Assembly: GCA_017532085.1 (NCBI GenBank)
Contig: JAFXJT010000017.1
Span: forward strand, 1-57,168
Length of the DNA stretch: 57,168 nucleotides
Direction of reading: 5' to 3'
DNA from: Oscillospiraceae bacterium
GTDB taxonomy: Bacteria > Bacillota > Clostridia > Oscillospirales > Ruminococcaceae
A program made the translations under genes and the position numbers. Position 1 is the stretch's first letter; every line of letters begins with the position of its first letter. The notes under the pieces are model-generated. The model did not search any database. It was given only the letters and a program-made list of their open reading frames with translations, and had not been told where the DNA came from. Positions 1 through 57,168 of this stretch are shown piece by piece.

Positions 1-93
1 AATAACTTTCTCCACTTCAATCTGCATCGGCTTATAGTTATGAGCCTTGTGATTGAGCAGAGCATTGAATGTGATTTTCTTCATCAGCATCAT
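1..93 (-). CDS. Partial CDS, N-terminal 31 residues only, unknown function
   Basis: A leftward gene runs off the left edge. Translation from 93 begins MMLMKKITFN and stays open to base 1. Three ATG codons lie at 93, 90 and 84; an AAGGAAAG ribosome binding site at about 100-107 fits the first two best. No domain is recognisable in so short a piece. It is preceded by an unusually long leader with a terminator-like hairpin only about 30 bases before the start codon, so attenuation is possible. Confidence 0.5.
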   Translation of the reverse strand, partial: MMLMKKITFNALLNHKAHNYKPMQIEVEKVI

Positions 94-123
94 CTCGCTT
101 TCCTTTATAATGTATAGGGGAAA

Positions 124-173
124 CAAAAAATGCCGAACCAATCGAGAGTAGTGACTCTCAACGGGTTCGGCAT
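124..173 (-). terminator. Terminator-like hairpin in the leader of the leftward gene
   Basis: On the minus strand ATGCCGAACC pairs perfectly with GGTTCGGCAT, with an inner GAGAGT/ACTCTC stem, and is followed by a T run (bases 130 down to 124). It lies about 30 bases upstream of the start codon at 93, where an intrinsic terminator would act as an attenuator instead of ending an upstream gene. Confidence 0.6.
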
Positions 174-390
174 AACGAACAAGAAACTGTCGGAAACTTT
201 GTGAAAGTTTTTCGGGCGATTTAGCATAAATCGCTTATAAAACAAGAGCAGACTTCGGAAATTTCTCTCCAAATCTGCTCTGGGTTCTTTTGAAAATGAA
301 AAAACGCCCGTTCAAGTCCCAAAACCACTCGAACAAGGCCTTAGGTGATCCACGGTTTTTACTATAAAATTTCCGGCACCTGATACGCAA
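174..390 (-). promoter_or_regulatory. Structured leader with candidate promoter, no coding assigned
   Basis: A candidate minus-strand promoter is TTGCGT (390-385), an 18-base spacer and TATAGT (366-361). Downstream the leader shows a GTTCGAGT/ACTTGAAC stem (about 313-337) followed by a T run, an AGAGCAGA/TCTGCTCT stem (about 246-283) and a GCGATTTA/TAAATCGC stem (about 218-236), then the terminator at 124-173. I do not recognise a T-box or a named riboswitch. Apart from these hairpins this stretch holds nothing I can support as a gene. Confidence 0.4.
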
Positions 391-416
391 AAAGCCACGC
401 AAATGCGTGGCTTTTT
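388..416 (-). terminator. Terminator of tRNA-Thr
   Basis: AAAGCCACGCA (391-401) pairs with TGCGTGGCTTT (404-414) around a two-base loop, flanked by A and T runs on both sides. It lies just downstream of the leftward tRNA gene. Confidence 0.8.
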
Positions 417-445
417 GGCATGTGATCTTTTTCGTCACATATAGA

Positions 446-521
446 TGGAGCTGTTTGCCGGATTTGAACCGGCGACCTCATCCTTACCAAGGATGTGCTC
501 TACCAACTGAGCTAAAACAGC
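446..521 (-). tRNA. tRNA-Thr (anticodon GGT)
   Basis: The minus strand folds as a standard tRNA: acceptor GCTGTTT pairs with AAACAGC, D-loop AGCTCAGTTGGTAGAGC, anticodon stem CATCC/GGATG with loop TTGGTAA giving anticodon GGT, and T-arm GCCGGTTCAAATCCGGC. The 3' CCA is encoded at 448-446. It has its own strong promoter and terminator. Confidence 0.95.
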
Positions 522-565
522 ATAGTTTTCGCTGCAGGAAACACGCTCTCGCTGACTGCTTTATA

Positions 566-594
566 ATTATACTACATCCATCTCAAAATGTCAA
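566..594 (-). promoter_or_regulatory. Promoter of tRNA-Thr
   Basis: The minus strand has a perfect TTGACA (594-589), a 17-base spacer and a perfect TATAAT (571-566), about 45 bases before the mature tRNA 5' end. Confidence 0.85.
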
Positions 595-692
595 GCTTTT
601 TTTTATCAAAAGTCGAAAAACAGGGAGAATTGTTATTTTGCATAAAAATTTTCTTCATTATTAGATAAAACGATGAAAATGCACCGAAACTA

Positions 693-721
693 TTGAAGTG
701 TGAACGGAGATGTGCTAAAAT
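693..721 (+). promoter_or_regulatory. Promoter of the GH25/cohesin protein
   Basis: TTGAAG (693-698), 17 bases, TAAAAT (716-721). This leaves an untranslated leader of roughly 90 bases before the start at 819. Confidence 0.6.
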
Positions 722-818
722 AGTCTCATGCAAGACGTGCGGGGAACACGCCTCGCTTCCTCGAAAGAAAGACAAGCTGAGCTGAAGCATTGCAAATTCA
801 TGAAAAGAGGTTTCCATT

Positions 819-2078
819 ATGAATAGTTTGGGATTCAAAAAAGCGTGCAGCTCGGCGTTGTGCGTACTATTAAGCGGAACAATCCTTGCTATGCCTGCAT
901 ATGCGATTTCTTCCGATTTGGAAGATATCAACGGAGATGGCATCATCAATGTATTCGACCTCGTGCTTGCAAAAAGAGAAAGCGTTACTGCTTCCAATCC
1001 TTTGGAATTAGAGGTCTCCGGCGGACAGGTAAAGCCCGGAGAGAACATTGAAATCCAATTGCAGCTTTCCAACAATATCGGTTTTACCTCTTTCAGCTTT
1101 TTGCTGGAATATGATACCGCACTGACTCCCGTTGCAATCGACAACACACTTCAATATACCATGGGCGAGATCTTAGAGCCAACCGAGCTGACCATCATGC
1201 CTTCCGGTGTGAAGGGTTCCATGCTGCTGATGACCAACCACGCCGAACTGCATACCGAAAACGGTTTGCTGCTTTCCATGCAGTTTGCAGTCAGCGAGCA
1301 TGCAGAAGTTGGTAAGAATTATACCATCTCCCTGCGGGATGCTACGTTTACCGACAGCAACTATGAAATCATGTCCTCGATTCTGCTGGGAAAAGGCTCT
1401 GTATCTGTACTCGCCGGTGATGGCAGCGACAACAGCAATATCCGCAAGCCCAGTCATTGGGGCATTGATGTTTCCCGTTGGCAGGGTGATATCGACTGGG
1501 AAGCTGTCAAAGCCGATGGTGTTCAATTCGCAATGCTCCGTGCCGGATACGGACGCGAAATCACACAGGAAGATCCGAGCTTTGCACAGAATTATGCGAA
1601 TGCAACTGCAGCCGGTATCCCTGTTGGTGCTTATTGGTATTCCTATGCGGATTCTCCGGAGGATGCTGTAAGAGAAGCGAACACCTGTCTTTCCGTTCTG
1701 GGCGATCGCACCTTTACATATCCCATTGCATTTGATATTGAAGAGCCCTTCCAATGGGAGCTCACACCGGAAGAGTTTTCCGCAATCATTGAAGCATTCT
1801 GCACTACCATGGAGGAAGCCGGCTATTATGTGATGATCTATACCTCCTCCTGGCCGCTGAATCATCTGCTGACACCCGAAATCGAAGCAAAGTATGATGT
1901 GTGGGTTGCACAGTATGGCAAACCGCAGCCGGATTATCAAGGCGATTACGGAATCTGGCAATACAGCTGTACCGGAAAAGTCAACGGCATCGCCGGCGAT
2001 GTTGACTTGAATTATGGATATGTGGATTATCAATCCCTGATTACTGACAGAGGCTTCAATGGCTTCACAATGCCGTAA
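819..2078 (+). CDS. Secreted protein: dockerin-like repeat, cohesin-like module, GH25 lysozyme
   Basis: This 419-residue exported protein probably cleaves peptidoglycan between MurNAc and GlcNAc. A signal peptide spans residues 1-29 and ends in AYA. Residues 33-54 form a single EF-hand dockerin-like repeat (DINGDGIINVFD). Residues about 62-198 look like a cohesin-type beta sandwich (VKPGENIEI, a LEYD motif near 96-99, and a late GKGSVSVL strand). Residues 213-405 are GH25, with catalytic-type residues Asp217 (GIDVSRW) and Asp306/Glu308 (FDIEEP). The start is preceded by AAAGAGG. It stands alone between a tRNA and a terminator. The combination of half a dockerin, a cohesin-like fold and a lysozyme is odd. 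GH25 is certain; the cohesin call rests on pattern only and another carbohydrate-binding sandwich is possible. Confidence 0.85.
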   Translation: MNSLGFKKACSSALCVLLSGTILAMPAYAISSDLEDINGDGIINVFDLVLAKRESVTASNPLELEVSGGQVKPGENIEIQLQLSNNIGFTSFSFLLEYDTALTPVAIDNTLQYTMGEILEPTELTIMPSGVKGSMLLMTNHAELHTENGLLLSMQFAVSEHAEVGKNYTISLRDATFTDSNYEIMSSILLGKGSVSVLAGDGSDNSNIRKPSHWGIDVSRWQGDIDWEAVKADGVQFAMLRAGYGREITQEDPSFAQNYANATAAGIPVGAYWYSYADSPEDAVREANTCLSVLGDRTFTYPIAFDIEEPFQWELTPEEFSAIIEAFCTTMEEAGYYVMIYTSSWPLNHLLTPEIEAKYDVWVAQYGKPQPDYQGDYGIWQYSCTGKVNGIAGDVDLNYGYVDYQSLITDRGFNGFTMP

Positions 2079-2111
2079 CACCTGAAACTTGTTGGCAACC
2101 TGATTGCTTAT

Positions 2112-2149
2112 AAACACCTTTGATTCGAATCCGGATCAAAGGTGTTTTT
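2112..2149 (+). terminator. Terminator after the GH25/cohesin gene
   Basis: AACACCTTTGAT pairs perfectly with ATCAAAGGTGTT, followed by TTTTT. Confidence 0.9.
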
Positions 2150-2304
2150 CATCTTGTTTTGTTTTTTCTCGGCAGAACGCACAAACAAAAGAGAGATTCT
2201 TTGTGCAGTCCCACAAAATTCAAAATACAGGGACGAAATGGCTGCTCTGATGTGTACTAATATACAGAGGCGATTCGTTTGCTTACTTTTTGGTATCATA
2301 ATAG

Positions 2305-2333
2305 TTGCTATTTTGCCTAAACTGTGCTATCAT
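2305..2333 (+). promoter_or_regulatory. Candidate promoter of the CotH gene
   Basis: TTGCTA (2305-2310), 17 bases, TATCAT (2328-2333), about 50 bases before the start codon. It lies in a 302-base gap that otherwise holds only the terminator at 2112-2149. Confidence 0.45.
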
Positions 2334-2380
2334 ATGGATAAACGAACTCCTCAAGACAAAAATCAAGGATGTTAATCAGT

Positions 2381-5353
2381 ATGGAACAAAACAGAACAGC
2401 TTCTCTTTGCACAGCACTGCTACTTTCCTGCACTCTTTTGAGCGGCTGTCAAGCCTCTTGGAAAACAAATCACGACAGCAGCAGCCTTCCATCGTTGGAT
2501 TCGCTGCAGACACAATTTGATCTGGAACCACAAGGAATTGTGATCGCTGAAGTCATGGCAAACAATCAAACAACTTGGAGCGATCTCAACGGCAATACGC
2601 CGGATTATATCACACTGCTGAATACGGAAAACAAGCCAATGTCTCTTGCGGGCTTTTTCCTGTCCGATGATGAGGATGAGCCGGAAAAATGGCAGTTCCC
2701 CGATATTACAATGGATGCACACGCCTTTCTTACCATCTTCGCAGACGGCAGCAGCAAATCCATACCGGCATTGCATACGAATTTTTCTGTGAGCAGTACG
2801 GGAGAAACCATTTATCTCACTGCCCCCAACCAGCCTGCACAGGCAGTTTATGTACCTGCAATGCCGCCCGATTATGCCTATGGTCTTGTATTGACAGGCA
2901 GCAGTGCCGGACAATATGAATACTTTTGCAGCGGTACGATCTTTGCCCAAAACGATGCTCAGCATTCTGCCGATCTGACTGCCATTTTTGATGGTGCTCC
3001 AACGGCACTTGTGCTGAATGAATATATGATCGAAAACCAAGACACCATTCTCGATGAAAACGGCGCTTCCTCTGATTGGATCGAGCTGTATAATCCAAGT
3101 GATCAGACCATTGCACTGGACGGCATGACATTGACCGATGAATATGATACACCCAACAAATGGGTCTTTCCGGATGGCATTACGCTGAAGCCGAACGACT
3201 ACCTTTTGCTCTGGATGGATGGATTGGATCGTTGTCAGAACAACGAAATCCACAGCGGCTTTCGGCTCAGCACGCAGGATGACGGCATCATGTTAACCGA
3301 TCAGAACGGACTTTGTGTGTTCCGAGTCGATATGCCGCCTCTGGAGAAGGATCTCTCTTACGGTCTGGATGCACAACAGCATTATGTCTTTTTTGGAAAT
3401 CCAACACCCCGGCAGCCCAATCCCGATACAGGGTATTCCGGAACCATGCTCTCTTTGTCGTTTCAAGAAAAAACCATATATATTTCCGAAGCTGCTCCCC
3501 TGCCTTGTGGGAAAACCAAGGAATCCTTCGATTGGATCGAACTGCATAATCCCACCGATCAGGCAATTGATCTGCAGGGATGGGGCATCGGACAAAACCC
3601 GCTGGTACCCGAATATCTCTTTGATTCACTTTCCATTCCGCCCCAAGGGTATCATCTGCTATATGCTGCAGGGGATGGAAAATCCGGCAAATCCGATGCT
3701 GTGTATCTGCCCTTCAAGCTCAGCCAGCAAGGAGACCGTCTCTATTTATTCAATCCCCAAGGCGAATGCTATGATGCCTTTGAAAGCGGATGGATCCTCG
3801 GCGGCAACACCTGCGGACGTACCGCTGATCACGGAACGTTCGGCTATTTTGCAGCGCCTACACCATGTGCTGCCAATCCGGAAGAACAATTCACCGATTA
3901 TACACCCTTGCCGCAGATTTCACAACAGGGCGGCTATGCAAAGAGCGGTGATATCATCACCGCACAGTGCGAATCTGATGTGATCCTGCGATATACTACC
4001 GACGGCTCTGAGCCGGATCCCGATGATCCTGTGTTTGAATCCTTTACCATTGGCGAAACCAACTGTATCCTCCGCTGGAAAGCCTATAAAGAAGGATATC
4101 TCCCCAGCCGCACCTTCAGTGCTACCTATATTACGGAGGAAACGCACGATATCCCCTTTGTGGCATTATCCTGCGATCCGGTAGATTTGTTCAGCAATGA
4201 GCGGGGCATTTTGGCCTTTGGCTACCACTATGATCCTGTTTTTCCCTATGTGGGTGCAAATTTCTGGCAGGATTGGGGCAAAATGGCTTCCTTTGAATAT
4301 TTTACTCCCGATGGCAGCAGACAGCTGGATTGCAATGCCGAAATCAAGGTGTTCGGACAATATTCCAGAGCACAGGCGCAAAAAAGTCTGTCAATCCATT
4401 TTCGAGGCGAATATGGCAATGCTTCGGTCACCTATCCGTTTTTTGAGGGAAATCCCCAAACAGAGTTTTCCTCACTGGTGCTGCGTGCCGGAGGCCAGGA
4501 TCAGCAGGGAACAAAATTGCGTGATGCGTTCTGTGCAGAGATCACTTCCGAATACAGCGATCTTGCCTGCATGGATTGGCAGCCAACTGCGCTGTATCTC
4601 AATGGTCAATATTATGGATATTACGATCTGCGAGAAAAAATCAATGAGGATTATTTTGAATCCAATGAAAACATTGACCGTGATCAGATTACCATTATCA
4701 AAGGAAACAGCATCCTGTTGGCAGGCTCTTTAGAGGAATACAACACGCTGCGGCAATATGTCCGCAGCCACGATCTTTCCGATCCTGAAGTGTATGCCTA
4801 TGTGGATTCGCAGATTGATATAGCAAACTATATCGACTATCTCATCGCTGAAATCTTTTTCTGCAATACCGATACCGGCAATATCAAATTCTATCGCAAT
4901 GCTGACGGCGGAAAATGGCGCTGGATTCTTTTTGACATGGATACTGCCATGCGGAAGGATTTCGGTCTGAAGGGCGGCTTCAACTCCATCAGAGAAATGT
5001 TCAACCCCTCAGGACATGGTGTGGATAATATGTTCTACACCACCATTCAATGCGGTTTGCTGGAAAACGAAGGCTTCCGCACACAATTTATCAATCGTTA
5101 CGCCGAATTGCTGAATACGGTATTCCAACCTGAGCACCTCACAGAACGCTTTCAGCAAATGGCATCTGCCATTGATGCCGAGGTACAGCTCCATGCAAAG
5201 CGCTGGAACCGTCCCTCCTATTCCACTTGGCAGCGTAATCTCACCATTATGGAAGAAGTATGTGCCAATCGCCGTGACGTGGCAAAAGCACAGTTCATCG
5301 CCTTCTTCCGACTGAGCGCTGAACAGGTTGCTGCCTTGTTCCCCAACGGATAA
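2381..5353 (+). CDS. CotH-kinase lipoprotein with three lamin-tail-like domains
   Basis: A 990-residue surface lipoprotein. The signal peptide carries the lipobox LLSGC with Cys23. Three repeats resembling lamin-tail domains follow (each with a WIELYNP-type core, e.g. DWIELYNPSDQ and DWIELHNPTDQ) over roughly residues 45-480, then a chitobiase/FN3-like strand segment (YTTDGSEPDPDDP) and a C-terminal CotH domain with LREKINEDYF, an ITIIKGN strand and the FDMDTA metal-binding motif. CotH proteins are atypical protein kinases of spore coats and are also common on surfaces of cellulosome bacteria; the substrate here is unknown. The start at 2381 is chosen over ATG 2369 because the AAGGA at 2365-2369 overlaps the earlier codon and sits about 11 bases before the later one. 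It is monocistronic, with a terminator after it. Confidence 0.88.
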   Translation: MEQNRTASLCTALLLSCTLLSGCQASWKTNHDSSSLPSLDSLQTQFDLEPQGIVIAEVMANNQTTWSDLNGNTPDYITLLNTENKPMSLAGFFLSDDEDEPEKWQFPDITMDAHAFLTIFADGSSKSIPALHTNFSVSSTGETIYLTAPNQPAQAVYVPAMPPDYAYGLVLTGSSAGQYEYFCSGTIFAQNDAQHSADLTAIFDGAPTALVLNEYMIENQDTILDENGASSDWIELYNPSDQTIALDGMTLTDEYDTPNKWVFPDGITLKPNDYLLLWMDGLDRCQNNEIHSGFRLSTQDDGIMLTDQNGLCVFRVDMPPLEKDLSYGLDAQQHYVFFGNPTPRQPNPDTGYSGTMLSLSFQEKTIYISEAAPLPCGKTKESFDWIELHNPTDQAIDLQGWGIGQNPLVPEYLFDSLSIPPQGYHLLYAAGDGKSGKSDAVYLPFKLSQQGDRLYLFNPQGECYDAFESGWILGGNTCGRTADHGTFGYFAAPTPCAANPEEQFTDYTPLPQISQQGGYAKSGDIITAQCESDVILRYTTDGSEPDPDDPVFESFTIGETNCILRWKAYKEGYLPSRTFSATYITEETHDIPFVALSCDPVDLFSNERGILAFGYHYDPVFPYVGANFWQDWGKMASFEYFTPDGSRQLDCNAEIKVFGQYSRAQAQKSLSIHFRGEYGNASVTYPFFEGNPQTEFSSLVLRAGGQDQQGTKLRDAFCAEITSEYSDLACMDWQPTALYLNGQYYGYYDLREKINEDYFESNENIDRDQITIIKGNSILLAGSLEEYNTLRQYVRSHDLSDPEVYAYVDSQIDIANYIDYLIAEIFFCNTDTGNIKFYRNADGGKWRWILFDMDTAMRKDFGLKGGFNSIREMFNPSGHGVDNMFYTTIQCGLLENEGFRTQFINRYAELLNTVFQPEHLTERFQQMASAIDAEVQLHAKRWNRPSYSTWQRNLTIMEEVCANRRDVAKAQFIAFFRLSAEQVAALFPNG

Positions 5354-5357
5354 TCAC

Positions 5358-5400
5358 AAAACGTGCACCGCTTTTTTTACAAAGCTGTGCACGTTTCTTT
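5358..5400 (+). terminator. Terminator after the CotH gene
   Basis: AAACGTGCAC pairs with GTGCACGTTT, followed by CTTTT. It overlaps the upstream extension of the next reading frame, which argues against any start before 5477 for the regulator. Confidence 0.8.
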
Positions 5401-5413
5401 TGTGCATTTCGCC

Positions 5414-5442
5414 TTGACAACTGCAAAACTTTACATTATAAT
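5414..5442 (+). promoter_or_regulatory. Consensus promoter of the AraC-type regulator
   Basis: Perfect TTGACA (5414-5419), 17 bases, perfect TATAAT (5437-5442). Confidence 0.85.
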
Positions 5443-5476
5443 AGTACCAAAGATATCAAAACGGAGGTGTCAGTGT

Positions 5477-6286
5477 ATGATCATCCACAATGTAGGCTAT
5501 CACCATAATCATGATGCGGATTTCTTTGTGGATCGTCCCCAAGGAAGCGGCGACTACCTGCTGCTGCTGCTCAAAAGTGATACGCTTATGACCTTAGACG
5601 GAAAAGAAATACAGATCCCTGCCAACTCCTTTTTTCTCTATCAAAAAGGAACGCCGCAGCACTATCGCTGCATGCCCCAGCACACCTTCCTCAACGATTG
5701 GATCCATTTTCTGTTTGAGGACGATGAGGAAGCGCAGTTTTTATCCTATCATATCCCTTATAATACGCCCATTCCATTGAAGCATCTGCACTTTCTGAGC
5801 TTCTGCATCAAATCCATTGCCTACGAAAACTATACCAACCATCTCAATAAAGATAAAAATATTGCGTGCTATCTTGCTCTGCTGTTTTCCAAGGTGGAAG
5901 AAGCAATGCAGGAAACAAAGCATACCATTCCCAATACGAAATTTGAAATGCTTTCCACCATCCGCAGTACCATTTACAGCAAACCCTATGAATTTGTGAA
6001 CGTCGAAAGTGCGGCGCATGCCGTTCGTATGAGCCGTTCCTCCTTTCAACATCAATATAAACAACAATTCGGTGTGAGTTTTATGCAGGATCTCATCCAA
6101 AGTCGAATCTCATATGCCAAAATGCTGTTGATCTCCACCAATCTGACCATCTCGGAAATCGCTGTCCATTGCGGCTATCATAGCTGCGCGCATTTTGTCC
6201 GTCAGTTCAAGGCAACAGCCAATGTCACACCTACCGAATACAGAATCAAACAAAATTGCTCCGAAGAAATTGCGCAAAATGTGTGA
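5477..6286 (+). CDS. AraC-family transcriptional regulator
   Basis: A 269-residue regulator with an N-terminal cupin-like sensing domain (about residues 10-120) and two C-terminal helix-turn-helix units of the AraC/XylS type (about 165-260). The second recognition region reads ISEIAVHCGYHSCAHFVRQFK and is followed by the family-typical TPTEYR. The start at 5477 is set by GGAGGTG at 5463-5469; the longer open frame from 5363 runs through a terminator and a promoter. It lies immediately upstream of the GH9 cellulase and may control it in response to a sugar; this is inference from position. Ligand unknown. Confidence 0.9.
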   Translation: MIIHNVGYHHNHDADFFVDRPQGSGDYLLLLLKSDTLMTLDGKEIQIPANSFFLYQKGTPQHYRCMPQHTFLNDWIHFLFEDDEEAQFLSYHIPYNTPIPLKHLHFLSFCIKSIAYENYTNHLNKDKNIACYLALLFSKVEEAMQETKHTIPNTKFEMLSTIRSTIYSKPYEFVNVESAAHAVRMSRSSFQHQYKQQFGVSFMQDLIQSRISYAKMLLISTNLTISEIAVHCGYHSCAHFVRQFKATANVTPTEYRIKQNCSEEIAQNV

Positions 6287-6305
6287 TAACCAGCATAATA
6301 TATCA

Positions 6306-6334
6306 TTGATTTATGTCAAAAAATCTGTTATACT
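6306..6334 (+). promoter_or_regulatory. Promoter of the GH9 cellulase gene
   Basis: TTGATT (6306-6311), 17 bases, TATACT (6329-6334). The gene therefore need not depend on read-through from the regulator. Confidence 0.65.
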
Positions 6335-6381
6335 GAACGTATTAGCTGTGTTTATCACAGAATGAGAGGGGTATATTAATT

Positions 6382-8805
6382 ATGAGCCACAGTTTTATCA
6401 AACGAGGTCTTGCATTTATGACCTCCTGCCTGTTGGTGTCAGCAGGCATCGCTGCACAACCTGAGGGGGTGCGTGCAGCTGCCAACATCATCTCGAACTC
6501 TACGTTCGATTCCAGTGCCTATGACTGGGCAATCTACACAGAAAGCGGCGGCAGTGCTACCCTTTCTACCGAAAACGGCAAACTGGCTATGAAAATTTCA
6601 AATGTCGGTTCTGTCACTTATGCTGCACAGCTGTATTACGATATCGTGCCGCTCTATCAGAACGGTGTGTATCATCTCAGCTATGAAATCTCTTGTTCAC
6701 AGAATCGTTTTGTAGAAGCTATGCTTCAGCAGAACGGCGGCACCTACCAGGCCTATACCTGGAAAGGTCTTGATCTGACCTCTACTCCACAAAAGGTGGA
6801 TTACACCTTTACAATGACTGCGGATACCGATATCATGGCAAAGTTCGTGTTTAACTGCGGTAAACAGGAGAAGGACAGCGCTCTGCAGCAGCACACCATC
6901 TATCTCGATAATGTTGTGCTGGAGCTTGTGGATGACAGCGGCGTGAAGTATGATTCCTTTATGCCCTATGAACCTTCCATCATGACCGATCAGGTCGGTT
7001 ATCGTCCCAATGGCCAGAAGATCGCCGTATTCCGTGATGTGACTTCGGAAACCTCGTTCTCTGTGGTCAATGCCACAACCAAGCAAACCGTTTATACCGG
7101 TGATCTTTATGGAAAAACCCAGAATTCTTCCGCTAATGAGACCGATTATCTCGGTGATTTCTCCAGCGTAACCACACCGGGTACTTATTACATCACTTGC
7201 GGCAATCTGGATCCTTCCTATTCCTTTGTGATTGACGATACTGTATACGATAAGATGCTGGATGATTCCATCAGAATGCTGTATCTCCAGCGCTGCGGTA
7301 CCGCAGTTCAGGATTCTAAATTTGGCCATGTCGCCTGCCATAACTCTATGGCTACTGTATATGGCACATCGCAGAAGATTGATGTCAGCGGCGGCTGGCA
7401 CGATGCAGGCGATTACGGCAGATACATCGTACCTGCTGCAAAATCCATTGCCGATCTGCTGTTTGCATATCAAAAGAATCCTTCTCTTTACAGCGACAGC
7501 ATTGGAATTCCCGAAAGCGGCAACGGCGTGCCGGACATTCTGGATGAAGTTCGCTTTGAACTGGAATGGATGCTGAAAATGCAGGCACAAAACGGCGGTG
7601 TATATCACAAGGTTTCCTGTGCTTCCTTCCCCGGCTATATCATGCCTGAAAATGAGACCGATGAACTGATCGTAACCCCTGTTTCTACAACAGCAACCGC
7701 AGATTTCTGTGCATCTATGGCTATGGCTTATGAATTCTATAAGGATATCGACGGCGGCTTTGCACAGACTTGTCTCGATGCTGCCAAAAAAGCTTGGGGC
7801 TTCCTGCAGCAGAATCCCAATTTCATTTTCCAAAATCCTGCCGGTATCGTTACCGGTGAATATGGCGACAAGACCGATGCGGATGAGCGTTATTGGGCTG
7901 CCGCACAGATGTATCGCGCAACCGGTGATGCTGCTTATCTGAACGCTTTGCAAAGCATGAGCGCAAAAACCGGTCTGGATTGGGCAACTGTCGGTGATTA
8001 CGGCAACATTGCTCTGGTAACCATGAACGGCATTGATACCAACTCCAATGTGTACAGCAATGCAAAATCCGCACTGCTTCGTCAGGCAGATTCCTTCGCA
8101 ACTGCCAGCAAGAACAGTCCTTATGGCGTATCCATTAACGACTTCAACTGGGGCAGCAATATGACCGTTGCCAATGCCGGTATCGTTTTGGCGGTAGCGT
8201 ATGATCTGACCGGCGATACCAAGTATTTCGACACTGCAGAAGCCAATCTGCATTATCTGCTGGGCCGTAACCCCAATGCAACTTGCTATGTAACCGGTTA
8301 TGGTACCGTTGCTCCCAAGAATCCTCACCACAGACCCTCTATGGCAAAGAACGAAGCCATGATCGGTATGCTGGTCGGCGGTGTCAACTCCGACTTGGAA
8401 GACAGTGCTGCAAAGGCTTATCTGAGCTCTGCTCCTCCTGCAAAGTGCTATGTAGATAATTGGGAAAGCTACTCTACCAATGAAATCACGATTTATTGGA
8501 ACTCTCCGCTGACTTATCTGCTGGCTCTGACTGCTGAAGCCGAACCTCCTGTAGTTCCCCCCGTGGATCCTCCTGTCAGCAACGTTACACCCGGCGATGT
8601 CAACTGTGACGGCGTCATCAAGATTGATGATGTGGTGCTCATGAATCGCTATATCGGTGAGGACACCAGCATTCAAATCACCTCTGACGGCGTGCGCAAT
8701 GCAAACTGCGATGGCAAACCCAATGTCAATGCAGATGATGCAAGCCATCTGTTGTCCTATTTGGCAGGTCTGATCAATGCGGATCAGTTGATTCCTGCAG
8801 AATAA
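6382..8805 (+). CDS. Cellulosomal GH9 endoglucanase (CBM4-like, Ig-like, GH9, dockerin)
   Basis: An 807-residue secreted cellulase that hydrolyses beta-1,4-glucan and should dock to a scaffoldin. Order: signal peptide 1-32; CBM4/9-like module about 33-185; N-terminal Ig-like domain of GH9 enzymes about 197-285 (YEPSIMTDQVGYRP); GH9 (alpha/alpha)6 barrel about 288-715; a proline-rich linker; type-I dockerin about 737-800 with two Ca loops (DVNCDGVIKIDD and NANCDGKPNVNADD). The catalytic pair Asp341/Asp344 lies in HDAGDYG, the histidine-containing NPHHRPS motif is present, and the acid Glu701 is in STNEITIYWN. The ribosome binding site is GAGAGGG. All hallmarks are intact; only the substrate range within beta-glucans is open. 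Confidence 0.95.
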   Translation: MSHSFIKRGLAFMTSCLLVSAGIAAQPEGVRAAANIISNSTFDSSAYDWAIYTESGGSATLSTENGKLAMKISNVGSVTYAAQLYYDIVPLYQNGVYHLSYEISCSQNRFVEAMLQQNGGTYQAYTWKGLDLTSTPQKVDYTFTMTADTDIMAKFVFNCGKQEKDSALQQHTIYLDNVVLELVDDSGVKYDSFMPYEPSIMTDQVGYRPNGQKIAVFRDVTSETSFSVVNATTKQTVYTGDLYGKTQNSSANETDYLGDFSSVTTPGTYYITCGNLDPSYSFVIDDTVYDKMLDDSIRMLYLQRCGTAVQDSKFGHVACHNSMATVYGTSQKIDVSGGWHDAGDYGRYIVPAAKSIADLLFAYQKNPSLYSDSIGIPESGNGVPDILDEVRFELEWMLKMQAQNGGVYHKVSCASFPGYIMPENETDELIVTPVSTTATADFCASMAMAYEFYKDIDGGFAQTCLDAAKKAWGFLQQNPNFIFQNPAGIVTGEYGDKTDADERYWAAAQMYRATGDAAYLNALQSMSAKTGLDWATVGDYGNIALVTMNGIDTNSNVYSNAKSALLRQADSFATASKNSPYGVSINDFNWGSNMTVANAGIVLAVAYDLTGDTKYFDTAEANLHYLLGRNPNATCYVTGYGTVAPKNPHHRPSMAKNEAMIGMLVGGVNSDLEDSAAKAYLSSAPPAKCYVDNWESYSTNEITIYWNSPLTYLLALTAEAEPPVVPPVDPPVSNVTPGDVNCDGVIKIDDVVLMNRYIGEDTSIQITSDGVRNANCDGKPNVNADDASHLLSYLAGLINADQLIPAE

Positions 8806-8838
8806 GCGGCAACCGCATTCTCCATGATTTCTCATACG

Positions 8839-8880
8839 AAAACCCCAGCAGAAATATATTTTCTGCTGGGGTTTCATTTT
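8839..8880. terminator. Bidirectional terminator between GH9 and nitroreductase genes
   Basis: AAACCCCAGCAGAAA pairs with TTTCTGCTGGGGTTT, with a T run to the right and an A run to the left. It can end both the rightward GH9 transcript and the long leftward operon. Confidence 0.85.
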
Positions 8881-8894
8881 TATCATGCATCTGA

Positions 8895-9413
8895 TCAATC
8901 TACATAATAAATATAATCTGATTTTCTGGGCTTTGCCTCTCCTTCTTCCGTTTCCGCATATCCCAGCACACAATGTCCGATGCCCTCGTAATCCCCTGTA
9001 ATGCCAAGACTGCGGAGAAGCTCTTTGCCCTCCTCACTCTCAAACTCCTCTTTGGCACGATGGATCCAGCAGCTTCCGATGCCATAATGATGTGCTGCAA
9101 GCATCAGATTTCCCATCACAAGACTGCCATCGTATAAATAGGTTGAAATTGATCGATCCGCAAGCACAATGATCACTACAGGTGCGCCGTAAAAGGGATC
9201 CATATCAGCACCCATGATCTTTGCATTCATCGCCGAAAGCCGATCACGCAGCGCCCGATCTCTGACCGCTATCATGATCGGAGACTGTCGATTCATTCCT
9301 GTAGCAGCATAGGTTCCTGCCTCCAGAATTTTGTCCAAGATCTCCTTTGGGATCGGATCCGGTCGAAAGCTTCGGATACTTCTTCTGGTGAATAACATTT
9401 CCATTCCATTCAT
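8895..9413 (-). CDS. Nitroreductase-family flavoprotein
   Basis: A 172-residue FMN-dependent oxidoreductase of the nitroreductase superfamily. It has the N-terminal TRRSIRSF motif that binds FMN phosphate, the central helix LAAHHYGIGSCWIHRA and the C-terminal GYAETEEGEAKPRKS segment. These enzymes reduce nitro, quinone or enone groups with NAD(P)H; the substrate is unknown. The start at 9413 is set by GGAGG six bases upstream, not at the longer in-frame ATG 9431. It follows the GH3 lipoprotein by 40 bases with no terminator between, so it may be the last gene of the radical SAM operon, where a flavin reductase could be relevant. That link is inference. Confidence 0.9.
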   Translation of the reverse strand: MNGMEMLFTRRSIRSFRPDPIPKEILDKILEAGTYAATGMNRQSPIMIAVRDRALRDRLSAMNAKIMGADMDPFYGAPVVIIVLADRSISTYLYDGSLVMGNLMLAAHHYGIGSCWIHRAKEEFESEEGKELLRSLGITGDYEGIGHCVLGYAETEEGEAKPRKSDYIYYVD

Positions 9414-9453
9414 AAGAAACCTCCATTTCAAATCTGAGTGCGTATTGCAGCCA

Positions 9454-11376
9454 TTAGTTTTTCAAACCAAAGCCCACTTCCAGCCACGGACGGTTTTCCT
9501 CCAGCTGCTCAATGGATGTATACCATGGCATTGAAAGTGCACCTTGAAAACGACTCTTTCCGGTTAATACATTGGCAACCCCATCGCCCTCGCTGCCAAA
9601 TAAACCGCACATCACAATACTGTCCCATTGATCCGCATATTCATCAATGATGACATTTCTGCCTGCCACAATCAATGCTACAGTAGGAAGATCCAGTGTA
9701 TCGGCAATGGTAATCGCCTCCTGATTGCCGGGAAGTCCCAAGGCACCTGTCAGCGACAGATCTGCGGTATCACCGTTCCATTCCGCATAGGGCTGTTCGC
9801 CTACACAGAGTAATATGACATCTGCATTGTCGGCTTGTTCTGCATCGGTTACAATCGTCAGTTCATATTCCTCTGCCACAGCCTGCAAGCCTTCCAGAAT
9901 GGTAGTACCGTTTTCGATCACCTTTTTGCCGTTGTTCTGTTGATCCGTCATACCATTCCACTGTCTGGTCCATCCGCCGCACTGCACGCCCGTATCATTG
10001 GCTGCCGGACCAAGCACCAATACGGTAGCACCACGCTGCAACGGCAATGTTTCCTGCTCATTTTTGATTAACACCAGACTTTTTTCCACAAGCTGTCTTG
10101 CCAGATCCCGATAAGCCGCAGAGCCCGGCTCTGATTGCATTGTAGTGAGCTGCTCCAGATAGGGATCCGCAAACAAACCGGCATCCAGCTTTAACTGTAT
10201 GATACGAGTCACCGCTTCGTCAATACGTGCTTCCGAGATCTTACCCTCCTGCACAGCTTCTACAATATACTGCACTGCTTGCCGGAAATCATTGGGTTCC
10301 ATCAACCAATCGATACCGGCATTGATCGCAAGGATGATCTGCTCCTTCAGCGTATTGGCACCGTTGATATTCTGAATGGATTCCCAGTCACTGACCACAA
10401 CACCCTCAAATCCCAGATCACCTCGCAGCACATCCAGAATATAGTGCCGATTCTCATGCATTTTAATGCCGTTGAGCGCACTGTGACTGATCATAATACT
10501 TTGTACGCCCAGATCAATCTGCGCCTGATAAATGGCAAGCTGTTCTGCAATCTGATCATCTGTCAATGTGGCATTGCCTCGATCAATCAACCGATCGGTT
10601 CCTTCACTGAACTCTCCGGTACCGAACTCTACACTGCCATCACCGATATAATGCTTCGTACAGGCAATCACACCGCCATCCAGCTGACCTTTGGTAAACT
10701 GTGCCGCAAGATGCTTGACAATGCCTGCATCGGAAGAATAGCTCTCATAGGTTCTGCCCCAGCGCGGATCTGATGCAACCGCTACACAAGGTGCATAGTT
10801 CCAGATCATCTTGGTCATTTTCATTTCATCGGCAACCGCAAGACCCATCTGATACGTCAAATCCGGATCATTGGCAGCACCAATGTTGATATTATGCGGA
10901 AAAATTACCGTATCCAAGGCATAATTCACGCCATGCACCGAATCCTGTCCATACACAAAAGGAATCGGAGCAGATGCACGCAGTGCAGCACGCTGATACT
11001 CTTCAATGATCTCACACCAATCCGCAGGCGTCTGTCGAACCAGCCCCATCGTAGACAGAATACTGCCGTAATTGGAAGTTGCCATCTGATAGGATTCCTG
11101 ATGATAGATTGCGGGAATCTGCATCTGACAGGCTTTTTCCTCCAATGTCATGGAAGCTGTGATTTCAGCCGCAGTCATCCCCTCATATCGCTTCATGGGA
11201 TCGGTTTGCGATTCTGTCACGTTTTGAGACGGTGTAGAATGCTCCGCTTGTATGGAGCTGCTGTCCATTGCTACTGACTCTATGGATGATCCCACAGAAC
11301 TCTGTCCGGTTGCCTTGGTACAACCGCACAGCAGTACCATCACAGAAAGCAACGCCAATACTGTTTTGATCTTCAT
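9454..11376 (-). CDS. GH3 beta-glucosidase-type lipoprotein
   Basis: A 640-residue surface-anchored glycoside hydrolase of family 3. Lipobox LLCGC gives Cys19. A Ser/Thr-rich tether (about 20-60) leads into the N-terminal TIM barrel with MTLEEKACQMQ and the nucleophile Asp330 in VVVSDWES, then the C-terminal alpha/beta sandwich (VLVLGPAANDTG) ending in VGFGLKN without an FN3 domain. It should release glucose or a similar sugar from oligosaccharides at the cell surface. The start is supported by AAGGAGA. It lies 48 bases after the second GNAT-like gene with no terminator seen, so co-transcription with the radical SAM operon is possible but functionally unexplained. Confidence 0.93.
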   Translation of the reverse strand: MKIKTVLALLSVMVLLCGCTKATGQSSVGSSIESVAMDSSSIQAEHSTPSQNVTESQTDPMKRYEGMTAAEITASMTLEEKACQMQIPAIYHQESYQMATSNYGSILSTMGLVRQTPADWCEIIEEYQRAALRASAPIPFVYGQDSVHGVNYALDTVIFPHNINIGAANDPDLTYQMGLAVADEMKMTKMIWNYAPCVAVASDPRWGRTYESYSSDAGIVKHLAAQFTKGQLDGGVIACTKHYIGDGSVEFGTGEFSEGTDRLIDRGNATLTDDQIAEQLAIYQAQIDLGVQSIMISHSALNGIKMHENRHYILDVLRGDLGFEGVVVSDWESIQNINGANTLKEQIILAINAGIDWLMEPNDFRQAVQYIVEAVQEGKISEARIDEAVTRIIQLKLDAGLFADPYLEQLTTMQSEPGSAAYRDLARQLVEKSLVLIKNEQETLPLQRGATVLVLGPAANDTGVQCGGWTRQWNGMTDQQNNGKKVIENGTTILEGLQAVAEEYELTIVTDAEQADNADVILLCVGEQPYAEWNGDTADLSLTGALGLPGNQEAITIADTLDLPTVALIVAGRNVIIDEYADQWDSIVMCGLFGSEGDGVANVLTGKSRFQGALSMPWYTSIEQLEENRPWLEVGFGLKN

Positions 11377-11424
11377 ATGCTCTCCTTCCTCATCTGTTTT
11401 CAGGGATACAGGCTCTCTTTTTGC

Positions 11425-12462
11425 TCAAAGCAGAGCAGCCTCAATCCCAAGCACCCCATCCGGGATCTGTGGATGATCGTCTCCCCACACCACCGAATAC
11501 AAACGACTGCCATAATGCACGGTTTTCATACGGTCAAGCGCTTTGCATAACGGATTGTTTTCAAATCCACCCCATAGCAGCAATGCAAAATCAGTTTTTG
11601 CGGCAACTGTTCGCAGAAAATCCGAGCACAGCTTTGGATCTTGATTCCGGATGTATAAATAGGAAACCACACCATAGTGAATGCAATGACCTGCCTTGGG
11701 AAATGCCGGATATCCCAAAAGCTTCGTCGGCAATTTTGACAGCACCCGATACATTCCGCCATAGCTGCAAAGCTTATATTGCTTATAAGCTTGCTGATCG
11801 CATACAAAGCAGCAGGCAATGATTTCGCCCTGCTCTCTGAGACAGAAAAAGGTAGTATCGCCAAACCCCTTGCAATCATACGCCACAGGTGTATGGCTTT
11901 GCTTTGCAAAATGCGATTGCATCAATGCGCCAAAGCCTTCTGTATGATTCGTTTCCAAAGAGAGTATTTCCTTGCCTCCATGAAAGCAATAGGTCGTATA
12001 ATGCCCCAGATAGTGGTATTTCGGCATATTCCGATGCGGCTTTTCCAGCAGTGCAATGGCTTCGGCATTATCATCCAGAATGGTCGTATAGCAATAGGTG
12101 CAATCTGCAATGTGCTCCCGCAAAAACTGATATGCCTTCGCAATAAAGCCGATTCTCTTGCGGTAATCAAAATGGATTTTGAGGCCTGTCAGATAGGCGC
12201 ACAGTTCTTCTTTGCCGTTGACATATTCTGTACGCACCACAGCGCCGCCCACAGCAGCAGTAACACCATTGCTGTTGTCAATCACCACCATAATATGATT
12301 GCGCTCTCCATCCGCACAAAAGGATGCATAGGGCGAAGGATTGCGAAGATACTGCACACTGATACCGCCTTGGAAGCTTCCGCTTTCAAAAATCGCACGA
12401 ATGCCGGCATCATCAGAGGGCTCGGCAAAGCGCAGCGTATAGCGATCATTTTGGAAGTTCAT
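11425..12462 (-). CDS. GNAT-like protein, last gene of the radical SAM core operon
   Basis: A 345-residue protein that reads as a GNAT-type acyltransferase or acyltransferase-like protein. The N-terminal half has RFAEPSDDAGIRAIFES, a central strand run (AAVGGAVVRTEYV) and a YRKRIGFIAKAYQFL helix in place of the classical acetyl-CoA loop; the C-terminal half repeats a related fold (SYLYIRNQDP). The acyl donor and acceptor are unknown. The start at 12462 is preceded by GGAGAG and overlaps the upstream radical SAM gene by 17 bases, implying translational coupling. The family call is by fold pattern only; a FemX/aminoacyl transferase relative is an alternative. Confidence 0.65.
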   Translation of the reverse strand: MNFQNDRYTLRFAEPSDDAGIRAIFESGSFQGGISVQYLRNPSPYASFCADGERNHIMVVIDNSNGVTAAVGGAVVRTEYVNGKEELCAYLTGLKIHFDYRKRIGFIAKAYQFLREHIADCTYCYTTILDDNAEAIALLEKPHRNMPKYHYLGHYTTYCFHGGKEILSLETNHTEGFGALMQSHFAKQSHTPVAYDCKGFGDTTFFCLREQGEIIACCFVCDQQAYKQYKLCSYGGMYRVLSKLPTKLLGYPAFPKAGHCIHYGVVSYLYIRNQDPKLCSDFLRTVAAKTDFALLLWGGFENNPLCKALDRMKTVHYGSRLYSVVWGDDHPQIPDGVLGIEAALL

Positions 12463-13777
12463 CAAGATTCTCTCCAATCGGAACATGCATTTTCTGATCC
12501 ACTTCCTCACCAAGCCGCAGATTCATACCCCAGAACAATCCCCACATCAGAGGGCTGGTTCTGCCTAACGAAGCAAAGCCTCGGCTCAGCACGGTTTTGG
12601 CAGAGGAAAACTCTTTTCTTGCCTCCCGACAAAGCATACTCATGCGCTCTGCCGAAATCCGCTTCGGATGAAAGGCAAGCTCACCGTAATGATAGCCCTC
12701 TGCAAGCCACCATTTGTCATAGATCAAACGCTGCTCTGCCTGTAAGCGATCATATAACGCCGTGTTGGGAAATGGCAGCAGATGATTGAAGGCTGCGGTA
12801 TAGAACTTATGCTTTTTGGCAAATTCCAATGCCTCATGCACTGTGCTTTCATCATCATTATCATAGCCAAATACAAAGGTTGCATAAATGCCGATGCCTG
12901 CATCATGAATACGCTTCACCAGTTCATCACGCTCACCTAGGGCATAATTGAAAGACTTATTCATCTGTTTGAGATTCTCTTTGTTCAGACTCTCAAAACC
13001 GATCAGAATGATCTCACAGCCGCTTTGCTTCATTGCCTTGAGCATAGCTTCATCCTTTGCCATAGAGAGTGTTCCCTGCCCTGCCCATTTAATCCCAAGG
13101 GGCTTGATGTCCTCAAATAACTGCATAGCATTTTTACGGTCTGCCACCAGATTGTCATCCACAAGGAAGGTATATCGATGCGAAGCGTTTTTGATGTCAT
13201 CCACGATCAGCCGATGATCCCTGCAATGATATTTGCTGCAGTAAAACTTGGAAATCGAACAGAACTCACAGCTATGACAGCAGCCTCTTCCCGTTTCCAC
13301 CAAGGATACCGGCAAATATCCTTTGCCGGTAAAAATGCTTTTGTCCGGCTGCACATCATAAGAGCCCACTCCGCCTTGATAGCGCTTTTGCAGAGTATGC
13401 TTTCGTGCATCCTGCAGCATGGTACCCCACACTGTTTCTGCATTGCCGACAATGATACTATCGCAATATAAAGCCGCCTCATCCGGACAAAGCGTTACAT
13501 GATAGCCGCCCATTACCACGGGAATTCCCCGTGCACGGAATTTGGCTGCAATCTGATAGCTGCGCTTTGCAGTATAGGTTTCCACAGTAATGCAAACCAG
13601 ATCCGTTGTTGTGTTATAATCAATCAGCTCCAAACGATCGTCAAAGAGCTCGGTTTCAATATCGGATGGTGTCATGGCTTTGAGCACTGCTATGGTTAAA
13701 GGCTCCATTTTCCATGTGCCGATATATTTTTTTCCGGGTTTCTTGCCAATCGCCGGAAGAATCCATGTAATTTTCAT
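12446..13777 (-). CDS. Cobalamin-binding-type radical SAM enzyme (operon copy E)
   Basis: A 443-residue enzyme with an N-terminal B12-binding-like Rossmann domain (about 1-130; MEPLTIAVLKAMTP, VVMGGYHVTLCPDE) and a radical SAM barrel (about 150-370) whose CX3CX2C motif is Cys166, Cys170 and Cys173. The strand motif FLVDDNLV and the IGFESLNKEN motif match the other five copies in the window. The DxHxxG cobalamin-ligand motif is not seen, as in several B12-radical SAM classes. Such enzymes catalyse methylation, ring closure or C-C bond formation at unreactive carbons. The substrate is unknown. It follows copy D after 17 bases. Confidence 0.88.
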   Translation of the reverse strand: MKITWILPAIGKKPGKKYIGTWKMEPLTIAVLKAMTPSDIETELFDDRLELIDYNTTTDLVCITVETYTAKRSYQIAAKFRARGIPVVMGGYHVTLCPDEAALYCDSIIVGNAETVWGTMLQDARKHTLQKRYQGGVGSYDVQPDKSIFTGKGYLPVSLVETGRGCCHSCEFCSISKFYCSKYHCRDHRLIVDDIKNASHRYTFLVDDNLVADRKNAMQLFEDIKPLGIKWAGQGTLSMAKDEAMLKAMKQSGCEIILIGFESLNKENLKQMNKSFNYALGERDELVKRIHDAGIGIYATFVFGYDNDDESTVHEALEFAKKHKFYTAAFNHLLPFPNTALYDRLQAEQRLIYDKWWLAEGYHYGELAFHPKRISAERMSMLCREARKEFSSAKTVLSRGFASLGRTSPLMWGLFWGMNLRLGEEVDQKMHVPIGENLDELPK

Positions 13778-13794
13778 AGAAGCTGCCCCTTTGG

Positions 13795-15129
13795 TTACAG
13801 AATCGGAATATCGGAATTGTCACACATCACCTCTCGCGTGAATTTGTGCCATTTGTCTGCATATCCCTTATAGCCCAAATTCAACGGCAGAGAAAGCCAA
13901 GGACTATGTGTAAAAGGTGCCAGACGCTTCATAATATTGCCGGTGGCATAAGTGGCACGCCATGCACGATCGGTACCTGCCTCAAGCTGCTCCTTGGTCA
14001 TGCGCTTTGGGGTAAATACACAATGCTGCACATCATACATCGCCCAGTTACGCTCAATGATTCTGCCTTCGCGCTCCAATTGACGGTAATATTCCGTCTG
14101 CGGAAAAGGCGTTAAGATCGAAAACCGAGGCAGATCAATCTTAGCTTTGATGATCATTTCAACAGTACGGTCAAAGACACTTTCATCCTCTTCGTCTCCG
14201 CCAAAGGCAAAGCAGCCCTGCACCAGAATACCGTTATCATGCAGTTTTTCCATCAAGGTTACATAGCTATCTACCTTGTTGACACCCTTGTGAATATACT
14301 GCTGCGATTCCTGTGTAATGGATTCAAACCCGATCAGAAGTCCCTTGCAGCCGCTTTTGCGGAACACCGTCATCAGCTCATCATCAATTCCCACTGAGGA
14401 GGTTACAAGTCCCAGCCACATGATCTTTAGTGGGATCAACGCCGTAAACAGCTCTATGGCATAGGCACGATCGGTGATCAGATTTACATCGGGGAAGGTA
14501 ACATGCTTGGTATGCAGTGCTTCAATTTCTGCCACCACTTCCTTCACGGGACGTTTGTAGACACATCTGCCAAATGCCGCCGGATAAGCGCAAAAGCTGC
14601 AGGTATGACAACAGCCGCGAATTGCCTCAACGGTTTTGGTAGTGATATATCGCTTCGAATTCAGCAGCTCCCGACGAGGTGTGGGACGACCTGCAATTGT
14701 AAAATCGCTGTTCTGATGATAAAACTTCTGATGACAGCCCTTTTTGTAATCATAAAGAAACTGTGGAAAGGTTTGCTCAGAAAAACCGGTGAATACCACA
14801 TCAGCATGCTGTGCCGCCTCCTGCGGCAGCATGGAGGGATGTACACCACCCATAAACACGGTTTTTCCCTTTTTCCGGAAATAATCTGCATAGGCATAAC
14901 ACCGAGGTGCTGTACCCGTAATACAGGTAATGCCGATCAGCTCTGCATCAATCTCCAGTGGTATTTTTTCAGCAGTTTCATCATAAATCACTACTTGTGC
15001 ATCCAGCTCCTCAGGTACCAGTGCGGCAAGTGTCGTAAGTGTCAAAGGCGCATAGTGCAACGATTTTCCAAAGCTGCCCGAATACCGATGCATTGCACCG
15101 GCAGGAGCAAGCAACGCAATTTTTAACAT
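13795..15129 (-). CDS. Cobalamin-binding-type radical SAM enzyme (operon copy D)
   Basis: 444 residues. The N-terminal B12-binding-like domain (VFMGGVHPSMLPQE) is followed by a radical SAM barrel with Cys173, Cys177 and Cys180 in the motif RGCCHTCSFC, then the family strands FPDVNLITD and LLIGFESITQES. It begins SFGKSLHYAPLTL, which resembles copy A (SNLFSYSSLTL), so A and D form one subtype and B, C and E (MKPLLFGIL/MEPLQLGIL type) another. The start overlaps the end of the amide-synthetase gene by 7 bases. The substrate is unknown. Confidence 0.88.
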   Translation of the reverse strand: MLKIALLAPAGAMHRYSGSFGKSLHYAPLTLTTLAALVPEELDAQVVIYDETAEKIPLEIDAELIGITCITGTAPRCYAYADYFRKKGKTVFMGGVHPSMLPQEAAQHADVVFTGFSEQTFPQFLYDYKKGCHQKFYHQNSDFTIAGRPTPRRELLNSKRYITTKTVEAIRGCCHTCSFCAYPAAFGRCVYKRPVKEVVAEIEALHTKHVTFPDVNLITDRAYAIELFTALIPLKIMWLGLVTSSVGIDDELMTVFRKSGCKGLLIGFESITQESQQYIHKGVNKVDSYVTLMEKLHDNGILVQGCFAFGGDEEDESVFDRTVEMIIKAKIDLPRFSILTPFPQTEYYRQLEREGRIIERNWAMYDVQHCVFTPKRMTKEQLEAGTDRAWRATYATGNIMKRLAPFTHSPWLSLPLNLGYKGYADKWHKFTREVMCDNSDIPIL

Positions 15130-16655
15130 GTGCGATTGTTCCTTTCCTTGCTGATTTCAAAGTATTGCTTCCATCCGCTGTATCTTGTCAGATAGGTCGG
15201 TTTGATATCACCGATCCGGATGCCTTCTTCCATCAGCCGTTTCAGATATCCCTCCTGCGGCTGCCCGCAGACCCGTACCACTTCAGCACAGGCAAGCTGT
15301 CCAAGCTGACGGCAATACTGATAATGATAGCTTTCACATAATGCCGCATCCAATTGCGCAGAGCAGACCTTTGGGGCATCGGTATAGAAACAATAACGAT
15401 TTCCCTCAGGCGCCAACAAACAAAAGTAATCTGTGATACCGAGATGTCGGCATACGGATTGTACAAAAGCCTCTGTCAGCTTTTCACCGTACAGATCCGA
15501 GCAGATCCCCCTGCGCCGTAAAAAGCGAATCCGAGGCGGCCGATTCGGTTCCGCTTCCAATACAGTAATCACATCTCCAAGACAATAGCGGTAGAAGCCG
15601 CCTCCTGTGGTGACAATCACCTCATATTCGCATCCCGGCTGCAAACGCTCTGCGGTCACAATTGTGTCATCTGCAAGACTGCGAAATTCAAAGAAATGCG
15701 AATAAAGACTCAATCTGCTGCCTTCCTCACCAATCAAGGGGAAGGATACAAAGCATTCCGTGGCAAGTAAGCCCTTCGGCTGAATTCTGACATTCGGAAA
15801 GCGTTTTATTACTCCGTGAATCTGATCTTGCGCACTGCCATCCGCCCAGCAGCTAATAAGCTTAAGCTGCGGAAATACACAGTCAAATCGTTGTTCCTTG
15901 ACTGCACTGATCTGCGATTGTGTCAGAACATCAGCAAGCTCTGCCGTATGTGCGCTGATGACATCACAGAGGATCGTCAATAATGTCGGATTCCACACAG
16001 AAATCAAGGTAAGCTCTTTGCATTGCAGCAATTGTCTGACCGTTTCCAGATAAAACGAATCCATGTCGGATACAAATTTTACAGAACCATCCACCGCAAA
16101 CAAGCGCCGCATGATCCCCTGCTCCAGAACGCCGAAATATTCAGCATCCTCCTCAAAACCAATCGGAATCCCCGCTGCCGTATAGCTTCTGCCGGCAGTC
16201 ACAGGCGTAATCGACCAATAGCTTTTTCCGGCACGCAGCCCTTCTACATGAGAATACAAATCATATAGCCACGGGCGTATGCCGCATTGAAACTCTCGTT
16301 TCAGTGCAGCGGTATAGGGAATCAGCTTTTTTCCACCCGATGATCCGCTGGTCAATTCAAATAGTTGGATGGGTTCTGCCGTCAAAACCTTTTCTTTGCC
16401 CTCAGCGGCTGCCTCCAGATATGGCGCATAATCCTCATAAACCGTAAGCGGTACACGCTCTGCATATTCCGCATAGCTTCCAATGCCGGAAAAGCCATAG
16501 GCTCTGCCATATACGGTATCCGCCTGCTTGCGCAATAATGTCAGCAGATATCGTTCCTGTACAGCACGCACATCACAGTCTGCCATAAAGCGTTTGTATT
16601 CTCTGTGATACAAGGCAAGACAGCAGCCGTTAAGCCATTTACACAGCAAACTCAT
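15123..16655 (-). CDS. GH3-auxin-type acyl-adenylate / acyl-acid amide synthetase
   Basis: A 510-residue member of the adenylate-forming family named after plant GH3 (auxin-responsive) proteins, not glycoside hydrolase family 3. It activates a carboxylic acid with ATP and usually joins it to an amine or amino acid. The nucleotide-binding loop ELTSGSSGGKKLIPYT (about residues 101-116) and the FYRYCLGDV motif are both present, and length fits the family. It lies in the middle of the radical SAM operon, overlapping the upstream GNAT gene by 4 bases and the downstream radical SAM gene by 7 bases. This suggests the pathway handles a free carboxylic acid that is conjugated. Acid and amine are unknown. 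Confidence 0.85.
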   Translation of the reverse strand: MSLLCKWLNGCCLALYHREYKRFMADCDVRAVQERYLLTLLRKQADTVYGRAYGFSGIGSYAEYAERVPLTVYEDYAPYLEAAAEGKEKVLTAEPIQLFELTSGSSGGKKLIPYTAALKREFQCGIRPWLYDLYSHVEGLRAGKSYWSITPVTAGRSYTAAGIPIGFEEDAEYFGVLEQGIMRRLFAVDGSVKFVSDMDSFYLETVRQLLQCKELTLISVWNPTLLTILCDVISAHTAELADVLTQSQISAVKEQRFDCVFPQLKLISCWADGSAQDQIHGVIKRFPNVRIQPKGLLATECFVSFPLIGEEGSRLSLYSHFFEFRSLADDTIVTAERLQPGCEYEVIVTTGGGFYRYCLGDVITVLEAEPNRPPRIRFLRRRGICSDLYGEKLTEAFVQSVCRHLGITDYFCLLAPEGNRYCFYTDAPKVCSAQLDAALCESYHYQYCRQLGQLACAEVVRVCGQPQEGYLKRLMEEGIRIGDIKPTYLTRYSGWKQYFEISKERNNRTC

Positions 16656-17350
16656 CGAAACAGCAGCTCGTGGGCATGCTTTCGCAGCAGTGCCTTGTCA
16701 ATCTTCGCAAGACAGACCAGATCATTGCCGATCAGATGGCCGGGATTCCGTTCACAGAAAAACGCCACATCCTTATTCTTCAGCTGTCGCACCCCGATCT
16801 CTGCTACGCCTTCTTTCAGCTTATCCTTCTGCGTCTTATATGCGATCACACCACTTTCGGGATCATAGGCATCCGGATAAAGCAAGGATGCATAGGCATC
16901 CATGATCCGTTTTGCATAAGGTGTGGTTTCCATACGATAATTCGGAAAAAACTCTGTCCAGAACAATGGCAGAATCCGATAGGTTTTATAGCCCTTGCAT
17001 ATCAAAAACCAATAGAACGCCTCATATTGCTCGGCAAAGGCAAACCAAAACTGCGCCCATACCCGAAACAGCTCCACATCGCCCCAATGATCCTTATGAA
17101 TGATGGTATCACCGGAAAACATCCCATGCACCGGTTTGCCATCCACAGACAGCGTCAGCACCTTCTGTGTGGTAAATCCTACCAAGCCATCGGTCTCGTG
17201 ATACAAGGCAAGGCAATAGTCCTTGTCGGCAAAATCACGTCGGAATACTTCCGGATCCGTGTGATCATAAAACTGTGCCATCAGCTGATACATGGTTTCT
17301 ATTTCTTGTTCCGAATATGCCGAGATCGGTTTGACGAATCCTTTCAGCAT
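16652..17350 (-). CDS. GNAT-like acyltransferase in the radical SAM operon
   Basis: A 232-residue protein with the pattern of the GNAT fold: an N-terminal helix pair (EQEIETMYQLMAQFYDH), a beta strand with GLVGFTTQKVLT, a FSGDTIIHKDHWGDVELFR segment where acetyl-CoA would bind, and the aromatic YWFLICKGYKTYRILPLFW. The substrate is unknown. Its start overlaps nothing upstream (6 bases after copy C) and its stop overlaps the amide synthetase start by 4 bases, so the two are probably made together and may act in sequence on an acyl or amide group. Confidence 0.65.
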   Translation of the reverse strand: MLKGFVKPISAYSEQEIETMYQLMAQFYDHTDPEVFRRDFADKDYCLALYHETDGLVGFTTQKVLTLSVDGKPVHGMFSGDTIIHKDHWGDVELFRVWAQFWFAFAEQYEAFYWFLICKGYKTYRILPLFWTEFFPNYRMETTPYAKRIMDAYASLLYPDAYDPESGVIAYKTQKDKLKEGVAEIGVRQLKNKDVAFFCERNPGHLIGNDLVCLAKIDKALLRKHAHELLFR

Positions 17351-17356
17351 GGTGCA

Positions 17357-18712
17357 TTACTCCTTTTCGGTCTTGGATGCTTCCAATCCAAAGCGCATTC
17401 CCTGCTTTTTGAACACCTCTTTGCGAAAGAGCGGATTGTAGATCAGATATGTCATAAAGCGATAGGGGGTACGCATATTGGTTCTTGGCTCCAGTGCACG
17501 CTTACAGATGGAACCAAGACTGTTAAATCGACGACGGCAATCAAACGAAATCTCCGTCAGCATCTCCGGCGTCATATTCTTCGGTACAATACTTGCATAA
17601 TTAAACCGATATTCCTCATGAAGCCACCATTTTCCATCATAAAGCAATCTGCCTTCACGCGAAAGCTTTTCATATAACGGTGTATTGGGATACGGCATCA
17701 GAATATTAAAGGCCGCAAAGGTAAATCGGTTCTTGATGGCAAAATCACAAGTTGCACGAATGGATTCCACCGTATCACCATCATGGCCCACGGTAAAGGC
17801 GGCCCATGTCTGCAAGCCCCATTTGCGCAGCTGCGCAATCTCAGAGCGATATTGCTCAAACGAGCCCTTTTTATTGGTGCCCTTATTCATCTCGGCAATG
17901 CAGTCCGATGAAATCGATTCAAATCCGATCACCAAACCAAGACAGCCGCTTTTCACCATCAGCTGCATCAGTTCCTTGTCACCAAGCATATCAATGCTGC
18001 CCTGACTCACCCATCGGATCTTCAAAGGAATCAATGCACGGAACAGCTCCTTTGCCTTTTCCCGATTGCAGACAATATTATCATCCACAAAGAATAACAG
18101 CTTTCGCTTCTGCGCCTTGATCTCAGCAACCACATCCTCCACCGGACGGCAATAATGATGCGCTTTGAAATAAACCGAGGAGGCGCAAAAATGACATCTG
18201 TGACTGCAGCCTCTGGAAAACTGCAGCAAAGTGATCGGCAAATAGCCCTTTCCCTCAAACAAATCACGACGAGGCATCACATTCATTTGCGGGCACTGCG
18301 GCTGTATCGCATCATAGCGAGGCTGCAAGCATCCGTTCTGCGCATCCGCAAGCATCTGCGCCCAAATCGGTTCCGCATCGCCCACCAGTACACAATCACA
18401 ATGCGCAGCAACCTCCTCCGGAATCAGCATGGCATGCATACCGCCCATGACGGTTTTGACTCCTCTGCGACGAAACTCTGCACTGATCTCATAGGCTCTG
18501 CGGGCAGTGAAGGTCTCCACCGTTATGGCAACCAAATCAGTGGGTGCATCGTAAGGAATTTCCTCCATACGATCATCATAAAGCACCACATCAATCTCCT
18601 TGGGCGTCAATCCTGCCAGAATGCCCAGCTGCAAAGGCTCCATGCGGCCTTCATCCACATAAAGACTATGCTCACGCCTGCCGATATTGGGTTTAATCAA
18701 CGTCAGATGCAT
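17357..18712 (-). CDS. Cobalamin-binding-type radical SAM enzyme (operon copy C)
   Basis: 451 residues: B12-binding-like domain (MEPLQLGILAGLTP, TVMGGMHAMLIPEE), radical SAM barrel with Cys169, Cys173 and Cys176 in SRGCSHRCHFCAS, FFVDDNIVCN and LVIGFESISSDC strands, and a basic C-terminal tail (FRKEVFKKQGMRFG) close to that of copy B. The start overlaps the stop of copy B by 20 bases. Copies B, C and E share the conserved DGD/DND turn and the KWWL...YRYGE/YRFNY segment near residue 350-370. The substrate is unknown. Confidence 0.88.
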   Translation of the reverse strand: MHLTLIKPNIGRREHSLYVDEGRMEPLQLGILAGLTPKEIDVVLYDDRMEEIPYDAPTDLVAITVETFTARRAYEISAEFRRRGVKTVMGGMHAMLIPEEVAAHCDCVLVGDAEPIWAQMLADAQNGCLQPRYDAIQPQCPQMNVMPRRDLFEGKGYLPITLLQFSRGCSHRCHFCASSVYFKAHHYCRPVEDVVAEIKAQKRKLLFFVDDNIVCNREKAKELFRALIPLKIRWVSQGSIDMLGDKELMQLMVKSGCLGLVIGFESISSDCIAEMNKGTNKKGSFEQYRSEIAQLRKWGLQTWAAFTVGHDGDTVESIRATCDFAIKNRFTFAAFNILMPYPNTPLYEKLSREGRLLYDGKWWLHEEYRFNYASIVPKNMTPEMLTEISFDCRRRFNSLGSICKRALEPRTNMRTPYRFMTYLIYNPLFRKEVFKKQGMRFGLEASKTEKE

Positions 18713-20009
18713 TCAGTATTCCTCCCAGTAGTTGGCCCTGCTTTTTGTGAATCTCCCGACGGGATATCAAATTTGCAAGCAAAAATACAACCAGATTCAT
18801 CGGACGAAGATGAATCGGATTCGCAAACAGCCGTTTGAGAATACAGCCCATGGAATAGTAATCCGTCCGCATTTTCAAACAGCCCTCCTGCAGCTGCAAT
18901 GGTGTCATGTGTTTCGGTTGATAGGCAGTCTCACCATAGCGATATTGATCCGAAAGCCACCATTTGCGATACAGCAGCCGACCTTCCTGTTCCATACGCT
19001 CATAGACACCCGTCCCCGGCATCGGAATCAGCGGATTGAAATTGGTCACTGCCATATGATTGCGTACTGCAAAATCATAGGTTTTTTGAAACACATCCAC
19101 CGAATCTCCGTCACAGCCCAGCACAAAAGTACCGTATATCAAAAGCTTATGGCGATATATCCGTTGAATGATATCTTCGTAATCAGCTGCGGTATTGGCC
19201 GCTTTATGCATTTCTCCCAAACTGTCCGTATTCAGGCTCTCAAAACCGATCAGCACCAGAAAACAGCCCGCTTTTTTCATCTCCGCAAGCAAGGTATCAT
19301 CCCTTGCCGCATCCATGCTGATCTGGCACGCCCATTTTTTCTTCAGCGGCGCAATGGCACGAAACAGCTCCAGCGCCGATTGCTTATCATAAAACAGATT
19401 ATCATCTACAAAAAAGAGAATCTTTTCCCTTGCTTGTTTCAGCTCTTGTACTATCATGGCTGCTGTTTTGCGCCGCACACAGCGATACATGGTTTTTATG
19501 GAGCAAAAATCACAGTGGAATTTGCAGCCTCGGGAAATCTGATATACGCCAATGCCAAAATACCGATGCCGATATACAGAGGAATCCTCCTGCAGCAGAG
19601 TAAGCGGTGCCGACTCATCGGAAATGTATTTTTTCTGCAGGCAGCCGTTTTCATAATCAGAAAGCATCCGCTGCCAGTTGCCTTCGGCATCGCCCACCAG
19701 TACACTATCCGCATAAGCAAGCATTTCATCTGCCATCACAGCAGCATGAAATCCGCCCATGACAATAATATTCTGATCGGTCTTATATTTTTGAGCCAGA
19801 AGATAGGCTCGCTTGGCCGTAAAAGTTTCGACCGAAAATGCAATGATATCTGCATGAATCACATCCGGCAAAGCCTCTGCCCGTTCATCAAGGAAGGTAA
19901 TGGTATGCTGCGAGGGCGTAAGGCTTTTAAGTATTCCAAACAGCAGCGGTTTCATGGCATCCGAACTAATATGTTCAAACATATTCAATCGTATTACGGT
20001 TATGTTCAC
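18693..20009 (-). CDS. Cobalamin-binding-type radical SAM enzyme (operon copy B)
   Basis: 438 residues: B12-binding-like domain (IIVMGGFHAAVMADE), then radical SAM barrel with Cys162, Cys166 and Cys169 in SRGCKFHCDFCS, FFVDDNLFYD and VLIGFESLNTDS strands, and a hydrophobic LVVFLLANLIS segment near residue 410 that could lie on a membrane. The start overlaps the end of copy A by 4 bases. The substrate is unknown. Confidence 0.88.
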   Translation of the reverse strand: MNITVIRLNMFEHISSDAMKPLLFGILKSLTPSQHTITFLDERAEALPDVIHADIIAFSVETFTAKRAYLLAQKYKTDQNIIVMGGFHAAVMADEMLAYADSVLVGDAEGNWQRMLSDYENGCLQKKYISDESAPLTLLQEDSSVYRHRYFGIGVYQISRGCKFHCDFCSIKTMYRCVRRKTAAMIVQELKQAREKILFFVDDNLFYDKQSALELFRAIAPLKKKWACQISMDAARDDTLLAEMKKAGCFLVLIGFESLNTDSLGEMHKAANTAADYEDIIQRIYRHKLLIYGTFVLGCDGDSVDVFQKTYDFAVRNHMAVTNFNPLIPMPGTGVYERMEQEGRLLYRKWWLSDQYRYGETAYQPKHMTPLQLQEGCLKMRTDYYSMGCILKRLFANPIHLRPMNLVVFLLANLISRREIHKKQGQLLGGILNASDVD

Positions 20010-21307
20010 TTTGGTTTCCTCTTATTGGCTCCTAAGAATTTGAATCCGATATTTGCTCCCAGCAAAATCCAATAATAAAGCTTTCCGCGCCACGGAGAAC
20101 GCCATGCACGACGAAATACTCTGCGCCATGTATAGGCTTTTTTCCATACGGTACGATAAATCTCCTCCAACCGTTCTGTGGTGATCTGCGCCGGTTCAAA
20201 CACTGCATGATGCTGTGTATAGCGATCCCACTCCTTGGTCAGAATTCTTCCGTTTTTTTCATATTCCTCAAATTGCTTGGTACCGGGATATGGTGTCAGA
20301 ATCGCAAAGCGACAAAGATCCAGCCCCAGCCGCTCCACACGCTCCGGCAGCGCCAGCAGCTCTTCTTCGGTATCGTGATCAAAGCCCAGCACAAAGCAGC
20401 CGTTGACAGCAATGCCATGGCTATGGATATTGGCAATGATCTCCTGATAGCGATCGGTTTCATAGAACTGTTTTCCAACACCGGACAGCGATTGCGTATT
20501 CAAAGATTCCAAACCAATGAGCACACCTCGACAGCCGCTGTCATATGCCGCCTGCATCAATACATGATCATATCCAAAATCTGCAGTCGCATTGCTGGCC
20601 CATAAAATCTTCAATGGCTTCAGCGCTTTCATCAATGCCAGAACATATTCCCGATTGCCAAAAAAATTCGGATCATAGAAAATAACCATTTTGGATCCCA
20701 GCGCACGAATCTCCTCCACAACCTGTTCCACCGGCCTCGGATCATTGCGCCACATCATTCGCATGGAACAATACTTGCAGGCATTCATACAGCCCCGATT
20801 CGCTACAATGCCGGGAATCCGCAGTTTTTTTCGCTTTGTGATTTTATCCCGCACAGGAAGCGGAAACTCTGCCGCACAAACATCAAAATCGCAATAGCGA
20901 GGCTTGGGACAGCCCTTTGCGAAATCCGAAAGAAAAGCAGGAATCGAATGCTCGGCAGGACCTTGTATCACTGTATCGCAATGCTCCGCTACTTCATCGG
21001 GCAATGCTGTGGCATGATAACCACCGCATACCACATAGGCACCCCGCTTGCGAAATTGCGCACAATGGCCATAGGCGGTAATGCTGGATGATGTCTCAAA
21101 AGAAATCATTACCAGATCATATTGCGTCCGATCATACTGTACCTTCTGTGAATTCTCATCGATGACATCCACCTGTTCAAACATCCCCTCAGGGATCAGA
21201 GCACAGATCGCTGCCAGAGTCAAGGAGGAATAAGAAAAAAGATTGGAAAACGCACCCCGGTATGAACGCTCACGAGCATTCCAGGCATGTATCAGCAATA
21301 GTTTCAA
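20006..21307 (-). CDS. Cobalamin-binding-type radical SAM enzyme (operon copy A, first gene)
   Basis: 433 residues starting with TTG at 21307, supported by AAAGGAGG 8 bases upstream. B12-binding-like domain (YVVCGGYHATALPDE), a radical SAM barrel with Cys173, Cys177 and Cys180 in NRGCMNACKYCS, the YDPNFFGN and VLIGLESLNTQS strands, and a C-terminal hydrophobic segment YYWILLGANIGFKFL. It is the promoter-proximal gene of the operon, with a consensus-like promoter just upstream. The substrate is unknown; the family includes lipid, pigment and antibiotic tailoring enzymes. Confidence 0.88.
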   Translation of the reverse strand: MKLLLIHAWNARERSYRGAFSNLFSYSSLTLAAICALIPEGMFEQVDVIDENSQKVQYDRTQYDLVMISFETSSSITAYGHCAQFRKRGAYVVCGGYHATALPDEVAEHCDTVIQGPAEHSIPAFLSDFAKGCPKPRYCDFDVCAAEFPLPVRDKITKRKKLRIPGIVANRGCMNACKYCSMRMMWRNDPRPVEQVVEEIRALGSKMVIFYDPNFFGNREYVLALMKALKPLKILWASNATADFGYDHVLMQAAYDSGCRGVLIGLESLNTQSLSGVGKQFYETDRYQEIIANIHSHGIAVNGCFVLGFDHDTEEELLALPERVERLGLDLCRFAILTPYPGTKQFEEYEKNGRILTKEWDRYTQHHAVFEPAQITTERLEEIYRTVWKKAYTWRRVFRRAWRSPWRGKLYYWILLGANIGFKFLGANKRKPK

Positions 21308-21340
21308 ACAAAGCGCCTCCTTTGTTGCTCATATTGTATT

Positions 21341-21369
21341 ATTATACCATAATCCCTCCCACAAATCAA
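21341..21369 (-). promoter_or_regulatory. Promoter of the radical SAM / amide synthetase operon
   Basis: Minus strand TTGATT (21369-21364), 17 bases, TATAAT (21346-21341), about 34 bases before the TTG start. No operator repeat was seen, suggesting basal or constitutive expression. Confidence 0.75.
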
Positions 21370-21392
21370 CATATTTCGCAAATTGTTCTGAC

Positions 21393-21421
21393 AAAAAAAA
21401 GAGCATCCCATCGGAATGCTC
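21393..21421 (-). terminator. Terminator of the propeller-dockerin gene
   Basis: On the minus strand GAGCAT pairs with ATGCTC around a 9-base loop, followed by eight T. It ends the leftward lipoprotein/propeller transcript just before the radical SAM operon promoter. Confidence 0.8.
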
Positions 21422-21423
21422 AA

Positions 21424-22557
21424 TTACGGAATATTCCCAAAAACCGTTTCCGTTTCATACAGCAGCATCATACGCTGCCACAGCGTCAGATCAATTCCAT
21501 TGACAACACCGTTGCCATCCACATCATAATTCTGCTGCGGCGTTTCCATCCCCAGCAGATAGTCGCATAATCCGCTGCCAAACTCCGGCAATGCCGCAGA
21601 TGGATAAAACACGGCTCCCAGCTCCTGCCGATCGGTATTGCACGCCGGTAACGCTGCTGTGCTGCTGCCATCTGAGTAACACAGATCATAGTTGCCGTGT
21701 TCACTGCTGCTGTACAGCAGACCTTCTGTCATCGGAAACGGATCGGAACAGTTATAGGCTTCACTTTGATGAGGCAGCATCACAGCTGCTCCATCGGCTG
21801 TCAAACGCATAATGCAGTCATTATGCAATTGATCGGAATACCATTTTGTAAAATACAATCCATCGTTTCCTACAACAGGATAATATGCAGTCACACCATC
21901 CTCAGCATAAATCACACGCTGTTCGCCGGATGCCGGTTTGAACTGCCAAATGGAAGAAAGACCATCCTGCTGCAATGCATAATAAACGGAATTGCCGTCT
22001 GCAGCATAATAAGGCATGGATTCTTCGGCATCGGAATCTGTAAGCATTGTCACCGTTTGGGTATACAGATCCATCTCTGCCAGATCATAGACAAACGAGT
22101 TGTTTTCATGGCTCCAGCGGCCCCGTTTGAATACAATTTTCATGCCATCGGGCGAGAATTTCGGATCTTCATTCCGATATCCGGAGTGTTGTGTCAGATT
22201 GATCGTTTTGCCGGTCAGCAAATTACAGCGATACAAATCCCATTCATCGGCGGCTGCATCTATGGCCATAAACACCAGATCAAAGGGATGGCTCCCAAAA
22301 TCTGCATTCATGGCATGAATAAAATCTCCTTGCAGCGGTGTCATCGTGCCATCCGGGAGCTGCACATATTGTAAGCTGTCCATGGCTTCATAGGATGTAT
22401 AGCTGTGCCATGCCAGATACCCTTGCGGCAGCACTGCAGAGGCTGCCGCAGCTTTGCAATACAGTGTTTCCTTGTTCGGTATCCCATCCTTGCCTAAAAA
22501 CAGACTTGCGCAAAGCACAACACCACTCAGAAACAGACCGATTCCCTTCTTGTCCAT
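21424..22557 (-). CDS. Secreted TolB-like beta-propeller with C-terminal dockerin-like repeat
   Basis: A 377-residue exported protein. A signal-type hydrophobic segment (residues 6-21) is followed by propeller blades of the TolB/WD40-like type (e.g. HSGYRNEDPKFSPDGMKIVF, near residue 125) that usually bind proteins or glycans. The C-terminus carries one dockerin-like Ca loop, DVDGNGVVNGIDLTLWQRM (about 344-362), instead of the usual two. Enzymatic motifs were not seen. It lies 36 bases after the lipoprotein gene and probably shares its promoter at 23605-23633. It may be a non-catalytic cellulosome subunit; this is inference. Confidence 0.8.
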   Translation of the reverse strand: MDKKGIGLFLSGVVLCASLFLGKDGIPNKETLYCKAAAASAVLPQGYLAWHSYTSYEAMDSLQYVQLPDGTMTPLQGDFIHAMNADFGSHPFDLVFMAIDAAADEWDLYRCNLLTGKTINLTQHSGYRNEDPKFSPDGMKIVFKRGRWSHENNSFVYDLAEMDLYTQTVTMLTDSDAEESMPYYAADGNSVYYALQQDGLSSIWQFKPASGEQRVIYAEDGVTAYYPVVGNDGLYFTKWYSDQLHNDCIMRLTADGAAVMLPHQSEAYNCSDPFPMTEGLLYSSSEHGNYDLCYSDGSSTAALPACNTDRQELGAVFYPSAALPEFGSGLCDYLLGMETPQQNYDVDGNGVVNGIDLTLWQRMMLLYETETVFGNIP

Positions 22558-22593
22558 AGCAATCGCCCTCTCTTTCTGTGGATCTGTCCTCGG

Positions 22594-23550
22594 TTACTTG
22601 TTGCGGTTGATCATCAGTGTGACTTCCTCCAAGGCTTTTTCAAGCAGCTCCATCTGTTCATGATAACAGGAAATCTGGACCTCATACAACACATCATCGA
22701 CTGTGAAAAAATAGTAACTGACATAGGTTCGGTCACGATCCTCTTCCGATTCGCCATCGCTGAAGATCATGAAGCTGCACCATGCATCATAGCCAAAGAC
22801 AGTGGTTTCGGTCATGCTTTGTTCCCAATAGAACTCTCTGTAATGATTGGCAATCTGCTCGGCTGCCTCTTTGGGAGTCAATGTCTGATCCGCCGACAGC
22901 TGAATCTTTACATGATTGCTTTGCTCTCTTGTCGATTGTGCATTGGCATAGAACAATGTCGTAATCTCTGCATCGGCATCTTCCTCATCCACCGCATGCG
23001 CCCATTGCTTGGAATGCTTTACGATATAATGGGATTGTCTGGCTTCGCCTGCTTCAATGGGATCACCGGTATAGGAAACGGTATCTGCAATATGCTCGGT
23101 TGCGGAAATATACCATTCCTCTCCCGATTCCGGCAGCTTTGCCTCAATCATCAGCAATTTTCCCTCGCTGCCGATGGCAGTCACAAGCCACATCAACCCT
23201 TCCGCTTCGTTACATACACTCAGCCGGTAGGCATCGGATAAGGCGCCGCTGAGTGAAGTAATCTCCGCGTTCTCCGTGGATAGATATTCCATTTCTGCTT
23301 TTGCAGTGGAATGTGCATAGGAATATTCCTGTATTTTTAGAACCTGCGTCTCATCGGCAGCATTGCTGAAGGTCAGATAGGTTGCATCGCCCTCTTGATT
23401 CTTTGCGTCAAGAACCATATCTTCACTGACGGAAAAGCTGAAGTTCTTTGTTTGATATGCGCCGCCGGCAGTACCGATATCCGATTTGCAGCCGCCAAAC
23501 GCTACACTCAGCACAAGAACGGCCGATAACGCCAATCTATGTTTTTTCAT
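22594..23550 (-). CDS. Lipoprotein of unknown function
   Basis: A 318-residue lipoprotein. The start at 23550 is supported by AAGGAG; the longer frame upstream runs through the promoter. The signal peptide ends in a lipobox (VAFGGC, Cys near 22). The body begins KNFSFSVSEDMVLDA and contains two similar halves (about 35-165 and 175-315), each like the PsbP/DcrB-type fold of bacterial lipoproteins. No catalytic motif was seen. It is transcribed with the downstream propeller-dockerin gene. Confidence 0.75.
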   Translation of the reverse strand: MKKHRLALSAVLVLSVAFGGCKSDIGTAGGAYQTKNFSFSVSEDMVLDAKNQEGDATYLTFSNAADETQVLKIQEYSYAHSTAKAEMEYLSTENAEITSLSGALSDAYRLSVCNEAEGLMWLVTAIGSEGKLLMIEAKLPESGEEWYISATEHIADTVSYTGDPIEAGEARQSHYIVKHSKQWAHAVDEEDADAEITTLFYANAQSTREQSNHVKIQLSADQTLTPKEAAEQIANHYREFYWEQSMTETTVFGYDAWCSFMIFSDGESEEDRDRTYVSYYFFTVDDVLYEVQISCYHEQMELLEKALEEVTLMINRNK

Positions 23551-23604
23551 ATTGATTCTCCTTGTTCTTTCAGCATAACGATATCTCACAGTCTCACAAG
23601 CGGC

Positions 23605-23633
23605 AGTATAGCATAGAATGCTATCCTCGTCAA
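23605..23633 (-). promoter_or_regulatory. Promoter of the lipoprotein operon with internal palindrome
   Basis: Minus strand TTGACG (23633-23628), 17 bases, TATACT (23610-23605). A perfect inverted repeat ATAGCAT-3-ATGCTAT (23608-23624) covers the spacer and touches the -10, a good place for a repressor to bind. Confidence 0.6.
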
Positions 23634-23679
23634 TCCGTAGCGAAGCAACATATCCTCCCATTGCATTCTCAAGAAAACT

Positions 23680-23709
23680 CTTGTGTTTCCTGCTGCAACA
23701 TGCTATAAT
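23680..23709 (+). promoter_or_regulatory. Candidate promoter of the pseudouridine synthase gene
   Basis: TTGTGT (23680-23685), 18 bases, perfect TATAAT (23704-23709). Two direct ATGCTAT copies (23700-23706 and 23708-23714) overlap the -10. Confidence 0.5.
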
Positions 23710-23759
23710 GCTATCAGGATCCGAATCCACAAAACACCACAATACGGAAAGGAGTACCT

Positions 23760-24626
23760 ATGTCGCAATTGCTGATTCCCGTGCACTGCAATACACCAAT
23801 GCAGCTGCGCAGCTATCTGCGCGGACATGCCGGTATTTCTGCACGCTTGCTGAATCGTCTGAAGCATCAGAACGGCGGCATTCTCTGCAACGGAAATCCC
23901 ATTCGTGTGATTGATACCGTGAAAAACGGAGATCTGATCTGTCTGGATTTACAGGAAGCTTCTGCATTTACACCCAATCCGAAGCTGTGTGTTCCTGTTG
24001 TATATGAAAACGAATCGGTTGTGATTTACAACAAACCTGCCAATATGCCTGTCCATCCTTCTCCGGGGCATTATGAAGATACCTTGGGCAATTATCATGC
24101 AGCACGATATCCGAATCACAGGTTTCATGCAGTATTCCGTCTGGATCGCAACACTTCGGGACTGTGTGCCATAGCCAAAACAGCATATGCTGCACATCGC
24201 TTGCATCATGCTTTCACCAAACGATACTATGCACTTGTGCCGCCCGATTGTTCCGGCAGCGGTACCATCTCAGCACCCATCGGCAGAGTACAGGATTCCG
24301 TGATCACCCGCTGTGTGCGCGCCGATGGCAAAGAGGCAGTAACGCATTACCGAACACTGATTCAAACACCCCAATGCGCTCTGGTGGAGCTGATGCCCCA
24401 AACCGGCCGCACCCATCAGATTCGGGTACATATGGCACATTTGGGATTCCCCTTGCTGGGTGATGATCTTTACGGCGGAGACTGTACATTACTGCAAAGC
24501 CATGCGCTCCATTGCGGAATGCTCAGCTTTTGTGATCCCATCACCCATCATCTGATGACACTCACAGCGCCGCTGCGTCAGGAAATGCTCGCCCTGCTGC
24601 CCCATGAGATTTCACTGTTTCCATAG
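23760..24626 (+). CDS. RluA-family pseudouridine synthase
   Basis: A 288-residue RNA-modifying enzyme that isomerises uridine to pseudouridine in rRNA or tRNA. An N-terminal S4-like RNA-binding segment (about 15-65, ISARLLNRLKHQNGGILCNG) precedes the catalytic domain with FRLDRNTSGL (catalytic Asp near residue 129), the KRYYALV strand and the QTGRTHQIRVHMAHLGFPLLGD block. The ribosome binding site is AAAGGAG. RluD-like by domain order; the exact target site cannot be told. Confidence 0.93.
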   Translation: MSQLLIPVHCNTPMQLRSYLRGHAGISARLLNRLKHQNGGILCNGNPIRVIDTVKNGDLICLDLQEASAFTPNPKLCVPVVYENESVVIYNKPANMPVHPSPGHYEDTLGNYHAARYPNHRFHAVFRLDRNTSGLCAIAKTAYAAHRLHHAFTKRYYALVPPDCSGSGTISAPIGRVQDSVITRCVRADGKEAVTHYRTLIQTPQCALVELMPQTGRTHQIRVHMAHLGFPLLGDDLYGGDCTLLQSHALHCGMLSFCDPITHHLMTLTAPLRQEMLALLPHEISLFP

Positions 24627-24696
24627 CCCTGATACAACCCATTGATCTGCCTTTTCAGAAATCCGATCCGCAAGCAGCAAAATATGCTGTCAGTGA

Positions 24697-24732
24697 AAAC
24701 GGTGTGAGACCCTTCTCTCACACCGTTTTTTT
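24697..24732. terminator. Bidirectional terminator
   Basis: AAACGGTGTGAGA pairs with TCTCACACCGTTT, with T and A runs on the two sides. It lies between the pseudouridine synthase and the converging GH3 gene. Confidence 0.88.
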
Positions 24733-24787
24733 GATCCTTTGCATCATAGGCCGCAATACCGGCAACGCAGCGCCTCTCGTGACTTCC

Positions 24788-27550
24788 TCACATAGCGGCA
24801 ATATCCACATCCTGCTCAGTACGCTGAAATGCGATGCTGTGCATTTGCAGACCGCTCTGTGCAAAATACAAGCGTATTGTTGTAAATCTGGAGAATATCG
24901 GTATCGTAACAGAATAGGATACCGGCTTGCCATCCGTACCATTCCAGGTAAAGGTGCTGTGCGGCGTACCCATACTGAACAGCGTCACAGGCATCTGCGC
25001 AAGCGCGCTCTTATTGCTGCCGGCTGTCACGGTAACCAGATAATATCCCGGTGTTTCCACATTCAAGGCAAAGCTGAATGTCGTTCCTCGTGCTGTCGTG
25101 ATCTCCTCCAGCGGCAATGTCAGCGTATCGCCCAGAGGATAGAATACCACAGGCGTATCCTGTGCCGTTTCCTCCGCAGGACGCTCTGTCACACATACTT
25201 TCTCCTCAGTATTTGTCAGCCGACGAAATGCGTGAGTACCCATAATAAAATGACAGATATTTGCAGCACTGCGCTGCAGTTCTCCTCGTGTCAGAACACC
25301 GCTCTGCAGTGCCGACATAATATCTTGATCAGGTGTTTCCGTATCTGCACAGACCATATATACATCATTCTGTGCTTTCACCATCACAGAAAACAAATTA
25401 CGATCGGGCGCTTCTCCCCTGCGGTTAATATTTGCCCACCAATCGGTCATCACAAAGCCTTGATAGCCCCATTCTTCCCGCAGAATCACCGTATTCAAAT
25501 CCGGATTGCCGGCAGTCCACAAGCCATTGACAGAGCCATAGGTGGTCATAATCGATCTTGCATTGCCCTCTTTGACCGCAATCTCAAAGCCCTTGAGATA
25601 GATTTCACGCAAGGCACGCTCAGAAATTACCTCATCGGTAAAATGCCGATTTGTTTCCTGCTCATTGCCGCAAAAATGCTTGATCGTGCCTTCAACACCC
25701 GCTGCGTGCAGACCCTTCAGCTCGGCAACCGCCATTTTTCCGGAAAGATACGGATCCTCTGAAAAATACTCAAAGTTGCGTCCGTTCAGAGGATGCCGAT
25801 GAAGATTCATACCCGGTCCCAACAGGCAATCTACGCCATTGGCACGCATTTCCAAACCCAGCTGAGAAAACAGCTTCGTCAGCAGCGGCTGATTGAAGGT
25901 CGCCGCAATCATCGTACCATTGGGCAGGCTGAATGCCTTGGTACCGCAATCCAGACGCATACCCGAAGGCCCATCGGAACAGCAAACCGCCGGAATTCCA
26001 AGCTGCACCAATTCTTTGCTGACTCCGCCAAAGGCAGAAGCCGTACCGGGTGTTACCCTCGGACTTCCCATGCCTTCTCCTCTGACGATCGATGACAGCG
26101 CTGCATCGGAAAACTGTCCAAGAAATGCAGACATGGAACAGGTTCCATCAGCTACATCCGCAAGCCGGATGCCGCAATCTCCGGTATAGGAAATGGTCGG
26201 GGGCAGTTGTTCCCGCAGCCTTGCTGCTTCATCAATTTCTGAAAGCGGAACATCCTCCATTGCAATGGCATAGCCCTGTGCGGTCTTGAGAGGACGCATT
26301 CGCTGAAACGGCAAAACAGGTGCCATTGCCTGCCTGCATTGTGTGATCATGCGCGTTTCGCAGATTGCTGTTTCATAACACAAAGCAGCCTGCCGCACAT
26401 CCGTACCCAAATAAAAGCGATAGCTGCCCTGTTCCAGCACATAGCAGAAGCGATAGCCTGTGACACCACTGTCATCATAGGATGCAAGCTCGGCTAAGGA
26501 GAGTGAAATGGTCAGCAGCTGCGAAGCGCCCGGTGCAAGAACATCGGTTTTGGCAAAGCCGCATAATACTCTTGCGGGCTTGCCCAGAAGCCCCTGCGGT
26601 GCCTCACAATACAATTGCACCACTTCCTTGCCGGAATAGGCTCCTGTATTCTTCACGGATACGATCACAGAAAGCAGCTCTTCCTGTTCCCGTACCGCAG
26701 CCGCATCCACCGTAAATTTCGTATAGGATAAGCCAAAGCCAAAGGGATAACGCACCTGATCCTTAGCAAAGGTTTCGAAATAACGATATCCCACATACAG
26801 ATCCTCACAGCGATAATTGCGTGCCGAATCTCCGAAATAGGCATGAGAAGGATATTGGGTAATCTCATAGGCAATGGTATCGGGAAGCTTGCCGCAGGGA
26901 CTGACCGCTCCTGTCAGAACAGATGCCACACCATGTCCGCCGGTCATGCCGCCCTGCCATACATACAAAATCGCATCCGGCTGTGCAGCCTCCAGCATAT
27001 GCATATCCATAATACTGCCCACATTCAGCAGTACGATCATTTTCTCAAAGTGTCTGCGTACCGTATGCAGCATTTCAATCTCCGTTTGCGTCAGCAGATA
27101 GGAACCTTCCTCTGTCCGATGATCCTGTTCTTCACCTGCAGTTCTGCCAATCACTACCACCGCACGGCTGTTGCGCTCAGCGATGCTTGCTGCCAATGCA
27201 TCATCCAGCGGCATTTCCTGCTGCGCCCATGGCTCCTTACCCCAGCCATCGCCCAGATCAAAGGGATGTGCTGCATCCCATTCCCGATAGATGCCAAGCA
27301 GCTCCTGATTCACAGCAACGCCTGCTTCCTCCAGACCTTCCGGAATGCCTGTGACCCTTGCCACATTCACCATACCGCCGGAGCCTGTTCCGCTTTTGTA
27401 ATAATGCAGTTGAATGCGGCCGAATATCGCAATTTCCTCATCAGCCGGCAGCGGCAATGCTTGATTGTTGTTTTTCAGCATAACAATGCCTTCGGCAGCC
27501 ACCTCCGCAGCGGTATGAAGATATTGTTTCCAGTTCAATATCGGTTGCAT
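24788..27550 (-). CDS. Cytoplasmic GH3 beta-glucosidase with swapped domain order
   Basis: A 920-residue enzyme without a signal peptide. The usual C-terminal GH3 sandwich comes first (about 10-260, GIVMLKNNNQALPLP and GKLPDTIAYEI), followed by an FN3-like domain (VSVKNTGAYSGKEVVQLY, about 310-400), then the TIM barrel (about 440-790) with nucleophile Asp703 in VMTDWWAN, and a C-terminal carbohydrate-binding-like sandwich. This permuted order is known from the Ruminococcus albus/Butyrivibrio beta-glucosidases that act on cello-oligosaccharides in the cell. It has its own promoter. Substrate (beta-glucoside or cellobiose-like) is inferred from that relationship. Confidence 0.92.
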   Translation of the reverse strand: MQPILNWKQYLHTAAEVAAEGIVMLKNNNQALPLPADEEIAIFGRIQLHYYKSGTGSGGMVNVARVTGIPEGLEEAGVAVNQELLGIYREWDAAHPFDLGDGWGKEPWAQQEMPLDDALAASIAERNSRAVVVIGRTAGEEQDHRTEEGSYLLTQTEIEMLHTVRRHFEKMIVLLNVGSIMDMHMLEAAQPDAILYVWQGGMTGGHGVASVLTGAVSPCGKLPDTIAYEITQYPSHAYFGDSARNYRCEDLYVGYRYFETFAKDQVRYPFGFGLSYTKFTVDAAAVREQEELLSVIVSVKNTGAYSGKEVVQLYCEAPQGLLGKPARVLCGFAKTDVLAPGASQLLTISLSLAELASYDDSGVTGYRFCYVLEQGSYRFYLGTDVRQAALCYETAICETRMITQCRQAMAPVLPFQRMRPLKTAQGYAIAMEDVPLSEIDEAARLREQLPPTISYTGDCGIRLADVADGTCSMSAFLGQFSDAALSSIVRGEGMGSPRVTPGTASAFGGVSKELVQLGIPAVCCSDGPSGMRLDCGTKAFSLPNGTMIAATFNQPLLTKLFSQLGLEMRANGVDCLLGPGMNLHRHPLNGRNFEYFSEDPYLSGKMAVAELKGLHAAGVEGTIKHFCGNEQETNRHFTDEVISERALREIYLKGFEIAVKEGNARSIMTTYGSVNGLWTAGNPDLNTVILREEWGYQGFVMTDWWANINRRGEAPDRNLFSVMVKAQNDVYMVCADTETPDQDIMSALQSGVLTRGELQRSAANICHFIMGTHAFRRLTNTEEKVCVTERPAEETAQDTPVVFYPLGDTLTLPLEEITTARGTTFSFALNVETPGYYLVTVTAGSNKSALAQMPVTLFSMGTPHSTFTWNGTDGKPVSYSVTIPIFSRFTTIRLYFAQSGLQMHSIAFQRTEQDVDIAAM

Positions 27551-27584
27551 AGAATCCCCCCTCCGTTCATCAGAATATACTAAT

Positions 27585-27613
27585 ATTATACCACATCACG
27601 CCTGACTTGACAA
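27585..27613 (-). promoter_or_regulatory. Promoter of the permuted GH3 gene
   Basis: Minus strand TTGTCA (27613-27608), 17 bases, TATAAT (27590-27585), about 35 bases before the start codon. Confidence 0.75.
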
Positions 27614-27682
27614 GCATCTGCAAGGAAAACAGATCTGCAATCTGCAGTAAAATGAAAAATTTGTTATAATTGTATTATTCGC

Positions 27683-27711
27683 TTGACTTTCCAAAGGATA
27701 TATGCTATAAT
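27683..27711 (+). promoter_or_regulatory. Promoter of the PadR-type regulator
   Basis: TTGACT (27683-27688), 17 bases, TATAAT (27706-27711). Confidence 0.78.
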
Positions 27712-27774
27712 AACAGAAAGTATGAGCGGCATATAATTCACCTGTTCAAAAATAAGGATAAGGATGGCTGATTT

Positions 27775-28131
27775 ATGAGAGTAAGAGAAAACTTAAAGCG
27801 CGGCACCGTTGAAATGATTATACTGCATCTGCTTCAAGAGCGGGATAAGTATGGCTATGAACTGTGCCAGGAAATGCGTGAACTCAGTGCGGGAAGATTT
27901 TCCGTGACAGAAAGCTCCATGTATCCGATTCTGTATCGTCTGATCAGTGCCGGTATCTTGTCTGACCGTCAGGAAATCGTTGGCCGCCGCAGAGTCCGTG
28001 TGTATTATCATCTTGAGGAAGCTGGTCAAGAATACCTCAAGGAGCTCAAGGCAGAATACGATGCTACCTGCAAGAGCATTGCGAAGATCCTCAACAGCAC
28101 CAAGGCAAAAAAACCTGCCGTCAAAGAATAA
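27775..28131 (+). CDS. PadR-family transcriptional regulator
   Basis: A 118-residue winged-helix repressor. The PadR pattern is complete: KRGTVEMIILHLLQ at the start, DKYGYELCQEMRE, the recognition helix ESSMYPILYRLISAG, and the wing GRRRVRVYYHLEEAGQEYL, followed by a short C-terminal dimer helix. The ribosome binding site is AAGG about 12 bases upstream; ATG 27763 opens only a four-codon frame. It is alone between a strong promoter and a terminator, so it lacks the usual adjacent target gene; the divergent GH3 promoter 70 bases away is a candidate target. Confidence 0.92.
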   Translation: MRVRENLKRGTVEMIILHLLQERDKYGYELCQEMRELSAGRFSVTESSMYPILYRLISAGILSDRQEIVGRRRVRVYYHLEEAGQEYLKELKAEYDATCKSIAKILNSTKAKKPAVKE

Positions 28132-28243
28132 TTCCGACAACATAAGCATTTTGATGTCAGACAGCTTTTCTGCAACGGCTCTGCCGCCACATACTTCTAA
28201 TGGTCGTTGCCGCAGCTTGTCCGGACATTGTTTGGTATTTGAG

Positions 28244-28288
28244 AAGAATCCGCTTTCGATTGTGAAAATCGAAAGCGGATTCTTTTTA
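28244..28288 (+). terminator. Terminator after the PadR gene
   Basis: AAGAATCCGCTTTCGATT pairs with AATCGAAAGCGGATTCTT around a short loop, followed by a T run. Confidence 0.88.
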
Positions 28289-28299
28289 TATGCCGACAT

Positions 28300-28866
28300 T
28301 TATAATCCCAAGCCATAACCGGCAGCAATGCCTACTGCCGCAGAAATGCAGATAATGATAATCGGATGCACCTTTTTCAGTGCCAATACCGACATTACCG
28401 CAAACAATGCTGCAGAAACATAAAATGCAGGTGTCAGCAGCACCGATTTCATGATGCCGTTCGGGAAAAAGACGGTCTGCGCCATGGATAACATTGCAGA
28501 TGCAATCAGACCAATCACGGCAGGCTTCAATCCGGTCATACATCCCTTCATGATCTTGTTGTCTTTGAATTGATCAAAAATTTTGGCTACGATCAAGATA
28601 ATCAGAAAAGATGGCATCACAACACCCAGCGTTGCACAGATACCGCCGGGAATGCCCCCCATCTGATTGCCTACATAGGTGGAAATATTGATGGCAAAGG
28701 GACCGGGCGTGCTCTCGCTGACCGCCACAAAATTGATCAGTTCCTCCTGCGAAAGCCACCCATGTGCCGCAACCTCATTCTGAATCAACGGCAGCATGGC
28801 ATAGCCGCCGCCAAAGGTGAACAATCCGATTTTGAAAAAGGTATAAAACAATTCCCAGAAAATCAT
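28300..28866 (-). CDS. Chromate-transporter (CHR) family half-protein, second gene
   Basis: A 188-residue integral membrane protein with the CHR signature FTFGGGYAMLPLIQNE near residue 18 and the ESTPGPFAINISTYVG motif. It is a short, single-domain member; such proteins work as pairs. The start at 28866 uses GAGGTG and overlaps the stop of the first CHR gene by 4 bases (ATGA). Family members export chromate or related oxyanions, but in anaerobes the true substrate is often unknown. Confidence 0.9.
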   Translation of the reverse strand: MIFWELFYTFFKIGLFTFGGGYAMLPLIQNEVAAHGWLSQEELINFVAVSESTPGPFAINISTYVGNQMGGIPGGICATLGVVMPSFLIILIVAKIFDQFKDNKIMKGCMTGLKPAVIGLIASAMLSMAQTVFFPNGIMKSVLLTPAFYVSAALFAVMSVLALKKVHPIIIICISAAVGIAAGYGLGL

Positions 28867-29441
28867 TTCGCACCTCGTTTCGCAGCAATCACTGAAGAAA
28901 TCAAACCCGTCAGTGCACAGCCGATGATTACCAGCAGCACATTGATATCCAAAAATGCTGCTGCAATCAGTGCGCCCGCAGCAATCACATACGAGATCAC
29001 CTTTTTCGGACATTGCTTATACATTGACCATAATGCTTTGAGAATCAACGCCAGCACGCCAGCACGAATCCCGAAAAATGCATACTGCACTGCTTTCAAA
29101 GACTGAAATTCTTTTAAGATCATGGAAATGATCGTGATGATCAAGAAGGATGGCAGCACAACACCAAAGGTCGCACAGGCTGCACCTAAGACGCCTGCCA
29201 CACGATACCCTACAAAGGTTGCGGTGTTGATCGCAATGGGTCCGGGTGTGGACTCTGCAATCGCTACAATATCCAGAATATCCTGATCGGTAATCCACTT
29301 CTTATTCTCTACCACTTCCTTCTGAATTAACGGAATCATAGCATAACCACCGCCGAAGGTAAAGGCACCGATCCGAAAAAATGCCAGGAATAATTTGAAT
29401 AAACGATCTGCTTTCTGCGCTGTCTGCGTATTGTGACTCAT
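28863..29441 (-). CDS. Chromate-transporter (CHR) family half-protein, first gene
   Basis: A 192-residue membrane protein, the partner of the preceding entry. It shows FTFGGGYAMIPLIQKE (about 27-42) and AESTPGPIAINTATFVGYRV. The start at 29441 is supported by AAGGA; the open frame extends to 29474 without a better site. The pair forms one operon with a perfect promoter upstream. Substrate not assignable from sequence. Confidence 0.9.
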   Translation of the reverse strand: MSHNTQTAQKADRLFKLFLAFFRIGAFTFGGGYAMIPLIQKEVVENKKWITDQDILDIVAIAESTPGPIAINTATFVGYRVAGVLGAACATFGVVLPSFLIITIISMILKEFQSLKAVQYAFFGIRAGVLALILKALWSMYKQCPKKVISYVIAAGALIAAAFLDINVLLVIIGCALTGLISSVIAAKRGAK

Positions 29442-29526
29442 ACAATCCTTCTTTCTGTTTTGATGCACATCCAAGTCTCACGACAGGATGCATAATCGGT
29501 GAACCACATGACAAACACCACGGAAA

Positions 29527-29555
29527 ATTATACAAGGTATCTCATAAAATGTCAA
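29527..29555 (-). promoter_or_regulatory. Consensus promoter of the CHR transporter pair
   Basis: Minus strand perfect TTGACA (29555-29550), 17 bases, perfect TATAAT (29532-29527). Confidence 0.85.
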
Positions 29556-29598
29556 GTCTTATTTTGTCTTTGCAATGTCATGGAAACTACTTCTTTGC

Positions 29599-29627
29599 TT
29601 GACAATCCAAACGGGATTGTGTATAAT
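29599..29627 (+). promoter_or_regulatory. Consensus promoter of rmuC
   Basis: Perfect TTGACA (29599-29604), 17 bases, perfect TATAAT (29622-29627). Divergent from the CHR promoter by about 45 bases. Confidence 0.85.
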
Positions 29628-29697
29628 GAAGAACAAAGATTCGGCAGCAGATCCATTCTTGCTGCCGTCTGATTGTTTGGGCGAAAGGAGACTTGCA

Positions 29698-30897
29698 ATG
29701 GAACCTGCAATTCTGATCTTCTCTATCGTGATCATACTGCTGAATGCCGTGCTGCTGTATCATATGCATAAACTGACGCAGCAGCCTCAAAACGAACGTC
29801 TGGAAACTGTTCTGCAAGAACGACTCTCTGCCATGGAGCATGCTATAGAAATCCGACAGGATATGACACTGGAAACCATCTCTATGCAGATGAAACAGCT
29901 GGAGCATCGATTCCGTACCTTGGAATCGGCCAACGATCAGCGTATGGAAGCGCTGCGTGATACCATGCATCGTCAGCTCCGTGAGCTGCAAGCAGATAAC
30001 ACCAAACGCATGGAGCAAATCCGCTGCACTGTGGATGAGCATTTGCAAACAACCATCTCCCGAAGGATGAATGAATCCTTCCGTCTGGTCAACGATCGTC
30101 TGGAGCAGGTCTATAAGGGTCTTGGCGAGATGCAGAGCATCGCCGGAAGCGTAGGTGATCTGAAAAAGGTACTTTCCAATGTGAAAAATCGCGGTATTCT
30201 GGGCGAATTGCAGCTCGGCGCCATTTTGCAGGATATCCTGGCACCGGAACAATATGCAAAAGAGATCTCTACGATTCCGGGCAGCAGCAATCATGTGGAA
30301 TTTGCTGTCAGATTACCCGGCAGCGGAGAACAAGAACAAATCTGGCTGCCCATTGATTCCAAATTCCCAGGCGATACCTATGCCACTTTGCAGGAGGCAT
30401 ATGCATCCGGCGACAGCGAACAGGTCAAAGCTGCAAAAAAGCAACTGGAAACTGTATTGAAAAAATGTGCAAAGGAAATTCGGGAAAAATATGTGATGCC
30501 GCCGTATACAACACGCTTTGCCATTCTGTTTCTCCCCTTTGAGGGACTGTATGCAGAGGTTGTCAACAGTGATTTGCCCGAACAGCTGCAGCGACAGTAT
30601 CAGATCACAATCGCTGGACCTTCTACCATGGCCGCTATGCTCAATGCCCTGCAAATGGGCTTTTGTACCTTGGCTATCCAGAAGCGCAGCAATGAGGTTT
30701 GGGAAATCCTCAGTGCTGTGAAAAGCGAATTTGAAACCTTCGCCTCTGCACTGGAGGAAACCCAAAAGCATATCAAACGAGCTGAAGATGATCTGGAAAA
30801 GCTGGTGGGTGTGCGTACTCGTCAGATCAACCGTAAGCTGCGCAGTATTGAAACCGGAAACAATCCGGCATTTTCCTTTATCGCAGAAGATGCATAA
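29698..30897 (+). CDS. rmuC: RmuC-family DNA recombination protein
   Basis: A 399-residue protein with an N-terminal membrane anchor (about 5-22), a long coiled coil (about 30-145, rich in heptad Leu/Met and Gln/Glu) and the RmuC endonuclease-like domain (about 160-370): GILGELQLGAILQDIL, WLPIDSKFPGDTY and FLPFEGLYAEV are all family motifs. RmuC limits DNA inversion and rearrangement in bacteria. The start at 29698 is set by AAAGGAG; the longer open frame begins inside the promoter. A hairpin at the stop codon probably terminates the transcript. Confidence 0.93.
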   Translation: MEPAILIFSIVIILLNAVLLYHMHKLTQQPQNERLETVLQERLSAMEHAIEIRQDMTLETISMQMKQLEHRFRTLESANDQRMEALRDTMHRQLRELQADNTKRMEQIRCTVDEHLQTTISRRMNESFRLVNDRLEQVYKGLGEMQSIAGSVGDLKKVLSNVKNRGILGELQLGAILQDILAPEQYAKEISTIPGSSNHVEFAVRLPGSGEQEQIWLPIDSKFPGDTYATLQEAYASGDSEQVKAAKKQLETVLKKCAKEIREKYVMPPYTTRFAILFLPFEGLYAEVVNSDLPEQLQRQYQITIAGPSTMAAMLNALQMGFCTLAIQKRSNEVWEILSAVKSEFETFASALEETQKHIKRAEDDLEKLVGVRTRQINRKLRSIETGNNPAFSFIAEDA

Positions 30898-30916
30898 CCA
30901 TCTTCTGCCGATTTTA
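30883..30916 (+). terminator. Terminator overlapping the rmuC stop codon
   Basis: GCAGAAGATG (30883-30892) pairs perfectly with CATCTTCTGC (30899-30908), followed by CGATTTTA. The stop codon lies in the loop. Confidence 0.6.
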
Positions 30917-30928
30917 TGAAAACCTGTC

Positions 30929-30957
30929 TTTACAAATCTGCTGTTTTATGATACAAT
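30929..30957 (+). promoter_or_regulatory. Promoter of the GNAT / SGNH-type gene pair
   Basis: TTTACA (30929-30934), 17 bases, TACAAT (30952-30957). Confidence 0.65.
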
Positions 30958-30989
30958 AGAACGGATCAAATGAAGGGAGGACTTCTCCT

Positions 30990-31430
30990 ATGCTTCAATT
31001 TATGGAATGGCATGGCAATCAGATCACTGCGGCACAATCCGCTGCATTTTCTGATATGGATCCATTATTTTTCCAAACGCTGCAACAGATCACACCCGAT
31101 ACCGGCGCTGTGTTTGTGATTCTTGATGGCGATTTGCTGCTGGGTTTGGCTGCCATCGAACGCTGTCAGCTGCAGAACAGCAATGCGGTTCGTCTTTGCG
31201 GCGTAACCGTTCATCCCCAATATCGCAGACAGGGTCTTGCCCGCACGCTGCTGAGCCTTGCTGCGGGAAAAGCAATGGAATTCGGTGCGTATTTGCTGTA
31301 TACCCATGCGCCGCAAACCGCAATTGCACAGATGTTTTGTGCAGCGGTGGGCTTTGTTCAGGATACCAAGGATCCTGCATATCTGATGCTCGATCTCACA
31401 GATACCAAAGGGATGCGTCATGGCGGATAA
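30990..31430 (+). CDS. GNAT-family N-acetyltransferase
   Basis: A 146-residue stand-alone acetyltransferase. The acetyl-CoA loop is clear (VTVHPQYRRQGLARTLL, about residues 71-88), followed by the conserved helix and a late APQTAIAQMFCAAVGFVQDT segment. The acceptor is unknown. The ribosome binding site is GGGAGG. Its stop overlaps the next gene by 11 bases. Confidence 0.9.
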   Translation: MLQFMEWHGNQITAAQSAAFSDMDPLFFQTLQQITPDTGAVFVILDGDLLLGLAAIERCQLQNSNAVRLCGVTVHPQYRRQGLARTLLSLAAGKAMEFGAYLLYTHAPQTAIAQMFCAAVGFVQDTKDPAYLMLDLTDTKGMRHGG

Positions 31431-32502
31431 CTCTGCTTCTGTGCCGCAAAAAATTTCTGCTGTTTTATCTGCTGTCGTATTGATCGGTACGCTCTCCGTT
31501 GGTGCTGTGGGCAGTCTGATCGGCGGCGGATGGCATCAGGATATTGCACAGACCGTTCCTATGCGTACCGAACTGCTTTCTCTGCACCATCGGATTGCAC
31601 TGTCTGTGGGAAAGGAAAGCATCGGCTCTGTCTACATCACGCAAGAGCGGATGTTCCGACAGCATCTCAGTTATGATACCGATGCTGTGACCCGATCCGT
31701 CAATGCAGTCAATGCTTATGCTGTCCGACAAAATGTACCGGTTTATTGGGTGATGGTACCTACGGCTGCGGGCATTTATGCAGATACTCTGTCCGAATAT
31801 GCACCTCGTGCCAGTGAACAAGCAATGCTGCTTGCCGCTGCTGCACAGCTCAATGAGTATGTCACACCCATCGATGTGTATCACTGGCTCTATGCAATGC
31901 GGGATGCTTATATCTATTACCGTACCGATGAACGCTGGACAACCTTTGGTGCCTTTTGTGCATATAAAACCGTGATCCGTAAACTGGGATTTGCTAATAT
32001 CGGATATGATCGCTTTACCATCGAACACGCCGTAAACGAGTATTATGGCAGTTTTGCAAAAGAAACACTTTATGATGGTGTGAAAGCCGATGTGGTGGAT
32101 CTTTATCACTGCGAAAACGAAACTCCCATTACAAAGCTGCTTGCAATGGATACCAATGGAAATACCACAACGCCGGATTCCTTATATCAACGCAGCTTGC
32201 TTTCAGATCCCGAAATGGCACGTACTGCTGCTTATGAACTCTTTCTTGCAGAAACCACTCCCATTTTACAGATCAAAACTGCTGTCAACAATACCAAGGA
32301 GCTGCTCGTCCTGACCGATTCCTATGGCGCTTGCATGATCCCATTTCTGACGCAGCATTACAGCGGGCTGACCGTTGTGAATCTTTCTCTGACCCATGAT
32401 ATGGACTGGCAAGCAAAGATTGATCATACACATTCACAGATTCTTGTAATCAGCAGTGCCGATACGCTTGCAGATGCAGAAGGCTTTTCTGCTCTGCGAT
32501 AA
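31420..32502 (+). CDS. DHHW/AlgX-type SGNH-like protein with altered active site
   Basis: A 360-residue protein with one N-terminal membrane segment (about 12-32) and an extracytoplasmic domain of the DHHW type (AlgJ/AlgX/DltD-like helpers of MBOAT acyltransferases). It has VYWVMVPTAAGIYADTL, the FLTQHYSGLTVVNLS strand and the Ser-containing VLTDSYGACM, but where the family has Asp-His-His-Trp it reads Asp170-Glu-Arg-Trp173 (YYRTDERWTTFGAF). Its fuller homologue is at 36090-37928, three genes downstream. It may be inactive or structural. It overlaps the GNAT gene by 11 bases. Confidence 0.75.
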   Translation: MADNSASVPQKISAVLSAVVLIGTLSVGAVGSLIGGGWHQDIAQTVPMRTELLSLHHRIALSVGKESIGSVYITQERMFRQHLSYDTDAVTRSVNAVNAYAVRQNVPVYWVMVPTAAGIYADTLSEYAPRASEQAMLLAAAAQLNEYVTPIDVYHWLYAMRDAYIYYRTDERWTTFGAFCAYKTVIRKLGFANIGYDRFTIEHAVNEYYGSFAKETLYDGVKADVVDLYHCENETPITKLLAMDTNGNTTTPDSLYQRSLLSDPEMARTAAYELFLAETTPILQIKTAVNNTKELLVLTDSYGACMIPFLTQHYSGLTVVNLSLTHDMDWQAKIDHTHSQILVISSADTLADAEGFSALR

Positions 32503-32601
32503 GGAGTTTTCAAACATTCAACACAGAAGCATCATCCCATTGCAATATCTGTGTGATATGCTCATGACAGCACGTAACATATGGAAAGGAAGAATGAAAA
32601 T

Positions 32602-34146
32602 ATGGCAAAAAACAAACATCAGAATCACAAAAAAAGACGGGAATCCACAGTACAGTCTGCAAAAAAAATCGCAAAGCGTGAAGAAGCCCGTCGTGAACGC
32701 AAGCTGCAAAAACGCAAAAGAATCCTCAAAGTGACTGCTCTGGCGGCGGCTGCGGTTGTGATTGTAGGCGCTGTCAGCTTCAGTCTCTATAAATTATTGC
32801 AGAACAACGGTGTCTTTCTGCGCGCCAATGTCGCTGCGGAATCCAAACATTTCACCATCAGCAATGCAATGTTCTGCTATTATTATGATTCCTGCTACAA
32901 AAGTTATCTGGATTATTTTGAAAGCAGTCCCGATGGTCCGGGTTTTGATCCCGACAAAAAACTCAAGCGCCAAACCACGGAGGATGGCGGCACCTGGTAT
33001 TCCTACTTCTTGAATAATACCACCGAAGCTGTGGAAACCGTTCTGAAAATGTGTGAATCGGCTTATGATAAAGGCTTCCAACTGACCGATGAACAACGCG
33101 CCAATTGCCAGAAACGTGCCGCTGAACTGGATCGCAGTAAAATGCCTTCCGGCGTTCGCGTGGAGGATATCGCAGCAGCGATGGAGCTTGAAGAACTGGC
33201 TGCATCCTATCATAAGTATTTCACCGATCAGATCTCCATCACAGAGGACGCTGTGGATGCCTACTATGATGACAATCCCGCAAAGTATTTGACATGGGAC
33301 ATGCTGTGCTATACCTTTAGCTGGGTCAAGGATAACAGTGAAACAACATCGGATGACGGTACCATCCGTGTGAATCTGAACAGCGAACAGGCAACCCAAT
33401 ATGCCAATGAACTGGCTGCAATTGATGATCCGGAAGAGTTTACCGATTATGTATCGAACTTCCTTACTACCGTTAAGAAAAACAGTAAGGAAGATGCACA
33501 GAAAATCGTGAATGCTATGAAGCTTTCTACCAATGGAGTCAGTTATAGCGATGAGATCGCAGAATGGGTTCTGAAGGATAATGCAAAAGTCGGAGAAACC
33601 AAAATCATTACCAAAGAAGGGTATGATTCCCATCAAGTATATCTGCTGACCTCTGAACCGAAACGCAATGAATCGGAAACCGTAGATTTCCGTACCATTG
33701 TGCTGTCTTATGCGACTGCCGGCAGTGAAGCCGATGCTTATAAACAAGCAGAATCCGTATTGCAGGAATGGCAGCAAAATGGTGCCGATGAAGCTGCTTT
33801 TGCGGATATGGCAACGAAATATTCCGAGGATAGTCTGACCTATGCAAACGGCGGTCTGAGCTTTGGCTATGCCGAAAGTGCATCGACATACGGTGAAAAT
33901 GTCCATGATTGGTTGTTTGAAGAAAAGCGTGCTTACGGCGATTATTCGATTCTCAAAGCACCTGATGCCTCCAATGGAAACGGTGCAATCGTCATTGCCT
34001 ATTTTGTTGAGGATAATCCTTATGTCGTATGGCAAAATCAGGTTTATAAAGATCTGTATAATGCAGAAGTTGCAAAACTGGATGATGCCAACAAGCTTCA
34101 GCGGGTCAGCTTCCATGATGACAATTTGCAAAAACTGGACTTCTAA
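32602..34146 (+). CDS. Membrane-anchored parvulin-type peptidyl-prolyl isomerase (PrsA/SurA-like)
   Basis: A 514-residue foldase. The very basic N-terminus is followed by one membrane segment (about 43-64), a SurA/PrsA-type chaperone region (about 75-330) and a parvulin domain (about 360-455; FADMATKYSEDSLTYANGGLSFGY). It should help secreted proteins fold outside the membrane. The start at 32602 is chosen because GGAAGAAT lies between it and the earlier ATG 32581. It lies between the DERW protein and the MBOAT operon. Confidence 0.88.
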   Translation: MAKNKHQNHKKRRESTVQSAKKIAKREEARRERKLQKRKRILKVTALAAAAVVIVGAVSFSLYKLLQNNGVFLRANVAAESKHFTISNAMFCYYYDSCYKSYLDYFESSPDGPGFDPDKKLKRQTTEDGGTWYSYFLNNTTEAVETVLKMCESAYDKGFQLTDEQRANCQKRAAELDRSKMPSGVRVEDIAAAMELEELAASYHKYFTDQISITEDAVDAYYDDNPAKYLTWDMLCYTFSWVKDNSETTSDDGTIRVNLNSEQATQYANELAAIDDPEEFTDYVSNFLTTVKKNSKEDAQKIVNAMKLSTNGVSYSDEIAEWVLKDNAKVGETKIITKEGYDSHQVYLLTSEPKRNESETVDFRTIVLSYATAGSEADAYKQAESVLQEWQQNGADEAAFADMATKYSEDSLTYANGGLSFGYAESASTYGENVHDWLFEEKRAYGDYSILKAPDASNGNGAIVIAYFVEDNPYVVWQNQVYKDLYNAEVAKLDDANKLQRVSFHDDNLQKLDF

Positions 34147-34170
34147 AATATTGTTCCTTGCGTAAACAAA

Positions 34171-34212
34171 GTACCCACAAAGAAGCTATTCTTCTTTGTG
34201 GGTACTGTTTTG
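34171..34212 (+). terminator. Terminator after the foldase gene
   Basis: GTACCCACAAAGAAG pairs perfectly with CTTCTTTGTGGGTAC, followed by TGTTTT. Confidence 0.85.
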
Positions 34213-34465
34213 TGAGCCTGCAGAAATCCTGTAAGCGGTTCGATGCATTCCAATGGCAATCGGACAAAGACAAGCAGTGATCCACAATTAGCGGCTTTGA
34301 CGTCCCCTTGATGACAATTCTCATACATGAATTCCATGAAATCTGAACAATGAAAGCGGCAATTGTTTCCATACTGCAAAAAGGATTTCCACTTTGCTTC
34401 TCACAAAAAGCACGCGGCAATTTCTATGGCTCTTTGTGAAAATAGAAGAAATTGATCATATCCTC
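34213..34465. other. Intergenic stretch, nothing firm
   Basis: This gap between the foldase terminator and the MBOAT promoter shows no gene I can support. A leftward cysteine-rich open frame (about 34143-34379) exists but has no ribosome binding site and runs through the terminator. Confidence 0.4.
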
Positions 34466-34494
34466 TTGCAAGTTGTAAAAATGTGTTGTATAAT
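34466..34494 (+). promoter_or_regulatory. Promoter of the MBOAT operon
   Basis: TTGCAA (34466-34471), 17 bases, perfect TATAAT (34489-34494). About 90 bases of leader precede the start. Confidence 0.7.
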
Positions 34495-34587
34495 AATAGA
34501 AACAAATTAAAATGGCAGGCTTTTGCCAATAACAGATAGAAATATAAAAGCACGAACAAAAGGAATGTAATTGAACAGGAGAACAAC

Positions 34588-36000
34588 ATGGTTTTTTCAA
34601 GCCTTATCTTTCTGTATCTATTTCTGCCCGTATGCCTGTTGTGCTACGGGCTTTCTTCATCTTTGGCATGGAAAAATACGATATTAGTCATATTTTCACT
34701 GATCTTCTATGCCTGGGGCGAACCCATTTATATTTTCTTATTGCTGGGTAGTGTGATCATCAATTATCTCTTTGGTCTGGCTATGGGAAAATGCAAGGAT
34801 CAAAAACAAGAAAAAGGTGCCAAAGCCTTTATGATATTGGCACTGCTATTCAATCTGGGCTTATTGGGCATATTCAAGTACAGCGGATTTCTTGTGGAAA
34901 ACCTCAATCTGCTGCCCTTTATCTCGTTGCCGGTGCCCTCACTGCGGCTCCCTATCGGCATTAGTTTCTATACCTTCCAGATTCTCTCCTATCTCATTGA
35001 TCTTTATTGGGACAAGGTGGAACGCCAACGAAATCTTGGGCATTTTCTGCTGTATATTTCCATGTTTCCGCAGCTGGTGGCAGGTCCTATTGTGCGATAC
35101 AGCACCATTGCTGCAGAAATCGGATCCCGCAAGGTCACCATGACCGAATTCAGCAGCGGTATCAGCCGATTCGTTCTGGGTCTTGCTAAAAAAGTGATTC
35201 TTTCCAATCATCTTTCCGTAATTGTAGCGGATTTCTTTGGCGGAGATCTGTCTCAGCTTACGGTTTTGGGTACCTGGTATGCAGTAGCCGTCTATGCAAT
35301 GCAGGTCTATTTCGATTTTTCCGGTTATTCTGATATGGCCATCGGTATGGGACTGATGTTTGGATTTCATTTTGATGAAAACTTCCGACATCCTTTTCTC
35401 TGCAAAGATATCTCGGAATTCTGGCAGCGATGGCATATTTCACTGGGCACCTTCTTTCGGGATTATTTGCTGTATATGCCGATATTCGGTAAACGCCGCA
35501 AATATGGCGGATTGTTCCTTGTTTGGTTCTGTACCGGACTCTGGCATGGCGCCAGCTGGAATTTTATTCTCTGGGGATTGTATTTCGGAATCTTCATTTT
35601 TATCGAACAATGCATCGGTAAAAAGAAAATGCGGAAAATTCCGTTGCTGTTCCGCCATCTTTACAGCAAGCTGGTGATCCTTATAGGATTTGGTATCTTC
35701 TATTTTGAAAGCCTCTCGAAGCTGTTGATTTTCTTCCGTCGTTTGATAGGATTGGACGGTGCTGCTCTGACCGATCAGTATCTCCTGCTATCCATCCGGA
35801 ATCATATTTGGCTGTTGCTTGCTGCAGTGATCTGCTGCTTCCCGATCGCTGAATGGTTCAAAAAGCTTGGGAATCGTTCTGTGGGCTCTGCTTATGTGTT
35901 CAATGCCTTGCAGACCGTCTGCAATGTGGTATTACTGGCTGTCAGCAGCATTCTGCTGGTAGATGCAACCAATAATCCCTTTTTGTATTTCCGTTTCTGA
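34588..36000 (+). CDS. MBOAT membrane-bound O-acyltransferase (AlgI/DltB-like)
   Basis: A 470-residue polytopic membrane protein that transfers acyl groups across the membrane onto a cell-surface polymer. It has the family core GISFYTFQILSYLID, the amphipathic FSGYSDMAIGMGLMFGF, the FRDYLLYMPIFG loop and the catalytic His320 in GLWHGASWNF. The ribosome binding site is AGGAGA. Followed by a DHHW protein and an acyl carrier protein, it is the transport core of a three-gene acylation set; the polymer and acyl group are unknown. Confidence 0.93.
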   Translation: MVFSSLIFLYLFLPVCLLCYGLSSSLAWKNTILVIFSLIFYAWGEPIYIFLLLGSVIINYLFGLAMGKCKDQKQEKGAKAFMILALLFNLGLLGIFKYSGFLVENLNLLPFISLPVPSLRLPIGISFYTFQILSYLIDLYWDKVERQRNLGHFLLYISMFPQLVAGPIVRYSTIAAEIGSRKVTMTEFSSGISRFVLGLAKKVILSNHLSVIVADFFGGDLSQLTVLGTWYAVAVYAMQVYFDFSGYSDMAIGMGLMFGFHFDENFRHPFLCKDISEFWQRWHISLGTFFRDYLLYMPIFGKRRKYGGLFLVWFCTGLWHGASWNFILWGLYFGIFIFIEQCIGKKKMRKIPLLFRHLYSKLVILIGFGIFYFESLSKLLIFFRRLIGLDGAALTDQYLLLSIRNHIWLLLAAVICCFPIAEWFKKLGNRSVGSAYVFNALQTVCNVVLLAVSSILLVDATNNPFLYFRF

Positions 36001-36031
36001 TAAGAATCATAACAGACATCTCAAACTACTT

Positions 36032-36057
36032 CATGCACCTTGACATCGTTGTGCATG
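36032..36057 (+). repeat. Inverted repeat between the MBOAT and DHHW genes
   Basis: CATGCAC (36032-36038) and GTGCATG (36051-36057) flank a 12-base spacer that contains TTGACA. It may be an operator or an mRNA hairpin; its role is not clear. Confidence 0.4.
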
Positions 36058-36089
36058 TATATCGTCATAAGTGAAAGGAGCATTCTATC

Positions 36090-37928
36090 ATGCTCACCTC
36101 CAGTCTGTTGGGAAACGACCATAACGAAATTGATATTCGGCTGCCCGATCCCGAAGCGGAACAGGCAGAAGCATTGCGTCGTCAATGTGCCGAAACCGCT
36201 GCGCTGCGCAATCAAAGACGATTGGCTGCCACACAATCACGCCCCATCAAAAAACGTGCTGTGCGTAAGGCGCTGGAAGAACGTATGCAGGCCAAAGAAG
36301 CTTTGCATCAAAAGCATCTGCCGGTATCAGAGCCTGTTATAGCAATGGAAACGTCCACAATCATCACCGCTCCGATTGCGCCTCAGCAGGATCCGCTGCT
36401 GCGAATCCGAGAGGCAGAAGAGCTGCATTTCTTAGAAAAGCAGCGCCTTGCGGAAGAACAAGCCAAAAGAGCTGCAGCGGAAGAAGCCTATGCGAAGGAG
36501 TCGCAAAGTGCAAAAGGATTTTGCCGTTCCTTACAGCGTAAAGCAGTGCGCCAATGGAAAAAAGAAGCCGCTGCCATCGAAGTCCAAAAACACCTGCCCC
36601 AAATGGAACGGCGCATGGCAATTGCGAATGTACTGCTATGCTCTGTCTTAGGGCTGGGGATTGGTACGGGCATGCTGATTCTGGAGCGTCCTACGATCTC
36701 AGAAACCGAAAATCGTACCTTAGCTTCCATGCCAAGCTTTTCCTTGTCCGATTATTGGAATGGCAGCTATACCGCCGGCGTTTCCGAATTCTATAACGAT
36801 ACCGTCCCTTTCCGTGAGCTGTTTAAGCATCTGACAGCAACCTTCCGCAACTATATGGGCTGGCAGACAGGCGGTGCAATCATCCATGGCGGCAGACCGC
36901 AAGGAGATAATACCGCTTCTTCCGAGGTTGTCACAACAACCACTGCAGCACAAACGACACTGTCCACAAATCCTGCCATCAGTATTACCACCACCACAAC
37001 AACCACCACAACTCCCCCTGTTGTCACGCAGCCGGAGGAACATCAAGGAGAACTGAGCAACAATATTCTGATTCATAAAAACCGAGGCATCATGCTGTAT
37101 GGCGGCAGCTATCGGGTCGGACAGAATTATGCATCCTTCCTCAATGCCTATCAATCAGAGTTGGGTCCGAGTGTTCATATCTATTCCATGGTGATACCTA
37201 CTCCCTGCTCTTTTTATACGCCGGAAGAATTCCAATATCTGATCGGCAGTGAATATGATAATATCCAAAACATCAATGCCCATCTTGTGGATGTGACCCC
37301 TGTGGATGCTTATGGTGCCTTGGCAGCTCATACCGATGAATATATCTATATGCGCACCGATCATCACTGGTCCGCACTGGGCGCATTCTATGCGGCAGAA
37401 GCATTTTCTGCAGCGGCTCGTGTGCCTTTTGCAAAAATCTCCGAATATGAAAAGGTCACAAAGCCCGGATATGTCGGCACGCTGTATGGCTATTCCGGTG
37501 ATATTGCACTGAAAAACAATCCTGAAGATTTCTTCTATTATACGCCCAAAGCAGAATATACCACCACATATTATAACCCCAGTCTGGGTGCCAAGCGAAC
37601 AGCACCGCTGCTGCTCAATCTGGATCATCTTTCCCCCGTCAGCTGGTATATGGTTTATCTCGGCGGCGATGCGCGTGTCACACATGTCCAGACTGCCGTT
37701 AACAACGACAGAACCCTGGTCATCTTCAAAGACAGCTATGGAAATGCGCTGGTTCCTTGGCTGACTTCATCCTTCGAGAATATTTATGTTGTCGATTTGC
37801 GATATTTCACACCCAATGCTATAACGTATATCCAACAGGTCGGCGCAACCGATGTATTGTTTGCTATGAATACCTTTAGCGCAACCGGCGGAAATGCAAA
37901 GCATATTGAGACTCTGCGAATCCAATAA
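36090..37928 (+). CDS. DHHW-family protein, partner of MBOAT acyltransferase
   Basis: A 612-residue protein. Residues 1-175 are an unusual Lys/Arg/Glu/Ala-rich cytoplasmic extension; one membrane segment (about 179-200) leads to ERPTISETENRTLASMP, typical of DHHW proteins, a Thr-rich linker (about 275-315) and the SGNH-like domain with Asp424-His-His-Trp427 (YMRTDHHWSALGAF) and FKDSYGNALVP. These proteins finish O-acyl transfer after the MBOAT step. The ribosome binding site is AAAGGAG. It lies 89 bases after the MBOAT gene and is followed by the acyl carrier protein gene. Confidence 0.88.
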   Translation: MLTSSLLGNDHNEIDIRLPDPEAEQAEALRRQCAETAALRNQRRLAATQSRPIKKRAVRKALEERMQAKEALHQKHLPVSEPVIAMETSTIITAPIAPQQDPLLRIREAEELHFLEKQRLAEEQAKRAAAEEAYAKESQSAKGFCRSLQRKAVRQWKKEAAAIEVQKHLPQMERRMAIANVLLCSVLGLGIGTGMLILERPTISETENRTLASMPSFSLSDYWNGSYTAGVSEFYNDTVPFRELFKHLTATFRNYMGWQTGGAIIHGGRPQGDNTASSEVVTTTTAAQTTLSTNPAISITTTTTTTTTPPVVTQPEEHQGELSNNILIHKNRGIMLYGGSYRVGQNYASFLNAYQSELGPSVHIYSMVIPTPCSFYTPEEFQYLIGSEYDNIQNINAHLVDVTPVDAYGALAAHTDEYIYMRTDHHWSALGAFYAAEAFSAAARVPFAKISEYEKVTKPGYVGTLYGYSGDIALKNNPEDFFYYTPKAEYTTTYYNPSLGAKRTAPLLLNLDHLSPVSWYMVYLGGDARVTHVQTAVNNDRTLVIFKDSYGNALVPWLTSSFENIYVVDLRYFTPNAITYIQQVGATDVLFAMNTFSATGGNAKHIETLRIQ

Positions 37929-37948
37929 GAAAAAAGGAGACGATATCT

Positions 37949-38191
37949 ATGACCAAAACAGAAGCGTTGAAAATGCTCAATCCCATTTTTTGTGAGGTGT
38001 TTGATGATGACAGCATTGTGTTGACCGAAGAAACAACTGCTGCAGATATCGATGGCTGGGACAGTGTAGAGCATTTTAATCTGATCTCGGCAGTGGAAGC
38101 CGCTTTTTCCATGCAGTTTCAGATGCGTGAGGTATCCGGCATGAAAAATGTCGGTGAAATGGCTGAGATTGTCGCACAGCGTGCAAAATAA
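37949..38191 (+). CDS. Acyl carrier protein of the MBOAT/DHHW operon
   Basis: An 80-residue carrier protein. The phosphopantetheine site is Ser39 in GWDSVEH, followed by the typical helix NLISAVEAAFSMQF. This resembles DltC in teichoic acid D-alanylation, where a carrier hands the acyl group to the MBOAT protein; no adenylating enzyme to load it lies nearby. The ribosome binding site is AAAGGAG. It is the last gene before a terminator. Confidence 0.9.
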   Translation: MTKTEALKMLNPIFCEVFDDDSIVLTEETTAADIDGWDSVEHFNLISAVEAAFSMQFQMREVSGMKNVGEMAEIVAQRAK

Positions 38192-38203
38192 GCAGAAACA
38201 AAT

Positions 38204-38246
38204 ACAGATCCGGACCATATCACATCGGTTCGGATCTGCTTTTTTG
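38204..38246 (+). terminator. Terminator of the MBOAT operon
   Basis: CAGATCCG pairs with CGGATCTG in a long hairpin, followed by CTTTTTTG. Confidence 0.85.
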
Positions 38247-38403
38247 TCTGCACCAGAAGGATGTTCCGTGGATTTGACATCATGTGATCTGACAGCACGC
38301 TCCGTTTTCCATCGCAAAAACTGCCAAGTCCATAAAACAGCTTCGATTCTCAGCGCATTCACAAATCAATGCCATCAAACATATCATATACCGAGGTGAT
38401 GGA

Positions 38404-38925
38404 ATGAACCGAAACGCAAGAAGCAAATCAGAGCATTACGCTGCATTGCTTATGCGGCATCCTGATGCCTATGCTGAAATAAAAGGCAGTGCAGAGTACC
38501 CGCAAATTTACGGAGCTGTGCGATGGTATCAGATCACAAACGGCGTACTGATTGCTGCGGAAATCAATGGACTTCCCTATTCTCACGAGAATTGCGGCAA
38601 TCCTGTATTTGGGTTCCATATTCATGCAGGCACGCAGTGTGAGGGTGATCTGCATGATCCTTTTTCATCAGCCATGTCACACTATAATCCTTCTGGCTGT
38701 CCGCATCCTTTTCATGCAGGTGATCTGCCGCCGCTGTTTGGAAATCACGGATACGCATTTTCGGCATTTGTAACCGATCGGTTTGCTCTTTCTGAAGTGA
38801 TTGGCAAAACGGTGATCCTCCATGGCAATCCCGATGATTTTACCTCGCAGCCATCGGGCAATGCAGGACAAAAGCTGGCTTGCGGCAGGATTACGGCTTG
38901 CAAATACGGCTGCAAAATATGCTGA
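38404..38925 (+). CDS. Cu/Zn superoxide dismutase-family protein without signal peptide
   Basis: A 173-residue protein with a full set of Cu/Zn SOD ligands: His72 and His74 (FHIHAG), bridging His93 (SHYNP), His101, His104 and Asp107 (HPFHAGD), and His140 (VILHGNPDD), plus the cysteine pair Cys64/Cys160. It should dismutate superoxide. There is no signal peptide, so it probably works in the cytoplasm, unlike most bacterial Cu/Zn SODs; short clostridial versions of this kind exist. The ribosome binding site is GAGGTG. Confidence 0.88.
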   Translation: MNRNARSKSEHYAALLMRHPDAYAEIKGSAEYPQIYGAVRWYQITNGVLIAAEINGLPYSHENCGNPVFGFHIHAGTQCEGDLHDPFSSAMSHYNPSGCPHPFHAGDLPPLFGNHGYAFSAFVTDRFALSEVIGKTVILHGNPDDFTSQPSGNAGQKLACGRITACKYGCKIC

Positions 38926-38975
38926 TCACTTTATGATTCCCGATATAATATGCTCGCTATCAAAACACAGCACAA

Positions 38976-39018
38976 GAGGCTGCAGAGGTTCGGTTTGGAA
39001 CGCTGCGGTCTCTTTTTG
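38976..39018 (+). terminator. Candidate terminator of the SOD gene
   Basis: GAGGCTGCAG pairs with CTGCGGTCTC (with wobble pairs), with an inner GGTTC/GGAAC stem, followed by TTTTTG. Confidence 0.6.
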
Positions 39019-39237
39019 ATTGCAAATGACAGTGGAGGTGTGACATTGCCTTACGAAAGAATCACCGTATTTTTATCGCAACGGCAATCGGTATGGGGAT
39101 AGGATCGGGAAGAACCGGACGCTGTATCACAGCACAATTCCCGATCTTGAAACGAGATCCAAGCCGATATGCGCTCCAATCGCAGCACCTATGGCGCATT
39201 TTAAGTATGATTGCACAGTTTTTCTGCGAAATAGTGC
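39019..39237. other. Unassigned stretch, possible gene remnant
   Basis: A GGAGGTG (39032-39038) lies at ribosome-binding distance from a TTG, but that frame stops after 18 codons. A second frame reads RKNHRIFIATAIGMGIGSG and could be the remains of a membrane protein N-terminus. I see no intact gene. Confidence 0.3.
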
Positions 39238-39266
39238 TTGACGAGCAGAATAAGCTGCGTTATAAT
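39238..39266 (+). promoter_or_regulatory. Promoter of the CE3/CE1 esterase gene
   Basis: TTGACG (39238-39243), 17 bases, perfect TATAAT (39261-39266). About 105 bases of leader precede the start. Confidence 0.75.
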
Positions 39267-39375
39267 ACTATTAAGCTGCAATCAAATGATGTATATCTTG
39301 TGTTTTCTGCAGGATTACCGCAGTACCCATACCCCAAATGCCGGACATCCGGCTTTATGATGAGGAGGAATGATT

Positions 39376-41661
39376 ATGAAAAAACTAAAAACGCTTCTGA
39401 CAGCTTCTGTCGTAACGATCACGACACTGTTTTCATCCGGACTGTATTTCGAGAATCCCGATGCCAAGGCGCTGGATCAGGTCAGTATCATGCCGATCGG
39501 TGACTCCATCACATTCGGCTATGGAGAAGACGGCGGATATCGGAAATATCTTGATTATGCTCTAAAAGGAAAGGGTATTTCATTTGATATGGTCGGACCG
39601 GAAGGAAGAAATGAAGCAAGCTTCAATTACAAAGGTCAGACCTGTCAATATGATGATAACCATGCAGGATACAGCGGCTATACGATCAAGCAGCAATATC
39701 CGATACCCAGCTGGGGTGAGAATGGTCTCTATGAAAAGCTGATAAGCAAGGATGCAATCAAAACCTGTCAGCCGGATATTGTTTTGCTCATCATCGGCAC
39801 AAATGATATGACTGCAAACCGTCCCCTGAATGACTGCGAAAATGATTTACATACGCTGCTGGATTATATGCTCAAAGATTTGCCGCAGGACGGTGTGATC
39901 TTCATGGGTTCGATCCCGGAGTTTACGGCTTACGGCGGTAATGCGCAGCGAGTTGCAAATTATAACAACACCGTGAAAAAGGTTGCTGAATCTTACGGAG
40001 AAAACGTTCGGTTTGCGGATGTTCATGGCTGTCTGAACGGCACTGCTGATCTGGCATCCGATGCACTTCATCCAAATGGGACGGGCTATGAGAAAATGGG
40101 TCAGTTCTGGGCAAATGTGATCGAAGAGTATTTGGCGCAACAGAATACAACACCGATTGATCCCAATAATCCCGAAGTGCTGCATTCCGGATTTGAAAAC
40201 GGTCTTTCCGGCTGGCAGGCACGCGGAAGCGCAAGTGTAACCTGTTCTTCGGCGGCTGCTGCAAACGGAAATGCATCTGCACTTGTCACAGGACGCACAG
40301 CATCATGGAATGGCATTTTGTATCCGCTGAACAGCACTCAATGCCCTGCGGGTACCCATATCAGTGTACAAGCGCAAGTACTGCAGAATTCAGGCGCTCC
40401 CGTACACTTCAAATTAACCATGCAGTATGACACCGACAACGGTGCCGTATATGACACCTTCGCAGAAGGCAATGCGGCTTCCGGTGAGTGGCTGACACTG
40501 TCCGCAGCAAACTATACCATTGCACAGGGAACAAATCCGATGCTGTATATCGAAACGGATACTGATCTCTGCGATTTCTATTTGGATGAGGTCATTGTCA
40601 CAAAGGTTGACGGCACACTCCCGCCAGATGACAGCTTCAAAATGGGTGATGTGGATCACAACGGTACGGTGGACAAATCGGATGCCGCTGCACTCTGCAG
40701 CTACCTGCTGGCTCAAGGCAACCAAATCTACGCTGACACCTCTGATATGAACAATGACGGATTGCTGGATGCAAAGGATCTGACACTGCTGAAACGTATG
40801 CTGCTCAATCCGCCCGAACAGAATCCCAATGGAGCACAGCCGGAATATATGTCGAAGATCCGTGATCAGATCACGGTGAATGTACCTTCCTCTGCCTTGG
40901 CAGCGGCAGAAGGCACCGTAGAGCATATCACATATTTTTCCGCAAAGGCAAATCACGAAAAGGGCGCGAATGTCTGGCTGCCGCCGGGATATGATAAAAA
41001 CAAACAGTATCCTGTGTTCTATGTCAATCACGGATACGGCGGTGATGAATCCGCTATGCTCAACGGCATGGGCGTGCGGGAAATCGCTTCAAACCTCATC
41101 AAAAGCGGCGAAGCAGAGCCTATGATCATCGTCTTTACGAATCAGTACACGCACCCGCAGCGCACAGTTGCCACCGGAAACGGTGCAGAAGATGTGCCCT
41201 ACTATGATGCATTTGTGGAAGATCTGCCGGGCAGCCTGATGCCCTATATCGAATCCCATTATCCTGTGAAAACAGGACGCGAAAACACAGCAATTGCAGG
41301 CTTTTCCATGGGCGGAAGAGAGTCGCTCTATATTGGTATCATGTGCAAGGATAAGATCGGATATATCGGTGCGGGCGCACCGGCACCGGGCATCTTCCCC
41401 ACAAAGGATCACATCATGGATCATCCGGGCTGCCTCAGCCAGGATGAGATCCGGATCGATCCGCCGTATCAGCCTTATGTGCTGATGATCGCAGGCGGCA
41501 CCAATGACGGTATGGTGGGAAGCTATCCGGAGCAATATCACAATCTGTTCACAGAGCATGGCACGGACAACATCTTTATCCCCGTACCGGGCGGCGGTCA
41601 TGATGGCAGCACGGTCATCCCGCTGATGTACAACTTCATCCGCTGCCTGTTTAAGGCTTGA
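39376..41661 (+). CDS. Cellulosomal bifunctional esterase: CE3, CBM, dockerin, CE1
   Basis: A 761-residue secreted xylan esterase. Order: signal peptide 1-32; SGNH-type CE3 acetyl-xylan esterase about 36-255 (GDSIT with Ser44, GTNDM, SDALHPNG); CBM4/22-like module about 268-410; dockerin about 424-485 with two Ca loops (DVDHNGTVDKSD and DMNNDGLLDAKD); CE1 feruloyl/acetyl esterase about 515-760 (nucleophile Ser644 in GFSMGG, late GGGHDG). It should remove acetyl and feruloyl groups from xylan. The start at 39376 is chosen because AGGAGGA abuts the earlier ATG 39370. The dockerin is internal rather than terminal, as in some Ruminococcus flavefaciens esterases. Confidence 0.93.
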   Translation: MKKLKTLLTASVVTITTLFSSGLYFENPDAKALDQVSIMPIGDSITFGYGEDGGYRKYLDYALKGKGISFDMVGPEGRNEASFNYKGQTCQYDDNHAGYSGYTIKQQYPIPSWGENGLYEKLISKDAIKTCQPDIVLLIIGTNDMTANRPLNDCENDLHTLLDYMLKDLPQDGVIFMGSIPEFTAYGGNAQRVANYNNTVKKVAESYGENVRFADVHGCLNGTADLASDALHPNGTGYEKMGQFWANVIEEYLAQQNTTPIDPNNPEVLHSGFENGLSGWQARGSASVTCSSAAAANGNASALVTGRTASWNGILYPLNSTQCPAGTHISVQAQVLQNSGAPVHFKLTMQYDTDNGAVYDTFAEGNAASGEWLTLSAANYTIAQGTNPMLYIETDTDLCDFYLDEVIVTKVDGTLPPDDSFKMGDVDHNGTVDKSDAAALCSYLLAQGNQIYADTSDMNNDGLLDAKDLTLLKRMLLNPPEQNPNGAQPEYMSKIRDQITVNVPSSALAAAEGTVEHITYFSAKANHEKGANVWLPPGYDKNKQYPVFYVNHGYGGDESAMLNGMGVREIASNLIKSGEAEPMIIVFTNQYTHPQRTVATGNGAEDVPYYDAFVEDLPGSLMPYIESHYPVKTGRENTAIAGFSMGGRESLYIGIMCKDKIGYIGAGAPAPGIFPTKDHIMDHPGCLSQDEIRIDPPYQPYVLMIAGGTNDGMVGSYPEQYHNLFTEHGTDNIFIPVPGGGHDGSTVIPLMYNFIRCLFKA

Positions 41662-41713
41662 TCACAAGCCTGCAAACCTTCTGTTTTTCCATCAAAAAAA
41701 GAATACGATATGA

Positions 41714-41740
41714 AAATGCCCTTGTATACTAAGGGCATTT
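41714..41740 (+). terminator. Terminator after the esterase gene
   Basis: AAATGCCCTT pairs perfectly with AAGGGCATTT around a 7-base loop, followed by an imperfect T run. Confidence 0.6.
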
Positions 41741-41809
41741 CTTAAAGTTTCTTACAAATCAGACCAATTCGCTTTTGCTTAGAAGCGCATGGAAAGGAGG
41801 CTCTCAAGC

Positions 41810-42013
41810 ATGGATAACATAATGGAATATCTTCCGTTTTTGATTCCGCTTGTCATTGTACAGTTTACACTGCTGGGTTATACCTTGTATCACATTTTGA
41901 CGCACAAAACCTACAAGCGAGGGAGTCGCGCATTGTGGCTTGTCATCACCATCGTACTGATGAATTTTGTCGGACCGGTTCTTTATTTCCTGCTCGGCAA
42001 GGAGGATGCTTAA
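41810..42013 (+). CDS. Small PLDc_N-domain membrane protein (YxlE-like)
   Basis: A 67-residue protein with two membrane segments (about 10-32 and 42-63) and the PLDc_N pattern TLYHILTHKTYKRGSRALWLVI...NFVGPVLYFLLGK. The start at 41810 is set by AAAGGAGG; the frame from 41789 places that site inside the gene. In Bacillus subtilis, YxlE of this family sits in the sigY operon with an ABC transporter and lowers sigma-Y activity. The same order (PLDc_N, ATPase, permease) is seen here. Its stop overlaps the ATPase start. Confidence 0.85.
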   Translation: MDNIMEYLPFLIPLVIVQFTLLGYTLYHILTHKTYKRGSRALWLVITIVLMNFVGPVLYFLLGKEDA

Positions 42014-42912
42014 TGGATATGCTGCAAATTACCGGTTTGCATAAGCGATTTGGTGACAAAGAGGTGCTCAAAGGACTGGATCTGGTTGTGCCGGAACACA
42101 GCATTTTCGGATTTATCGGCAAAAACGGTTCCGGAAAAACAACAACCATGAAAACCGTGCTGGGACTCCTGGCAGCAGATGCCGGTGTGATGATGGTAAA
42201 CGGTGAAAAAGTGGTTTATGGTCAAACGGCTACCAACCGTTTTATCGGCTATCTGCCCGATGTACCGGAGTTTTATCCGTTTATGACTGCGCAGGAGTAT
42301 CTTCGATTCTGCGGCGAAATCACCGGATTGAAAAAGTCAGAGAATGAACAACGCTGCAAGGAGCTCTTGACACTGGTGGGACTTGGCGATGAAACACACC
42401 GCATCAAAGGATTTTCAAGAGGCATGAAACAACGCTTGGGTATTGCACAGGCGCTCTTGAATCGTCCGAAACTGCTGATCTGTGATGAGCCAACTTCTGC
42501 TCTTGATCCCGTGGGCAGAAAAGAGATTCTGGATATTCTCATCGCTGTCAGAGAACATACAACCGTTGTCTTTTCAACACATATTCTCTCCGATGTAGAG
42601 CGCATTTGTACGGATGTCGCTTTTCTGGATCACGGGGTGATCGGTATGCAAGGAACACTCTCTGACATCAAAACGAAATACCGCAGCGAAGAATATCTGC
42701 TGGAAACGGAACATGATACAGATCTTCTGATGCTTCAGCAGGCGTTTCCCAATCTTCGGCAGACCGGCAAACATCAAATGATCTTTTGTGAAAGAGATTA
42801 TACCATGTTTGAGGTGCTGCGTTTTGTAGCAGATCAAAAAATTCTCCTTGTGAAAATGGAACGAACAGAGCCAACGCTGGAGTCTTTGTTTATGGAGGTG
42901 ACTCGGAATTGA
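42013..42912 (+). CDS. ABC transporter ATP-binding protein (YxlF-like)
   Basis: A 299-residue ATPase. Walker A GKNGSGKTT (36-44), signature FSRGMKQRLGIAQAL, Walker B LLICDEPTSALDP and the H-loop STHILSDVE are intact. It energises the membrane protein encoded next, in the pattern of bacteriocin-export, immunity and envelope-stress transporters. The start at 42013 follows GGAGGA and shares one base with the preceding stop. The substrate is unknown. Confidence 0.93.
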   Translation: MDMLQITGLHKRFGDKEVLKGLDLVVPEHSIFGFIGKNGSGKTTTMKTVLGLLAADAGVMMVNGEKVVYGQTATNRFIGYLPDVPEFYPFMTAQEYLRFCGEITGLKKSENEQRCKELLTLVGLGDETHRIKGFSRGMKQRLGIAQALLNRPKLLICDEPTSALDPVGRKEILDILIAVREHTTVVFSTHILSDVERICTDVAFLDHGVIGMQGTLSDIKTKYRSEEYLLETEHDTDLLMLQQAFPNLRQTGKHQMIFCERDYTMFEVLRFVADQKILLVKMERTEPTLESLFMEVTRN

Positions 42913-43679
42913 AATCCTTGATTGCCTGTATGAAAAAAGAAATCATGGAGCAATTTCGCTCTGGCAAACTGATGATTCTCGGCATCCTGTTTGTTTTGTT
43001 TGGCATTATGAATCCCGCCGTTGCAAAAATGACTCCATGGCTGCTGGAGACATTATCGGATTCCCTGTCGCAAAGCGGTATGAACGTAACATCTGTAACC
43101 GTAACCGCTATGCATTCCTGGGTACAGTTTTTCAAGAATATACCAATGGCTTTGATCGCTTTTGTGCTGCTGGAAAGCAATCTCTTCACTAAGGAATACC
43201 AAATAGGAACCTTGGTGCTTTCTTTGACAAAAGGATTGGAGCGCTATAAAGTTGTTGTTTCCAAAACAGTCGTGCTCACTTTGCTTTGGACCCTTGGCTA
43301 CTGGATCTGTTTTGCCATTACTTACGGATATAACGCATATTTCTGGGATAATGCAGCGGCACAAAACCTCATATGTTCTGTGATATGTTGGTGGCTGTTC
43401 GGTTTGTGGGTAATTGCTCTGACTGTCTTATTCTCTACGATTGCCAAATCCAACACAGGGGTACTCATCGGAACAGGCGGTTCTGTGCTTGCCATCTATT
43501 GCATCGGACTGTTCCCGAAAGTGAAATCGTATGTTCCCACTCTGTTAATGGACGGCAATTCGCTGATTTATGGAATCCGTGATGTGCAGACATATTCTTC
43601 CGTAATCATCATTACCGTTGTTTGCAGTGTCGTTTGCTTTGCGACAAGTATCCCGATCTTTAATAAAAAAACAATATAA
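42909..43679 (+). CDS. ABC-2 type permease (YxlG-like)
   Basis: A 256-residue membrane protein with about six segments, the partner of the preceding ATPase. It starts with TTG at 42909, supported by GGAGGTG, and overlaps the ATPase stop by 4 bases. It begins LIACMKKEIMEQFRSGKLMI, typical of ABC-2 permeases, and has a VLLESNLFTKEYQIGTL loop. The three genes form one operon. Confidence 0.88.
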   Translation: MKSLIACMKKEIMEQFRSGKLMILGILFVLFGIMNPAVAKMTPWLLETLSDSLSQSGMNVTSVTVTAMHSWVQFFKNIPMALIAFVLLESNLFTKEYQIGTLVLSLTKGLERYKVVVSKTVVLTLLWTLGYWICFAITYGYNAYFWDNAAAQNLICSVICWWLFGLWVIALTVLFSTIAKSNTGVLIGTGGSVLAIYCIGLFPKVKSYVPTLLMDGNSLIYGIRDVQTYSSVIIITVVCSVVCFATSIPIFNKKTI

Positions 43680-43713
43680 CACTGAGAATCCGCATCCTGT
43701 GAGGTGAAATACT

Positions 43714-44280
43714 GTGAGACATGATATTCGTTTGAATATCCATTATTCTGCACCCAAAGAAATATGGGAAACGATATCTGATGTATATCGAACATTGCCA
43801 TACTGGCATGAGGATCACTATCCTCATTGGATTGGCGATGCAATCGATCTATGTGCCTCTGTTGAACCCGGCGGAATACAGATTTCAGGTGTGATGCCGG
43901 AAACCATATGGAATACATGGTATGATACCCTAAAAAAACGATTGACTGAAACATTGGGCTATGCAATCGGTGAGCCGGAAGAAGGGTATCCATTCAAGTA
44001 TTGGGAACCATTCCAGAAACAATATTCCGAGATAGAGTCCATGGATCATAAGAAAATCGTGTTTCACGATCAGTCAACATTTTTTTGGGAACAATTTGAA
44101 CGCCGTGAAAGAGATATTACAGCGACGCCTCCGTATTTTGTATTCTGCTCTCCTTACATTACGCTGCGAATCTCTTTCGATGACGCAGGTCCATGCTCAA
44201 AGAAAAAAAGGATCCGGCATTTCCATGATTTTCTAGCGAAACTCAATGCCATAGGAATCACAACTTTGGATTTATCGTAA
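43714..44280 (+). CDS. Hypothetical protein
   Basis: A 188-residue soluble protein starting with GTG at 43714 after GAGGTG. I do not recognise it. It is rich in aromatic residues (PYWHEDHYPHWIGD, IWNTWYDTL, PFKYWEPFQKQY) and has no signal peptide or membrane segment. It lies 34 bases after the ABC permease gene with no terminator between, so it may belong to that operon. An immunity-type or stress protein is one possibility but nothing in the sequence proves it. Confidence 0.6.
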   Translation: MRHDIRLNIHYSAPKEIWETISDVYRTLPYWHEDHYPHWIGDAIDLCASVEPGGIQISGVMPETIWNTWYDTLKKRLTETLGYAIGEPEEGYPFKYWEPFQKQYSEIESMDHKKIVFHDQSTFFWEQFERRERDITATPPYFVFCSPYITLRISFDDAGPCSKKKRIRHFHDFLAKLNAIGITTLDLS

Positions 44281-44317
44281 TCGCGCTCCATTGCATGCAT
44301 CAACAACGGAATATCCA

Positions 44318-44355
44318 TAAAAAGCCGCCTGTGACTGCTCACAGACGGCTTTGTG
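44318..44355. terminator. Bidirectional terminator between converging operons
   Basis: AAAGCCG and TGTGA pair with TCACA and CGGCTTT across a short loop, with A and T runs on the sides. It separates the ABC module from the anti-sigma gene. Confidence 0.6.
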
Positions 44356-44399
44356 TCTTATGAAGTTGAAAGACAAATGCTATCACAACTTGCAACGAC

Positions 44400-45107
44400 T
44401 TATTGTTTCACTTTTATCAGATGAACAATTTCACCGCTTTCATCCACAATCAGAACCTCAGGGTTTTCTTTTGTGGTATAGAGTGTTGCAGGGATGTGGC
44501 TGAAGAATGCTCTATAATTCCCATCGTAATCACTGGGAGAACCCAGACAGATATCAGGGGTGTAAATCTCTGTACCTGCATGATATTCAACATAAGCTTC
44601 GCCATTCACGATGACATGTTTCATGTAATGGCAGATGTCATTCTCTCTGTTGTTTGAAGATGATGTATGAACCGTTGAATCTGTATTGTTTTCCGGTGTC
44701 GGCTGTACATCATTGTCATTTGTAACGCCATGCAAATCATTGCGATTCTCATTGAACTGATCTGATGCTTCATTGGACTGCGACGATGCAGAATTCATCG
44801 AAGCATTTCCTTTGGAGTACTCATCCGCAGAATTGGAAGGATTGATATGTGTCCTATTGTCATTGCTTTCTTCAACAATAGAAGTTTCGGTTATACTCTC
44901 AATGACCTCTGTATTCATATCTAAAACAGGAAGCGTTCCCTGATAAGAGTGCCAACATCCTGCCCCCACAACAGTCAGACAAAGCACACACGCTGTTGCG
45001 CTGATTGCAGCAGCTTTCTTGATTCTTCTGTTTTTCAATTGCTGCTGTTCCATATATTCATCCCGTGCCACAAAAACGGCACTTGCGATTTCTTTAGCGT
45101 TCTTCAT
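44400..45107 (-). CDS. Membrane-anchored anti-sigma-type protein
   Basis: A 235-residue protein encoded directly after an ECF sigma factor, overlapping it by 14 bases. A short N-terminal cytoplasmic part (1-30) is followed by one membrane segment (about 31-51), a Ser/Asn/Thr-rich external linker (about 75-165) and a small C-terminal domain (YVEYHAGTEIYTPDICLG). No ZAS zinc motif is seen in the N-terminus. Its position says that it binds or restrains the sigma factor. The start at 45107 is chosen over 45134 because AAAGGATGG lies between them. Confidence 0.72.
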   Translation of the reverse strand: MKNAKEIASAVFVARDEYMEQQQLKNRRIKKAAAISATACVLCLTVVGAGCWHSYQGTLPVLDMNTEVIESITETSIVEESNDNRTHINPSNSADEYSKGNASMNSASSQSNEASDQFNENRNDLHGVTNDNDVQPTPENNTDSTVHTSSSNNRENDICHYMKHVIVNGEAYVEYHAGTEIYTPDICLGSPSDYDGNYRAFFSHIPATLYTTKENPEVLIVDESGEIVHLIKVKQ

Positions 45108-45648
45108 AAACAAAACCCATCCTTTCAAGTTCATGTTTCAATGCATTCTTGGCTCGGTAAGTCAGATCGCCAACCTGACGCTTGGATTTCTTCAGAATCT
45201 TTGCAATGGCAACTGTGTCGAAATCCTCAAAATATTTCAGATATAAGACCTGTGCATATTCGGGATGCAGTTTCTTCAGTGCCGTATGCAGCTGAATCTT
45301 TCGTTCTTCCATCAGATATTGCTGTTCAATGTCCGTTTCATCAGAAAGCTGAAACGCCTCATCAATTGGACGTTTCTCATATCGAGATTTCTCTCGAAGA
45401 TGATTGAATGCACAATTCCGAGCAATGGCATAAAGCCAAGTCTTGAATGTGCTCTTTCCATTGAATTTCGGCTTTTTCACAGCCAGCTTCACGAAGGTTT
45501 CCTGCATAATTTCTTCCGCTTCGCAAATGTTTTTTACAATGCTGTTCAGATACAGTGCCAAGCCCTGATAATAGGTATTAATTATCACAACAAGTTCATC
45601 ATCATCACCATCCAGGAAACGGCGGTAGCGATCCGCATCGTTGCCCAT
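45094..45648 (-). CDS. ECF sigma factor
   Basis: A 184-residue sigma-70-type factor with region 2 (AEEIMQETFVKLAVKKPKF, FKTWLYAIARNCAFNHLR) and region 4 (LKKLHPEYAQVLYLKYF, a helix-turn-helix AIAKILKKSKRQVGDLTYRAK). It directs RNA polymerase to stress-type promoters. The start at 45648 is set by GGGAGG; the longer frame to 45768 has no site. It faces a YxlE/F/G-like module across a terminator, a layout that recalls the sigY locus of Bacillus subtilis, although here the two are on opposite strands. Confidence 0.9.
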   Translation of the reverse strand: MGNDADRYRRFLDGDDDELVVIINTYYQGLALYLNSIVKNICEAEEIMQETFVKLAVKKPKFNGKSTFKTWLYAIARNCAFNHLREKSRYEKRPIDEAFQLSDETDIEQQYLMEERKIQLHTALKKLHPEYAQVLYLKYFEDFDTVAIAKILKKSKRQVGDLTYRAKNALKHELERMGFVYEER

Positions 45649-45790
45649 TTGATTTCCTCCCTTCCATTTATGCAAATTTGCTTTTCTCAAATTAGACACA
45701 GTAAGAACGCTTTTTTCGCAGTGGATTTGTATTTGTTGCAAAGGATCATTCCTTGCCTTGCATTCCAATCACGATAACGGCAACGCAATA

Positions 45791-45807
45791 TTCCAAAAAA
45801 ATTGGAA
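45791..45807. repeat. Small inverted repeat upstream of the sixth radical SAM gene
   Basis: TTCCAA (45791-45796) and TTGGAA (45802-45807) flank five A. It lies just upstream of the larger repeat at 45811-45835. Confidence 0.4.
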
Positions 45808-45810
45808 GCT

Positions 45811-45855
45811 GCGATGCAATCGATACTTGCATCGCACCCTGTTCTGTGTTATAAT
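45811..45855 (+). promoter_or_regulatory. Promoter with perfect inverted repeat covering the -35
   Basis: TTGCAT (45827-45832), 17 bases, TATAAT (45850-45855). The -35 is also the right arm of a perfect repeat GCGATGCAA (45811-45819), 7 bases, TTGCATCGC (45827-45835), a classical repressor operator position. Confidence 0.7.
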
Positions 45856-45915
45856 CAATTTGATATTGGTTTCTACCGAAACATGATTCTCCGCTGACGT
45901 AAAAAGGAGTACAGT

Positions 45916-47256
45916 ATGTATATCAAACTGATTCAACCCAAAATGCAAAAACGGCCTATGGATACCGATATCAAGATCCACATGGCGCCGCCGCTTGGTC
46001 TGCTTACCATTGTAAACCTGCTGCGGGATGATCACAAAGTCTCGCTGGAGAATGAAAACATCCAACCGATTTGTTATGACGATCATCCTGATCTCGTGGG
46101 AATCTCGGTAACGGTGGATACGCTGCCCCGTGCGATTCACATCGCAAGACGATTCCGCAATCAGGGCATCAAGGTGGTAGCAGGTGGGATTCACATTACA
46201 ACAGCAAGCCATACCATCCCCAAAAACTGTTTCGATGCCCTTTGCATCGGTGCTGCTGAAGGTACTTGGCCACAGATCATCCGGGATATGCAAAACGGTA
46301 CACTAAAGCCTTGCTATCGCTGTCACAAACCGCTTCGCAGTGAGGAGATCGTTTCTCCTGCCTATGATTTTCTAAGACCCAGCGAATACCTGTACTGCAA
46401 TGTAGTGCATACCAGCAGAGGCTGTCCGTTTCGCTGCGATTTCTGCTATAACAGCGGAAACGATCAGCCCTATGTCAATCGCAGAATCGCAGATGTCATA
46501 CGGGATATCCATGCAGTACGCTCTAAGCATATTATGTTTATTGATGATAACTTTGCCGGTAATCCCAAATGGACAAAACAATTTCTCAGAGCAATCATAC
46601 CCTTACACATCAAATGGAATGCAGCGGTCTCCATCAACGCTGCTTTTGATACTGAACTGTTGGATCTGATGAAGCAAAGCGGCTGCCAAGGCTTATTCAT
46701 CGGCTTTGAAAGCATTCACCCCGATTCCATCCGCCGTGTTCATAAGGTACAAAATCATACCCATCAGTACGAAAAAGCAATCAAAGCCATTCATGATCGC
46801 GGCATTATGATCAATGCAAGCTTTGTATTCGGTCTGGACGGCGATACCAAAGATACTTTTCAGGACACACTCGACTGGATTGTGAAGCATAAAATCGAAA
46901 CCGTAACCTCCCATATTCTGACTCCCTATCCCGGTACTGCACTATATGACAGAATGCTTCGGGAGCACCGTATTCTGACCCATGATCTCTCCCGTTACAA
47001 TACGGCTCATGTGGTATTCAAACCCGCCAACATGACCCCAAAAGAGCTGTATCATGGTTATCTTCAGCTCTATGAACAGATTTACAGTCTTAAAAACATC
47101 GCACGCCGTCTGCCGGATACCCTCGCACAATGGCCCGCTTATCTGATGTTCAATTTACTGTATCGCAAATATGGTGCCTTTACTGATTTTCTCTGCAAAC
47201 GGATTTCCTATCAGCGCATCGGAATCTGGGGAGAAGCATTATCCCGTTATATTTAA
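45916..47256 (+). CDS. Cobalamin-binding-type radical SAM enzyme (copy F, separate locus)
   Basis: 446 residues: B12-binding-like domain (KVVAGGIHITTASH), radical SAM barrel with Cys170, Cys174 and Cys177 in SRGCPFRCDFCYN, the FIDDNFAGN strand, LFIGFESIHPDS and a DGDTKDTF turn. It belongs to the same family as the five operon copies 25-35 kb to the left, but is transcribed alone behind its own promoter and operator-like repeat and is followed by a terminator. The ribosome binding site is AAAGGAG. It may act in the same pathway under separate control; this is inference. Confidence 0.88.
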   Translation: MYIKLIQPKMQKRPMDTDIKIHMAPPLGLLTIVNLLRDDHKVSLENENIQPICYDDHPDLVGISVTVDTLPRAIHIARRFRNQGIKVVAGGIHITTASHTIPKNCFDALCIGAAEGTWPQIIRDMQNGTLKPCYRCHKPLRSEEIVSPAYDFLRPSEYLYCNVVHTSRGCPFRCDFCYNSGNDQPYVNRRIADVIRDIHAVRSKHIMFIDDNFAGNPKWTKQFLRAIIPLHIKWNAAVSINAAFDTELLDLMKQSGCQGLFIGFESIHPDSIRRVHKVQNHTHQYEKAIKAIHDRGIMINASFVFGLDGDTKDTFQDTLDWIVKHKIETVTSHILTPYPGTALYDRMLREHRILTHDLSRYNTAHVVFKPANMTPKELYHGYLQLYEQIYSLKNIARRLPDTLAQWPAYLMFNLLYRKYGAFTDFLCKRISYQRIGIWGEALSRYI

Positions 47257-47263
47257 CAGATAC

Positions 47264-47305
47264 AACAAAGCGCAGGAACCATCGCTCCTGCGCTTTGTTT
47301 TGTTT
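47264..47305. terminator. Bidirectional terminator
   Basis: AACAAAGCGCAGGA (47264-47277) pairs perfectly with TCCTGCGCTTTGTT (47286-47299), followed by a T-rich run. It separates copy F from the converging GH25 gene. Confidence 0.85.
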
Positions 47306-47318
47306 CTTCAAAGCAGAC

Positions 47319-48695
47319 TTAAGGCTTCCAAAAACGCTCTGCCCGATCGGTATAGAGAATATTCAGATCCACCGCGCCTGAAATACCGGGGATTCTTCCG
47401 GTACAGCTCATCTGCCACATGACATAGTCCCCTTGATAATCGGTCTGATCGGTATAATGGGCAAGCCACACCGGATATTCTGTCTGCGGATACCAGAATG
47501 TCTCCAGCGGAAATTTACTGCTGTACAGCATGGCAGAATATCCATGCGCTTCCAGCTCTTTGGCAAACAGGACAAACAATGCATTCAGATCATGCACACT
47601 CATTTCATATTGCTGGAACTGTGAAAAGCTTTCCCAATCAAATACTACAGGAAAATCCAGCTGCTGTCCGTTCAGCTGCTTTGCGATCCAACGAACATTC
47701 TCACGCACCTCTGCCTCGGTATTGGCTCTTGTGTACAGATATACACCCACCTTCAGACCGGCAGCTCTTGCCTTTTCCATATTCCGCAGATAGTATTCAT
47801 CCATGGCGATATCATCATAGAAATAACCGATCCGCATGATCACAAAACTGCATCCCGCACGCTTTACTGCCTCAAAATCGATCTCACTCTGCCATTTGGA
47901 AACATCAATGCCAAAACAAACATTTTCTGCTGCATAGTTTTGTATCAGGGTATCAAAGGACAACGAACTGCTGTTGCCGCCGCCTCCCGATGGCAGCTTC
48001 TCCACAACCTTGATGGTCAAATCCCAGACCGTTGCGTTGCCGGAAGCATCCGTAACAGAAGCGGTAATCGGATAAGTACCGCACACACCGGTATTCACCA
48101 TACCGGTATATGTCAACACAGGCTTGCGGTCATATTGATCGGCATAGCCTACATGCTCCTCCAGATGAAATGCCGCACCCTGTTTCAGATATACTGTCCA
48201 GCCTGCATTCAGCAGCAGCGGTGCAGTGGTATCCACAACGGTATAGGATAGAGCATGGGCATATTGTGCGCCCTCGAAACAATATTCTACGGCGATTTCA
48301 AAAGTACCTGTCTGATCTGTTACGACCTTACTGCTACCATTGAGAAGCTGTACATTGGTATCCCCGATCAGTTCCGCCAGCGTCAATGCCGTATAGACTT
48401 CCACAGAATCCTGCGCTGCAAGGATCGCATCCTTGGGCTTTTGCGTCAGAATCGGCGGTGTGGTGGTAGTCTCTTCAGTCGTGGAACCGGTAGTGGTTGT
48501 GGTCGTAACCGCACCGGACTGCGAACCGGTGGTGCCCTCTGTAGTCTGTACTTGTGAATCTTCAGGGATCGTTGCTGATGTTGTCACAGTCAAGCTTTCC
48601 TCCCCTTGCATCACAAGTGAAGATTCTTCGGTTTTTCCGCAGCTGCTCAATACCAAAATACTCATCAGCAATGCTGCGGCACGAATCCATTTCAT
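47319..48695 (-). CDS. GH25 lysozyme-type lipoprotein with Ig-like domains
   Basis: A 458-residue lipoprotein. The signal peptide (MKWIRAAALL...) ends in the lipobox VLSSC, with Cys near residue 19; a Thr-rich tether (about 35-80) is followed by two Ig/DUF5011-like domains (about 95-235; VVDTTAPLLLNAG and ITASVTDASGNAT), a Gly/Ser linker and the GH25 domain (about 260-458) with GIDVSKWQ and FPVVFDWESF. It should cut the sugar backbone of peptidoglycan from the outer face of the membrane. The start at 48695 follows AAGGAA and AAAGGAG sites. A second GH25 protein of different architecture is at 819-2078. Confidence 0.9.
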   Translation of the reverse strand: MKWIRAAALLMSILVLSSCGKTEESSLVMQGEESLTVTTSATIPEDSQVQTTEGTTGSQSGAVTTTTTTGSTTEETTTTPPILTQKPKDAILAAQDSVEVYTALTLAELIGDTNVQLLNGSSKVVTDQTGTFEIAVEYCFEGAQYAHALSYTVVDTTAPLLLNAGWTVYLKQGAAFHLEEHVGYADQYDRKPVLTYTGMVNTGVCGTYPITASVTDASGNATVWDLTIKVVEKLPSGGGGNSSSLSFDTLIQNYAAENVCFGIDVSKWQSEIDFEAVKRAGCSFVIMRIGYFYDDIAMDEYYLRNMEKARAAGLKVGVYLYTRANTEAEVRENVRWIAKQLNGQQLDFPVVFDWESFSQFQQYEMSVHDLNALFVLFAKELEAHGYSAMLYSSKFPLETFWYPQTEYPVWLAHYTDQTDYQGDYVMWQMSCTGRIPGISGAVDLNILYTDRAERFWKP

Positions 48696-48732
48696 ATTCC
48701 TTGCAAACTCCTTTGATTGATACTGCCTTTTC

Positions 48733-48761
48733 ATTATATCATGGAATTGTCGAAAGCACAA
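48733..48761 (-). promoter_or_regulatory. Promoter of the GH25 lipoprotein gene
   Basis: Minus strand TTGTGC (48761-48756), 17 bases, TATAAT (48738-48733). Confidence 0.65.
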
Positions 48762-48803
48762 GGATTTTGACGAAATTTCCGATGATTTCCATTTCTATAT
48801 CCA

Positions 48804-48843
48804 ATACAAAACAAAGACCGTATCCACAAAAGATACGGTCTTT
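48804..48843 (-). terminator. Terminator of the CapA-type gene
   Basis: On the minus strand AAAGACCGTATC pairs with GATACGGTCTTT, followed by GTTTTGT. Confidence 0.7.
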
Positions 48844-48866
48844 CATTCGTTTTGGACACAAAGGAC

Positions 48867-50285
48867 TCATTGAACGGTTTCGGTGATCACACCATGTTCA
48901 TCAATCTGTACGTTGATGGAATAGTCACGCATACATTGCAGAATCCGATCTCCTTCCGCTTCTCCGCCCACATAAGTGGTACGACAATTGCGCTGCGTGG
49001 CAGGATGAAATACCAACTCCAGGGAATCATCCGCAAACAGCGTCACACCCAGTAAGCCGGTATCAATATCATAATGACTGAACCAATAGTTGCCCAGATT
49101 ATACACAATAGGCACATTGTTATAGTATTCGATGCCTTGCAAGCAATGCGCATGGGTTCCAATGATCAGATCCGCACCCGCATCAATATACTGATATGCA
49201 GTTTCAGGCTGTACTGCCTCTAATGCATGACTGTTTTCAGTACCCCAATGCACATTGGCAATGACAAAATCTGCCTGTTGTTCCGCCTCTTGTATGACCG
49301 CCAAAAAGGCTTTCGGATCATAACAGCGCAAAACACCCGGTGTCGTTTCGCCTGCTTCCGGTGTCAGCACATATTTTTCTGCACGTGTTGCAGCAACAAA
49401 AGCAATCTTTTTGCCCTCTACAATATAATAAACCGGTCGGGATGCTTCGCGGATGGTTCTGCCGGCACCCATATAAGCAATATCTGCTGCGGCAAGCGTA
49501 TCCAGTGTATCATAAAAGGCATCCTCACCGTAATCATATACATGATTGTTGGCAAGATCTACGATATCGACACCCAAGGTATGATAAATGGATACATTCT
49601 CAGGGTTCCCGCGGAACGTGAACATCTTGCCTGCCATCGGTTCGCCCCGATCCGAAAAACAGAACTCGTTATTCAGCACAGTCAGATCTGCCTGCTGCAT
49701 GGCTTGTATGAGAAACGGTGAAATACAATCGGTGATGCCATTGGCAGTCGTTTTGAGATATTCCATCGTCTTCCAGTTATCGGCAAGACTGATATCTCCG
49801 CCAAAGGTAAAGGAAATCCCCTCTTGGCCATTGCCCTCCAGCACATGGATATTCGGCTCAGAAAAGGCTTTTCCGCTATACAGATCGTTGGCAGCTTTCA
49901 CAGTCATACCCGTAAGCCGATACCATGCCGCCTCAGAAAACCCATTGGCTTCAAATTCCGTATACAGCGTCTTCAGCAATGCAGCATTTTCTGTATATTC
50001 CGCACACCATTGATAAAATTTAGGAGATTTTGGCAATGCTGTTTCTGTTGATTCCAGCAGCGAAGAAAGCTGCTCCGCATAAGTTTGCAGATCCTCAGCA
50101 GAATCCGGCTGCGATACCGTACTGCCTGCTGCATCCGAATCCAACGAACTTTGCGTGCCGGATGTAATGGTGCCGACTGCGGGCTGTGTTTCAATCGGCT
50201 CCCACAAACCGCAGCTGCAAAGCAGCATCGCTGCAAGGCATAGCACACCGATCTTTTTTCCTTTTCCGATCATCAATGGTCTCAA
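48867..50285 (-). CDS. CapA/PgsA-family metallophosphatase-like lipoprotein
   Basis: A 472-residue lipoprotein starting with TTG at 50285, supported by AAAGGATG 7 bases upstream; the in-frame ATG four codons later is too far. Lipobox LLCSC gives Cys near residue 24. The CapA (PGA_cap) domain, about 155-450, has the metal-site motifs TFGGDISLAD, LNNEFCF, DLANNHVYDYG, ANVHWGTE and GTHAHCLQG. Members help anchor poly-gamma-glutamate capsules or act on unknown surface substrates; no capB/capC genes lie nearby. A long helical, Gln/Ser-rich region (50-150) precedes the domain. Confidence 0.88.
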   Translation of the reverse strand: MRPLMIGKGKKIGVLCLAAMLLCSCGLWEPIETQPAVGTITSGTQSSLDSDAAGSTVSQPDSAEDLQTYAEQLSSLLESTETALPKSPKFYQWCAEYTENAALLKTLYTEFEANGFSEAAWYRLTGMTVKAANDLYSGKAFSEPNIHVLEGNGQEGISFTFGGDISLADNWKTMEYLKTTANGITDCISPFLIQAMQQADLTVLNNEFCFSDRGEPMAGKMFTFRGNPENVSIYHTLGVDIVDLANNHVYDYGEDAFYDTLDTLAAADIAYMGAGRTIREASRPVYYIVEGKKIAFVAATRAEKYVLTPEAGETTPGVLRCYDPKAFLAVIQEAEQQADFVIANVHWGTENSHALEAVQPETAYQYIDAGADLIIGTHAHCLQGIEYYNNVPIVYNLGNYWFSHYDIDTGLLGVTLFADDSLELVFHPATQRNCRTTYVGGEAEGDRILQCMRDYSINVQIDEHGVITETVQ

Positions 50286-50315
50286 TTGTCCGCATCCTTT
50301 CTTAGCGTTTTTTCT

Positions 50316-50344
50316 ATTCTACCACAAATCGACAATTCTGTAAA
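50316..50344 (-). promoter_or_regulatory. Promoter of the CapA-type gene
   Basis: Minus strand TTTACA (50344-50339), 17 bases, TAGAAT (50321-50316). Confidence 0.6.
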
Positions 50345-50403
50345 GAGACCCATCGGAAAAAATCCTGTCAAGCATCGCATCCTCTATTCCTACCTAACGC
50401 AGA

Positions 50404-50434
50404 AGCGGCAGAAGCATAGTTTGCTTCTGCCGCT
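50404..50434 (-). terminator. Hairpin after agrB, possible terminator
   Basis: AGCGGCAGAAGCA (50404-50416) pairs perfectly with TGCTTCTGCCGCT (50422-50434). There is no strong T run on either side, so it may be a weak terminator or an mRNA-stabilising hairpin. Confidence 0.5.
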
Positions 50435-50459
50435 TTCATGCAAAGGGTTTCGTTTGGGA

Positions 50460-51056
50460 TTAGCCTTCTTTGACAGCTCGCTTGTGCAGAATACGGTTTT
50501 TCCAATATCCCAACACCAGCATCACTGCCATTACCAGCAAAGTCATTGCCAGACATACTGCTGCCTCCCGAAGCTGCAATACCAAACAAACGACAGCGAT
50601 GAGCAGCTCTGTCAGCCATAACAAGCCGGTACGTCTGCGATACACCCGAATCTCTACTGCATCCAGTGGCTTATGCTGATCCTCCACCGGAGCCAACAGC
50701 AGCACGATGATCGAGGCTATGACCAATATGATAAAGCATATACGATCTGTGATGGGAACAAATCGCATGACCAGAAGAACTGCCAGAATCATACCGGCTG
50801 AAAGTACATAGCATCGGATGGGTGTTTTGGCATGATAGCCTCCTGCATAGCTGCGCAGCGGAATATAGGCTGCCAGAAACAGCAATCCCTGCAGGAGCAT
50901 TCCACACAACAGACTGATGGCAATTGCTGTCATCAGATTCAATAAAATAGTGAATCCCTGCTGCACACCATAGCGATACAGCTCTCGTTTCTTTGGATCG
51001 ATCACTTGCTGCGTTTCAAAATAATCTGTGATCTGCTCCGAGAGATGATAAAACAT
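50460..51056 (-). CDS. agrB: AgrB-type peptide-processing protease
   Basis: A 198-residue membrane cysteine protease that trims and cyclises the AgrD precursor into a thiolactone signal. The catalytic pair His75 and Cys82 is in the family motif SYAGGYHAKTPIRCYV; about six membrane segments and the MTAIAISLLCGMLLQGLLFL region fit AgrB. The start shares one base with the agrD stop (TGATG), so the two are translationally coupled. A basic C-terminus ends the protein. Confidence 0.93.
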   Translation of the reverse strand: MFYHLSEQITDYFETQQVIDPKKRELYRYGVQQGFTILLNLMTAIAISLLCGMLLQGLLFLAAYIPLRSYAGGYHAKTPIRCYVLSAGMILAVLLVMRFVPITDRICFIILVIASIIVLLLAPVEDQHKPLDAVEIRVYRRRTGLLWLTELLIAVVCLVLQLREAAVCLAMTLLVMAVMLVLGYWKNRILHKRAVKEG

Positions 51057-51211
51057 CAGAACTTACGCAGCTGCTTGGCATCTGCAGGCATTTCTTCCTG
51101 ATAGGTCAGCCACATACATGCAGCATTGGCTGTCACAGAGGTGACGATCAATGCGAGCGCTGCCAGACTGCCGCTCATTTTCAGAATCATAGATGCGATC
51201 TTATGTTTCAT
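51056..51211 (-). CDS. agrD: AgrD-type autoinducer precursor peptide
   Basis: A 51-residue precursor. A hydrophobic amphipathic leader (MKHKIASMILKMSGSLAALA...) precedes the signal core around Cys32 (ANAACMWLTYQEEMP) and a charged tail ending KQLRKF. By analogy with the Clostridium perfringens signal, whose ring is CLWFT, the mature ring here is predicted to be Cys-Met-Trp-Leu-Thr (32-36) closed by a thiolactone. The start at 51211 follows AAAGGAG; longer reading frames upstream cross the promoter. It is too short to be called easily by standard gene finding. Confidence 0.92.
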   Translation of the reverse strand: MKHKIASMILKMSGSLAALALIVTSVTANAACMWLTYQEEMPADAKQLRKF

Positions 51212-51266
51212 TGCCAATCGACTCCTTTCATAATATTGTGATGATCTTGGATCTTCCGGCAGTTTT

Positions 51267-51325
51267 ATTATAGCAACATTCCCCCTTCCTTTGATCGGAA
51301 CCTGCAAAATCGGTCGCTGAACTGA
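51267..51325 (-). promoter_or_regulatory. agrD-agrB promoter with paired LytTR-type sites
   Basis: Minus strand TATAAT (51272-51267) has no consensus -35 at the right distance (ATCAAA). Directly upstream are TCAGTTCAG (51325-51317), which matches the AgrA/LytTR half-site consensus, and a weaker CAGGTTCCG (51304-51296), exactly 21 bases apart and abutting the -35 position. This is the arrangement of an activator-dependent agr promoter. Confidence 0.6.
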
Positions 51326-51351
51326 TACAAACGACAGAATTCGAGCCTTGC

Positions 51352-51395
51352 AAAACAAAAAAACAGGAGCCGTCCTTGATACAGACAGCTCCTGT
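51352..51395 (-). terminator. Terminator after the sensor kinase gene
   Basis: On the minus strand ACAGGAGC pairs with GCTCCTGT around a long loop, followed by TTTTTTTG. It separates the kinase transcript from agrD. Confidence 0.75.
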
Positions 51396-51405
51396 TGCTA
51401 TATTT

Positions 51406-52653
51406 TCATTTGCGATACAGCAATACCTTTACTGTATAATAGTCATCACTCTCATCAATTTTCATATGACCGTTATAATTGGATACCGCCTGCTGCACAC
51501 TTTTCAATCCAAAGCCATGCAGCATTTCCTCCTCGGCTGCAGCGCGCTTTTTCTTTCCATTCTCTTTGGTATAGGTATTACGAATACCGATATTGAGAAT
51601 CTCTTTCTGATACCGCAAAGAAAGATCCAATTGCTTTTGCGGACAGGTTCGCAGCGCTTCCAAGGCATTATCCAGCAGATTACCCATAAGGACTGTCATA
51701 TCAAAATCCGAAACAAACAGCTCTTGCGGAAGTTCCGTATGCACAGTAATCTCTGCGCCCATTGCTTCTGCAAGACTCAGCTTATAATTGATCAGGCAAT
51801 CCAGATCGCTGTTGCCGGTACTGATGTATTCCGATGCAGGACGCATCTTGGTAATGGTTTGCTGCAAATAGCCTGCCAGTTTATCATATTCCTGATTTTG
51901 CAGCAGCGCAGACATTCTGCCCAGATGGTTTTTCATATCATGCCGCAAAAACTGCATATTCTGCTGTGCATCCTCCAACAGATGAATCTGGTTTGCGTAA
52001 TACTTATTCTGCTGAAGATAGATTTCCTTCTCCGCACGCAATGTCTCGGTGCGAAGCAATACATCATACAAGCCAAAGACGACCACATTGATTCCCAACA
52101 GAATCGTCGTCATCAGAATACTGCCGAAATCATATTCCCCCATGCCTACATTGGCAACAATAATACTGCCGATCGGCACAAACAACAATGCCAGCATATA
52201 GGTAAGCGGCAATCGTTTCTGGGCATTGCTTCGTACCATGGAGAGCTTGCCCGCTGCCAATGCCACAAGAAACAATACCAATGCTGTGGCAAAGCCGGAA
52301 GAGAATACCACATCGTTAAACGGAATCCACTGTGCAATCGTATACATCACGCCATCACAAAGCATCCCCATGGCATAAATTGTCAATGTGGCAAGGAATC
52401 GGGTGGACATCTTTGTATCATAAAACAGCGAGATCAGAAAAAAAGGTACAAGCCGCGTCAAAATATTCAGCAGCGGATTGGCAAACAACAAATACGCACC
52501 GCTGTTGAGCAGGAAAAATATGGCATAGCCTAAAACAATCCACCAAAATCCCGCACGTCTTTTTGTATAAAATACCTTCGTAAACTGATACATCGCATAA
52601 ATGCTGAACGCATTGGATATCAGATAAATCGATGTATTCAACGGAAACTCCAT
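51406..52653 (-). CDS. AgrC-type sensor histidine kinase
   Basis: A 415-residue kinase of the HPK10 class. About six or seven membrane segments (residues 1-200) form the peptide-sensing part; a coiled linker leads to the phospho-acceptor His238 in FLRHDMKNHLGRMS and a GHKL ATPase domain (NLLDNALEAL, GFGLKSVQQAV). It should detect the AgrD-derived ring and phosphorylate the neighbouring LytTR regulator. It lies 41 bases after that regulator in one operon and ends in its own terminator before agrD. Confidence 0.92.
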   Translation of the reverse strand: MEFPLNTSIYLISNAFSIYAMYQFTKVFYTKRRAGFWWIVLGYAIFFLLNSGAYLLFANPLLNILTRLVPFFLISLFYDTKMSTRFLATLTIYAMGMLCDGVMYTIAQWIPFNDVVFSSGFATALVLFLVALAAGKLSMVRSNAQKRLPLTYMLALLFVPIGSIIVANVGMGEYDFGSILMTTILLGINVVVFGLYDVLLRTETLRAEKEIYLQQNKYYANQIHLLEDAQQNMQFLRHDMKNHLGRMSALLQNQEYDKLAGYLQQTITKMRPASEYISTGNSDLDCLINYKLSLAEAMGAEITVHTELPQELFVSDFDMTVLMGNLLDNALEALRTCPQKQLDLSLRYQKEILNIGIRNTYTKENGKKKRAAAEEEMLHGFGLKSVQQAVSNYNGHMKIDESDDYYTVKVLLYRK

Positions 52654-52694
52654 CCTTTCTCTATCTTGATCATAATCCGTTTGTCTTATGTTCG

Positions 52695-53411
52695 CTATAT
52701 CATAATATCGCCTGCAAATAAAGAAGATCGTACTTCTTTCCGATATTTGCGGCTGATCGAAAGCGCTGTGCCGTCACTGAGATAAAGAGAGTTTGAATAA
52801 CAGCTCACAACATACTGTGGATTCACCGCAAAGGATTTATGAATCCGTATCATCTGCTCCACAGCCAGCCGACTGCAAACCAGATCCAGCCGCCCATAAA
52901 AGGTTATGAGTTCCCCACGAGTGTGAATGAGAATCTTTCTGCCTTTGCTCTCCAAATAAAGCACATCCTGCAAGGCAATGCGATACTCTGTTTTCGAGAT
53001 TGTATAGTACAGATAGGTATGATAACCCGCAAAACGATCCTGATATTGCGTCATACAAGCAGACAAAGATGCATCCTCTGTCGGTTTTTCCAAAAACCAG
53101 AACGGTCGCACCTGAAACAGCTCCATAGCATATTGCGTTTTGCCCGATACATATACGATCTGCAGCGCTTCATTCTGCATCGTTTCCCGTATATATCGCC
53201 CGACAGCCACGCCATTCGGCTGCTGCATTTCGATATCCAAAAACAGAATATCATACAAAGCGCCATCTTTTAATGCCTGCAGCATCGCTGCTCCGGAAAA
53301 ATAGATGTCTGCTGTGATTTTGATCTCATTCGCTTCCCCATATCGCTGCAGCATTTTCTCAAACTGCGTACAAAAGACGATATCATCATCCATCACGGCA
53401 ACACAAAGCAT
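52695..53411 (-). CDS. LytTR-type response regulator (AgrA-like)
   Basis: A 238-residue regulator: receiver domain (about 1-125) with acidic residues DDD (8-10) and phospho-acceptor Asp59 in LFLDIEM, and a C-terminal LytTR DNA-binding domain (about 140-235; DVLYLESKGRKILIHT, IRIHKSFAVNPQYV). LytTR proteins bind direct repeats near target promoters, which fits the paired sites before agrD. The gene comes first in the regulator-kinase operon, with a TTGCAT/TACAAT promoter. Confidence 0.93.
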   Translation of the reverse strand: MLCVAVMDDDIVFCTQFEKMLQRYGEANEIKITADIYFSGAAMLQALKDGALYDILFLDIEMQQPNGVAVGRYIRETMQNEALQIVYVSGKTQYAMELFQVRPFWFLEKPTEDASLSACMTQYQDRFAGYHTYLYYTISKTEYRIALQDVLYLESKGRKILIHTRGELITFYGRLDLVCSRLAVEQMIRIHKSFAVNPQYVVSCYSNSLYLSDGTALSISRKYRKEVRSSLFAGDIMI

Positions 53412-53448
53412 TTTCTCACACCTTTCCTCGCAATATCATATTTTTATT

Positions 53449-53477
53449 ATTGTAACATATTCTCACCCAAAATGCAA
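53449..53477 (-). promoter_or_regulatory. Promoter of the response regulator-kinase operon
   Basis: Minus strand TTGCAT (53477-53472), 17 bases, TACAAT (53454-53449). Confidence 0.6.
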
Positions 53478-53596
53478 GTATCTTCCAAATGTCGGCAGAT
53501 TTTGCCGGAATCATCGGCAAATTCCCAAGGATTGTTCTGTTTTTCTTGCAAAAATACAACAGCTTGATGAAATACAAAAAAAATTTTCAGAAGCTC

Positions 53597-53625
53597 TTTC
53601 TTTTTTCTGAAGAATTATGTATAAT
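53597..53625 (+). promoter_or_regulatory. Candidate promoter of the pyruvate formate-lyase operon
   Basis: A perfect TATAAT (53620-53625) with a weak TTTCTT in -35 position. A poor -35 suggests an activator. Two TCGGCA copies 22 bases apart (53492-53497 and 53514-53519) lie upstream. Confidence 0.45.
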
Positions 53626-53673
53626 AGAAGTGGAAACTATCTGCTGTCGATTTAGGCACAAGGAGGATCTGCT

Positions 53674-55800
53674 ATGAATGTAATGTTGGAAGGCTGGGAT
53701 GGCTTCGAAAAAGGTACTTGGGTCAATGAAATTGCTGTCAGAAGCTTCATTAAGCATAACTATACGCCCTATGACGGCGATGAAAGCTTTCTGACGGATG
53801 CGACTGACCGTACCAGAGCACTCTGGGCACAGGTTATGGAGCTTTCCAGACAGGAACGGGAAGCAGGCGGCGTGCTGGATATGGACACAAAAATCATTTC
53901 TACTATTACCTCTCACGGGCCCGGTTATCTCGATCAGGAAAAAGAACAGATCGTTGGCTTTCAGACTGACAAGCCCTTCAAACGTGCGCTGATGCCCTAT
54001 GGCGGTATCCGTATGGCGGAAAAAGCCTGCCGTGATCATGGATATGAATTGGATCCACAGGTGAAGGAGTTCTTTTCTACGCATCGCAAAACCCATAATG
54101 CCGGTGTGTTCGATGCCTATACGCCGGAAATGCGTGCCTGCCGCTCCAGCCATATCATCACCGGCCTGCCCGATGCCTATGGCAGAGGACGTATCATCGG
54201 TGATTACCGCAGAGTGGCTTTGTATGGCATTGATCGCCTGATTGAAGATAAAGAAGAACAAAAAATGACTACCCGATCTGCCATGTATTCTCAAGTCATT
54301 CGTGACCGAGAAGAGCTCGCTGAACAGATTCGTGCACTGGGCGATCTGAAAAAAATGGCAGCAAGCTATGGCTTTGATATCTCCAAGCCTGCCCGTAATA
54401 CCAAGGAAGCGATTCAATGGCTCTATTTCGGCTATCTCGCTGCCGTCAAAGAGCAAAACGGTGCGGCAATGTCTTTGGGACGCACTTCTACCTTCCTGGA
54501 TATCTATGCAGAACGGGATCTCAGAAACGGTGTGTTCACAGAGCAGGAAATCCAAGAGCTGGTGGATCACTTCATTATGAAGCTGCGGCTCATTAAATTT
54601 GCACGAACACCCGAATATAACGCACTGTTTTCCGGCGATCCGCAATGGGTTACCGAATCCATCGGCGGTATTGCTGTGGATGGACGCCATATGGTCACCA
54701 AAATGTCTTACCGCTATCTGCATACACTGGAGAATCTCGGCGCTGCGCCGGAACCCAATTTGACTGTACTATGGTCCGCCAGACTGCCCGGTAACTTCAA
54801 ACGCTTCTGCGCTAAGCTCTCCATTGAAACCTCCTCCATCCAGTATGAAAACGATGATCTGATGCGCTTTACTCATGGCGATGATTATGCCATTGCTTGC
54901 TGTGTTTCCTCGATGAAGGTCGGAAAAGAAATGCAGTTTTTCGGTGCAAGAGCCAATCTCGCAAAATGTCTGCTCTATGCGATTAACGGCGGTATCGACG
55001 AAATAACCGGGAAACAGGTCGCCCCTGAATTCCGTCCCATTACCTCTGAATATCTCGACTATGATGAGGTTATGAAGAAATATGATGATATGATGAAGTG
55101 GCTGGCTGGCGTTTATGTCAATACTCTCAATATCATCCACTATATGCATGATAAATACTGCTATGAGAAAATCCAGATGGCGCTTCACGATAAACACGTG
55201 ACCCGCTGGTTTGCTACCGGAATCGCCGGACTTTCCGTTGTTGCGGATTCCCTTTCTGCCATCAAATATGCCAAAGTAAAGGTAATCCGGAATGAAGCAG
55301 GTCTGGCTGTGGATTACCGGGTCGAGGGCGATTTCCCCAAATATGGAAACGATGATGACCGTGTGGACGAAATCGCATATAACATTGTGCATACCTTTAT
55401 GGGGCATATCCGCAAAAACCATACCTATCGTGACGGTATCCCCACCACCTCAATTCTTACGATTACCTCTAATGTGGTATATGGCAAAAATACCGGCGCA
55501 ACACCCGATGGCAGAAAAAAGGGCGAAGCCTTTGCTCCCGGTGCAAATCCCATGCATCGAAGAGATACCAATGGTGCGATTGCTTCTCTAGCTTCCGTTT
55601 CTAAGCTGCCCTTTAAGGATGCACAGGATGGTATTTCCAATACCTTCTCGATCATTCCGGGTGCTCTCGGACAAGATGACCGTGTCTTTGCCGGTGATCT
55701 TGCTGTGGAGCTGCATTGCACCAACGGTGCCTGCGGTACTCCTACGCTCTTTGAAGGCCTGGATGATCTGTGCGCACAGGAAAATGCAGAAACACTTTAA
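53674..55800 (+). CDS. pflB: Pyruvate formate-lyase core lacking its glycyl-radical domain
   Basis: A 708-residue protein that matches pyruvate formate-lyase (pyruvate + CoA to acetyl-CoA + formate) from its N-terminus ([19 protein letters not shown]) through the catalytic Cys409-Cys410 (IACCVSSM) to [12 protein letters not shown] (about 659-670). There the family continues with the glycyl-radical domain, but this protein instead has a 38-residue unrelated tail ([10 protein letters not shown] to QENAETL, with three cysteines). The missing domain is encoded by the next gene. The ribosome binding site is AAGGAGG. Full-length relatives are about 740-760 residues. The core is intact, so it should act only in complex with the next protein. 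Confidence 0.93.
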
Positions 55801-55822
55801 CCAATCCGAAAGGAGTTTTACT

Positions 55823-56065
55823 ATGGCTGCTACCAAACAACAAATTGATAATCTGGTTGCCCTGCTGGATGGCTATGTGAAAAAGGGCGGCCATCATTTG
55901 AATGTCAATGTGTTCTCACGCGAAACACTTCTGGATGCTCAGGCGCATCCCGAAAAATATCCCCAGCTTACGGTACGTGTCAGCGGCTATGCCGTTCACT
56001 TCATCAAACTCACGAAAGAACAACAAGATGAAGTCATTTCCCGTACCTTCCATGATGCCATGTAA
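55823..56065 (+). CDS. Separate glycyl-radical domain of pyruvate formate-lyase (GrcA-like)
   Basis: An 80-residue protein equal to the C-terminal piece missing from the preceding gene. It reads [21 protein letters not shown] and carries the radical Gly55 in RVSGYAV, ending in [11 protein letters not shown]. It starts with ATG at 55823 after a well-placed AAAGGAG, 22 bases beyond the core gene's stop. It resembles E. coli GrcA (YfiD), which replaces a damaged domain, but here no full-length enzyme exists in the window, so this protein must supply the radical itself. Confidence 0.93.
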
Positions 56066-56071
56066 GCCACT

Positions 56072-56830
56072 ATGAAGGGCTTACTGCATTCGCTGGAAAC
56101 TTTCGGTACTGTCGATGGCCCCGGCATCCGATTGGTAGTGTTCCTGCAGGGCTGCCCCATGCGATGCCAATACTGCCATAATCCCGATACTTGGGAGATC
56201 GGCGTTGGCTCTGAAATCACTGTGGAAGAAATCCTCACACGATATCGCAAGAATCGTTCCTTTTATGAAAACGGCGGTATCACTGTCACGGGCGGCGAAC
56301 CTCTGTTACAGCTGGATTTTGTTACCGCTCTTTTTCAAAAGGCAAAGGCTGAAGGAATCCATACCTGCATTGATACTTCGGGCGCTGTGTTTCATCCTGA
56401 CAAGGATGCGATCCTTGCAAAGTTTGATGTGCTGCTGTCTGTCACCGATCTGGTGATGCTGGATCTGAAGCATATTGACCGTGCGGCTCATCAACAGCTC
56501 ACCGGTATGGACAATGCGCACATCCTTGCTTTTGCAAAATATCTGGAAAAAAAACAAATTCCCCTCTGGATTCGTCATGTAATAGTACCCGGCATTACCG
56601 ATGATCCCATCCAATTGGAACGTCTGGGAAAATGGATCGGGGCGTTACAGAATCTGCAAGCGCTGGATGTCATTCCTTATCATACGATGGGGTTGGAGAA
56701 ATATCGTGCACTGGGAATTCCCTATCCATTAGCACATACAGCGGCTGTATCCAAGGAAAAAGCCATGGAAGCCAAAATGCATATTCTGAGAGGGATTCAT
56801 GCCGCCAGAGAATTGTTTACCGAATCTTAA
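56072..56830 (+). CDS. pflA: Pyruvate formate-lyase activating enzyme
   Basis: A 252-residue radical SAM enzyme that places the glycyl radical on pyruvate formate-lyase. The cluster motif is Cys28, Cys32 and Cys35 (GCPMRCQYCHNP), followed by GGITVTGGEPLLQ and VIVPGITDD. It begins SLETFGTVDGPGIR, typical of PflA. It lies 6 bases after the glycyl-domain gene, with no good ribosome binding site, so it depends on translational coupling. A terminator follows. Confidence 0.95.
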   Translation: MKGLLHSLETFGTVDGPGIRLVVFLQGCPMRCQYCHNPDTWEIGVGSEITVEEILTRYRKNRSFYENGGITVTGGEPLLQLDFVTALFQKAKAEGIHTCIDTSGAVFHPDKDAILAKFDVLLSVTDLVMLDLKHIDRAAHQQLTGMDNAHILAFAKYLEKKQIPLWIRHVIVPGITDDPIQLERLGKWIGALQNLQALDVIPYHTMGLEKYRALGIPYPLAHTAAVSKEKAMEAKMHILRGIHAARELFTES

Positions 56831-56841
56831 CGATTCACCCC

Positions 56842-56879
56842 AAGCTGCTTTTGATTAGCTTTCAAAAGCAGCTTTTTTA
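56842..56879 (+). terminator. Terminator of the pyruvate formate-lyase operon
   Basis: AAGCTGCTTTTGA pairs with TCAAAAGCAGCTT, followed by TTTTTAT. Confidence 0.88.
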
Positions 56880-57021
56880 TGTGAATCTGCAGCGTTTTTC
56901 TCTTTAACCCTCCTCTCTCTAATGGGGAAGGGAAGATGTGATGCTGCCGCCCGTAGCAATCAATTGAAATAAAAGCGTTTCCTTGCCCAATAGAGGGATA
57001 GGAGTCAAGGAAAAGGGGGCA

Positions 57022-57101
57022 CGGGGGAGAAACCAAAAGAGGGAAGGGAGATGGGAGTCCCTTGGACGAGCACTCCCGTCCCTTTTGTGGTGTCTCCCCC
57101 G
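57022..57101. repeat. Long imperfect inverted repeat, non-coding
   Basis: Arms of about 30-37 bases (57022-57058 and 57072-57101) begin CGGGGGAGA and end TCTCCCCCG and pair along most of their length with small bulges. It lies in a G/C-run-rich stretch (56880-57168) where I see no gene; such sequences are often dispersed intergenic repeats. Confidence 0.5.
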
Positions 57102-57168
57102 ATGGATTCTGTGTATGGTTGGTCATCATCACAAACGCTCTAAACGGATGTTGACCGCAAACGCTCAG

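Follow-up and report, generated by a model that had tools for sequence, protein, structure and literature searches.

The window analysed here, a stretch of 57,168 nucleotides from contig JAFXJT010000017.1 of an Oscillospiraceae bacterium, contains a run of genes for five related radical SAM proteins of the B12-binding type, a GH3-type amide synthetase and two GNAT-like proteins, and raises the question of what such a combination might make. To our knowledge, it is unusual for a single pathway to employ five paralogous radical SAM enzymes of the B12 type. The initial annotation knew of no described pathway with this set, and a literature search, which left subscription papers mostly outside its reach, likewise found no published description of it. 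Our analysis indicates that the operon probably builds a heavily remodelled acyl-amide product, perhaps a lipid-like one.

The eight genes lie on the minus strand from 21307 to 11425 in the order A-B-C-G1-GH3-D-E-G2, where A to E are the radical SAM genes, and their open reading frames are where they had been placed before. The intergenic gaps (A/B -4, B/C -20, C/G1 +6, G1/GH3 -4, GH3/D -7, D/E +17 and E/G2 -17) span -20 to +17, which bears out the earlier description of one-strand neighbours that overlap by 4–20 bases or are separated by at most 17. The value for E/G2 was computed with the ATG at 12462, which has GGAG upstream, as the start of G2, and not the TTG at 12513. Every gene except GH3 is preceded by what looks, by eye, like a ribosome-binding site. 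The initial annotation placed the genes behind one promoter. A promoter-like site (TTGATT-17-TATAAT with TG ahead of the -10 element; 21341..21369, minus strand) is well placed, directly downstream of a terminator-like hairpin (21401..21421, minus strand) that lies upstream of the operon, 3' of the preceding gene (22557-21424). However, the numbers of promoter-like and terminator-like matches in the region were not above chance (19 versus 16.3 and 11 versus 9.5 in shuffled sequences).

The radical SAM proteins A (20006..21307, 433 residues, TTG start), B (18693..20009, 438 residues, GTG start), C (17357..18712, 451 residues), D (13795..15129, 444 residues) and E (12446..13777, 443 residues), all on the minus strand, each contain a Radical_SAM domain (Pfam, E 2.9e-12 to 8.5e-17) and a match to the B12-binding domain (Pfam, E 3e-5 to 6.8e-8). 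The CX3CX2C motif is kept in all five, as the initial annotation had stated. Of the 57 radical SAM rows taken from the window together with 16 fetched loci, 55 contain it; the two exceptions are fragments without that region. The B12-binding-like N-terminus also reported for all five is matched in each, but D alone (32.8 bits) passes the curated cut-off of 32.1, with A, B, C and E at 24.3–28.4. The DxHxxG motif is absent from the first 130 residues in all 57 rows. Given this absence and the four sub-threshold matches, B12 dependence is putative.

None of the five window copies attained any NCBIfam cut-off and, as far as these curated models reach, the copies did not fall into a characterised family. 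They scored below the cut-offs of the HpnJ, BchE, AprD4, PhpK, HpnR, ladderane, BzaD and MgmA-type models, the top score being 96.3 bits for C against the PhpK model (cut-off 600). Among solved structures, 6fd2 (titled apramycin biosynthetic oxidoreductase 4, which we take to be AprD4) and 9ccb (named in a paper on MgmA) come closest. In a 58-row tree, the proteins separated into five groups (A 100/99, B 100/98, C 100/100, E 97/93 and D 88/60) with a strong split between A/D and B/C/E, so that the two subtypes proposed earlier were recovered. Two rows with D as their best BLAST match had been labelled A beforehand because an earlier tree put them with A, and a lone radical SAM gene of Paraclostridium bifermentans, which lacks the other operon genes, was omitted from the later tree. 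The “sixth copy” in the window is a separate gene (45916-47256, plus strand) that falls outside groups A–E.

The GH3 gene (15123..16655, minus strand) encodes a protein of 510 residues whose N-terminal, middle and C-terminal domains score 131.5, 53 and 25.3 bits (PF03321, PF23571 and PF23572), each above the cut-off of 23.6. When compared with the motif definitions given in PMC12493201, nucleotide motifs I (TSGSSGGKK) and III (GFYRYCLGD) are kept, and G104, S105, R356 and D361 are invariant in 13 aligned sequences. Motif II, of the YGSSE type, is partial; only T299-E300 is found at the likely position, and both residues are invariant in the 13. Matches among solved structures are plant GH3 proteins (best E 2.6e-19, GH3.8). 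By its domains and motifs, the protein is a member of the acyl-acid amide synthetase family, and ATP-dependent amide formation is predicted. The nearest curated model is that of OlsH (NF052613), which the window protein matches at 51.9 bits, far below the cut-off of 620; the relatives in Citrobacter and in genome G690 score 42.5 and 72.6 bits, and the Acinetobacter relative gave no match. A likeness this slight does not imply that ornithine is the amine.

The initial annotation described two GNAT-like proteins, and this description suits G2 better than G1. Members of the G2 family (window gene 11425..12462, minus strand, 345 residues) match PF00583 in five of ten cases and PF13527 in four of ten (E up to 1; best 6.4e-8). 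Window G2 scores 19.2 bits, slightly below the GNAT cut-off of 20.7, and its Citrobacter ortholog is above it at 21.0. A profile comparison of G2 with three generic GNATs gave an hhalign probability of 48 (P 1.8e-4). G2 thus belongs to a GNAT-like family and is a probable acyltransferase. For G1 (16652..17350, minus strand, 232 residues), only one of 15 members matched PF00583 (E 0.041), and no solved structure matched at E < 0.1. The G1 and G2 profiles match each other with an hhalign probability of 80 (P 1.5e-5), against 0.1 and 2.4 in the control comparisons with GH3 and radical SAM profiles, whereas the comparison of G1 with the three generic GNATs (probability 0.9, P 0.059) counts against such kinship. 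G1 is therefore weakly GNAT-like and possibly a divergent GNAT.

In 16 clusters, G1 occurs with both GH3 and D. The window's phylum accounts for 14 of them; of the other two, one comes from a Clostridiaceae draft genome and one from an IncF plasmid of Citrobacter portucalensis, whose copy of C is 59% identical to that of the window. Two loci were dropped from this set: G273 (E 8.9e-4, two stops) and G1012 (a G1 fragment at a contig end, with no partner visible). The recurring set is G1-GH3-D-E-G2, with G1 adjoining GH3 in all 16 clusters and D and E as its radical SAM core. B and C are always paired: each accompanies the other in 10/10 of the clusters that have it, and six clusters have neither. 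In these six, a genome-wide search with C returned only E, D and A copies among matches above 100 bits. A, an optional module, is present in nine clusters and absent from seven. Conservation of gene order is partial: the four clusters in which all eight genes were seen show three different arrangements. The recurrence of the gene set, and of much of its order, across genera, families and a second phylum supports a pathway of several steps that includes amide conjugation.

Occurrence of these genes is patchy. Counting the window genome each time, a full-length GH3 relative was present in 4/21 genomes of the genus and 3/197 of the family, and a strong G1 match in 4/391 genomes of the class and 5/398 of the phylum; these counts leave aside weak GH3 matches, which the family search gave in nine genomes (E 5e-17 to 7e-4) and the genus search in G968 and G982. 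The class of G690 (three genomes) gave no further match. The Citrobacter cluster had no close copy in 20,395 E. coli records and matched its own record alone in the plasmid collection. In that collection, 12 records carry a G1-like gene, including two of Acinetobacter and eight of Azospirillum, and four were examined: Citrobacter, Burkholderia, one Acinetobacter and one Azospirillum. No GH3 gene was matched within 12 kb in the Azospirillum record. The Burkholderia and Acinetobacter records carry a G1-GH3-G2 trio without radical SAM genes, which is remote from the window's (G2 21–22%, GH3 27–33% and G1 30–35% identity). Flanking genes were too remote in their matches (best 55% over part, 50% over length) to serve as an empty-site test. 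A viral origin was rejected, with no G1 relative in viral contigs, as was a defence system, for which PADLOC gave weak matches to one model with B (5.8e-5) and D (2.8e-5) alone.

The neighbouring genes give some indication of the substrate. The Citrobacter cluster carries an additional PAP2 phosphatase and a fatty-acid desaturase, and the Burkholderia trio lies among genes for a Rieske protein and two desaturases, one of which has a PAP2-like part (below cut-off). From these neighbours, and from OlsH as the nearest if distant GH3 model, we infer a lipid substrate. Inspection by eye of the genes listed next to the clusters in the window's phylum revealed none for an acyl carrier protein, a fatty-acid synthase, a desaturase or a phosphatase. 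Of the earlier claim that the pathway modifies a carboxylic acid or lipid repeatedly and conjugates it, the multi-step amide pathway is thus borne out by recurrence, and the lipid part stands as a suggestion from these neighbours. The lipid clues also weigh against a product of another kind, such as an amide of an amino-acid- or polyketide-derived acid acting as an antibiotic or signal, with the GNATs in tailoring or self-protection, as does the lack of an exporter or resistance gene inside the window operon. This alternative is nevertheless favoured by the patchy distribution, by the plasmid location in Citrobacter and by the efflux genes adjoining the Acinetobacter trio (an outer-membrane protein by Pfam, HlyD and MFS types by eye). 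Moreover, a Streptomyces polyketide cluster also contains a GH3 gene, and the presence of GH3 is thus no proof of a lipid. We regard a non-lipid metabolite as somewhat unlikely.

Synthesis of membrane-spanning or cross-linked lipids, in which the radical SAM enzymes would join acyl chains and GH3 would cap the carboxyl ends, is brought to mind by HpnJ and ladderane-type models among the nearest curated ones. The scores are far from those families (80–88 of 577.6 bits for HpnJ and 49–71 of 360 for the ladderane type), and no clear membrane segment was found in the eight proteins of four clusters, where the top 19-residue hydropathy was 1.8, in the interior of D; we consider this reading improbable. 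Even less can be said for a BchE-like modification of tetrapyrroles or cobamides with amidation of side-chain carboxylates. The BchE model is among the better matches at 63–84 bits, but its cut-off of 481.35 is far above. No tetrapyrrole gene was noticed by eye beside the clusters, and no cobalamin riboswitch was found in the window at Rfam gathering scores. We also know of no role for GH3 or GNAT proteins in such modification, and this explanation appears very improbable.

Our preferred reading, to which we give about an even chance, is a modular biosynthetic operon in which the G1-GH3-G2 trio would make an acyl amide and pairs of radical SAM enzymes would remodel its aliphatic part. The carboxylic acid that GH3 would adenylate is most likely aliphatic, for instance a fatty acid, and the enzyme would couple it to an amine, for example an amino acid; G2, and perhaps G1, would attach or transfer another acyl group. 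Before or after these steps, the radical SAM enzymes may alter unactivated chain carbons by methylation, cyclisation or C-C coupling, as judged from their superfamily. From the observed co-occurrence, all producers would share one step, carried out by D and E; B and C would act as a pair in a second, and A in an optional third.

In Burkholderia, where the trio lies amid genes for desaturases and a Rieske oxygenase, a similar scaffold may be tailored with the use of oxygen. More tentatively, G1-GH3-G2 might be a widespread scaffold for a new class of acyl amides with interchangeable tailoring modules. An aerobe would use desaturases and a Rieske oxygenase, and where oxygen is not needed the modules would be obligate B12 radical SAM pairs (D+E, then B+C) with optional A. 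Such an arrangement would constitute an oxygen-free modular system for remodelling unactivated lipid carbons, and a lipid-amide product would represent a new molecule, in the membrane or as a signal, of bacteria that are probably anaerobic. The natural gene sets (core, core plus A, core plus B and C, and all) amount to ready-made intermediates, and comparison of their hosts would allow single enzymatic steps to be read.

Known systems resemble parts of this operon. Enzymes of the HpnJ, BchE and AprD4 types share with A–E a B12-binding-like N-terminus and a radical SAM core with CX3CX2C, but the window proteins are below every NCBIfam cut-off and five paralogs share one operon. Ladderane-type B12 radical SAM proteins (TIGR04072) belong to the same superfamily and likewise suggest that several radical SAM reactions may act on one lipid; here, in contrast, the match is distant and no fatty-acid synthase gene was noticed. 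Plant GH3 acyl-acid amido synthetases have all three domains of the window GH3 and provide its solved-structure matches, although overall similarity is low. OlsH of planctomycetes, a characterised bacterial GH3-like enzyme that makes N-acyl ornithine (PMC12493201), resembles the window protein in being a bacterial GH3 protein for which amide formation is expected, but differs by the low score of the window protein against its model and by the GNAT-like and radical SAM genes that accompany GH3 here.

The operon on the minus strand of the window comprises eight genes in the order A-B-C-G1-GH3-D-E-G2, extending from A (21307-20006) to the end of G2 at 11425, where A to E denote five B12-type radical SAM genes and their orthologs, GH3 is an acyl-acid amide synthetase gene by its domains, and G1 and G2 are the remaining two genes. 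The intergenic gaps of -20 to +17 bases confirmed the close packing on one strand described in the initial annotation, and ribosome-site-like sequence was recognized by eye upstream of every gene except GH3. As for the single promoter proposed for the operon, a promoter-like site at 21369-21341 is favourably positioned upstream of it, although shuffled sequence yields sites of this kind just as often as the region does. In each of A to E a B12-binding-like N-terminus accompanies a radical SAM core, with the B12-binding match above cut-off for D alone. All three GH3 domains were detected in the window GH3, in which motifs I (TSGSSGGKK) and III (GFYRYCLGD) are preserved and motif II is recognizable in part only. 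The window is the entire contig C76 of a draft genome of 1.98 Mb (83% complete). Dockerin-like repeats were seen by eye in proteins flanking the operon (819-2078, 6382-8805 and 21424-22557), close to glycoside-hydrolase-like genes; from these features, the organism is perhaps a fibre degrader.

Neither G1 nor G2 of the window matched a Pfam family at E 0.001. Both had been described as GNAT-like, which held for the family of G2, as it reaches GNAT models and leans toward generic GNATs by profile; the family of G1, possibly divergent GNATs, does not reach these models. A kinship between G1 and G2 is hinted at by profile comparison alone; of three control comparisons, the one of G1 with generic GNATs speaks against it. 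The G2 of genome G810 (locus L036, 14522-15427) has 301 aa and is without the C-terminal part present in other G2s.

Of the genomes searched, a full-length GH3 relative (57–62%) is present in 3 of 197 at family level and 4 of 21 at genus level, and strong matches to the G1 profile came from 4 of 391 at class level and 5 of 398 at phylum level; all four counts include the window genome. Within the class of G734 the G1 profile matched in 3 of 46 genomes, in one case as a fragment. A Clostridiaceae draft genome (locus L021) came from a scan across species genomes, and Citrobacter portucalensis NZ_CP134684.1 from protein searches of plasmids. After G273 and G1012 were left out, the neighbourhood search called for at the outset yielded 16 clusters, that is, loci with G1, GH3 and D. 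Fourteen are from one phylum (the window, G181, G085, G354, G328, G557, G690, G734, G810, G884, G965, G978, G981 and G985), and L021 and Citrobacter lie outside it. G1 adjoins GH3 in all 16, and D follows GH3 in 15, lying within the same short cluster in G690.

Four clusters (the window, G085, L021 and Citrobacter) were seen to hold the full eight-gene set, with three gene orders among them; G965 and G981 show A-B-C-G1-GH3-D before the contig ends. The core (G1-GH3-D-E-G2) occurs with A and without B and C in G978, G985 (A truncated by the contig start) and G734 (cluster divided over two contigs), with B and C and without A in G181, G354, G557 (E-G2 on a separate contig) and G884 (contig ending within E), and by itself in G328, G810 and G690. 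No G2 is visible in G884, G965 or G981 because their contigs break off first, and E in the latter two was judged from matches on other contigs only and left out of the tree. With C as whole-genome query, the best matches in the six genomes assigned no C (G328, G810, G690, G734, G978 and G985) scored 349–424 bits and were E copies, true C copies scoring about 640 bits or more in the eight searched genomes that possess C. B is likewise absent from these six, because all other matches to C above 100 bits are D or A. Queried with A, the seven genomes assigned no A gave best matches of 245–283 bits, all D copies. On the basis of these whole-genome searches, 10 of the 16 clusters have B and C together and the remaining 6 have neither, while 9 carry A, the set including incomplete genomes (G978 76%, G328 88%, G985 88%); the locus of G978 itself passes from A directly into G1. 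We conclude that the pathway is real, patchily distributed and modular. No description of such a pathway was found in the literature searched.

The radical SAM genes formed one group per letter in a 58-row tree, with two support values of 100/98 for B, 100/100 for C, 97/93 for E, a weak 88/60 for D, and 100/99 for A, where the fifth genes of Citrobacter and G734, with D as their best BLAST match, had been labelled A before the groups were counted; an earlier 44-row tree placed both with A (99/98). The two proposed subtypes, A/D and B/C/E, were recovered with support of 100/99 and 100/100. Conservation across phyla is highest for C (59% to Citrobacter; the others 24–45%). Outside the five groups, the window holds one more B12-type radical SAM gene, its sixth (45916-47256, plus strand), which shares 35–36% identity with C; possible counterparts were seen in G965 and G981 (229 and 222 bits to C). 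A SPASM-type radical SAM gene (L034, 269-1540) immediately precedes the A ortholog of G734. The top NCBIfam score of any window copy was 96.3 bits (PhpK model, cut-off 600), and the copies scored 80–88 bits against HpnJ (cut-off 577.6), 63–84 against BchE (481.35) and 49–71 against a ladderane-type model (360). Judged by these profile scores, A to E are outside the curated NCBIfam families. The closest solved structures, both for D alone and with a 15-row profile, were 6fd2 and 9ccb, the latter named in a paper on MgmA (PMC11796369).

Cluster flanks were inspected by eye. In Citrobacter the complete eight-gene set (L038, 11418-23513) is joined by a PAP2 phosphatase scoring 32.6 bits against a cut-off of 27.2, a family-less small protein and a fatty-acid desaturase with a score of 71.1 bits. 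The plasmid carrying this cluster, mobilizable and of type IncFIB/IncFII, was the sole close match in the plasmid collection. Remote relatives of G1, GH3 and G2 (the trio) occur on both strands in Burkholderia arboris (L039 10449-22043, NZ_CP101525.1), beside two desaturases (one with a PAP2-like part scoring 19.9 bits, below cut-off), a Rieske protein, a Metal_hydrol protein (weak AurF match) and an FAD monooxygenase. Because these stand without radical SAM genes, the trio appears separable from them. A remote G1-GH3-G2 trio in Acinetobacter baumannii (L040 6186-17894, NZ_CP064203.1) neighbours LuxR-type, amidase, outer-membrane efflux and SurE genes by Pfam and HlyD/MFS-type genes by eye, and looks like a locus for acyl-amide production and export. 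In G354, G2 is closely followed on its own strand by genes that by eye are of ABC-transporter type (L031 2036-3580), possibly an exporter.

These loci bear on the product, whose class is likely an acyl amide with radical tailoring. The apparent separability of the trio and the oxygen-using lipid enzymes near it in Burkholderia favour an aliphatic substrate, short of proof because a polyketide cluster on a Streptomyces plasmid, with a threonyl-tRNA ligase gene, also carries a GH3 gene. This is probably the borrelidin cluster. A lipid product is about as likely as not.

Among known systems, OlsH joins fatty acids to ornithine using ATP, and its authors state that further bacterial homologs may produce N-acyl amino acids of other kinds, gut Clostridia being a known source of compounds of this type (PMC12493201). 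The OlsH model is the closest to the window GH3, yet the match reaches 51.9 bits against a cut-off of 620.
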